This document shows positions 1-38,899 of a stretch of 38,899 nucleotides of DNA, one piece after another (position 1 is the stretch's first letter; every line of letters starts with the position of its first letter). A program made the translations under genes and the position numbers. This DNA is from Terriglobia bacterium (GTDB taxonomy: Bacteria > Acidobacteriota > Terriglobia > JAIQFV01): contig JAIQFY010000050.1 of the NCBI GenBank assembly GCA_020072965.1, positions 1 to 38,899 of the forward strand, in the 5' to 3' direction. The notes beneath the pieces are model-generated. The model saw nothing but the letters and a program-made list of their open reading frames with translations. It had not been told where the DNA came from and did not search any database.

Positions 1-1
1 G

Positions 2-139
2 TTGCTACGGCGGGAGTCGCGGGCTTGGAACCGAACGGTCAACCGCGATCAAGTGAAAATCAACTGGCAGTTCACCCGGAAAAAAGCACGAATCAAGTTC
101 AAATACAAAAAGAACTCTTTCACGCGGTCAAAGACCTAG
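2..139 (+). pseudogene. IS630-type transposase, C-terminal 45 residues (cut by window edge)
   Basis: Reading frame 2 from the first base stays open to TAG at 137-139. It encodes a very basic tail containing WNRTVNRDQVKINWQFTRKK and ending NSFTRSKT. Tails of this kind (N-R-x-V-N-R-x-x-V-x-I-x-W-x-F-T-R-x-x-A-R-x-K-F) end the DDE transposases of the IS630 family. Only the end of the gene is in view, so whether the element is intact cannot be judged. The catalytic residues lie outside the window and no terminal inverted repeat was recognised just downstream. The family call comes from recognition of the C-terminal pattern alone. Confidence 0.7.
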
Positions 140-296
140 GGCGGCTTCTCCTGCACTGTTTCCCCGTAGCATGGAAGAGACCCACTTCGATTAGCCGGAA
201 AACCGCGAGTTCTTCCTATCTTTCTCTCGCCATCTTCCGTGTCTTCGTGTAAATTTTCTCTGCACCATTCGTTCAAAGATGAAAGGCCGGTACCCC

Positions 297-1430
297 ATGC
301 TGCCCCTCGAAGACCTTCGTGTGTGTGATCTCTCCCGTATCCTGTCGGGCCCCTATTGCACCATGACGTTGGGTGATATGGGAGCGGAGGTCATCAAGGT
401 GGAGCCGCCCACGGGGGATGACACGCGAGGCTGGGGTCCCCCTTTCATCCAGGGTGAAAGCGCGTACTTCCTGAGTCTGAACCGGAACAAAAAATCCATT
501 GTCCTGGATCTGAAGACAGAGGCCGGCAAGGACGCGCTCTGGAAGCTCATCCGAAAATCCGATGTATTGGTTGAAAACTTCAAGGCAGGGACGCTCGCCA
601 GGCTTGGGTTTGATTTCGAGCAGGTCTCAAAAAGTAATCCTCGGCTGATCTATTGCTCCATCACGGGTTATGGGCATACCGGTCCCCGGGCTTCGGCGCC
701 GGGGTTCGATGTGGTTATTCAAGGCGAGAGCGGAGCCATGGACGTGACGGGCTTCCCGGAGGGTCCTCCGGTCAAGTTCGGCCTCTCCATTGCCGACATC
801 GTTGCCGGAATGAATGCCGTTCAGGCCATTCTCCTGGCACTTCGAGTCCGGGAGAAGACCGGTCGGGGGCAGCATATCGATATTGCACTGCTCGATTCTC
901 TGGTCGGATGTTTGACCTATCAGGCACAAAACCATTTCGCCGGAGTCCATCCCAAACGGCTGGGAAACCGCCATCCCTCAATTGCCCCCTATGAGATGTT
1001 TGAAACCTCAGATGGTTTCATGAATGTGGGAGTCGGAAATGAAGGACTATGGAAGAAGTTTTGTGCGGCCATCGGACTTCAAGGATTGTTCGAAGATTCT
1101 CGCTTCACCTCCAACTCGGACCGGTTAAGAAATTACGATTCCCTGCGCAGGCTTCTGGCCGGGAAGCTAAAAACCAAGCCCCGCGCTGAATGGCGGAAAA
1201 TCCTGGAAGATGCGGGGGTTCCCTCGGGCTATATCAATACCGTGGAAGAAGTCTTCCAGGATCCCCAGATTCAAGCTCGGGGAATGATCGCGCAAGTCAA
1301 CCATCCGACGATTGGTCATTTGAGGCTCGTGGGCATTCCCATCAAGCTGTCGGAAACCCCGGGGGAGATCCGCCTGCCTCCTCCGCGGCTGGGGGAACAT
1401 ACGGAGGAAATTCTCTCCTCGCTCGCTTAG
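297..1430 (+). CDS. CaiB/BaiF family (class III) CoA-transferase
   Basis: This is a cytosolic enzyme that moves CoA between carboxylic acids (formyl-CoA transferase / carnitine CoA-transferase family). The family N-terminus is visible as PLEDLRVCDLSRILSGPYCTM, followed by GAEVIKVEPP and LNRNKKSIVLDLK. The expected catalytic aspartate is D167 in FGLSIADIVAGMNA, matching the Asp of formyl-CoA transferase. The C-terminal half has the usual YEMFETSDGFMNVGVGN and GVPSGYINTVEEVFQDPQ segments. Length (377 aa) is normal. ATG 297 is preferred because family members begin at MLPLEDLRV; ATG 279 is an upstream in-frame alternative with a poor ribosome site. The substrate cannot be told from sequence. The neighbouring DUF1015 gene is 90 bp away and may or may not be co-transcribed. 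Confidence 0.93.
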   Translation: MLPLEDLRVCDLSRILSGPYCTMTLGDMGAEVIKVEPPTGDDTRGWGPPFIQGESAYFLSLNRNKKSIVLDLKTEAGKDALWKLIRKSDVLVENFKAGTLARLGFDFEQVSKSNPRLIYCSITGYGHTGPRASAPGFDVVIQGESGAMDVTGFPEGPPVKFGLSIADIVAGMNAVQAILLALRVREKTGRGQHIDIALLDSLVGCLTYQAQNHFAGVHPKRLGNRHPSIAPYEMFETSDGFMNVGVGNEGLWKKFCAAIGLQGLFEDSRFTSNSDRLRNYDSLRRLLAGKLKTKPRAEWRKILEDAGVPSGYINTVEEVFQDPQIQARGMIAQVNHPTIGHLRLVGIPIKLSETPGEIRLPPPRLGEHTEEILSSLA

Positions 1431-1519
1431 CTCGACCTCATTTGCTTTGGCAAACCATTCCAACGCAGAGGCGCAAAGTGCGCAAAGGACCCTCTCTTAG
1501 ATCTCAATAAGGATGAGCA

Positions 1520-2896
1520 GTGGCCAGAATTTTTCCATTTAGAGCCTTCCATTACGATCCCACCCGGGTCGGTGTCCTCGACAAAGTCGTCACACAACCT
1601 TATGACAAGATCTCCGATGAAATGCGGGAACGCTATTATGCCTCCAGTCCGTTCAATCTGGCGCGCATCGTTCGAGGAATGCAACATCCCACCGACACGG
1701 AGGCGGAAAACGTATACACTCGCGCCCAAAAGTTGCTCCGGGAGTGGATCAAATCGGGCATTTTACGCCAGGAAGATCAGCCGGCCTTGTTCGCCTACTT
1801 TCAGGAGTATGAGCTTCCTGCCGTTCCGGGCAAGCGACTGACGCGGAAAGGCTTTATTGGCATAGGGAAGCTCGGAGATTACTCTTCGGGGGTTGTCTTT
1901 CCTCATGAACAAACTCTCAGCGGACCTAAGGAAGACCGCCTGAAATTGCTGCGGTTGACTCGAGCGCATTTCGGCCAGATTTTTATGCTCTACGCGGACC
2001 CGGATCGGGCTGTCGATGCGTTTTTGGAGGAGGCGGCTCTCACTGCACCGGACATTCGTGTGACCGATGAATATGGGGTCGTGCACTCGGTTTGGAAAAT
2101 CACGGATCCCCCTCGGATCTCCAGGATCCAGCAGGAACTGGAGGACAAGCGATTGATCATTGCCGATGGCCATCATCGCTATGAAACGGCGTTAACTTTC
2201 CGGGATGAGTGCCGCACTCTCCAGTCCGGAACGGCGGGGCCCGCGGCCCCCGGCGACTTGCCCCCTTATGAAAAGGTGATGATGACCTTCGTAAACATGG
2301 AAAGCGAAGGCCTGACCATCTTGCCCACACATCGACTGGTCTCAAACCTTCCCTACTTTGAGATGAAGGATTTTCTCACCCGCGTGCAGTGGTTCTTTGA
2401 TCTTGCGGGCTTCAAATTCTTCACGCCCGAGGAACGGGAGCGAAAACTGGAACAATTTCGGCGGGAGCTACACGAAGTGGGCCAGGTCATCCCCTCCATC
2501 GGGCTCCGCGTAGCCGGTACTTCGAACTTCTATTTGATGAAATTGAAAGGGACACTGAATCTTCAACAGTTGTTGCCCGATGTCCCCGAGCGCCAACATA
2601 AGCTCGATGTGGTCATCCTGCACAAAATCGTCCTGGAGCGATGTCTGGGAATTTCGGAAGAGGATATCAGGTCCGAGCGGTACGTCCGTTATATTCGGGA
2701 ATTTGAGGGAGGATTGCAGGCCGTGGAAAGAAAGGAATCTCAGCTCGCCTTCTTTCTCAACCCCACACCGATTGCACAGGTGCGCGACCTGGCTTTTGCC
2801 GGGGAGCGATTGCCTCAGAAATCAACGGACTTTTATCCCAAATTACTCTCCGGCCTGACTATGTATCAACTCGATTCCACTGATCCCGCGAAATAG
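1520..2896 (+). CDS. DUF1015 family protein
   Basis: This 458-aa protein is a full-length DUF1015 member. The family opening (ARIFPFRAFHYDPTRVG, then VVTQPYDKISDEMRERYY) and the conserved IIADGHHRYETALTFRDE segment near residue 220 are clear. No signal peptide or membrane segment is seen, so it should be cytosolic. The family function is not established. It is often found beside phosphoglycerate dehydrogenase in other bacteria, but no such gene is present here. The start is GTG, chosen because AAGGATGAG stands just upstream and the family motif begins at residue 2. The 90-bp gap before it contains a short GCAGAGGCGCAAAG stretch of the kind seen between genes in related genomes. Confidence 0.88.
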   Translation: MARIFPFRAFHYDPTRVGVLDKVVTQPYDKISDEMRERYYASSPFNLARIVRGMQHPTDTEAENVYTRAQKLLREWIKSGILRQEDQPALFAYFQEYELPAVPGKRLTRKGFIGIGKLGDYSSGVVFPHEQTLSGPKEDRLKLLRLTRAHFGQIFMLYADPDRAVDAFLEEAALTAPDIRVTDEYGVVHSVWKITDPPRISRIQQELEDKRLIIADGHHRYETALTFRDECRTLQSGTAGPAAPGDLPPYEKVMMTFVNMESEGLTILPTHRLVSNLPYFEMKDFLTRVQWFFDLAGFKFFTPEERERKLEQFRRELHEVGQVIPSIGLRVAGTSNFYLMKLKGTLNLQQLLPDVPERQHKLDVVILHKIVLERCLGISEEDIRSERYVRYIREFEGGLQAVERKESQLAFFLNPTPIAQVRDLAFAGERLPQKSTDFYPKLLSGLTMYQLDSTDPAK

Positions 2897-3021
2897 CACT
2901 CCAGTCTCCCGTACAATGAAACGAGGAGGGTCAACGATATAAAGCAGGTTCAACATGGATTGCACACCCGAAGCTCTGCAGTGATACGCGGATTTTCACG
3001 CGATCACTCCGGGGGAAGAGG

Positions 3022-4008
3022 ATGCTAAAAAAAATAGTGCTCATCGTTGGATTTGTCGTTCTTGCCAACCTCGCCGGGGCAATGGGATATTATTTCCTGC
3101 GGACCCCTGATATGGCACCTCCTTCGTCGATCCGAGTTGAAATGACTGAAGCCAGGGTCGCCCGGGGGAAGTATCTTTTTGAAAATGTCTGCGATTGCGA
3201 CGGGTGCCACTCGGAACGCGACTTCACACGGTTTGCCGGTCCAGTAGTCCACGATGGCCGGGGAAAGGGATTTATCTTTCCCCCCGAGTTTGGACTCCCC
3301 GGCACGGTAACAGCACCCAACATCACGCCGGATATCGAGACCGGAATCGGCTACTGGACGGACGGCGAAAAGATCCGCGCCATTCGCGAGGGTATTGACC
3401 GCGAGGGGCGCGCCTTGTTTCCGTTCATGCCTTATCCGTATTACCGGCAGATGAGCGACGAGGACGTTCAATCCCTCGTGGCTTTCATGAACACGCTACG
3501 GCCTGTGAAGAGTCGATGGCCGAAGACAATTCTCAATTTTCCGGTCAATTTTTTGATCAAGGGTGAACCTCAACCGGCGAAAAATGTGCCTTCAACGGAT
3601 CGCGGCAACAAGTTGAGGTATGGCGGATACCTGGTGAAGATGGCGGGATGCGCGATATGCCACTCCCCCATGAAGAATGGAGAATTGATCGAGTCCAAGC
3701 GATTCGCTGGAGGTCAGGTTCTCCGATTGCCCTTTGCTTCCGTGGTCAGTGCCAACATTACTCCTGACCCGGATACAGGCATTGGCAAATGGACGGAACA
3801 GCAATTCCTCGATAAGTTCTACCAGTACCGGGATTACGTCGAAAAGGGCCCTCCACGGGTGGGCCCGGAAAACTTCACGCTGATGCCCTGGCTGGGACTT
3901 AGCCAGTTGCCGCCCGAAGATCTAAGTGCAATCTATGCTTTTCTGAAATCACAACCGGCTGTCTACAACTCCGTGGAAAAGCGTCCGGAAATGACGAAGA
4001 CAGAATGA
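3022..4008 (+). CDS. Membrane-anchored diheme cytochrome c
   Basis: An electron-carrier protein with two c-type heme sites: CDGCH at residues 59-63 and CAICH at 210-214. Each half repeats the same layout (heme site, then AxNITPDxxTGIGxWT, then a methionine in FPFMPY or LMPW as probable distal ligand), so the protein is an internal duplication of a mono-heme domain. Residues 4-26 form one hydrophobic segment that is either an uncleaved anchor or a signal peptide, placing the hemes in the periplasm. The ribosome site GGGGGAAGAGG precedes the ATG. The fold resembles the cytochrome subunits of periplasmic alcohol/aldehyde dehydrogenases, but no dehydrogenase gene is adjacent, so the electron donor is unknown. 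Confidence 0.9.
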   Translation: MLKKIVLIVGFVVLANLAGAMGYYFLRTPDMAPPSSIRVEMTEARVARGKYLFENVCDCDGCHSERDFTRFAGPVVHDGRGKGFIFPPEFGLPGTVTAPNITPDIETGIGYWTDGEKIRAIREGIDREGRALFPFMPYPYYRQMSDEDVQSLVAFMNTLRPVKSRWPKTILNFPVNFLIKGEPQPAKNVPSTDRGNKLRYGGYLVKMAGCAICHSPMKNGELIESKRFAGGQVLRLPFASVVSANITPDPDTGIGKWTEQQFLDKFYQYRDYVEKGPPRVGPENFTLMPWLGLSQLPPEDLSAIYAFLKSQPAVYNSVEKRPEMTKTE

Positions 4009-4096
4009 GTACCTCGACTGTAAACTGAAGCATTGTGAGAATTATCGCGCCCGATCATGGCGCAGGTACAGGCTTTCCCCCAGTCGAACTGGAAAA

Positions 4097-4124
4097 TCTG
4101 AAATCTCAAATGTGAGATCGCAGA
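4097..4124. terminator. Hairpin between convergent genes
   Basis: TCTG-AA-ATCTCA-AATG-TGAGAT-CG-CAGA forms a 6-bp perfect inner stem extended by a further 4 bp. It lies between the stop of the cytochrome gene and the convergent stop of the small membrane protein, so it could end transcription from both sides. There is no T-run on either side, which weakens the call. Confidence 0.3.
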
Positions 4125-4218
4125 CTGCTTCGAGACAGGACCGGTCTTCCCGGCCAGCCCCTTATACGCGGCGGGTCATCCCGGAGGAACATCTGCCGCC
4201 AACCTCCTGGATCTCAGT

Positions 4219-4797
4219 TTACTTTTTATTTTCTTCGTCCTGAAGAACCTGGTAGGCGGCAATGACGCTGCTCGTATAGGTTTTCGTCAGTGCAACCCAT
4301 GATTCGTAACTGAAATACGTCAACAGGGTTCCGACTACAACAATGACGAGTGAGGCGAGGAGCCGGTGAGTGCGGGCGGGCGTCGCGCTTTGATGAGCCC
4401 ATACAAAAAGAATTGCGGCCAGAGTCATCATGGCAAAGTTCAAGATGGCTGCGCGGGCAATCCGCAAACGGCTGCGGGTGTATTCCAACTGCTCATAGGT
4501 GTCTTTGGATTTGTTGAGAATAAAGAACCGCATCATGAGGAATGGAGGAAGATGCTCTAAGGGATGCATCTTTCTCAGGCGGTGGTCCTGGGAGATGAAG
4601 GCCAAATCAGACAACCGGTCGATCACGATTCCCAGCACGTAGGTTATCCCCAGGACAGGCACGGCCAGATTCAATGTCAGCAGCTTCTCCCATGCCAGAT
4701 TCTGATAGCCCACAAAGGTCAGAACCAGTATACCGATCCAGAGGATCGAGTGTAGCCCGATGACGACGAGTTCAACAAATAGGGTTGTAGTACTCAT
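4219..4797 (-). CDS. Hypothetical four-helix membrane protein
   Basis: The 192-aa product has hydrophobic segments at about residues 5-29, 38-58, 115-135 and 145-165. A polar, charged loop between helices 2 and 3 contains DHRLRKMHPLEHLPPF and a short helix with KSKDTYEQLEYTRSRLRIARA. The C-terminal tail (YQVLQDEENKK) is charged and probably cytosolic. I recognise no family. ATG 4797 is taken as the start because the longer reading begins with TTG only two codons upstream. The gene faces the cytochrome gene and lies 71 bp upstream of the FMN reductase gene in the same direction; co-transcription is possible but nothing in the products suggests a shared role. Confidence 0.7.
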   Translation of the reverse strand: MSTTTLFVELVVIGLHSILWIGILVLTFVGYQNLAWEKLLTLNLAVPVLGITYVLGIVIDRLSDLAFISQDHRLRKMHPLEHLPPFLMMRFFILNKSKDTYEQLEYTRSRLRIARAAILNFAMMTLAAILFVWAHQSATPARTHRLLASLVIVVVGTLLTYFSYESWVALTKTYTSSVIAAYQVLQDEENKK

Positions 4798-4868
4798 ATT
4801 CAATTCTCACAGACGCAGGCCCCCGGCGAAATCATCCTCCGCGCCCACGCCCGATCCCCCCAACCGTT

Positions 4869-5468
4869 CTAGGAAGGACCCATTCGCAAGATCCGCTCCA
4901 GCTCAATCGCCGGGCAAATACTCTTTTGAATGTAGTTGATCAAATTAGTGGCGACGCTGCGCACCATTTTTTCGACAGAGGGATCAAGGCAATGTCCCTC
5001 CTTGTCGAACACCTTTTGCACGTTGGCGACCGAGATGGAAAGGGGAAGCACAAAGGCACCGATATGAGAGCACACGCTGCGCAGCATCTCCAATGATTTG
5101 ATCGCCCCGATCGAACCTGCCGCTACCCCCATAAGCGCGACCGGCTTCCCGGCCAGGACGGAAGGAAACCCGAGGTTTTCGATCACCAGTTTTATGACGC
5201 TGCTGAAGCTGCCATGATACTCCGGTGTGGCCAGGATGATCCCGGTAGCATTTCGGACCTCCTCCTGCAAGGCCTTTGTCGCCTCGGATCCGGGATTCAT
5301 CCCCGGTAAAGGTAAATTCAGTAAGGCCGGATCGATGACCTTTAAATTGATTTTCGGATGGTTCCTGAACTCATCCACAACCAGGGCGAGCGCCATGTTC
5401 GTGTAATTTCCCGGGCGGACGCTGCCGCTGATTGCGACGACCCGGATTCCCTTTGATGATTGCTTCAT
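4869..5468 (-). CDS. NADPH-dependent FMN reductase family protein
   Basis: A flavodoxin-fold oxidoreductase of the SsuE/ArsH/azoreductase group that uses NAD(P)H to reduce FMN, quinones or related acceptors in the cytosol. The FMN-phosphate loop SGSVRPGNYTNMAL follows the first strand near the N-terminus, and the flavin-binding PEYHGSFSSVIKLVIENL segment lies mid-protein. Length (199 aa) is typical. The longer reading begins at 5510; ATG 5468 is preferred because GAGAGAGGCGGGGA precedes it and the first beta strand (IRVVAISGS) starts eight residues later. The exact acceptor cannot be deduced. Confidence 0.88.
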   Translation of the reverse strand: MKQSSKGIRVVAISGSVRPGNYTNMALALVVDEFRNHPKINLKVIDPALLNLPLPGMNPGSEATKALQEEVRNATGIILATPEYHGSFSSVIKLVIENLGFPSVLAGKPVALMGVAAGSIGAIKSLEMLRSVCSHIGAFVLPLSISVANVQKVFDKEGHCLDPSVEKMVRSVATNLINYIQKSICPAIELERILRMGPS

Positions 5469-5565
5469 TCCCCGCCTCTCTCTCTGAAAAAGAGGGACTC
5501 CAGCATCCAATCTCGCATACGCTCTTCAGCTACTGGATTAGCAAATCACATTCGCCTTTCTCAAT

Positions 5566-7866
5566 TCAACCCGGTTGATTTCCAAACTCACGATGATAAC
5601 CCTTCCATTCGCAACCTACTTCCGTCATCAAACGCAGAAAGGCTGGATGATTATGCAAAGATCGCAGGTGCGGGTCATTCTGAAACAAGGGCGGGTTTGG
5701 CAGCCCATTGGCGCTGGCCCTTCGAAGCCATTTCATCGCTTCCGCTGGTTTTCCTATCGTCGCATATACGTCGGCCGCATTATGCCACATGTGATGAGTA
5801 TGCAAGACCGGCTTTCCAGTCTGCAAGGCTCGCTCCACCGCCTGTTCGGCCTTGCGCTTCTCCCCGCGGTGAGCCCACAGGAGGGCTTCCAGCGTTCTTA
5901 CGGTCGGCTCGCCGGGAAGGACCTGTTGAGCGGCCTTGATCTTGTCCGCGGCGCCCTCCGGATCCCCGCGGTAAAGCGAAACGGTCGGATAGAAAAGATT
6001 TCCCCACAGGCTCGCGGGATCGACCGCCAGGGCACGAGCATGATAATCCTCCGATTCCCCATACTTTCCCTGGTAGAGCGCGGTTTGACCCAGAAAAACC
6101 AATGTCCGTGCATCATCGGGATTGATTGCGAGGGCAGTTAAAAGTCCTTCCTTGGCTTCCTCCAGCAAGCCCACATGTAGCAGGACCAGGCTTCGCCAGA
6201 TCAATGCGGGTTGGCATCCCGGATTCAATGCGAGGGCCTTGTTGAGAGCACGCAGGGCCGCCTGGTTCTGAAATTTCTTTGAGGGAGTCCACAGGAGTTG
6301 TCCCCGCGCACTTTGTGCGTCGGCATTGCCCGGATCCAGCTTAATCGCATGACGAATTGCAAGCTCGGCCTTCTGGAACCACCGGGGACCCGGTTCAAAG
6401 GTCACTCCCATCTGGAGACACGCGCCTGCCAGACGGGCCCAGGCATCGGCGAAACCCGCGTCCAGCTTGGTGGCGTTCTCCAGCATCTCGATGGCCGTCC
6501 GGGTGTCCCAGCGATTGAGGCGTGAGATTCGTTCTGCGGCGCGCAAGAACAGCTCGTACGCCATGACATTCTTCGTAGGCCGTTCAGGCGGCTTTTCGGG
6601 AGAACCGTTCAATGCGGGCTTGGAACCTAGCGCCCGGGCCAGTCCTTCCCCGATCTGGTCTTGCAACTGGAACAGCTTCGACATCTCGGAATCATGCTTC
6701 GCTGACATCAGGGTGGTCCCGTCCGAGACCTTCCAAGCCTGCACATGGACCCGCAACTGTTGACCAATCTTCTGAATGCTCCCCTCAACCACCAGGGAGA
6801 CGTTCAATTCCCGTGCTGCCACCAGTGCATCCACGCCCCCTTTGGCATATCGCATGATGGCGCTGGTGGGTCGAACCAGCAACTGCCCGCTCGCACTCAG
6901 TTGATTGATTACCCCATCGGCCAGGGCAACGCTGAGGTACTCGTCTTCAGGATTCGTGGTCAGCAGCTTGAAGGGAAGAACCGCGATCGCAGTCTTCCCT
7001 GCCATCATCGCGGGCATTGTGGAACCCAGTTCAAGATCGCGGATCAAGTTGGTCAAATCGACGTGCACCTCTAGTGAGGACTGGTAGCGTGACGCGGGCT
7101 GTTTTTCGAGCAGTTTGTGGATGATCCGCCATAACTCCTCAGGGATTGCGGAGTCCTTCAGTGGCTCCGGCGCGTCCTTCAGGATCTGGCGTACCAGGGC
7201 CGTCGCGCTAGGTCCGGGAAAAGGACGGTGGCCCGAGGTCAATTCGTAAAGCATCACCCCCAATGAAAACAAGTCCGACCTGGAATCGACTTCCCCGCCC
7301 AGCAACTGTTCCGGCGACATGTAGGCCAACGTCCCGGCAATGTGCGGCTCCGTCAGCGAGTGGTTCATCTCCTGTGTCTTGGTCACGGTCTCGGAAGACC
7401 GTCTCCTTGCAATACCAAAATCCAGGAGTTTGATGCGGCCGTCCCCCTGCACCATGATGTTCTCAGGTTTGATGTCGCCATGAATGACGCCCGCGGCATG
7501 GGCCGCCGAAAGCACCTCAGCGACCCGCGCACCCAACCGGAGCATCGGTCTCAGCTCCATCGTTTCAGACACCAGAATGGACCGGAGGGTCCTGCCTTCC
7601 GCCAGCTCCATGACCAGGAAGATTTGATCGCCTTCCTCGCCGACTTCGTGAATGGTGATGATGCCGGGATGGTTGAGCGCCGAAGCCGCGCGCGCTTCGG
7701 CCAGGATCCGGGCGCGATTCCGCGGGCCGGAGGTCGCTTCTCCTGAAAGGAGCTTCAATACGACGGGGCGGCGCAGCCGCTCGTCAAAAGCGCGATACAC
7801 CACGCCCATCCCGCCTTCCCCCAGTTCCTTCTCGATGCGATAGTGCGAGATCCTGCTCCCGATCAT
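5566..7866 (-). CDS. Ser/Thr protein kinase with TolB-like and TPR regions
   Basis: This 766-aa signalling protein has three parts. Residues 9-270 are a Hanks-type kinase: glycine loop GEGGMG (16-21), lysine K38, catalytic loop HGDIKPEN (129-136), DFG at 149-151 and the activation segment GTLAYMSPEQ. Residues 290-430 match the TolB/FlgO-like segment common after such kinases (AVLPFKLL...DGVINQLSASGQLLVRPTSAI). Residues 440-750 are TPR-like repeats (for example AWARLAGACLQ, ALNKALALNPGCQPAL, ARALAVDPASLWGN). No membrane helix is seen, unlike PknB. The usual HRD arginine is glycine, as in some kinases not activated by loop phosphorylation. All catalytic residues are present, so activity is expected; targets are unknown. 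Confidence 0.93.
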   Translation of the reverse strand: MIGSRISHYRIEKELGEGGMGVVYRAFDERLRRPVVLKLLSGEATSGPRNRARILAEARAASALNHPGIITIHEVGEEGDQIFLVMELAEGRTLRSILVSETMELRPMLRLGARVAEVLSAAHAAGVIHGDIKPENIMVQGDGRIKLLDFGIARRRSSETVTKTQEMNHSLTEPHIAGTLAYMSPEQLLGGEVDSRSDLFSLGVMLYELTSGHRPFPGPSATALVRQILKDAPEPLKDSAIPEELWRIIHKLLEKQPASRYQSSLEVHVDLTNLIRDLELGSTMPAMMAGKTAIAVLPFKLLTTNPEDEYLSVALADGVINQLSASGQLLVRPTSAIMRYAKGGVDALVAARELNVSLVVEGSIQKIGQQLRVHVQAWKVSDGTTLMSAKHDSEMSKLFQLQDQIGEGLARALGSKPALNGSPEKPPERPTKNVMAYELFLRAAERISRLNRWDTRTAIEMLENATKLDAGFADAWARLAGACLQMGVTFEPGPRWFQKAELAIRHAIKLDPGNADAQSARGQLLWTPSKKFQNQAALRALNKALALNPGCQPALIWRSLVLLHVGLLEEAKEGLLTALAINPDDARTLVFLGQTALYQGKYGESEDYHARALAVDPASLWGNLFYPTVSLYRGDPEGAADKIKAAQQVLPGEPTVRTLEALLWAHRGEKRKAEQAVERALQTGKPVLHTHHMWHNAADVYATIGKPAEAMKWLRRASANGLPNPPLFQNDPHLRSLHNHPAFLRLMTEVGCEWKGYHREFGNQPG

Positions 7867-8123
7867 CGGAGTTTCCCCGGGAACCTCGTCGAAGTAGTTG
7901 CAAGAAAAATTGCGCGCCCATCATAAGACAGAAGAGTGCCTTGTTCAATGGGCAGCACAGATCCCCCGAGGCCTGACAATGGGCATTGCCTTGGCAGCGA
8001 GCATCCCTGCAGCGTATCTGTTGTAGAGTCGTTCCGGTGGAACGTCTCTACGATGAGATTGCGGGAGGTGTCCGCCCTTTCGGAAAGGCGTTTCACGATG
8101 AGGTCAGCCATCCCACCCGGTCA

Positions 8124-8858
8124 TCAAGCGCTCGCCCTTTTGGCTTTCGAATCCATTTGGAACCGCTGATCGTAACCGTCAGCAAGTTGCTGCAAGACGA
8201 GAGCTCCATCGCCCTGAAAGGCCGGCCCGTGCATCAATCCAAGCGTTCGAAGGGAAAGGGCGGCAAGCCGTCGAATCGTTGGAGCCGTGTTTGCGGTGAG
8301 GGCAGTGGCCTGGTACATGTCCTCCGCCTGAAGCGCCGGCCCGACGATGTCGTCTTCTGTCATGGCCTTGCAGTCTCCAATCTGTGTGAATAAATCCCCA
8401 CAAAGGAGAGTTTGCGTGATTTCTTCGTACAGAAGGCCTGCGTCCCAACAGTGAGGGACATGAGGGGTCGCCAGGTAGCGGACCCTCTTCCCCCCCAGTT
8501 CAAGAGTCTCCCCATCCTGTAAAGGCTTAGGTTCACGCAGTGCAAGGTCGGTTGCGGAAAGCATGCAGCCAATTCTTCCGAGCACGACGCAAGCCTTGGG
8601 TGCCGCTTCCAGCCATTTGTTCATCGCGCCCGACTCATCGGCCTCGTGATGTCCATAAGAAATCCAGCGAATTCTTTCGAGCGGAATGACGCGGGAGACC
8701 GCTTCAGAGACCTGTGGGAAGAGCCGGCTAAATCCGCAGTGGAACAGGAGCGGTTCCTCCGCATCAATCAAGAATTGATTAAACCGCAGGTCCGAGGAAT
8801 CAATGTAGGTGGAAAATCGGTAAATCCCATTCGTGATTTCCGTGACGATCGTATCCAT
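8124..8858 (-). CDS. MBL-fold metallo-hydrolase, flavodiiron-like domain
   Basis: The 244-aa protein resembles the metallo-beta-lactamase half of flavodiiron (ROO/FprA) proteins without the flavodoxin half. Ligand candidates are H70/H71-E-A-D-E in ISYGHHEADESGAM, the histidines in YLATPHVPHCWDAGL, the aspartate of LLCGDLFTQIGD and the histidine of LMHGPAF. Such stand-alone proteins are predicted di-iron oxygen or NO-sensing/reducing proteins, or hydrolases. This is inference from motif spacing. The start is well supported by TTAAGGAGG eight bases before the ATG. No neighbouring redox partner is obvious; the SDR gene lies about 100 bp downstream on the same strand. Confidence 0.82.
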   Translation of the reverse strand: MDTIVTEITNGIYRFSTYIDSSDLRFNQFLIDAEEPLLFHCGFSRLFPQVSEAVSRVIPLERIRWISYGHHEADESGAMNKWLEAAPKACVVLGRIGCMLSATDLALREPKPLQDGETLELGGKRVRYLATPHVPHCWDAGLLYEEITQTLLCGDLFTQIGDCKAMTEDDIVGPALQAEDMYQATALTANTAPTIRRLAALSLRTLGLMHGPAFQGDGALVLQQLADGYDQRFQMDSKAKRASA

Positions 8859-8962
8859 GGTTGAACCTCCTTAATTGCATTTTCGACTCCTTCGATCACA
8901 GAAGCTTCTTAGGGTGTGGAGTCAGACAAGCCGGGAATGAACCAGCACTGGTCGTATCCAGG

Positions 8963-9757
8963 TCAGGCCGTATAACCGCCATCGACCACCAGGTCAGTCC
9001 CGGTGATATAGGATGACTCATCGGACGCAAGGAACATGACTGCCTGCGCGATCTCCGCCGGCTCGGCGAAGCGTTTCAACGGAACGGTGTCGACGGGCGC
9101 GTTCCACGGTTCGGAACGAGCGACTTCAGCCCAGTTCGGCATGTTGCTCCACATCGGCGTCCGGACTCCGCCCGGGGAAATCGAATTAATCCGTATGTTG
9201 TCACCTCTTTGGATGCATTCAAGGGCGGCCGTTTTCGAAAAATGTATGACCCCCGCTTTGCTGGCGCAGTAAGCGCTCGCGCCGGGTGAGGCCTTGATCC
9301 CGGAGGCCGACGCCACGTTGATGATGCTTCCACGTCGGTTCTGCTGCATCGATTTGATACCGGCACAGGTTCCCAGGAAAATGCTGTCCAAATTGACGGC
9401 CATGACATGACGCCACTCCTCGAGCGTCATCTCCGTGATCGCCTTGGCAAAAGAAATACCGGCGCTCTGAACAAGGACATCCGGGGGTCCCCAGGTCTGC
9501 TCCAAAAATTGAATGGTCTGATGCCAGTCTGCGTCCGAAGTAACATCGAGGCGACGGGCCAGCGCGATTCCACCCGCGGCAGTAATCGTCTCCGTTGTTT
9601 GAATCGCGCCTGACTCATCAAGGTCAGCGACAACCACCCTGGCCCCCTCTTTCGCAAGTAGAATCGCCACGGCCTGACCTATCCCGGACGCCCCACCCGT
9701 AACCAGGGCCACTTTGTCCTCCACACGTCCGCGCATCTTGTTGTCAATTGGATTCAT
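8963..9757 (-). CDS. SDR family NAD(P)-dependent oxidoreductase
   Basis: A classical short-chain dehydrogenase/reductase. It has the TGGASGIGQ dinucleotide loop, an aspartate after the second strand (VVVADLDES, favouring NAD), the catalytic serine in INVASASG and YCASK with the catalytic tyrosine and lysine. The C-terminus has the usual SPGGVRTPM and SSYITGTDLVVDGGYTA. Length is about 264 aa from ATG 9757. An in-frame TTG at 9829 would add 24 residues directly against the stop of the upstream ICMT-like gene, and ATG 9736 would shorten it by seven; the choice among these is uncertain. It is probably co-transcribed with the upstream gene. The substrate is unknown (3-oxoacyl-ACP or alcohol/sugar). 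Confidence 0.9.
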   Translation of the reverse strand: MNPIDNKMRGRVEDKVALVTGGASGIGQAVAILLAKEGARVVVADLDESGAIQTTETITAAGGIALARRLDVTSDADWHQTIQFLEQTWGPPDVLVQSAGISFAKAITEMTLEEWRHVMAVNLDSIFLGTCAGIKSMQQNRRGSIINVASASGIKASPGASAYCASKAGVIHFSKTAALECIQRGDNIRINSISPGGVRTPMWSNMPNWAEVARSEPWNAPVDTVPLKRFAEPAEIAQAVMFLASDESSYITGTDLVVDGGYTA

Positions 9758-9829
9758 CTTTGAGGCCTTTTGTTCTCCCGAAGGCTCCGGCGGTTCGGTC
9801 CGAGTGAGTGAACCCGGTTCGAAAGGCAA

Positions 9830-10339
9830 TCACCGGCCGATGTGATCCTGTACGTTTATGTACCCCCTCATCCGTGGAACCCACCGCGGCACGGAACGAC
9901 AATAGCGATCATAGGACTCCCTGAACTTTCGCCTCAGAATCGGCTCCTCATAAATCAGAACGAACAAGTGAAAAAAAATAAACGCAATGGCGGCGTATTC
10001 GAATAAAATCCGCGCCCTGAAAAAAACGGCTTCTCCCAGGACAACGAGCGCCACACCGATATACATCGGATTGCGCACATAACGATAAAGTCCCCGCACC
10101 ACGAGCTCCTTTGGCGGATCTACGGGCGCCGGAGTACCCCGGCCCTTAATGGCAAAGTCCAAGGCACATCGAAGGTAGACCAGCGCTCCACCGATTATTG
10201 GTAGAACACCGAAGTATCGCAGGATGCCCAAATTCATCGGCGGAACGTGGGTCCGCGAGGAAAGCAGGTAGTACGGGACCAGGATCGTCACCGTCCCGGG
10301 CCCGAGCACAGTAAATAGAGCTGTTTTGAACAGTACCAT
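9830..10339 (-). CDS. Isoprenylcysteine carboxyl methyltransferase-like membrane protein
   Basis: The product is a 169-aa integral membrane protein with the ICMT/PEMT hallmark near its C-terminus: GLYRYVRNPMYIGVALVVLGEA, then a hydrophobic hairpin and EEPILRRKFRESYDRYCRSVPRWVP. This segment binds S-adenosylmethionine in the family. Bacterial members methylate lipids or small molecules rather than prenylated proteins; the substrate here is unknown. About four hydrophobic segments are visible. ATG 10339 is preferred over the TTG at 10354 because GGTGG is correctly spaced before it. The stop codon is immediately followed by possible starts for the SDR gene, suggesting an operon. Confidence 0.88.
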   Translation of the reverse strand: MVLFKTALFTVLGPGTVTILVPYYLLSSRTHVPPMNLGILRYFGVLPIIGGALVYLRCALDFAIKGRGTPAPVDPPKELVVRGLYRYVRNPMYIGVALVVLGEAVFFRARILFEYAAIAFIFFHLFVLIYEEPILRRKFRESYDRYCRSVPRWVPRMRGYINVQDHIGR

Positions 10340-10571
10340 GCATCCACCAGACAAAAATCGTTCAAGGAATTGCAGTCAATTCCCGTTGAACTGGAGTTCA
10401 TATGGCTCTCTTGCTCTTCCAAGCACAGCGTCTTAACCCAAAGACCGCAGAGACAGGTCAATCCTTCTGAAGAGAGTCGATCTCTTGCATCCGGGGCGCC
10501 GAAGACCGGCTTTCGCCAAGTATTCCCTGAAACTTTGGCGCCCCTTCATGGACATAAGTTCCGTGTAAACC

Positions 10572-11111
10572 CTATCTGCCGAGTAATCTCGCCATCAGCG
10601 TGACCCCTACGATGAGACAGAAGGGTGCCGTCAATGAACCCGAAAAGTACCGCTGCTGAATGATACAAATCACAAGATGGCCGATCCCGTTTCCAATCCC
10701 TCCAATGAGGGCGAAGAAAAAAACAATGAGGTAGGCAAGTCGGGTTTTAATAGAAACCCCGAGGGCAGCGAGAACGAAAATCGAGAGCCAAACCAGATTG
10801 AACACAACAAATTGCCGGTCGCTCCACCGGTATCCAAACAGGGCGCGAAACCCCTGCTGAAAACCGGTCACGTATTCCTCACAAAAGTGAAGACATTGGA
10901 TGGAGAGACCGAGGAGGTAAACCGGGAGGATGGCAGCAGGTTCGTTCTTCCAACGGATGCAGGCCCATAGTCCATAGGCGATTACAAGGCCCAGGCTGAG
11001 CAAATTCGTGGCTTGTCCCATCAGCCGGAGATGAAGATAGAGCGCGACAACGACGCAGACTGCGCCCAACAGTCGATCGCGCCAAGTAAGATATCTTTGA
11101 GGGTCTGACAT
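10572..11111 (-). CDS. HXXEE domain membrane protein
   Basis: A 179-aa membrane protein with about five hydrophobic segments. It carries the signature of the HXXEE family: HFCEEYVTGF in the third helix region, then GNGIGHLV and YFSGSLTAPF before the last helix. These conserved histidine, glutamate and asparagine residues suggest a metal- or substrate-binding site within the membrane, but no function is established for the family. The start codon ATG 11111 has only a weak ribosome site. A 230-bp stretch without a gene separates it from the ICMT-like gene on the same strand. Confidence 0.78.
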   Translation of the reverse strand: MSDPQRYLTWRDRLLGAVCVVVALYLHLRLMGQATNLLSLGLVIAYGLWACIRWKNEPAAILPVYLLGLSIQCLHFCEEYVTGFQQGFRALFGYRWSDRQFVVFNLVWLSIFVLAALGVSIKTRLAYLIVFFFALIGGIGNGIGHLVICIIQQRYFSGSLTAPFCLIVGVTLMARLLGR

Positions 11112-11248
11112 CAGCCCAAAGTTTCATAAGGGTTGTTGACCGCGTGCCAAGTAGGATTGGCAGCCAAGGATCTCGCCGCGGCGGATCAAACAGACATCAA
11201 TCCGCCGCAGCAAACAGGAGCGATCTTTACCTTCCCGCGCCGAGATTG

Positions 11249-11704
11249 TTATTGTCGCGGTTCAAGGACAATCTCGCGGGCGAGTCTGTCTCCCAGGACT
11301 TCTCGCATATCGGCCCGGTCCTTGTAACCTTGCATCTGCTTCTGGTCATCACCGATCAAGCGTTGAGCCATGGCATCGGCCTTCGGCTCATTTGCCTCCA
11401 TAGTCGCCAAATCCTTGTATTCGGTCATGAGCAACAGGTTCCAATCTCCGCCGCTATGCCCCTCCGTGGACAAGACCTTATAGGAAAGAATCATCCCTTC
11501 CTTTTTCAAGGCTTCCTGTTCCTTCTTCCATCCGGTCGCGAGGTAATTCAAGTAACCCGCATCCATTCCCGGTTTCACGCGGATGAAAGCAATGTTCCAC
11601 ACTGAGCCGTTCCGGTAGGGACGACTCATTTGAGCGTAGACCGAGATGCAAAGCAAGACCAGTGACGCCATCACGGCAGCAATGACGATACGCTTGATTT
11701 TCAT
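11249..11704 (-). CDS. Secreted small protein, possible dimeric alpha-beta barrel fold
   Basis: The 151-aa product begins with a clear signal peptide (MKIKRIVIAAVMASLVLLCISVYAQ, cleaved near residue 25). The mature part has the pattern of NIPSNAP/antibiotic-monooxygenase-like ferredoxin folds: strand VWNIAFIRVKPGMDAGY, helix, strand MILSYKVLSTEG, and strand WNLLLMTEYKD followed by a long charged helix. It ends ARE-IVLEPRQ, a second short strand. The function is unknown; similar exported proteins are common in Acidobacteriota. The ribosome site AAGGAGATAGG supports the start. It is the first minus-strand gene before a 500-bp divergent intergenic region. Confidence 0.72.
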   Translation of the reverse strand: MKIKRIVIAAVMASLVLLCISVYAQMSRPYRNGSVWNIAFIRVKPGMDAGYLNYLATGWKKEQEALKKEGMILSYKVLSTEGHSGGDWNLLLMTEYKDLATMEANEPKADAMAQRLIGDDQKQMQGYKDRADMREVLGDRLAREIVLEPRQ

Positions 11705-12208
11705 ACCTATCTCCTTACCCTATTGAGGGTTGTTTAAGGTTGATCCTGCGAAAACTCAGAGTGGTTCCGAAACCACCGACCTGTGTTGTCAGTGACCGCC
11801 TCGACCTTGTATGAGGCCAACTTCCCCGTTTATGAATCTATGATCTAAATCCTTATGGATCTTTACCGGAGCCCTCGAGCCGGCACACACCTGATGGCCA
11901 GGCGGAAGGGCCAGGCAGCTCGCGCAAACCACAGGCCCCGCTGCGGCGGAAGACAGCTGCTTTCTTTTATCGTGTCCCTATTGTGAGGGGAATCGCAGAA
12001 ATGTCAACGATTAAGTCTCGTATCGATGGGGGGGTGTTTCAACGGACCGGAAGGAGGGCAGGGGCCGATGGCAGGAAGGGCCTGAGGGAATTCTCCTTCC
12101 CCTGCGTTCCAAGGATTGGAAGGAGTGCCGGCCATCCGGTGCAGAAAAAATACTCGACAACCTTTTGGTCTCTTGCCATGATGAGCCGCGTTGAAGGAGA
12201 CCGGTCCA
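11705..12208. other. Divergent intergenic region, 504 bp
   Basis: No convincing gene is visible. The region must contain the promoters of both the leftward secreted-protein gene and the rightward AAA ATPase gene. A short perfect hairpin, GTGGTT-CCGA-AACCAC, lies at 11761-11776. The stretch 12020-12110 is G-rich with repeated GGAAGGA/GGGCAGGGG words. No recognisable riboswitch or RNA gene is seen. Confidence 0.4.
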
Positions 12209-13705
12209 GTGAGTCAGAACACGCGTGTCGGCGACGTCAAGGCGTTGGTACTTTCATTCCATCCGGTCATTGTGATCGAGACCTTGGAGGAGGAGCGTGC
12301 CCGTTCACTCCTTTCCGCCGTGGCAGGTCAACTCCGGATGACCCTCTTTGAATGGTCGGTGACACGGGGGCTGACCCGTGCCGAGGAGCCCAACGTCCTC
12401 AATCGAATGACTGCCAATCCGCTCGCCCTGCTTCAGCACATCAGCGGACTGCGTCTGAAGGCCGTTTTTCTCCTGAAGGATTTTTCACCCCACTTCAGTG
12501 ATCCCGCTGTGGCCCGTCAGTTTCGGGAGTTGGCGGACTATTTCATTCAGACGCGCTCCACGGTGGTTTTGAGCGGCGAGACCGTTTCCCTGCCGAGCGA
12601 GATCGAGGCGGCCGCAGTTCGTTATAAACTTCAGCTCCCTGACCGCGATGAATTGGAGGAAGTCGTGAAGAATGTCCTGCAATCGCTCGGGGGCGACTCC
12701 TTTGGCGCGTCCGAGTTGGGGCCGGCTGATCGTGACGCGCTGTTCAACGCTCTGCATGGCCTGACTTCCAACCAAGCCCGGCAGGCCGTAACCTATGCCA
12801 TTGTCAAGGATCGAACACTCACCGCCAAAGCCCTCCCGGAAATCCTGGAGCGGAAGGTGCAGTTGGTCCGGGAAGGCGGCCTCCTCGAGTATTATCCGGA
12901 GAAGGACAACCGCTATGAACTGGGCGGATTTGCCAACCTGAAAGGCTGGCTCGGGCGCGTCCGGGTCGGGTTCACCCCGGAGGCGCGCGCCATGAACCTC
13001 AGCGCCCCCAAAGGCATCTTGATTGTCGGGGTTCCCGGATGCGGCAAATCACTGGCCGCCAAAGTGATCGCGCGGGAGTGGAAACTCCCCCTCTTGAAAC
13101 TGGATGCCGGCAGCCTCTTCGACAAGTACATTGGTGAATCGGAAAAGAACTTCCGCAAAGCAATCACTATGGCGGAATCGATGGCGCCGGTCGTCTTCTG
13201 GATTGATGAAATCGAGAAAAGCATCGCCACGACCGCTGGAAGCGGGGAGGCCGATGGCGGGTTGAGCCGGCGTCTATTTGGCGAGTTCTTGACCTGGCTC
13301 CAGGAAAAACGGGAGGAGGTCTTTGTGGTCGCCACCGCCAATGATCTCTCGGTCCTTCCGCCGGAACTCCTGCGCAAAGGCCGATTCGACGAAATCTTCT
13401 TCGTGGATCTTCCCAACCGGGAGGAGCGGGAGGCGATCTTCAAAATTCATCTCTCTGCCCGCGAGCAAGACGCCTCCCGGTTTGATTTGAGCCCGCTTCT
13501 CGAGGCGACCGAGGGGTTCAGCGGGGCTGAGATCGAGCAGGTCGTCGTCGCGGCCATCTATCGATGCCTCAGCCTGAAGCGCCCCCTCGATACATCCCTG
13601 CTCCTCGAAGAAATCAAGCAGACTGTCCCTCTCTCCGTGACGCGCCGTGAGGAAATCGAACACCTGCGCGAAACCGCCAGCGGACGGTTTGTCAGTGTAC
13701 GCTAA
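12209..13705 (+). CDS. Ycf46-like AAA+ ATPase
   Basis: A 498-aa single-ring AAA+ ATPase. The N-terminal 230 residues resemble a degenerate ATPase-like domain of the kind found in Ycf46 proteins (LSFHPVIVIETLEEERARSLL...LRLKAVFLLKDFSPHF). The C-terminal part has Walker A GVPGCGKS, Walker B VVFWIDEIEK, sensor 1 VVATAND, and arginine-bearing LLRKGRFDEIFFVDLPNREER. In cyanobacteria Ycf46 has been linked to photosynthesis and carbon uptake; in other bacteria its role is unknown. GTG 12209 is preferred because AAGGAGA lies eight bases upstream; a TTG at 12191 would add six residues. It is followed at 87 bp by a DinB gene in the same direction. Confidence 0.9.
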   Translation: MSQNTRVGDVKALVLSFHPVIVIETLEEERARSLLSAVAGQLRMTLFEWSVTRGLTRAEEPNVLNRMTANPLALLQHISGLRLKAVFLLKDFSPHFSDPAVARQFRELADYFIQTRSTVVLSGETVSLPSEIEAAAVRYKLQLPDRDELEEVVKNVLQSLGGDSFGASELGPADRDALFNALHGLTSNQARQAVTYAIVKDRTLTAKALPEILERKVQLVREGGLLEYYPEKDNRYELGGFANLKGWLGRVRVGFTPEARAMNLSAPKGILIVGVPGCGKSLAAKVIAREWKLPLLKLDAGSLFDKYIGESEKNFRKAITMAESMAPVVFWIDEIEKSIATTAGSGEADGGLSRRLFGEFLTWLQEKREEVFVVATANDLSVLPPELLRKGRFDEIFFVDLPNREEREAIFKIHLSAREQDASRFDLSPLLEATEGFSGAEIEQVVVAAIYRCLSLKRPLDTSLLLEEIKQTVPLSVTRREEIEHLRETASGRFVSVR

Positions 13706-13792
13706 CGAAGGACTTTCACCACCGAGACGCCAAGACTCAGAGAAACATCTTCAAGAGTATCGACAGGACCGATTTAGCGAGAGGAGGAATCC

Positions 13793-14269
13793 ATGCAAGA
13801 CTCCGTTCTTCGCAAGAACATCATCGCGTTACTTGAGGGCGGGCAAGCGTATGTTACTGTCAGGAAGTCGCTGGCAGGAATTAAGGCCAAGAACCGAAAC
13901 GTCCGGCCTCGGCCCGAGGTCCGCTCTGTCTGGGAACAGTTAGAACATATGCGCATCGCCCAGGAAGATATCCTGCGGTATACCCTGGATCCCAAATGGA
14001 AATCTCCCCAGTGGCCCGAGGGCTATTGGCCAGACAGCAAGAAACGCCTGACCGACGCCTTGTGGACCGCCGCCACAAAGGACTTCTTTGCGGACCTCAA
14101 AGAGCTCATGAACCTGGTTAGGAACCCTCGTACAGATCTGACCGCAGAAATTCCGCACGGGGAGGGACGAACGTATCTCCGCCAAGTCCTTCTCACCGCG
14201 GATCACAACGCATATCACACGGGACAGATTGTGGCGATCCGTAAGATGCTGGGCGACTGGCCGGATTGA
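13793..14269 (+). CDS. DinB family protein
   Basis: The 158-aa product fits the DinB/YfiT-like four-helix bundle. The predicted metal-binding histidines are H52 in VWEQLEHMRIAQ, and H138 and H142 in LLTADHNAYHTGQIVAIRK; the His-x3-His pair on the last helix is the family hallmark. Members of this large family include thiol transferases (bacillithiol, mycothiol) and proteins of unknown role; which applies here cannot be told. GAGGAGG is six bases before the ATG, a strong ribosome site. It sits between the AAA ATPase and the acetamidase gene, all rightward. Confidence 0.88.
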   Translation: MQDSVLRKNIIALLEGGQAYVTVRKSLAGIKAKNRNVRPRPEVRSVWEQLEHMRIAQEDILRYTLDPKWKSPQWPEGYWPDSKKRLTDALWTAATKDFFADLKELMNLVRNPRTDLTAEIPHGEGRTYLRQVLLTADHNAYHTGQIVAIRKMLGDWPD

Positions 14270-14317
14270 TGCAAGAGATCAGAAGTCGGAAGTCGGAGGT
14301 CAGAAGGGGGGGCACAA

Positions 14318-15382
14318 ATGAATCGACGCTCAATTCTATTACTGTGTGTATTCATGATCACCGCCGGTGGTATCGCCCGAACCAGTGACAGTCCAAGCGG
14401 CGCCATAGGCAAAGAATATACCCTCAAACCCTCACCCAAGACTATTGCTTGGGGATATTACGATGCCAGTACCCCTCCGGTCCTCCGTGTCAAATCGGGC
14501 GATGCGGTCGAAGTTCAAACTCTGATTACCTCAAGTCCGGCCAGGCTTGAAGGGGCGGGGCTCGAACCTGCCATGGTCGAACCTGCGCTGCGGGAAATTT
14601 TCAAGGAGGTCACCAACAAGGGACCGGGTGGGCATATCCTGACGGGGCCGGTCTACGTTGAGGGCGCTGAGCCCGGAGATGTATTGGAGGTCCGCATTCT
14701 ATCGATCAAACTTGCCATTCCGTATGCGTACAATGGATTCAGACCCGGCAGCGGCTTTCTTCCGGAGGATTTTCCTTACGCTCGAATGAAAATCATCCCG
14801 CTCGATGAGCAACGGATGGTCGCTCGGTTCACTGAGGGAATCGAGATCCCCTTGCGGCCCTTTTTCGGCAGCATCGGAGTGGCCCCTCCGGAAGTTTCGG
14901 GTCGAATCAGCAGCGCCCCTCCCTGGATACATGCCGGCAACCTCGATAACAAGGAGCTGGTGGCCGGAACCACCCTCTTCGTGCCCGTTCACGCCCGCGG
15001 GGCCCTCTTCCTGGCGGGGGATGGGCACGCCGCCCAGGGCAATGGCGAGGTGGATATCACGGCCCTGGAGACTTCGCTGGTAGGAAGATTTCAACTCGTC
15101 GTCCGCAAAGATCTTCATCTGCGCTGGCCTCGCGCCGAGACGCCCACGCATTTCATTACCATGGGGATCCACGAAGACTTGAACGAGGCCACGAAAATGG
15201 CGGTACGGGAAATGATCGACTTCCTGGTCACTGAAAAACACCTCACCCGCGACGAAGCCTACATGCTCGCCAGTGCCGCCGCCGACCTGAGTATCACGCA
15301 ACTGGTGGACGGCAACAAGGGCGTTCACGCCATGATTCCCAAGGCGATCTTTACCAGAGGTGAAAAACAAAAGCCCTTTTAA
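14318..15382 (+). CDS. Secreted acetamidase/formamidase family protein
   Basis: A zinc-type amide hydrolase family member (FmdA/AmdA), 354 aa. It starts with a signal peptide (MNRRSILLLCVFMITAGGIA), so unlike classical cytosolic formamidases it should act outside the cytoplasm. Family landmarks are HILTGPVYVEGAEPGDVLEV, FGSIGVAPPE, the metal-site-like DGHAAQGNGEVDITALE and C-terminal MGIHEDLNEATKMAVREMIDF, with AYMLASAAADLSITQLVDG near the end. The substrate is probably a short amide but is not determined. The ribosome site AGGGGGG precedes the ATG. Its stop codon abuts the left inverted repeat that brackets the next gene. Confidence 0.92.
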   Translation: MNRRSILLLCVFMITAGGIARTSDSPSGAIGKEYTLKPSPKTIAWGYYDASTPPVLRVKSGDAVEVQTLITSSPARLEGAGLEPAMVEPALREIFKEVTNKGPGGHILTGPVYVEGAEPGDVLEVRILSIKLAIPYAYNGFRPGSGFLPEDFPYARMKIIPLDEQRMVARFTEGIEIPLRPFFGSIGVAPPEVSGRISSAPPWIHAGNLDNKELVAGTTLFVPVHARGALFLAGDGHAAQGNGEVDITALETSLVGRFQLVVRKDLHLRWPRAETPTHFITMGIHEDLNEATKMAVREMIDFLVTEKHLTRDEAYMLASAAADLSITQLVDGNKGVHAMIPKAIFTRGEKQKPF

Positions 15383-15944
15383 CAAGGATCGACAGGGTTG
15401 ACAGGATTAAGAATTAGAATAGAATTTGACCGGCCCTTAACTACCCCCACCTCCATTGGATCATCCATGTCATGTCTCTACTATATGAAGAGGTAACGGG
15501 TAAGATTTTGGAGGCCTCTTTCGAAGTAATTAATGAACTCGGCGCTGGCTTTCTGGAGGGGGTCTATGAGAAGGCACTGACCATTGCGCTTCGAGAGAAA
15601 GCGCTGAATATACAGGTGCAGGTTCCACTGAAGGTCATTTTTCGAGGGCATTGCGTGGGCGAGTACTACGCCGATCTTCTCGTTGAGGACAAGGTGATTG
15701 TGGAACTTAAGGCAGTCAAGGCGCTGGCCCCCGAACATCTAGCTCAGGTAATCAACTATTTGAGAGCTACAAGCATCAAGGTAGGACTCTTGATCAACTT
15801 CGGTCACCCAAAGCTTGAATACAGGCGATTATTCGGGCCTGAAGCGAATCTGGGACAGAATATCCAGGATAGGCAAGATTGTGGTCATGGGTAAGATTCT
15901 AATTTAGGTTCTAATTTATCCTGAAGATCCTGCCTATCCTTGTT
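15381..15944. repeat. Inverted repeat pair bracketing the GxxExxY gene
   Basis: AACAAGGAT at 15381-15389 is matched exactly in inverse by ATCCTTGTT at 15936-15944. The match extends imperfectly inward for about 35 bp (left arm 15381-15417, right arm about 15911-15944), with both arms made of degenerate ACAGGAT/GGCAGGAT words and ending in ATTAG/CTAAT. A shorter perfect pair, AGGATAGGCA at 15866-15875 and TGCCTATCCT at 15931-15940, is nested at the right side. The pair encloses only the GxxExxY gene. Confidence 0.6.
15472..15894 (+). CDS. GxxExxY protein (predicted PD-(D/E)XK nuclease fold)
   Basis: A 140-aa protein carrying the motif that names the family, G-x-x-E-x-x-Y, within GAGFLEGVYEKAL near residue 25. 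The downstream core has YYADLLVEDKVIVELKA, where D and E-x-K are the catalytic residues of a PD-(D/E)XK nuclease fold, then AQVINYLRAT and VGLLINFG. The biological role is not established. It stands alone between the acetamidase gene and the convergent diguanylate cyclase gene, bracketed by inverted repeats. The ribosome site is poor, and the 3' end runs into the right-hand repeat, so the last residues (GQNIQDRQDCGHG) are repeat-encoded. Confidence 0.9.
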   Translation: MSLLYEEVTGKILEASFEVINELGAGFLEGVYEKALTIALREKALNIQVQVPLKVIFRGHCVGEYYADLLVEDKVIVELKAVKALAPEHLAQVINYLRATSIKVGLLINFGHPKLEYRRLFGPEANLGQNIQDRQDCGHG

Positions 15945-15962
15945 AACTTTGCCCTTAATTAA

Positions 15963-16862
15963 TCAAATCGAAATCCGGTTTCTACCGCCTGTCTTGCTCT
16001 TATACAGAAGCTCATCCGCACGCTTCACCAGGGTGACCACGGTATCTTCCCGACGCGCCAACGTCGCCCCAATGGACACGGTCACTCGAAGCATTTTCTT
16101 CCCCACCGGGATACTTGAGTGTTCCACCAGGAACCGGAATTTGTTGGCGATTCCGAACAGTTGGTCCTCCTTCACGTTCACCACGATACCGAAGAACTCC
16201 TCCCCGCCCCACCGCCCGATAAAATCGAATGAACGCAGGTTCGTGAGGAGGGTCCGGGAGATGACCTTCAGAACCTGGTCACCCATGTCATGGCCATAGG
16301 TATCGTTGACTTGTTTAAAGTTATCGATATCAAAAAAAAGGACCGCGAAGGGCCATCCGTAACGTTGCAGCTCATTCAAGCGCCCTTCCAGGATCATTTC
16401 CGTGTAACGGCGGTTTCCAACGCCGGTCAGCGGATCGAGGAATGCCACTTTCTCCAACTCTACAATCCGTTGATTGGCAGCGACCCGGAAGGAATTCTCG
16501 CTGAAGACTTCGATGGCTCCCACGACTTTTCCGTCGGCATCGTGGAGGGGGGTCACGCGGACCTGAACCGGAACCCGGTGGCCCATCTTATGGTGGAGGT
16601 AGATAGCCGCCTCGCGCATTTCCCCGTCCTGGATGGTCTTTCCCAGAGGGCATCCCGCAAGACACAGCAGATTGCCGAAGTCATCCACATGCCGGAGCAT
16701 GTTTTCCGCACAGCTGCGGCCCACCACTTCCGCCTTCATATACCCCGTAATGCGCTCCGCTCCCCGATTCCAGTAGGTGATCTTTTTCTCACAGTCAACG
16801 AAATAGACCCCGTCATACAGGTTATCCAACAGATCTTTAAAGAACCTGTTCGCCTCAGTCAT
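15963..16862 (-). CDS. PAS domain diguanylate cyclase (GGDEF)
   Basis: Makes the second messenger cyclic di-GMP from GTP. A PAS sensor domain covers about residues 5-125 (FFKDLLDNLYDGVYFVDCEKKITYWNRGAERITGY...). It is joined by the usual short helix to a GGDEF domain starting at DPLTGVGNRRY. The active site reads GGEEF, an active variant. The product-inhibition site RxxD is present as RSFD, five residues before it. No membrane segment is seen, so the protein is cytosolic. ATG 16862 is preferred because AGAAAGG precedes it and the PAS domain follows at once; a GTG at 16934 would add 24 residues. The signal is unknown; a PAS cysteine cluster (CAENMLRHVDDFGNLLCLAGC) could bind metal. Confidence 0.92.
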   Translation of the reverse strand: MTEANRFFKDLLDNLYDGVYFVDCEKKITYWNRGAERITGYMKAEVVGRSCAENMLRHVDDFGNLLCLAGCPLGKTIQDGEMREAAIYLHHKMGHRVPVQVRVTPLHDADGKVVGAIEVFSENSFRVAANQRIVELEKVAFLDPLTGVGNRRYTEMILEGRLNELQRYGWPFAVLFFDIDNFKQVNDTYGHDMGDQVLKVISRTLLTNLRSFDFIGRWGGEEFFGIVVNVKEDQLFGIANKFRFLVEHSSIPVGKKMLRVTVSIGATLARREDTVVTLVKRADELLYKSKTGGRNRISI

Positions 16863-17267
16863 TTCAGCCTTTCTTTGGCCTCCAGTCGATTCAGCCGGGG
16901 AGAACAATTCAGAAAGGATCCATCGCCGATCCACCCCGAAAGGATTTCCAGCGGGAATACCGGGTCCGGATCACTTGCAGGATGGTTCACCCCAGTCGGC
17001 GGGCAAATCAAGAGGGCGATTCATTCTACCGTAGGGACGGCGCTGTGCTCTAGTACTTTCACGTCTTCCTGGCTGGTCACGGAGCTCGAAGCCCATTGAA
17101 ATTTTGGCCAGGACGGGTGTATGGTTCACCGCTTCGCTTCACCAGCAATGACTAACGCGGGGCGTGCAACCTCAAATCGTATCATTTCTGAAACCCGAAC
17201 TTCCATTGCCACGTAACGAGTTGTAGCATTCTGGAATTAACCCCGCTGGACCTGAACGGAGAAAACC
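16863..17267. other. Divergent intergenic region
   Basis: No gene is seen between the leftward diguanylate cyclase and the rightward protease. A promoter-like pair, TTGAAA at 17096-17101 and TATGGT at 17120-17125 with an 18-base spacer, points toward the protease gene, but such a match can occur by chance. The left 70 bp could code for a longer N-terminus of the diguanylate cyclase. Confidence 0.3.
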
Positions 17268-20200
17268 ATGTTCAATAAGAAGATCGTCCTGACGACTGTG
17301 ATGTGTCTCGCCCTGTTGTTCCTTTCCGGACTTCTAATGGCAGCAGACACGGAGACCCGGCTGATGCGCTATCCTGACATCAGCGCGACCCGAATCGTCT
17401 TCACTTATGGAGGCGACCTGTGGACCGTTCCCCGGGAGGGGGGCATGGCGGAGCGACTGACTTCGCATCCCGGTCTCGAAATCAATTCCAAATTCTCACC
17501 CGACGGGAAGTGGATTGCCTTTACCGGGCAGTACGACGGCAACACTGATGTCTTTGTCATGCCAGCCGACGGGGGTGTCCCCAAGCGCTTGACCTATCAC
17601 CCCGCTGCGGACCTCGTGTTGGGCTGGCATCCAGACGGCAAACGCATCCTCTTCCGTTCGTCCCGCTCCAGCGAGGTCCTGCGCTACAACAAACTCTTTC
17701 TGATCCCGATCGAGGGTGGACTGCCCGAAATGCTACCCCTCCCGTACGGGGAGCTGACCTCCTTTTCACCCGATGGGAACCAGATCGCCTATAACCGTGT
17801 GGGCGTGGAAAACAGGACATGGAAGCGTTACCGGGGCGGCTGGCACCAGTTCGTCTCCATCTACGATTTAAAGAAGAATGCCTACGAAGAAGTCCCTCAT
17901 ACCACCGCGGAGGACGAGTTCCCGATGTGGTACAAGGATTCCATCTATTTCATCAGCGATCGCAACCGCACGATGAATATCTTCAAGTACGACCTGAAAA
18001 CCAAACAGATCAAACAGATCACCGATCACAAAGAGTACGACGTGAAATGGCCGTCGCTGGGAGCCGATGCCATCGTCTATGAAAATGGCGGATACCTTTA
18101 TGTGCTGGATCTGAAAACCGAAAAAACCAAAAAGATCTCCGTTCGGGTTCCAAGTGAAATGTTGCAGGCGCGGCCCGAGTTCAAAAAAGTCGAACGCCTC
18201 ATGAGGTCCATCAGCATCTCCCCCTCCGGCCAGAGGGCGCTGCTTGAAGCCCGGGGAGAAATCTTCACCGTCCCGGCGAAAAAGGGGGATGTCCGCAACA
18301 TCACTAACACGACCGCGATTCACCATCTGGACCCTGCCTGGTCTCCGGACGGCAAGTGGATAGCCTACCTTTCGGATCAGACCGGCGAATATGAGCTTTA
18401 TATCCGCTCCCAGGATGGCAAGGGGGAAGAGACACGCATTACGCACGATGGCGGAGTCTATCGCTTTCGACCCCTGTGGTCGCCCGATAGCAAGAAGATC
18501 GCTTACTCCGATAAGAAACTGCGCCTCTGGTTTGTGAACGTCGACGAGAAGAAACCCGTTGAGGTGGACCATTCCATGTATGGCCGGATTAACGATTATT
18601 TCTGGTCTCCCGACAGTAAATGGCTTACCTATAGCCGTGTGGGCGCCAATCGCTTTGGGGCGATTCAGCTCTATTCGGTGGAACAGAAGAAAGTCTCTCC
18701 GGTCACCGATGCATTCTGGGCCGATTCCGAGCCCATCTTCGACCCCTCGGGGAAATACCTCTTCTTTATTTCCAGCCGGAATTTCCATCCTTCATTCAGC
18801 GATTTTGAATTGAATCCCGCATTCAACAACACGCGTGGCCTTTACGCCGTTACGTTGAAGGCAGATACCGTTTCACCGTTCGCCCCCGAGAGTGATGAAG
18901 AAAAGGGCGCCGAGAAGAAGGATGAAAAGAAGGACGAGAAGAAGGCTGGCGACCAGGATAAGAAGCCTAGCGAAGAGGATAAGCCGAGTGCGGAAAAGCC
19001 TGCTGCCGGCGATCAGGGACAAAAACCCGAAGGTAAAGAAGCCAAGAAGGACGAGAAGAAGGTCCCTGATGTGGCCATCGATCTCGAGGGTATCGGCAAC
19101 CGCATCGTGAATGTCCCGGTCCCGGCAGGGTCTTACTTCGGACTGAGCGTCGCCAAGGACAAACTCTTTTACATCTCAGTTCCTGTGATAGGAGCCGGGT
19201 CCCTTCCCCCGGGGGCACCGCCCCAGGGTTCCTTGCACGTTTATGATCTCAAGAAACGCGAAGATGCGGTGATAATCTCGGGCATTGGTGCATACGACAT
19301 TTCCAAAGAGGGCGACAAGGTGCTTTATCGGAGCCAGCAGACCCTTGGTATTGTCGAAAGCACGCCCGGGAAGAAAGTGGGCGATGGCAAACTCAATCTT
19401 TCCGAGTTGGAGGTCAAAATCGATCCGCGGGCTGAATGGAATCAAATGTTCGAGGAAGCATGGCGCATCGAGCGCGATTTTTACTACGACCCGAATATGC
19501 ATGGGCTCGATTGGCCAAAAATGAAAGAACGGTATGGGCAATTGCTGCCGTTCGTGGCGGACCGCACCGATCTTAACTATTTGATCGGCGAGATGATCGC
19601 GGAGCTGAGCACCTCTCACGCCTACGTGAGCGGCGGGGAAACTCCCGATCTCCACCGAGTGAGTGTCGGTCTGCTGGGAGCGGATTTTGAACCCAACCAG
19701 GGCTTTTATCGGTTCAAGAAGATTTACCGGGGAGAAAACTGGGAGACCAGCCTCCGCTCTCCTCTCACCGAGCCTGGCGTTAACGTTAAGGACGGCGAAT
19801 ACCTCATTGCAGTCAATGGCAAGGTCTTGCACACATCGGTCAGTCCCTATAGCTACTTCGAGGACCTGGCCGAGAGGCAGGTCATCCTGAAAGTCAATGG
19901 CAAGCCCAGCGAAGAGGGGGCTCGCGAGGTGACGGTGCGCCCCATCCGGGATGAATCCGGCCTCCGCTATGTCGATTGGGTGGAAGCGAATCGTCGCAAG
20001 GTCGCTGAGGCTACGGGAGGACGGGTGGGTTACATGCATGTCCCCGACACGGCCATCGCCGGAGTTCAGGAATTCAGCAAGGCCTACTACGCGGATATCG
20101 GCAAGGATGGACTGATCGTCGACGAGCGGTTCAACTCCGGCGGCTTTATTCCGGACTTTTTTGTGGAACGTCTGAATCGCAAGTTGCTTTCGCTGTGGGC

Positions 20201-20624
20201 GCCTCGTGAAGGCGCGGACTTTCTGACCCCAGGCGCAGCGATCTACGGGCCAAAGGTCATTCTGGCAAATGGCTTTTCAGGCTCCGGGGGAGATGCTTTT
20301 CCGTACTATTTCCGCCGCTATAAAATTGGTCCCATCATCGGAGAACGGACTTGGGGTGGATTGGTCGGGATCTCGCGGAACATTCCGATGCTCGACGGCG
20401 GATCCGTGACAGCACCGGAATTCGGCTTGTGGTCTCCTGATAACGGCGGACATTGGGATGTCGAGAATCATGGCGTGGATCCTGACATCGATCTCGATAA
20501 CCGTCCCGACCTCGTCGTTCAGGGCCACGATCCTCAACTCGAAAAAGCTATCGAATGGGTCAAGGATGCTCTTTCGAAGGAGCCTCCAAAACCCAAGCGG
20601 CCGGAGTACAAGGTCGAGAAATAG
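17268..20624 (+). CDS. Tricorn-like S41 protease, secreted
   Basis: The 1118-aa protein has the tricorn protease order: signal peptide (residues 1-25), two TolB/WD40-like beta-propellers (about 30-540, with repeated FSPDGKWIAF / WSPDGKWIAY blades), then a PDZ region and a C-terminal S41 peptidase domain. Candidate active-site residues are S783-H784 in ELSTSHAYV, the nucleophile S1006 in GFSGSGGDAF and the glutamate of GERTWGG. Tricorn degrades oligopeptides made by other proteases; here the signal peptide puts that in the periplasm. A Lys/Glu-rich low-complexity insert (about 542-600) separates propellers from the catalytic half. The ribosome site ACGGAGA precedes the ATG. Confidence 0.94.
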   Translation: MFNKKIVLTTVMCLALLFLSGLLMAADTETRLMRYPDISATRIVFTYGGDLWTVPREGGMAERLTSHPGLEINSKFSPDGKWIAFTGQYDGNTDVFVMPADGGVPKRLTYHPAADLVLGWHPDGKRILFRSSRSSEVLRYNKLFLIPIEGGLPEMLPLPYGELTSFSPDGNQIAYNRVGVENRTWKRYRGGWHQFVSIYDLKKNAYEEVPHTTAEDEFPMWYKDSIYFISDRNRTMNIFKYDLKTKQIKQITDHKEYDVKWPSLGADAIVYENGGYLYVLDLKTEKTKKISVRVPSEMLQARPEFKKVERLMRSISISPSGQRALLEARGEIFTVPAKKGDVRNITNTTAIHHLDPAWSPDGKWIAYLSDQTGEYELYIRSQDGKGEETRITHDGGVYRFRPLWSPDSKKIAYSDKKLRLWFVNVDEKKPVEVDHSMYGRINDYFWSPDSKWLTYSRVGANRFGAIQLYSVEQKKVSPVTDAFWADSEPIFDPSGKYLFFISSRNFHPSFSDFELNPAFNNTRGLYAVTLKADTVSPFAPESDEEKGAEKKDEKKDEKKAGDQDKKPSEEDKPSAEKPAAGDQGQKPEGKEAKKDEKKVPDVAIDLEGIGNRIVNVPVPAGSYFGLSVAKDKLFYISVPVIGAGSLPPGAPPQGSLHVYDLKKREDAVIISGIGAYDISKEGDKVLYRSQQTLGIVESTPGKKVGDGKLNLSELEVKIDPRAEWNQMFEEAWRIERDFYYDPNMHGLDWPKMKERYGQLLPFVADRTDLNYLIGEMIAELSTSHAYVSGGETPDLHRVSVGLLGADFEPNQGFYRFKKIYRGENWETSLRSPLTEPGVNVKDGEYLIAVNGKVLHTSVSPYSYFEDLAERQVILKVNGKPSEEGAREVTVRPIRDESGLRYVDWVEANRRKVAEATGGRVGYMHVPDTAIAGVQEFSKAYYADIGKDGLIVDERFNSGGFIPDFFVERLNRKLLSLWAPREGADFLTPGAAIYGPKVILANGFSGSGGDAFPYYFRRYKIGPIIGERTWGGLVGISRNIPMLDGGSVTAPEFGLWSPDNGGHWDVENHGVDPDIDLDNRPDLVVQGHDPQLEKAIEWVKDALSKEPPKPKRPEYKVEK

Positions 20625-20950
20625 TTCCAATTGCGGAATGCAGATTTGCGATTGCGGAACGGGGACTTTTGAATGGTGCTGGGAGTTTCAGGGGGGGAGC
20701 ACTCTGCTTAATAGGGCTCCCTCGTTTCCAAAACGCCTGGCTGGGATGGACTTTACCTCGTGTGGTAAGCGCGGGGTCAGCCTTCCCGGCGTGCGTGAAG
20801 GCCGCGCAAACGGTGTAAGAGTGCTTTACGGGTGCGTGCACTCTTTTCGGAGAAATCAGACTTGCGTTGCCCTCTTGTGTTATTATCGCCCCCTTCACCA
20901 CCAGCCGATGCTTTTTGTCGTACCTATTTTGAAAAGGAGAATCCCCAATC
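20625..20950. other. Intergenic region, 326 bp
   Basis: No gene is recognised. It begins with a short duplicated word, TTGCGGAATGCAGATTTGCGATTGCGGAAC, of the type seen in degenerate spacer sequence. A well-placed AAAGGAGA at 20933-20940 serves the FKBP gene. No strong hairpin is evident after the protease stop. Confidence 0.3.
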
Positions 20951-21382
20951 ATGATTGAGAAGATTGCCGTAATTGCGTTTGCCGGCCTGCTTCTTCCCGG
21001 CCTGAACTTTTCCGCCGATTCGAAAGAGGTGACGACCCCCTCGGGACTCAAGTACATTGACCAAAAGGTGGGAACAGGCGACGAAGCGATCAAAGGATCG
21101 ACCGTCGATGTCCATTACACGGGTTGGCTCTATGAAGACGGGAAGCGAACCAAGAAGTTTGACAGTTCCGTGGATCGCGGCAAGCCCTTCAGCTTCAAGC
21201 TGGGCGCTGGACAGGTCATCAAAGGATGGGATGAAGGCGTTCAGGGAATGAAGGTGGGCGGCAAACGGGAATTGATTATTCCGCCTGGCCTCGGTTACGG
21301 TTCGCGCGACGTTGGCGGGGGGTTGATCCCTCCCAATTCCACCTTGGATTTTGACGTGGAGCTCCTGAAAGTCAGCAAGTAG
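20951..21382 (+). CDS. FKBP-type peptidyl-prolyl isomerase, exported
   Basis: A folding catalyst that isomerises X-Pro bonds. The 143-aa product has an N-terminal signal peptide (MIEKIAVIAFAGLLLPGLNFSA) and a single FKBP domain. Conserved binding-pocket residues are visible: VHYTGWLYEDGK, FDSSVDRGKPFSFKLG, VIKGWDEGVQGMKVGGKREL and IPPGLGYG with a C-terminal STLDFDVELLKV. The protein should act in the periplasm. Position after the periplasmic protease may reflect a shared envelope role, but the 326-bp gap suggests an independent promoter. A good hairpin follows the stop codon. Confidence 0.95.
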   Translation: MIEKIAVIAFAGLLLPGLNFSADSKEVTTPSGLKYIDQKVGTGDEAIKGSTVDVHYTGWLYEDGKRTKKFDSSVDRGKPFSFKLGAGQVIKGWDEGVQGMKVGGKRELIIPPGLGYGSRDVGGGLIPPNSTLDFDVELLKVSK

Positions 21383-21391
21383 CTCAGGAAG

Positions 21392-21421
21392 AGGGGTGCA
21401 CCGACCCGTCGGAGCACCCCT
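21392..21421 (+). terminator. Extended hairpin after the FKBP gene
   Basis: AGGGGTGC-A-CCGA-CCCG-TCGG-A-GCACCCCT gives 12 paired bases with one A/A mismatch and a 4-base loop, starting ten bases after the TAG. The following bases (GCGAATTGTCATTAGTTTTCA) contain only a short T-run, so it is a good but not classical intrinsic terminator. Confidence 0.6.
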
Positions 21422-21946
21422 GCGAATTGTCATTAGTTTTCATCTGCTTCCTCTCACTGCGCCCTGCCCCCTCCCTCTGCTCACTGCCCACTGCTCACTT
21501 CTTTTCAGACACCTGACACCCACCCCCGACACCTTTTCCAAATCTACTCTATAGTTGATTCTTTTCTATCACCTACCACCTCACACCAAACACCTCTTAC
21601 CTTCCCCCGTACCATTCAACAAAAAATCATTGAAATCTTCCCCAGAAAGATAGTATGTTCGCATCGGTTAGAGCACAGAAAAAAACATTGTATTCCCCCT
21701 CGGGAATAGGATCCGCGGGTAGCTCTCGCAGCGATCCCAGGCGGGGATGCGAACACTTCGCACCTCAACCTGTCGCTGTCGACCGAGCCCTGCGACTCTT
21801 CGGGTCATTGAAAACCGGAAGTCCAATTCGGGGAGTCCGAAAGGATTCAAAGAGCCAACTTCCATTCCTGCAGATCCTCACAATTATTCTGAGCAATGAC
21901 AGCTCAAACAGAATGATTCAATTCAGGCACCGAGGAGAAGAGCCCT
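21422..21946. other. Intergenic region with pyrimidine-rich low-complexity stretch
   Basis: About 21440-21620 is C/T-rich on this strand and made of repeated CTCACTGCCC and CACCT/CACC words (for example TGCTCACTGCCCACTGCTC). An open frame across 21655-21993 has no recognisable features and a composition unlike its neighbours. The radical SAM gene has a GAGGAG ribosome site at about 21931. No RNA gene was recognised. Confidence 0.35.
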
Positions 21947-23632
21947 ATGGGATCACCCGGACGCAAGATTGTTCTCGCCGCGAGCGACTCTGAATCTTCA
22001 GAATACATGCGCAGCACCTGGCGGCAGATGCTGCTGGCCTGTTTACCGCAACGGTTTGCCTCATACTGGGGGACGGACTGGTCCACCGAACGCGAGCTGG
22101 CACCGGACGGCCAGGCCAAATACGTTCCGCACGGTTTACGCATTATTGAATCCCTGCTCTTGCAGAAGTTTTCGCCCGACGAAATCGCCGTTTGTTACAC
22201 GGATCAACTCGATCTCTTTGTCGGCGACCAAACGCAAGTCGTCGGGATTCACGCCCATAACCCCCTGGGCATCACCTTCGCCACCGACGTCTACGTTCAT
22301 CTTTACGGGCGGTACCAGGAACCTGTGAATGCGTATGAGTTTCGCCGGATGGTCACTCATCCGGCGCTTAAGCGGCACAAGTCCCATATGAAGATCATCG
22401 TGGGCGGGCCGGGCTCCTGGCAGATCGAAAAGAAGAATTTACAGGACGAATGGCTGATCGACACGATTGTGGACGGCGAGGCGGAAGAAGTGACGCTGCC
22501 ACTGTTCGAAGCGGCCCTGCGTGGTGAGGCGCTTCCAAGGAGGGTCGTCGGTCATAGTCCGCAACTGGAAAGCATTCCGCGCATTCGTCACCGTGCCACG
22601 CTGGGAGTCGTCGAAATTACCCGGGGGTGTGGACGGGGCTGCCAGTTCTGCTCCGTGGCGTTGCGGCGCGGCAAGAGCATCCCCCTGGAACACATCCTCG
22701 ACAACGTGCGCGCACAGGTGGCCGAAGGAGCCGATTCCTTCCTGCTGACCACCGAGGACCTGTTCCTTTATGATCAAGGACCGCGCTTCGACACCAATGT
22801 CCCGGCGCTAAAGCGGCTTTTTGAGTCCGTGGCAGCCGTGCCCGGAGTGAACTACATCGCCCTCACCCATGGCACCATGGCGCCGATTGTCGTCAACCCG
22901 GGACTGATCGAGGAGTTGACGCCGATCGCCGTGGGGAAGAGCTATACCCAGCACCAGGCCTCCACCCATCCCGAAAAGCGCTACCAGTCCCTGTTCATCG
23001 GGGTGGAGACCGGCTCGCCGCGGCTCTTCCAGATGCATATGAAGGGGAAGGCGTATCCTTTCCGCCCGGAACAATGGCCCGAGGTCATGCTCAAGGGAAT
23101 TGAAATCCTCAACAAGAACAACTGGTTCCCTCTGTGTACCTTTATCATCGGCCTGCCGGGAGAACAGCGGGAAGACACCAAGCAGACGCTCGATCTGCTT
23201 TTTGCGCTGAAAGACGCCAAGTGGGCCCCGATTCCGACGTTATTCGTGCCGCTCGATGAAACCAAGCTCCAGAAGAAAGGCAGCCAGAGCGCCAAGCTGG
23301 TGGAACTCACCGATCTGCAATGGGAACTCTTCTGCACCGCCTGGCGCTTCAATATCGACTTCTGGCGCAACACTCCTTCGGTGCAGTGGAAATTCATCGC
23401 CGGGGTCCCCTTCTATTATTACTTCCTGGGCAGGAAACTGTTCGGAGATGTCATGAAATTCCCATTGCTCCGGATGGGCCACTTTCCGGAGTGGTACTTG
23501 CGACGAAAGTTGTATCTTGATTTCAGCGGCCGCCAAACGCCGCGCTACCAGGTTCCGGAAAGCGTCGTGGTGCCGGAGCACCTTCATCGACCCATGATTC
23601 CCGAACTCGAGATGGCCCAGATGATGGAATGA
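21947..23632 (+). CDS. B12-binding-type radical SAM protein
   Basis: A 561-aa radical S-adenosylmethionine enzyme. The 4Fe-4S cluster cysteines are C228, C232 and C235 in the C-x3-C-x2-C motif CGRGCQFCS. The N-terminal 200 residues resemble a cobalamin-binding-like Rossmann domain (VVGIHAHNPLGITF..., IIVGGPGSWQIE), though the B12-ligating D-x-H-x-x-G is not visible. The barrel continues with SLFIGVETGSPRLFQMHMKGK and FIIGLPGEQREDTKQTLDL. The C-terminal 130 residues are specific to this subgroup. The substrate is unknown; related families methylate or cleave lipids, hopanoids or peptides. It is flanked by long intergenic regions and appears to be transcribed alone. Confidence 0.9.
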   Translation: MGSPGRKIVLAASDSESSEYMRSTWRQMLLACLPQRFASYWGTDWSTERELAPDGQAKYVPHGLRIIESLLLQKFSPDEIAVCYTDQLDLFVGDQTQVVGIHAHNPLGITFATDVYVHLYGRYQEPVNAYEFRRMVTHPALKRHKSHMKIIVGGPGSWQIEKKNLQDEWLIDTIVDGEAEEVTLPLFEAALRGEALPRRVVGHSPQLESIPRIRHRATLGVVEITRGCGRGCQFCSVALRRGKSIPLEHILDNVRAQVAEGADSFLLTTEDLFLYDQGPRFDTNVPALKRLFESVAAVPGVNYIALTHGTMAPIVVNPGLIEELTPIAVGKSYTQHQASTHPEKRYQSLFIGVETGSPRLFQMHMKGKAYPFRPEQWPEVMLKGIEILNKNNWFPLCTFIIGLPGEQREDTKQTLDLLFALKDAKWAPIPTLFVPLDETKLQKKGSQSAKLVELTDLQWELFCTAWRFNIDFWRNTPSVQWKFIAGVPFYYYFLGRKLFGDVMKFPLLRMGHFPEWYLRRKLYLDFSGRQTPRYQVPESVVVPEHLHRPMIPELEMAQMME

Positions 23633-24276
23633 GAATTCGAGAGAGAGGAAGTGACGAACAAGGCTGGATCGAATCAAAGCCAAAGACCTCAGAAATGGTA
23701 GCCCGTGGATATCTTATTTGAATTGGGTTTATTCCCTTTATGATCCCCCCGGAGTTCTTTATCCTTGCGGGTCCTGGCACGAGCGTGACACTCCCAGCTT
23801 CCGCGCCTGGCGCGTGGGAGGCAATTCAGCTTTCTTATCTCCTCTTTCCTCCCTCGTAGAAGAGCGAGCCCCTGTGGGATCACCGTTGACGGCTGACGGA
23901 AGCTTTGGTAGCCGTGATCCTCCGCCGCGGAGGCCGATCTCGGCTACCCGAGCAGATGAGTTGGCGAATTTCTGTCGTTCGTCACTATAAGTTCTCCTCC
24001 GCAGTAAGTTCGCGATCCTGAGACTGAAGTCTTTGTTGATTTTTGAGTACCCTAATCCGGACGAGCCGAAACCCAAACCAGGTTTTATTAGGAAGCCTGG
24101 GAAACAGGGGGATCAGTCGTCAATGGAAAGCCCGCCGGGGAGGGATCCTCAGATTCTCTTCAGATTGAGGGCTTTTGACTTCCTGTATTCCTGGCCTCCT
24201 AATGATGAATTTTCTTTGCCCTTGTCGGGACAGATTCTGCTGATAAGTCATTGACCTTCGAGGCCTGATTTTGCTG
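23633..24276. other. Intergenic region, 644 bp, with a REP-like palindrome
   Basis: No gene is recognised. Short open frames in this stretch lack any family feature. The dominant structure is the imperfect palindrome at 23907-23948. The rest has AT-rich and CTCCTCTTTCCTCC-type low-complexity patches. Confidence 0.35.
23907..23948. repeat. 42-bp imperfect palindrome
   Basis: GGTAGCCG at 23907-23914 pairs with CGGCTACC at 23941-23948. Inside, GATC pairs with GATC and CTCCGC with GCGGAG around the centre. It looks like an intergenic repetitive palindrome (REP or bacterial interspersed element), since it is far from either gene end. Confidence 0.5.
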
Positions 24277-26298
24277 ATGAAGTATCTGCTTAAAAGAACA
24301 TCACCTTCGGGCTGGCCTGGCCCACAACAGGAGAGGCTCGTCTACATCCACCGACCTTTCCAAGCCCGACTCTATGTCCTGGCAGCCACAATCTTATTCC
24401 TCGGACTGGGGATATCTCAGGGTGCCCCCGGCAACGATTCAGGCTCCTCCGAGGTGATTCAGTTCTTAAACCAAACCGTCGATTGGTATCGTCAACTGGA
24501 TATTGAACGGCAAATGGCCACCGATCCCAATGATGTCCTGATCGTAAACGACGACCGACGGGTTGCCGACCAGATTGTCCGGCTAGCCTTTGATTTCTCC
24601 AGGGCAAAGGCCCAAGCCGCGGCGAAGGAGACTGGTTCGAGCACGGCGGAAAGTCAAAGTACAGAATCATCGCGTTATCAGGCGCTTCTCAAATGGTCGA
24701 CGAAACTTGACAAACAAGTTCACGACACCCAGCTCGAGCTGGAATCACTTCGGCAGAAACTGGAAACAGCGACGGGACGGAAACGCGAGGCCATCCAGTC
24801 GGCAATTGCGGAGACGCGGAGTGAACTTGAACTGGTTGCCGCGCGAAGGGACGCTCTCCACAGCATGACCGATTTTGTGAGTGGAACCAGCACGAGCGGC
24901 TTGGGAGCGACCGGGCTACGAGCTCAAATCGAATCGCTCGCCCGCTCCTTGCCGGCGGCTTTGACTGAGCCTTTGACCGGCAAAGAGGGCGCACCCTCAT
25001 CATCTAACGAATCCTTCAATCCCGCCCTTGCAGTGGGCGCCAACAAACCCACCCCCTCCGGAATTTGGGGATTGAGTGTCGATGTTATTTCCCTTTACCG
25101 GAAGATCCGCGCGCTTGGCCAAATCATCAATTCGACTGACGCCTTGACGCAAACTTCCAAAGGACTTCGGGCCCCTCTCACCGCCAGACTCAAGGAACTG
25201 TCACAAAGAGGTGATTTGCTTGCCAATCAGCCCGAATCGGAGGATCCGGCCTTCCTGGCCCAGCAAAAAGGAGATCTGGATGCCCTCACGGCGCAGTTCA
25301 AGGGGATCTCGGCGGCATCGCTTCCATTGAGCAAGCAGGGGATCCTGCTCGGCCTTTACCAGAGGAGCCTGACCCGTTGGCAAGGCAGCGTCAAAAGCCA
25401 ATATGCCGCGGAGCTAAGGAACTTGCTGCTTCGCCTGGCGTTTCTTGCGGTCGTTCTCGCGGCTGTCATCGGGGCCGCAGAACTTTGGCGAAAAACCATC
25501 TATCGCTACATCCCGGATGCGCGCCGCCGCCACCAGTTTCTTCTGCTACGGAGAATTGTTCTCTGGTCTTTAATCGCCATCATCATTGCGTTTGCCTTTG
25601 CCAGTGAACTCGGATCGGTGGCAACCTTTGCGGGGCTCCTAACGGCGGGCGTCGCCGTGGCATTGCAGAATGTCATTCTTTCGGTGGTCGGGTACTTCTT
25701 CCTGATCGGAAAGTACGGGATCAGGATCGGCGACCGCGTGCAGGTTGCCGGAGTGACCGGTGAGGTGATCGATATCGGGCTGGTTAGGCTTCACCTGATG
25801 GAATTGGGCATCAGTGGGCCAAAGACTCCAAGCGGCCGCGTCGTGGCCTTTTCGAATTCGATTGTCTTTCAATCCACTACCGGCCTATTCAAACAGATTC
25901 CGGGCACCAATTTCGTCTGGCATGAAATCAGCCTGACTCTTTCCCCGGACAGCGATTACACTGCCGTCGAAGAACGCCTGCTCGGAGTTGTCGAGGGGGT
26001 GTTCAATGACTACCGGGAGGCCATGGAACAGCAACGTCGCCATCTTGAAAGAATATTTCGCACCACTCCGGAAGATGCGCTGCAGCCGAAAAGCCGGTTG
26101 CGCCTCACTCCCGCAGGACTGGAGGCCGCGATTCGTTTTCCGGTCGATTTGCAGAATGCCACCGAGGTTGATGACCGGATCATTCGTGAGTTGCTCAAGG
26201 CAATTGATCAGGACCCAAAACTAAAACTGGTGGCATCCGGGGCTCCGGGTCTGAAGTTGAAAACCGACCTCTCCACCCCCAGTGCACCGGTCCGATAG
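24277..26298 (+). CDS. Large MscS-type mechanosensitive channel
   Basis: A 673-aa MscS superfamily protein. A hydrophobic N-terminal segment (about residues 28-50, ending ISQGAPG) is a probable signal sequence. A long periplasmic region follows, with a predicted coiled coil around QVHDTQLELESLRQKLETATGRK (about 140-195). Three membrane helices begin near residues 381, 426 and 447. The last is the pore-type helix with FAGLLTAGVAVALQNVILSVVG, leading into the beta domain FLIGKYGIRIGDRVQVAGVTGEVIDIGLV. Such channels release osmolytes on membrane tension. ATG 24277 is preferred over TTG 24271. The large N-terminal domain likens it to MscK/MscM-type paralogues. Confidence 0.88.
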   Translation: MKYLLKRTSPSGWPGPQQERLVYIHRPFQARLYVLAATILFLGLGISQGAPGNDSGSSEVIQFLNQTVDWYRQLDIERQMATDPNDVLIVNDDRRVADQIVRLAFDFSRAKAQAAAKETGSSTAESQSTESSRYQALLKWSTKLDKQVHDTQLELESLRQKLETATGRKREAIQSAIAETRSELELVAARRDALHSMTDFVSGTSTSGLGATGLRAQIESLARSLPAALTEPLTGKEGAPSSSNESFNPALAVGANKPTPSGIWGLSVDVISLYRKIRALGQIINSTDALTQTSKGLRAPLTARLKELSQRGDLLANQPESEDPAFLAQQKGDLDALTAQFKGISAASLPLSKQGILLGLYQRSLTRWQGSVKSQYAAELRNLLLRLAFLAVVLAAVIGAAELWRKTIYRYIPDARRRHQFLLLRRIVLWSLIAIIIAFAFASELGSVATFAGLLTAGVAVALQNVILSVVGYFFLIGKYGIRIGDRVQVAGVTGEVIDIGLVRLHLMELGISGPKTPSGRVVAFSNSIVFQSTTGLFKQIPGTNFVWHEISLTLSPDSDYTAVEERLLGVVEGVFNDYREAMEQQRRHLERIFRTTPEDALQPKSRLRLTPAGLEAAIRFPVDLQNATEVDDRIIRELLKAIDQDPKLKLVASGAPGLKLKTDLSTPSAPVR

Positions 26299-26373
26299 GA
26301 TCAGCAGGAGTGTTGACAATTTGATAGTGACTCCTTGTCTCTGCCGCGCTTAGACCCGACCCAGGCGAGTGCC

Positions 26374-26404
26374 CTTCAGAGATCGGGTCCGATCTTTCCT
26401 GAAG
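26374..26404. terminator. Strong hairpin between the channel and sigma factor genes
   Basis: CTTCAG-AGATCGG-GT-CCGATCT-TTC-CTGAAG forms a 13-bp stem interrupted by a 3-base bulge. It lies 76 bp after the channel stop and about 107 bp before the sigma factor start. No T-run follows, so it may be a Rho-independent-like stop or an operator for the sigma gene. Confidence 0.45.
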
Positions 26405-26510
26405 CTAGTTAGCAGTGAACTTCCGCTCAGTCTGAGCAGCGATCCAACAACCAGGAAATAATCCACCGTAACTTTTTTACCCTTCCACAGTTTATCTTGT
26501 AAGAGGAACG

Positions 26511-27095
26511 ATGGTCGCCAAACAACCTCAATTGGAGGCGTCCCCGTTGGACGCGGAGGAACGGCTTCTGGTCGAAGCGGCGCAGAAGGACCCCTCCCGG
26601 TTTGGCGCGCTCTATGAAAATAACTTTGAGCGGGTGTATGCCTTCGTCGCGCGCCGCGTCGGAAACCGCGATGAGGCCCAGGACCTGACTTCCGAGGTCT
26701 TCCACCGGGCGCTTGAGAATCTTCCACGATTTGAATGGCGCGGGGTTCCCTTCTCCTCATGGCTCTTCCGCATTGCCGCGAATGCGATCACCGACCGGTC
26801 GAAGCGCGCCGCCCGCGAGATACCCAGCCTCGACGAAATCGTGGGAGTCGATCCGGGGACAAATCCAGAAGAAGTTGAACTGCTCGCGCGATTGTTTTGT
26901 TTGGTCGGCCGGCTCCCCGCTGATCAGCGGCGTGTGATTGAGATGCGCTTTGCCGAGGGGAAGAGCATCCATGAGATCGCCCGGGAACTTGGCCGCACCG
27001 AAGGCGCTGTGAAGCAGCTTCAGTTCCGAGGTCTGCAAACTCTGAGGAGGCAGTGGCAAATCAGGGACAGACACCCGGACTCAGGAGACCCTTGA
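26511..27095 (+). CDS. ECF-type RNA polymerase sigma factor
   Basis: A 194-aa sigma-70 family factor of the extracytoplasmic-function type that directs RNA polymerase to a stress regulon. Region 2 spans about residues 29-95 (FGALYENNFERVYAFVARRV...AQDLTSEVFHRAL...FSSWLFRIAANAITD). Region 4 spans about 128-183 (LVGRLPADQRRVIEMRFAEGKSIHEIARELGRTEGAVKQLQFRGLQTLRR). The last residues (RDRHPDSGDP) are encoded by a tandem repeat and are probably not conserved. The ribosome site AGAGGA precedes the ATG. The next gene, 170 bp on, is a VOC protein with a helical extension and may be its partner or target. Confidence 0.93.
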   Translation: MVAKQPQLEASPLDAEERLLVEAAQKDPSRFGALYENNFERVYAFVARRVGNRDEAQDLTSEVFHRALENLPRFEWRGVPFSSWLFRIAANAITDRSKRAAREIPSLDEIVGVDPGTNPEEVELLARLFCLVGRLPADQRRVIEMRFAEGKSIHEIARELGRTEGAVKQLQFRGLQTLRRQWQIRDRHPDSGDP

Positions 27096-27241
27096 ATTGA
27101 TCGTACGACCAGGTGTCTGTCCCTTACTTGCTGCAAACTCTGAGGGCGCAGTGCCAAATGAGGAAAATGAGCAAAAAGAGGGACTGATACCTTGACTCAG
27201 AAATCCCTTGAAATGATCACGCGACCAGGTGTCTGTCACTT
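27033..27241. repeat. Two tandem copies of a ~98-110-bp unit at the end of the sigma gene
   Basis: Copy 1 is 27033-27130 and copy 2 is 27131-27241. Both start CTGCAAACTCTGAGG and contain GACTCAG, CCCTTGAA, ACCAGGTGTCTGTC. The copies differ by substitutions and an insertion of about 13 bp in copy 2. Copy 1 holds a perfect 13-bp inverted repeat, AGGGACAGACACC (27063-27075) and GGTGTCTGTCCCT (27112-27124); the matching arms in copy 2 (27179-27191 and 27228-27240) have three mismatches. The first copy includes the last 20 codons of the sigma factor gene. Confidence 0.75.
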
Positions 27242-27262
27242 ATCTTTATTGGGGTGAATCCA

Positions 27263-28717
27263 ATGGCCAGGCGCAGCCTGATCGAACAACTTGATGAAGC
27301 GGTGGAGGCGGTCCTCGCCCGCTCCGATGCGTCCCTGCCTCGGGTGAATCCGCGCATCGCGCCACTGGTCCGCGTTGCCTTGGAGCTGCGCGACCTTCCC
27401 CGCGGGAACTTTAAAACACGTCTCAAAACCGAACTTGAGAGGAGAACATCTATGTCAGCCCCGGCTAAGTCGGTTGCAACCGTCGAGCACGCCCTGACCC
27501 CCTATCTTGCGTTCAAGGACGCGGCCCGGGCCATCGATTTTTACAAGAGGGCGTTTGGGGCCAGAGAAACCATGCGCCTGGCGGATCCCAGCGGTAGGAT
27601 CGGACATGCCGAGATTGTGATCGGCAATTCACCCATCATGCTCTCCGACGAGTACCCGGACTACGGAGCGATGAGCGCGGAAACCTTGGGTGGCTCGCCG
27701 GTGAAGATTCATCTTAATGTCAACGATGTGGACGCCCTGGCGAAGCAAGCGGTCGCAGAGGGAGCAAAGGTGGTCCGGCCGGTGGAGGATCAGTTCTATG
27801 GAGACCGCTCCGGACAACTGGCGGACCCGTTTGGATACACCTGGATCATCTCAACGCACAAGGAGACAGTCACCCTTGAAGAGGTTCAGAGACGCTTCGA
27901 TGCCCTCATGAAACAACCGGAAACCGGAGAGCCAGCCGTCAGCTACCTGCCCCCGGGCTCCCACACCCTCACGCCGTATATCGTGGTCCAGGACGCCCCG
28001 GCATTGATCGAATTTGTGGTGCATACTTTCAACGCCGAAAAGACTTTCCAGGCGGTTGGTTCTGCGGGGGGCATCCACGCCGAAGTCCAGATTGCCGATT
28101 CCAAGCTGATGATCGGCGGGGGCAGCCCCGAACTGTCCTGGCGTGGCGAATCCCGGCCGGTTGCGCTCCACGTTTTCGTGAAAGATACCGATACCGTGTA
28201 CCAGCGCGCCCTCGAAGGAGGCGCAGTGTCGCTCCAGGCGCCCGTGGATCGGGAGTTTGGCGAGCGCGTTGGCGCCGTGGAGGATCCACTGGGAAATCAC
28301 TGGTACATTGCCACCTGGCTGGGGAAAGGCGACGTCCCGGAAGGTCTGCGCACGGTCACGCCGTTTCTGCACCCGTTGCGGGCCGAGCCGATCATCAACT
28401 TTCTCAGACGTTCTTTCGGCGCCCAGGAAATTGTGAAGCATGCGTCCCCGGACGGCGTGGTCCATCACGCCAAAATTAAAATCGGAGACTCGGTCCTGGA
28501 AATGAGCGAAGCTCACGAACCCTATCAGCCGATGTCATCCACATTCTATCTGACCGTTCCGGACGTCGATGCGACATACCACCGCGCACTCGCGGCCGGC
28601 GCTACTTCGATAGCCGAACCCACAGATCAAGCCTATGGCGATCGCAATGGCGGGGTGAAAGACCCGTTCGGCAACCAGTGGTATATCGCTACGCCTATCA
28701 AGAACAAGGCAAAATAG
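27263..28717 (+). CDS. Triple VOC (PhnB/glyoxalase-like) protein with N-terminal helical extension
   Basis: The 484-aa protein has three consecutive VOC domains of PhnB type (about residues 75-200, 235-350 and 358-482 of the product). Each opens with TPYLAFKDAARAIDFYKRAFGARE or a close variant and closes with a DPFGxxWxIxT strand (DPFGYTWIIST, DPLGNHWYIAT, DPFGNQWYIAT). The first 65 residues form a predicted helical segment (LIEQLDEAVEAVLAR...VRVALELRDLPRGNFKTRLKTELERR), unlike any VOC part. PhnB-type VOC proteins bind metal and small molecules; no reaction is known. Position after the ECF sigma factor hints that the extension could contact it. ATG 27263 is preferred; GGGGTGA lies five bases upstream. 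Confidence 0.85.
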   Translation: MARRSLIEQLDEAVEAVLARSDASLPRVNPRIAPLVRVALELRDLPRGNFKTRLKTELERRTSMSAPAKSVATVEHALTPYLAFKDAARAIDFYKRAFGARETMRLADPSGRIGHAEIVIGNSPIMLSDEYPDYGAMSAETLGGSPVKIHLNVNDVDALAKQAVAEGAKVVRPVEDQFYGDRSGQLADPFGYTWIISTHKETVTLEEVQRRFDALMKQPETGEPAVSYLPPGSHTLTPYIVVQDAPALIEFVVHTFNAEKTFQAVGSAGGIHAEVQIADSKLMIGGGSPELSWRGESRPVALHVFVKDTDTVYQRALEGGAVSLQAPVDREFGERVGAVEDPLGNHWYIATWLGKGDVPEGLRTVTPFLHPLRAEPIINFLRRSFGAQEIVKHASPDGVVHHAKIKIGDSVLEMSEAHEPYQPMSSTFYLTVPDVDATYHRALAAGATSIAEPTDQAYGDRNGGVKDPFGNQWYIATPIKNKAK

Positions 28718-28734
28718 CCGGGTGCTGAAACCAT

Positions 28735-28960
28735 GTGTACGAGGACGAATGAATTCGTCACTACGTCGGGTGCCGCACACATGCGTTCCTTAGTATGCCT
28801 GCGAATGACGAATGAATTCGCTACTACAGCGGGTGCCGCAGGCATGCGTTCCTTGCATGCCTGCGCATGAGGACGAATGAATTCGCCACTACGTTGGGTG
28901 CCGCAGCATTCATGTGTACGAGGACGAGTGAATTCGCCACTACGTCGGGTGCCGAAGGCG
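28735..28960. repeat. Array of four 64-bp-period repeats with internal hairpins
   Basis: The unit GGACGAATGAATTCGCCACTACGTCGGGTGCCGCA (shortened or variant) occurs at about 28743, 28807, 28871 and 28922; spacing is 64, 64 and 51 bases. Between units 2 and 3 lies a perfect hairpin GCAGGCATGC-GTTCCTT-GCATGCCTGC (28838-28864); a degraded copy lies between units 1 and 2. GAATTC is present in every unit. No gene overlaps the array, which fills the gap between the VOC and methyltransferase genes. Confidence 0.8.
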
Positions 28961-29012
28961 TATCTGAGCGTTCAACCCGAAGAGTAGTACCTCTCAATCG
29001 TGGATTACAGCC

Positions 29013-29867
29013 ATGACGCATACTGAGCCCATACTCCAAACCATCTCTGACACCGCACGTTGGGCTGCCGTGTTTCGCGCGCGAGAGAGTGAGCGGCCCG
29101 ACGCGCTCTTTCGTGATCTGATGGCCCGTCGTCTGGCGGGTGAACGCGGCGAGCAGATTGCCGACACGCTGCCTTATGGCGACCGCCACTCCTGGTCGTT
29201 CGTCATCCGGACGTATGTGATTGATCAGCTCATTAACGATCAGGTCGGGCAGGGCGTTGACATGGTCATCAATCTCGCCGCCGGCCTGGATGCGAGACCG
29301 TACCGGATGGTCCTTCCCCCGTCTTTCCAGTGGATCGAAGTGGACCTCCCCGAGATCATTAATTACAAAGAGAAGGTTCTGGAGGGCGAAAAGCCGGCGG
29401 GCAATCTGGAACGGGTCGGTTTGGACCTCGTGAATGTGAGTGCTCGTCGGGAGCTGTTCGAACGATTGAGCCGGAAGGCAAGTAAGGCCTTGATCATCAC
29501 CGAAGGGCTGCTCCCTTACCTCAGCGCAGAAGAGGTCGGTTCCCTTGCAACCGATCTCGCCACTCCCCCCAGCTTTCAACGCTGGATTCTCGATTTACTC
29601 TCACCTGGGCTTGTCGAAAGATTACAGCAGAGCCTCGGACCCTATCTGAACCACAGCGGCGCATCGATGAAGTTTGGTCCGGAGGAAGGTCCGGAGTATT
29701 TCACGCCTTACGGCTGGAATCCAGTCAAAGTGCATTCCATGCTCACCATGGGCGCACGTTTGCATCGGCTTTCATTCTGGATGCGTCTCGTGGCTTCGCT
29801 TCCCGAACCGACCGGTCGCCAGGGTTCGCGGCCCTGGGGTGGCGTCTGTCTGTACACGAAAGGGTGA
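29013..29867 (+). CDS. SAM-dependent methyltransferase, LCMT-type family
   Basis: A 284-aa class I methyltransferase of the PPM1/leucine carboxyl methyltransferase-like group (the bacterial putative methyltransferase family). The SAM site reads DMVINLAAGLDARPYRMVLP, where the A-G-L-D-x-R-P-Y segment is diagnostic. IEVDLPEIINYKEKVL follows, with the acidic residue that holds the ribose. ALIITEGLLPYLSAEEV is the usual post-motif strand and helix. In actinobacteria such proteins modify natural products or unknown small molecules; the substrate here is unknown. The ribosome site is weak. It lies just after the repeat array and has no obvious functional neighbour. Confidence 0.88.
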   Translation: MTHTEPILQTISDTARWAAVFRARESERPDALFRDLMARRLAGERGEQIADTLPYGDRHSWSFVIRTYVIDQLINDQVGQGVDMVINLAAGLDARPYRMVLPPSFQWIEVDLPEIINYKEKVLEGEKPAGNLERVGLDLVNVSARRELFERLSRKASKALIITEGLLPYLSAEEVGSLATDLATPPSFQRWILDLLSPGLVERLQQSLGPYLNHSGASMKFGPEEGPEYFTPYGWNPVKVHSMLTMGARLHRLSFWMRLVASLPEPTGRQGSRPWGGVCLYTKG

Positions 29868-30214
29868 CGACAGACTGCGAATTATTGAGTTGGGTACACC
29901 TCTCCTCGACTTCCAACTATTGAATTGCAATGACCAGGGTCCAAAAAAATTCGCCCGTTTATCTCCATTTGATGATTAGGATAGCTACGCTCCAGCTAAA
30001 AAGAAGTCATTTCGGGCGATCCGAGGGAAATATGCACCAATAAATGAAACGCAATTGCCCTCATCGCGTAGAATGTAGTTAGTGGTGGATTGGAATGCCT
30101 CGGGTTGCCGTCAATTAATGAAACGCAATGCAAACTTGATCGAGCGCCTTCCGAGTCGCCCGCAAGCATCGCCATGTCACTGGTCAAACCGGAGGAATTA
30201 AAAGGAGGTTATCG
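29868..30214. other. Intergenic region, 347 bp, with a 13-bp direct repeat
   Basis: AATGAAACGCAAT occurs at 30043-30055 and 30117-30129, 74 bases apart in the same orientation. It could be a regulatory site or residue of an old insertion; nothing else supports either. A very strong AAAAGGAGG ribosome site at about 30199-30207 serves the next gene. Confidence 0.35.
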
Positions 30215-30889
30215 ATGGGAAATTCAAGATCTGTTTCTACCTGGAGTCTGATCGCCATTCCGGCCATTATTACCCTGGGCATCACGATTCTTCGCCTGAC
30301 TGGAGAGCTCCAGCACTGGCCCACCCTGTTGTTCAACCCGGCAGCCGGCGGCGGAGGGGCCCTTATTGGCATCTCGTGGCTCCCGATCATCTTTGGCCCA
30401 TATTTCGCCTTGAAGTTGGCCGGGGCGGGCGATGGACCATCCAGCGTGGGCCGATCCGTTGTATTCGCGCTCCTTGGCCTGGTAGTGCTTTTCCTCGGCG
30501 GGTTCTTGTTTCAATGGACTCTCGCCCACCCCTCTAATCTCACCCTGCTCGCATTCCTGTTGATGTTGGCTGCTGCATTTGTCCCACGACTCGGATGGCG
30601 TTCACTGGGGGATGTTCTGCTCGCTTACGCCTTCGCGGCCCGCATCCCGGTCCTGATTGTGATGTATCTGGCGATGCGTGGAAACGGCGGGGCCGGGTGG
30701 GGAACGCATTACGACGTGGTTCCACCTGAACTCGCCAACCTCTCCTTCGATGTGAGGTATTTTTACGCGGCCGTCCTGCCCCAGATGACCTTGTGGATTG
30801 GGTTCACCGTGGTTGTGGGCTCTCTAATCGGGTCTATTGTTTCCGCCATCGCTCGCCGGGGGAAGCAAGCGGTGCAGGCTCAAGCTTAA
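30215..30889 (+). CDS. Hypothetical polytopic membrane protein
   Basis: A 224-aa protein with about six hydrophobic segments (approximately residues 8-28, 46-66, 80-102, 108-126, 132-154 and 185-212). Only short loops separate them. A conserved-looking GAGWGTHYDVVPPEL stretch before the last helix is the only polar loop of note. No family is recognised; it is not a clear transporter, rhodopsin or CAAX protease. The start is secure because AAAAGGAGG stands seven bases before the ATG. A perfect 10-bp hairpin lies about 40 bp past its stop codon. Confidence 0.75.
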   Translation: MGNSRSVSTWSLIAIPAIITLGITILRLTGELQHWPTLLFNPAAGGGGALIGISWLPIIFGPYFALKLAGAGDGPSSVGRSVVFALLGLVVLFLGGFLFQWTLAHPSNLTLLAFLLMLAAAFVPRLGWRSLGDVLLAYAFAARIPVLIVMYLAMRGNGGAGWGTHYDVVPPELANLSFDVRYFYAAVLPQMTLWIGFTVVVGSLIGSIVSAIARRGKQAVQAQA

Positions 30890-30931
30890 GCACCGAACCT
30901 AATTCGGGTGCCGTAACCTTCACTTTGGGTA

Positions 30932-30960
30932 CCGCAGGCATTGCTCTCTGATGCCTGCGG
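30932..30960. repeat. Hairpin related to the 64-bp array
   Basis: CCGCAGGCAT-TGCTCTCTG-ATGCCTGCGG is a perfect 10-bp stem. The flanking TCGGGTGCCG (30904-30913) and the GCAGGCAT word are shared with the array at 28735-28960, so this is a dispersed member of the same repeat family. It may also end the upstream gene's transcript. Confidence 0.6.
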
Positions 30961-31021
30961 ATCCTGAAGCGATTGTTCGAACCTTCTGGAAACCCCACCT
31001 GAACGCCGCTGGAGGATGAGA

Positions 31022-31351
31022 ATGCCACAATCCGTGCCGGTCACGATGCTCGTCTCCTACTATCCCAAAAAAGGGAAGGAGAAAAAGCTGCTCGCCTTAA
31101 TTAAGAAGCAATGGCCTGTGCTCCATCGCGCCGGCCTGGTGTCGAAAATACAACCTCAGATCTGGCGCGCTTCGAACAAGCGGTCTAACCGGCTTTTCTT
31201 TGTGGAGATGTTTCAATGGAAGGACGCCCGGGCTTCCGACATCGCCCACCGGACCCCCGAGGTGATGGCGATCTGGGGGCCGATGGAACCACTCCTCGAG
31301 AATCTTCAGCTATCTCGCATCGAGTCCATCCCGTTGGCCTCTGTACGGTGA
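31022..31351 (+). CDS. Small protein with probable dimeric alpha-beta barrel fold
   Basis: A 109-aa protein beginning MPQSVPVTMLVSYYPKKGKEKKLLALIKKQWP: a first strand then a helix with the layout of antibiotic-monooxygenase/Dabb-like barrels. Later RLFFVEMFQWKDARASDIAHRTPEVMAIWGPMEPLLENL gives a strand, a loop and two helices typical of that fold. No catalytic residue can be assigned. ATG 31022 is preferred because GGAGG is six bases upstream; the ATG at 31016 sits too close to that site. Confidence 0.7.
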   Translation: MPQSVPVTMLVSYYPKKGKEKKLLALIKKQWPVLHRAGLVSKIQPQIWRASNKRSNRLFFVEMFQWKDARASDIAHRTPEVMAIWGPMEPLLENLQLSRIESIPLASVR

Positions 31352-31410
31352 GTCAACCTCTCGGAATGAAATCCGAACCCTTCAATTGAATAGACATTCA
31401 GGTCACAAGA

Positions 31411-31600
31411 CCCTGCGCTTTTTGCGCCAAAGGCGCTGTGGGATATACCCTTGCGCTGGCCCGCTCTCGGCCCTGAGGCGGGATATTGCACCCGCTTCTC
31501 TGCGCCGAAGGCGCTGCGGATTGAAGCCCAGCGTTGGCCGCCTTGCGACCTACGCTGGGTCAAGGCGCCCCCCTCCCCCACAACCCCAACGGGGTTGTGA
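31411..31600 (+). repeat. REP-type palindromic block, copy 1
   Basis: The block contains GCGCC(A/G)AAGGCGCTG, GGATATACCCTTG, GGATTGAAGCCCAGCGTTGG...CTACGCTGGG and the hairpin CAACCCC-AAC-GGGGTTG at 31581-31597. The same order of words returns at 32348-32534 in the same orientation. It lies directly beside the Y1 transposase gene, as REP copies do beside their transposase. Confidence 0.75.
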
Positions 31601-31632
31601 CCATTGAATTCGCTAACAAGACATGACACGCA

Positions 31633-32088
31633 CTAATCCCAAACATACCGTTCATCCCATTCCAACTGATGTTTTCGCAAGAGAGTCCGTAACTCCTCCT
31701 GAAATCCGATTTTTCGATGATGGCTTTCCTGTTCGATAATGTAGCTTCGCACCTTTTCCAAATCAGACTGGCTCACTGAGAACGCGGCGTATCCCGCTTG
31801 CCATTCAAACTTCGCAAAACAAGAGCCTTGTTCCTTGAGCCAAAGGCTCGAGACCCGCTTCAGTTCTTTCACCCAATCGGCCTGACTAATGGTTCGACCT
31901 AAGCGGGCCAAAACGTGGGCATGGTCTTGAATCCCACCGATTTGAATTGGGGGACAATCAAGGGTCTTTGAGATGCCCCCCAAATAGGCATAAAGCGCCG
32001 CCCGAAGACTTTTGTCTTTGAGAAAGGGCCAACGCTCTTTTGTTGAGAACACTAGATGAATGTAAACTGCGGAAAGAGATTGCGGCAT
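31633..32088 (-). CDS. Y1 (HUH) transposase, REP-associated IS200-like
   Basis: A 151-aa single-strand DNA transposase of the IS200/IS605 TnpA superfamily. Family marks are HLVFSTKERWPFL near the N-terminus, the HUH pair D-H-A-H in IGGIQDHAHVLARL, and the C-terminal WQAGYAAFSVSQSDLEKVRSYIIEQESHHRK, whose tyrosine in VRSYI is the nucleophile. In this family such proteins act on hairpins formed by palindromic repeats, and three copies of such repeats flank the gene. No TnpB partner is present. All key residues are in place, so it could be active. The start ATG is preceded by AGGAGTGCC. Confidence 0.9.
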   Translation of the reverse strand: MPQSLSAVYIHLVFSTKERWPFLKDKSLRAALYAYLGGISKTLDCPPIQIGGIQDHAHVLARLGRTISQADWVKELKRVSSLWLKEQGSCFAKFEWQAGYAAFSVSQSDLEKVRSYIIEQESHHRKIGFQEELRTLLRKHQLEWDERYVWD

Positions 32089-32145
32089 GGCACTCCTCTT
32101 TTGGAACGGGGGAAGGGTTAAAAATAGGGGGGCTCAATCATGCCA

Positions 32146-32260
32146 CAATCCCGTTGGGATTGCGGAATTATTCATGGCCTTGGTTCCCAACGTAGGCCGC
32201 AAGGCGGCCAACGTTGGGCTTTGAGGCATAGCACCGTTGGCGCTGCATTCCCCCAAGGGC
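32146..32260 (-). repeat. REP-type palindromic block, inverted copy
   Basis: CAATCCC-GTT-GGGATTG (32146-32162) and CCCAACGT-A-GGCCGC-AA-GGCGGCC-A-ACGTTGGG (32186-32218) are the reverse-complement counterparts of the two hairpins in copies 1 and 3. With copy 1 it places the transposase gene between inverted REP blocks. Confidence 0.7.
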
Positions 32261-32347
32261 CACTCAACACGTCCCAGCATTGCTTCCAACCGGGCATTCT
32301 AGGTCTCGAACTCTGAAATTCAACAGGCGCGCTAGCCACAACCCCGC

Positions 32348-32534
32348 CGCCCTTTCCTGCGCCGAAGGCCCTGTGGGATATACCCTTGGGCCCGCTCTCG
32401 GGCCTACGGCGGGACATTGCAACCCACCTTTCTGCGCCGAAGGCGCAGTGGATTGAAGCCCAGCGTTACCCCGACCTTCGGGGTTACGCTGGGTCAACGC
32501 GCGCTTTTCCGCACAACCCCAACGGGGTTGGGGC
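32348..32534 (+). repeat. REP-type palindromic block, copy 3
   Basis: It repeats the word order of copy 1. CCCAGCGTTACCCCGACC / TTCGGGGTTACGCTGGG (32459-32493) is a near-perfect 35-nt palindrome. CAACCCC-AAC-GGGGTTG (32514-32530) is identical to the hairpin at 31581-31597. Confidence 0.75.
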
Positions 32535-32647
32535 CTCCCGATTCTACAAAACCATTGAAATCTCCCCAAAAAAGCGCTAGTCTGCGCTCACATCCCAAAA
32601 CACTCATCGGATTGCGGGCAATCGCCCCACAATCGAAGGAGGATTCG

Positions 32648-32932
32648 ATGAATCTGGGTAGATCCTATCGATTTTACGCGTCGGCGTGTCTTTCCTTGCT
32701 ATTCGGGCTGTTGGTTCTGATCGCTCCGGGGACTGTCTCCTTTGCGAATAATGTCCTGGTGTTTCCTGAGCTGGTGGCCGGAGGCGGCTACACCTCGTTC
32801 ATCACGCTGATGAACACCAACTTCAACACCCGTGTCACCGGCGCCCTCTCAGTTTACAACTCCGACGGGACGCTGCGTTCCGTCGACATTAGGGTTGTCC
32901 ATGAGCTTGCCCGCGCGGGCGGGCAAGAGTAA
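32648..32932 (+). pseudogene. Truncated exported protein
   Basis: Strong ribosome site AAGGAGG and ATG start a 94-aa product with a signal peptide (about residues 10-34) followed by ANNVLVFPELVAGGGYTSFITLMNTNFNTRVTGALSVYNSDGTLRSVD. This mature start looks like the first beta-strands of a longer exported beta-rich protein. The frame then runs into a palindromic segment and ends at TAA 32930-32932, giving an unrelated tail (VHELARAGGQE). I infer a 3' truncation by insertion or deletion. Whether a short functional product remains is unknown. The gene abuts the REP cluster upstream and the EACC1-caspase pair downstream. Confidence 0.6.
32906..32927. repeat. Palindrome at the break of the exported-protein gene
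   Basis: CTTGCCCGC-GCGG-GCGGGCAAG is a perfect 9-bp stem with a 4-base loop, located at the point where the reading frame stops resembling an exported protein. The stop codon follows within five bases. Confidence 0.6.
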
Positions 32933-33090
32933 AATGCAAGCCAATCACAGAAATCTCGAGGGGGCAGCCTCACCTGGCAGGCTTGCCGAGCAATTGGGTC
33001 TCAGGGACGTGTAGGGTGGAATCTTTTCCGAATGCTGAGACATTCGGGCTAGATGACCCGGGAGAATTGATCCGCTACAAAGGGGGTTTC

Positions 33091-33474
33091 ATGGCAGACC
33101 TATCGAAACAAGTCATGTTGAACATTGATGCCGGACCGGACGCCGATCCGGAGGATGTGGCAGAGCTCACGCATCGACTTCGGAACGAACTCCTGGAATT
33201 GGACGTCGACGGGGTGGAGCCGGTCCACGGCGGCACCGCACCCGCAGGCGCCAAGGGAGACCCGATCACGTTGAGTGCGCTCATCGTTACCCTGGCGCCC
33301 GTCGTGCTCCCCTCCCTGATCACGATGGTGCAGTCGTGGCTCAACCGTCATGACCGCACCAGCCTGACGCTGGAGAGGAATGGCGAGAAAGTTACGCTCA
33401 CAGGAAATCCTTCCAAGCAGCAACAACAGGTCATTGAATCCTGGATGAGCCGGCAGAGTGCGGCCACCGCATGA
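33091..33474 (+). CDS. EACC1-like effector-associated component
   Basis: A 127-aa protein with the layout of the effector-associated constant component (EACC1) of predicted bacterial conflict systems. An N-terminal strand (QVMLNIDAG) is followed by a helix (DPEDVAELTHRLRNELLELDV) and DGVEPVHGGTAPAGAKGDPITL, then a hydrophobic segment (LSALIVTLAPVVLPSLITMVQSWL, residues 61-84) and a basic turn. A beta-hairpin TSLTLERNGEKVTLTGN and a short helix QQQVIESWMSR complete it. EACC1 is typically encoded next to trypsin- or caspase-type effectors. ATG 33091 is preferred because AAGGGGG lies five bases upstream; the frame stays open further left but without coding features. Its TGA overlaps the next ATG (ATGA, 33471-33474), so the two are co-translated. 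Confidence 0.75.
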   Translation: MADLSKQVMLNIDAGPDADPEDVAELTHRLRNELLELDVDGVEPVHGGTAPAGAKGDPITLSALIVTLAPVVLPSLITMVQSWLNRHDRTSLTLERNGEKVTLTGNPSKQQQQVIESWMSRQSAATA

Positions 33475-36400
33475 GCGGCGTCAAGAGCGCGCTGGTGATC
33501 GCCAATTCGCAGTACGAGCACACGGGCCTGCGACAGCTGACCGCGCCCACGCAGGATGCGCAGGCCTTGGCGGAGGTCCTGGCCAACCCCGCGATCGGGG
33601 GATTTGAAGTCCGGACGCTCGTCAATCAACGCTGTGCCGACGTCATGCACGAAATTGAGATGTTCTACAGTGGGCGCACTCGCGACGACCTTCTGCTGCT
33701 CTATTTTTCCGGCCATGGCTTGAAGGACGAGGACGGCAAACTCTACCTGGCGACGCTCAACACCGATCCGCAGTGGCTGCGCTCGACTGCCATCCCCGAC
33801 CATTTTGTCAATGAAGTGATGACCGGCAGCCGCTCCAAACGGCAAGTGCTGCTCCTGGATTGCTGTTACAGCGGGGCCTTTGCCAAGGCCTTGCTGGCGA
33901 AAGGCGAGGCGACCGTGGTCTTGAAAGACCACTTCGAAGGACGCGGACGGGTGCTGCTGACCGCCTCGGACGCCGTTCAATATTCCTTCGAATCCGGCGT
34001 CTTTGAGTGCGCCCGCGAAAGTTCAGGCTCGGTGTTTACTCAAACGCTGGTCGAGGGGCTTAAGTCCGGAGAGGCCGATCAGGATGGGGACGGCCTGGTC
34101 TCCCTCGGCGAACTCTACGATTATGTGCATGACCGCGTCCTGGATGTGACCCCCCAACAACGGCCCATGAAGTGGGAATTTGATGTTGAGGGTGAAATTG
34201 TCATCGCCCGCAATCCCGCCCCGTTTGTCAATCCCACGGACCTGCCCCAGGACGTTCGCGACGCGATCAGCAGCAAGTTTCCCAGTATCCGCGAAGAGGC
34301 CATCCACGAACTGGGACGTATGCTCCGCGGGAAACATCGCGGCCTGGCGCTTGCGGCCCGCATAGCGCTGAAGACTCTCACCGGCGACGACAGCCGCAAG
34401 GTCTCGGACGCGGCCGAAAAATGCCTTGCGGCAAATCCGGCGCCCGCCTCCCTCGAGGAAACAATTTCCTCGAGTTCCACTGGGGCCGGGGCTCCTCCGC
34501 CCGCTCAACCGAAAGAAGAGCACACATCCCGCGCCGCACAGAAGATGCAAGAGGAAGCAGAGAGGAAGGAACGCCCTGGGCCCGAAGCAGAACGAGTGGA
34601 GATCCAAAAGGTGGAAGCGGAACACCTGGCCCCTGAAAAAGAAGAGAGCCGAAAACACTGTGAGCGGGGTCTCGCACTTTTCAAGAAGGATGATTTCGTG
34701 GGTGCCATCGCCAAGTATCGAGAGGCGCTCCGGTTGGATAAGGACAATGCGGAGGCGCACAACTGCCTGGGTGATGCCCTCTTCGAAAAAGAGGACTGGG
34801 ACGGGGCCATGGCCGAGTTTCGTGAAGCTCTGCGCCTGAACCCCAAATTCGCCGAAGCCCAGCGAAACATCGGTGTCGTCTTCGAGCAAAAGGGGCAGTT
34901 GGACGAGGCGATGGAAGAATATCGGAAGGCGCTGCGGTTGAACCCGGATTCTGCCGAAGCCCACACGGCGGTGGCCAACGGACTCCGCGTGAGGGGAGAT
35001 CTCGAGGGGGCGCTGGCTGAGTGCCGCGAAGCCATTCGTTTAAAACCTGCCTACGCTAGTGCGCACAATATTTGTGGTTTGGTCCTCTCTGACAAAGGCG
35101 ACCTGGACGAGGCCCTCGCCGAGCACACCACAGCCCTGCATCTAGCGCCGGACGACTGGGTCCTGCACTATAACCTCGGATTAGTCCTCGCTGGCAAAGA
35201 AGATTTGAACGGGGCCGCAGCAGAATACCGGGAAGCCATCCGGCTGAATCCGAAAGCCGCTGCGGCGCACAACTCCCTCGGCGACATACTCTTCAACACG
35301 AATGACCGCGAGGGTGCGATCGTCGAGTTCCGGGAGGCGATCCGGCTGAAGCCTGATTATGCCGAGGCTCACGGAAACCTCGGCTATGTGCTTTCTGCCA
35401 AGAAATACCTGGCCGGGGCCATTGAAGAATTGCGCGAAGCGATCCGCCTGAAGCCGGAGCTGGACTGGGCGCGCAGAGAGTTAGTACGCGTGCTCAAAGA
35501 AAAAGGCGACTTGGACGGAGCGGTGAACGTGTGCCGCCGGGCGGTCAGCCTAAGGCCGGAGAGTCGAGAGGCGCGCAGGGACCTGCTTGATGTGCTCAAA
35601 GAAAAAGGCGAATCCGATGAAGCGTTAGCTGTGTGTCGCGAAGCGGTCCGTCTCAACCCTGCTGATGCAGATGCCCACGTGGTTCTTGCCGACGTGCTTA
35701 AGGAGAAAGGCGACCTGGATGGGGCCATTGCCGAGTACCGCGAGGCCGTTCGACTGGATCCGAATGGGAGGTCAGGGGGGATCATCAGCCGGAGTTTCCG
35801 GGGAAGCCTGGTCGACGCGCTTAAAGAAAAGGGAGACTCAGAAGCCGCCATGGCCGTGTGCCGTGAAGCGGTCCGCTTAAGGCCGGACGATGCCGGCGCA
35901 CGGTCCGATCTTGCCTCTGAGCTCGAAGAACAAGACGACCTGGATGGGGCCCTCAGCGAACGCCGAGAGGCCGTCCGCCTTGAGCCCGACGATTCCTGGA
36001 AACATGGCCACTTGGCCGATTTGCTGCAAAAGACAGGTGACCTGGATGGAGCCATCGCTGAGTACCGTGAGGCGGCCCGGCTCAGTGGGACCTCATGGGA
36101 CCGAAACAAGCTCACGGAGGTGCTGAATATAAAAGGCGACCTGGATGGAGCCATGGCGGTCTGCCGTGAAGCGATCCGATTGAATCCGGATGATGCTGCT
36201 GCCCACGCCGATCTGGGCGACGCACTCAAGCAGAGAGGCGACCTGGAGGGGGCCATTGTCGAATATCGTGAGGCCTGCCGCCTGGAGCCTGATAAAGCTA
36301 CCCGGTTCAGCACGGTCGGCTCAGCTTTGAAGGAGAAAGGGGACTTGGCGGGGGCCATTGTCCAGTACCGCGAAGCGCTCCGGGTGGATCCAAACTGGAC

Positions 36401-37061
36401 CTGGTGCCGGCAGGAGCTAGTTGATGCGTTGAAAAAGAAGGGCGATATGAATGGGGCTCTCGCGATGCTGCGCGAAGTACTCCAATCGAAGCCGGACGAT
36501 GCCCTGGCTCACAACGACGTTGGAAATTTGCTGTATAACAAGGGCGACTACGCCGAGGCCATTCCGGAGTATCGTGAGGCCATCCGTCTGAAGCCGGACG
36601 ACGGGGTGCTCCATTTCAATCTCGCCCAGGCACTCCAACAGAAAGGCACATTGGAAGGCGCCATCGCCGAATGCCGGAAGGCCATCAGTCTGAAACCAAA
36701 CGACGCAGGCATCTACAATGCTCTGGGAAACATGCTCTTTTCAAGGGACCTCTTTACCGACGCAGGCACTAAATATAAGCAGGCGATCAGCCTCGATCCA
36801 TCCGTCGGGGTCTACCATCATAACCTCGGTCACGTACTCTTTCGGCAGGGTGACGTAGAAAGCTCGATCACGAAATACCAGGAAGCAATCCGCCTGGACC
36901 CAAACCTTGCCGTGGCGCACTTTAATCTGGGTGCGGCTTTGGAAGGCAAAGGCAACCGGATCGCTGCTCTGAGAGAATACCGCGCGGCCCACAAAATCGA
37001 GCCCGGCAATTCCGATTACCGGGCTGCCTCCGACAGACTCTGGGCCCAGTCGAAGCATTGA
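33471..37061 (+). CDS. Caspase-like (C14) protease with 23 TPR repeats
   Basis: A 1196-aa protein. Residues 1-250 form a caspase-like domain with the dyad H82 in YFSGHG and C132 in LLLDCCYSGAF. Its p10-like part contains a D-x-D-G-D-G-L-V-S-x-x-E loop (203-214). Residues 255-325 look like a small HEAT-like helical linker (IREEAIHELGRML...LALAARIALKTL). About 330-395 is low-complexity and charged. From 397 on there are 23 TPR repeats of 34 residues, many with GDLDGAIAEYREAIRLxPDD. No signal peptide or ATPase domain is present. The protein is expected to be a cytosolic protease whose TPRs sense or hold a partner; the overlap with the EACC1-like gene implies joint action. The trigger and substrate are unknown. 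Confidence 0.9.
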   Translation: MSGVKSALVIANSQYEHTGLRQLTAPTQDAQALAEVLANPAIGGFEVRTLVNQRCADVMHEIEMFYSGRTRDDLLLLYFSGHGLKDEDGKLYLATLNTDPQWLRSTAIPDHFVNEVMTGSRSKRQVLLLDCCYSGAFAKALLAKGEATVVLKDHFEGRGRVLLTASDAVQYSFESGVFECARESSGSVFTQTLVEGLKSGEADQDGDGLVSLGELYDYVHDRVLDVTPQQRPMKWEFDVEGEIVIARNPAPFVNPTDLPQDVRDAISSKFPSIREEAIHELGRMLRGKHRGLALAARIALKTLTGDDSRKVSDAAEKCLAANPAPASLEETISSSSTGAGAPPPAQPKEEHTSRAAQKMQEEAERKERPGPEAERVEIQKVEAEHLAPEKEESRKHCERGLALFKKDDFVGAIAKYREALRLDKDNAEAHNCLGDALFEKEDWDGAMAEFREALRLNPKFAEAQRNIGVVFEQKGQLDEAMEEYRKALRLNPDSAEAHTAVANGLRVRGDLEGALAECREAIRLKPAYASAHNICGLVLSDKGDLDEALAEHTTALHLAPDDWVLHYNLGLVLAGKEDLNGAAAEYREAIRLNPKAAAAHNSLGDILFNTNDREGAIVEFREAIRLKPDYAEAHGNLGYVLSAKKYLAGAIEELREAIRLKPELDWARRELVRVLKEKGDLDGAVNVCRRAVSLRPESREARRDLLDVLKEKGESDEALAVCREAVRLNPADADAHVVLADVLKEKGDLDGAIAEYREAVRLDPNGRSGGIISRSFRGSLVDALKEKGDSEAAMAVCREAVRLRPDDAGARSDLASELEEQDDLDGALSERREAVRLEPDDSWKHGHLADLLQKTGDLDGAIAEYREAARLSGTSWDRNKLTEVLNIKGDLDGAMAVCREAIRLNPDDAAAHADLGDALKQRGDLEGAIVEYREACRLEPDKATRFSTVGSALKEKGDLAGAIVQYREALRVDPNWTWCRQELVDALKKKGDMNGALAMLREVLQSKPDDALAHNDVGNLLYNKGDYAEAIPEYREAIRLKPDDGVLHFNLAQALQQKGTLEGAIAECRKAISLKPNDAGIYNALGNMLFSRDLFTDAGTKYKQAISLDPSVGVYHHNLGHVLFRQGDVESSITKYQEAIRLDPNLAVAHFNLGAALEGKGNRIAALREYRAAHKIEPGNSDYRAASDRLWAQSKH

Positions 37062-37389
37062 TCATGCCTGTTAGAATCTGAATCCGGATTACGACTGCAA
37101 CTCCAATCCACCATAGCGAACCCCTCTCTAAATCAGATTCAAAAGTGTCTTGATGGGAATTTGGCGGCTGCGGCGGAGTGGAATTCGGCCTTTTTTTGGA
37201 TTTTGGCCTTTGAGATTTGGATTCTGCTTGGGCTTTGAACTTTAAACTTTGAATTTTGGATTTTACTTGGAATTTGGCCCGTGGTACTTGGTTTCTATTT
37301 GGAATTTGTCCGCCTCGGCGGAGTGGAATTTCGCCCTTGTTTGGATTTTGGGTTTTATTTGGACTCTGGAATTTGGATTTTGGAATTTC
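37062..37389. repeat. T/G-rich low-complexity spacer with direct repeats
   Basis: The spacer is built from TTTGGATTTTGG / TTGGAATTTGG words. Two longer units are partly identical: CGGCGGAGTGGAATT followed by CGGCCTTTTTTTGGATTTTGG near 37171-37205, and CGGCGGAGTGGAATT followed by TCGCCCTTGTTTGGATTTTGG near 37315-37350. No gene is visible. It separates the caspase gene from the convergent hydrolase gene. Confidence 0.6.
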
Positions 37390-38472
37390 TCACTCGCCCC
37401 TCTTGCCGGATTCTTTTAATAGCCCTTCAAGATATTCCTTCCAAACTTCCGGGAGCGAGTGAGTCCCGTGTCCTCTGGTCCGGTCGCTGATCGGGATCAG
37501 GACGAAGCGTCCTCGTTTCACGCGCTGGATTTGCTGCTCCAGGATGCCCAACTCCGGCGGATTCACCTGGTCGTCGGCGGAGTTGATGGCGACGAGCGGC
37601 GCCTTGATGGCTTCGAGCTGCGGCGACGGATCGTAGTCGCGTGACGCATCGAACTGGTACAACATATCGTTGGCGTCGGTTCGGCTGAGCCGGAGCTTCA
37701 CCAGGTCGTCAAACATCTGGTCGGCCTCCTGGAGGGTGGGCGCCTGCTTTTGCCAGTACAGCGGCGCGCTAGTCATGAAGATCAATGTATAGATGGCGCT
37801 CGTCAGCCCGCGCGGCTGCGTCTTGTACTCCCCCATCTTCCATTCGGGATCATTTCGAATGGAATCGATGACCATGCGCCGCGTCATGCGATTGCGCCCT
37901 GCGATCTGAACCGGCAGGCTCGCGAGCGGCATCAACGCATCCATAAAGTCCGGATACATCTCGCCCCACATCCAAGTATGCATCCCGCCCATGGAGGTCC
38001 CCATCACCAGGCGGAGATGGTTCACGCCCAGGCCTTCGGTCAGGAGCCGGTGCTGGAGGACCACCATGTCGCGGTAGCCGTAGTGGGGAAATCGCGCGTG
38101 CAGACCATCGCTGGGCTTCGTCGACTGTCCGTGGCCGACGTTGTCGGGCAGGATGATGAAATACTTGGTGGCATCGAGCAGCTGTCCCGGCCCGAACAGC
38201 ACGCCCGCAAACGCGTCGGTCAGAAACTGAGTCCCGGCCCCGCCGGTTCCATGCAGGATCAACACCGCATTCCGGACGATTCCCTTTTCATCTCGCACCG
38301 GGGTCCCCAGCGTCCGGTAATGCAGCCTCAACAATGGAAGGGTCTCCGCACTCTCAAACTCGTAATTCTTAATCGTGAAGTCGCCCTCCACTGGAGCGGG
38401 ATAGCCCGCCGCATTCACGATGGACCGAAATATTAACAGCGCAAACGCCACACAAACAATTCTCCTGGTCAT
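37390..38472 (-). CDS. Secreted alpha/beta hydrolase, MetX-like
   Basis: The 360-aa protein has a signal peptide (MTRRIVCVAFALLIFRSIVNA). It belongs to the alpha/beta-hydrolase branch that contains homoserine O-acetyltransferase. Landmarks are LILHGTGGAGTQFL, LPDNVGHGQSTKPSDGL, the nucleophile elbow GTSMGGMHTW (S160), the acid in INSADDQVNPPE and the histidine in TRGHGTHSLPEVW. True MetX is cytosolic, so export suggests another ester or acyl substrate. ATG 38472 is preferred over ATG 38490 because GAGGAGG precedes it and the signal peptide starts there. It is convergent with the caspase gene and seems to stand alone. Confidence 0.9.
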   Translation of the reverse strand: MTRRIVCVAFALLIFRSIVNAAGYPAPVEGDFTIKNYEFESAETLPLLRLHYRTLGTPVRDEKGIVRNAVLILHGTGGAGTQFLTDAFAGVLFGPGQLLDATKYFIILPDNVGHGQSTKPSDGLHARFPHYGYRDMVVLQHRLLTEGLGVNHLRLVMGTSMGGMHTWMWGEMYPDFMDALMPLASLPVQIAGRNRMTRRMVIDSIRNDPEWKMGEYKTQPRGLTSAIYTLIFMTSAPLYWQKQAPTLQEADQMFDDLVKLRLSRTDANDMLYQFDASRDYDPSPQLEAIKAPLVAINSADDQVNPPELGILEQQIQRVKRGRFVLIPISDRTRGHGTHSLPEVWKEYLEGLLKESGKRGE

Positions 38473-38899
38473 AGTCCTCCTCTTTCCCATGAGTTCGAAT
38501 CGGACCTGCGTTCAACATTTTCCGGGAGTCGCACGCCTCGCGAGGATCTCCATATTCGGGTTACCCGGCCGTCTGTTTGGATTGACGATCGAGTCTTGCT
38601 TGCAAATAGGAACTTATTAATGATGATCAAATATAGTGACGCCGCTCAAGAACTTTGGTGACAATGTGCGGCTCTGCGCAACCCTCGCTGATTCCCCAGT
38701 TCGGGCTCTTTCCTGTCACTATATTCTCTCGTCCTCAGTAATTCTTGTCTGACCCACAAGACATGGTTTGTGAAATTGGCTCCCGCTGTCGGCCACATCA
38801 CAGGGAGCTCGATCTTGACGTCACCCGTCATCATTGTCCACCAATCATTTTGCACAATATCCGCTTGACACTCCTTTGCGGGTGGCAGTAGCCTTTGTT
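38473..38899. other. Right-end intergenic region
   Basis: No gene is recognised. Besides the 96-bp inverted-repeat element at 38630-38725, the last 150 bp read leftward contain GAGTGTCAAGCGGATATTGTG, which resembles the ends of some insertion sequences. The element, if any, would extend beyond the window. A minus-strand open frame at 38646-38855 has no coding features and overlaps the inverted-repeat element. Confidence 0.3.
38630..38725. repeat. 96-bp element with perfect 11-bp terminal inverted repeats
   Basis: AATATAGTGAC at 38630-38640 and GTCACTATATT at 38715-38725 are exact reverse complements. The interior has no gene. The size and ends fit a miniature inverted-repeat element or a large cruciform; no target duplication is evident. 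Confidence 0.5.

Follow-up and report, generated by a model that had tools for sequence, protein, structure and literature searches.

What kind of mobile system is formed by a small tyrosine transposase gene that lies among palindromic repeats in an acidobacterial genome? The window analysed here (the whole stretch of DNA, a 38,899-nucleotide contig of a Terriglobia bacterium) carries such a gene, and the original prediction had described it as the locus of a REP-associated tyrosine transposase (RAYT), in which a palindromic block, present twice in direct and once in inverted orientation, surrounds an intact Y1 transposase. Repeat analysis of the window agreed with this arrangement, the matched parts of the block copies being 79–89% identical, and the transposase gene is intact, encoding a 151-aa Y1_Tnp protein. 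The features of the locus are as follows.

31411–31605, plus strand: downstream palindromic block, a full three-hairpin unit and a degenerate second unit (repeat analysis).
31502–31514, plus strand: small hairpin h2 of the downstream unit, GCGCCGAAGGCGC, followed by a 12-nt linker at 31515–31526 that ends in GAAG (read from the sequence).
31527–31559, plus strand: large hairpin h1 of the downstream unit, CCCAGCG...CGCTGGG (read from the sequence).
31581–31597, plus strand: small hairpin h3 of the downstream unit, CAACCCC-AAC-GGGGTTG (17-mer search).
31633–32088, stop codon included, minus strand: tnpA, the 151-aa HUH/Y1 transposase with DHAH, WQ and YIIEQESHH motifs (ORF, Pfam, AlphaFold).
About 32142–32243, minus strand: upstream proximal unit, inverted, with h3 at 32146–32162, h1 at 32186–32218, the linker at 32219–32230 (guide strand ending in AAAG) and h2 at 32231–32243 (sequence, repeat analysis, 17-mer search).
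About 32339–32535, plus strand: upstream distal block, direct to the downstream block, a degenerate unit and a full unit.
32434–32446, plus strand: h2 of the distal upstream unit, followed by the linker at 32447–32458 ending in GAAG, h1 at 32459–32493 and h3 at 32514–32530.
31397–32542, no strand assigned: segment in whose place the sister species G320 has about 100 bp containing a single degenerate unit (comparison with G320).

We call guide strand the strand on which a unit reads h2, linker, h1, h3; along it, the small hairpin h2 is followed by the 12-nt linker, the large hairpin h1, a further ∼20–25 nt and the small hairpin h3. Both proximal units turn h1 and h3 toward tnpA. The h3 hairpins at 31581–31597 and 32514–32530 have the same letters, and that of the inverted copy reads CAATCCC-GTT-GGGATTG. 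From this identity the copies had been taken to be recent. The 17-bp identity is real; however, because it is complete only in this hairpin and the two direct blocks are ∼81% identical overall, it argues weakly for a recent origin. In the sister species G320 the flanking sequence is kept and the 1146-bp cassette is missing, a difference compatible with gain of the cassette as well as with its deletion through recombination of one direct block with the other. Directly adjoining the cassette lies a 111-aa ORF (31016–31351, plus strand) with no Pfam match, whose conserved counterpart in the sister species occupies the syntenic position. Further along the window is a 1196-aa ORF (33471–37061, plus strand); in its first 667 aa, the portion searched, a caspase (Peptidase_C14) domain precedes numerous TPR repeats.

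The protein matches Pfam Y1_Tnp with an E value of 5.8e-20. Its AlphaFold model (pLDDT 94) is closest in fold to the TnpA proteins of ISDra2 and IS608, the match to E. coli TnpAREP (4er8) being weaker, and a profile search of PDB sequences again returned IS608 and ISDra2. Y116, Q120, H124 and W96-Q97 are invariant in 65 relatives, and H123 is conserved in at least 90% of them; the first HUH motif is DHAH in the window copy and DHVH in the consensus of the relatives. The Y---NP tyrosine motif of the class 2 proteins (RAYT/TnpAREP) is absent from TnpA, which has YIIEQESHH at this place. In the survey of Quentin et al. (2018; PMC6006769), TnpAY1 subclass 1.2 is characterized by Y---Q--HH, DH[IV]H and WQ motifs and a length of about 148 aa, and was found without REP, mostly in Cyanobacteria and Bacteroidetes. 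TnpA has the Y---Q--HH, DH[IV]H-type and WQ motifs within its 151 aa. Because of Y116-xxx-Q120-xx-HH and of its closest solved relatives, the TnpA proteins of IS608 and ISDra2, the protein, as assigned from motifs and fold, fits the IS200-like subclass 1.2 and not the classical RAYTs. Thus, the original prediction stood as regards a REPtron-like layout of inverted hairpins and dispersed copies, but not as regards the class of the protein. Against NF033573, the curated NCBIfam model of IS200/IS605, TnpA scores 50.2 bits, under the cut-off of 55. Full-length tnpA paralogues in the window's genome are just 43–47% identical, and several truncated copies are also present.

Two further observations concern the same protein family. 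A more diverged paralogue in the window's genome (L012, C22:30546-33911), ∼30% identical to the window's protein, has as its neighbours tandem arrays in which another hairpin is repeated (GCCCGGTTCACCGGGC / CCCGCTGGTTTACCGGCGGG); gene and arrays apparently make up a further repeat family and its dedicated transposase. IS200-like matches also occur inside unusually long frames, at C22:53766-54128 (395 aa) and C22:62982-63344 (374 aa) of this genome and at C4:67873-68658 of G259 (282 aa); in the last, two such matches in a row in one frame possibly form a tandem HUH protein.

The prediction had made its case depend on the palindromes being present elsewhere in the genome. A search with the 17-mer at up to two mismatches on both strands gave 19 matches, which fall at 14 distinct sites, while the reversed control gave 1; these numbers are far above chance and rule out fortuitous palindromes. 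The 195-bp block gave 30 significant matches with a shared core of ∼100 bp. As both recur genome-wide, the repeats of the window belong to a dispersed family. As regards the anticipated location between genes, long ORFs of this genome contain 3 of the 20 solo copies, compared to 11 expected. Clear solo dimers are few in this genome.

The same repeat already has a name as an RNA. A cmscan of the window yielded one match only, RF01687 (Acido-Lenti-1 RNA), at 32433–32493 on the minus strand (E 0.001 in a local search; 27.5 bits, below the gathering score of 37), and the alignment of this copy contains the hairpin, the 12-nt linker and the small hairpin. The RF01687 motif is the complement of h2-linker-h1 of the repeat unit, so that the family probably consists, for the most part, of DNA repeats instead of copies of an RNA gene. 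Among the matches listed for the window's own genome, 93 belong to RF01687, 12 of them above the gathering score, and two of these 12 adjoin tnpA paralogues (C96:55151 and C66:4474). The motif was found within 1 kb of 12 of the 16 tnpA paralogues or fragments; conversely, 24 of 72 matches lie within 1 kb of such a gene or fragment, where ∼0.5 would be expected. The RF01687 copy downstream lies on the strand of the gene and the upstream copy on the opposite strand, the few exceptions being the distal window copy and part of a crowded cluster on C99.

We then gathered 80 loci from named genomes of many phyla by protein similarity to TnpA. An Rfam scan of the 15 closest of these gave no match to RF01687, probably because window-like units have long h1 loops, and we therefore used a covariance model built from the window's own genome only (R1) and a search in which h2-gap-h1 was sought by base pairing alone, with no sequence model. 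R1 matches were present within 250 bp of tnpA in 65 of the 80 loci; they cluster in the nearest 150 bp and in most cases flank the gene in inverted orientation. Pairing alone recovered h2-gap-h1 in 50/76 upstream and 52/76 downstream flanks (1–4 of about 62 distant windows and 0–2 in shuffled flanks), and AG are the two bases before h1 in 75 of these 102 structures. Rfam's own threshold for RF01687 was passed by nine matches adjoining six of the genes. The left and right units of one gene are 75% identical and units of different loci 46%, which is what cognate pairs should show. At the 5′ foot of the hairpin, neither the GT[AG]G tetranucleotide typical of RAYTs nor the GTAG/GGAG-like motif that had been predicted was found in the window, where the three linkers end in GAAG, AAAG and GAAG; across the family the foot is xAG in 110 of 116 aligned units and GTAG in just 3.

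The association also holds across the phylum. In a sample of 297 genomes, RF01687 was found in 85 and the transposase in 71; G087, G122, G136 and G236 were removed because their transposase matches are canonical IS200, leaving 67 carriers. RF01687 is present in 59 of the 67 carriers versus 26 of 230 non-carriers (odds ratio 58, p 1e-32, a value inflated by the relatedness of the genomes). Counting by genus gave the same pattern (41/44 carrier versus 15/123 non-carrier genera). Genomes having canonical IS200 alone contain RF01687 in 1 of 8 cases, so canonical IS200 is not predictive; the co-occurrence is specific to subclass 1.2. For three of the eight carriers that lack an RF01687 match (G105, G114 and G141), the own-genome model detects units adjoining tnpA. 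At least 10 genomes contain several to many units yet no recognisable subclass 1.2 gene, and gene loss, incomplete assemblies or other carriers must therefore be invoked. Eight genomes of Acidobacterium type (G036, G062, G113, G140, G156, G196, G211 and G234) have a dozen or more units, some as inverted pairs, and no recognisable subclass 1.2 gene; they contain either orphan repeat populations or assemblies with missing parts.

Units also occur in pairs away from the gene. Among the matches listed for seven named genomes, 25 of 27 close pairs of RF01687 without a gene are in the −/+ orientation, with a start-to-start spacing of 122–244 bp, and the 20 gene-free examples that we examined are symmetric dimers of two units. 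Two inverted units that recur as one repeated dimer, the hallmark of a REPIN, were thus found in related genomes. Two dimer sites of G300 are empty in congeners, the diverged intergenic flanks hiding the exact edges and the target site. Five of the fetched dimer loci fall in long ORFs versus 3.7 expected, a comparison that the shortness of the loci leaves without power.

We conclude, with a probability of roughly 0.8, that the locus is a REPtron/REPIN-like system built on an IS200-type TnpA of subclass 1.2, in which the flanking blocks are the cognate units and Acido-Lenti-1 is the DNA substrate. The association with the transposase, the inverted layout, the likeness of left and right units, the gene-free inverted dimers and the presence or absence of copies between related species were observed and support this. 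With somewhat less confidence, we favour the broader proposal that the Acido-Lenti-1 'RNA' is both the DNA substrate and the mobile unit of subclass 1.2, and that this REPtron/REPIN system arose on the IS200 side independently of the classical RAYTs and is widespread, with Verrucomicrobia, Planctomycetes, Acidobacteria and Bacteroidetes among the several phyla that contain it.

Other explanations were weighed against this one. Acido-Lenti-1 is classed as a probable RNA by Rfam and by the 2010 paper; it could be a real structured RNA or a bidirectional terminator beside which the transposase merely inserts, since GC-rich hairpins are able to end transcripts and the motif is present without the gene in some genomes. 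A functional RNA is expected to tolerate G-U pairs more than A-C. On the Rfam-annotated strand, the stems of the 116 aligned units contain 1346 Watson-Crick, 6 G-T and 20 A-C pairs; the low mismatch total is partly selected, as the units were collected with a model built from Watson-Crick-rich copies, but the missing G-T excess is not so explained. Because of this missing excess, and as the motif is half of a symmetric repeat, a role as DNA is favoured. Since the units flank the gene left and right in inverted orientation and match one another in sequence, and since the co-occurrence is specific to subclass 1.2, we consider the RNA or terminator explanation unlikely. In the parts available, the few open-access papers that name the family do not link it to a transposase, although priority is uncertain; a 2026 paper speculates on regulation of Tannerella proteases from the Acido-Lenti-1 annotation (PMC13298647).

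An ordinary IS200/IS605 insertion sequence, whose left and right ends are the hairpins and whose decayed remains are the scattered copies, would account for the closeness of TnpA to the IS608 and ISDra2 proteins in sequence and fold, for its Y---Q motif and for the truncated tnpA copies. It was rejected, being slightly less probable still than the RNA: IS200 copies within one genome are nearly identical (PMC6006769), compared to paralogues here at 43–47%; the flanking hairpins are inverted and not on one strand; the NF033573 score is below its cut-off; gene-free inverted dimers are common; and no near-identical whole elements with the same two ends were found at several sites. The units might also be passengers of other elements, such as MITEs of DDE transposases or larger repeats, with a merely historical link to tnpA. 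In G121 (L172-L174, L176-L184, L187 and L188), near-identical elements of ∼170 bp carry a central Acido-Lenti-1 unit between inverted termini (GTGTCTGTGTCATAGC or AGTCTGTGTGAGAACT) and are bordered by 6–8 bp that resemble target duplications. From its sequence, this element is best described as a MITE with a REP-like passenger, and its copies were rejected as proof that the unit moves by itself; other carriers therefore spread the unit too. But in other genomes the unit or dimer is bare of such termini, and in many phyla the flanks of tnpA carry the unit alone, which makes a general passenger origin the most improbable of these readings.

Compared with REPtrons (RAYT/TnpAREP, TnpAY1 class 2, with REPs, BIMEs and REPINs), the REPtron-like system described here shares the HUH/Y1 gene, inverted cognate hairpins, dispersed copies, gene-free inverted dimers, a guide-like tetranucleotide with A-G at the hairpin foot and diverged paralogues. 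It differs in having Y---Q--HH and not Y---NP, a foot of xAG with variable first bases in place of GTAG/GGAG, and a unit of three hairpins with a fixed 12-nt linker. Subclass 1.2 as surveyed (PMC6006769) agrees in the Y---Q--HH and WQ motifs, the length of about 150 aa and the diverged copies; the survey, however, reported neither REP nor IS hairpins, whereas here cognate hairpins are present, the phyla are many and a single genome has as many as 16 copies or fragments. RF01687 has the same h1, 12-nt linker, h2, small-hairpin loop and CT after h1, but Rfam defines it as an sRNA and covers half of the repeat; in the present system it is one unit of a transposase-associated inverted DNA repeat, to which h3 adds a third hairpin. 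IS608 and ISDra2 of the IS200/IS605 family have in common with the system described here the fold, the HUH and Y---Q catalytic motifs and a guide tetranucleotide 5′ of the hairpin; their hairpins are on the same strand, while those described here are inverted, occur as small solo units and dimers, and come with no near-identical element copies.

The tetranucleotide 5′ of the hairpin directs where cleavage occurs in IS608, and TnpAREP has been proposed to work likewise, a CT being selected through pairing to the A and G of GTAG (PMC8266576). The conserved xAG foot suggests that the same rule may apply in subclass 1.2. A TnpA dimer would bind the hairpins of the units in single-stranded DNA, the conserved A-G of the hairpin foot would, as in the TnpAREP proposal, determine cleavage at a CT, and the DNA would be cut and rejoined by Tyr116; in this manner the units may spread as solos and as inverted dimers of ∼200 bp.

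This reading pairs an orphan transposase subclass with a repeat and an orphan Rfam family with a partner, and these are repeats that annotation pipelines now label as ncRNA. If this is a second origin of REP-like systems, their general traits, namely inverted units, the AG foot and dimers, would become comparable between two lineages.
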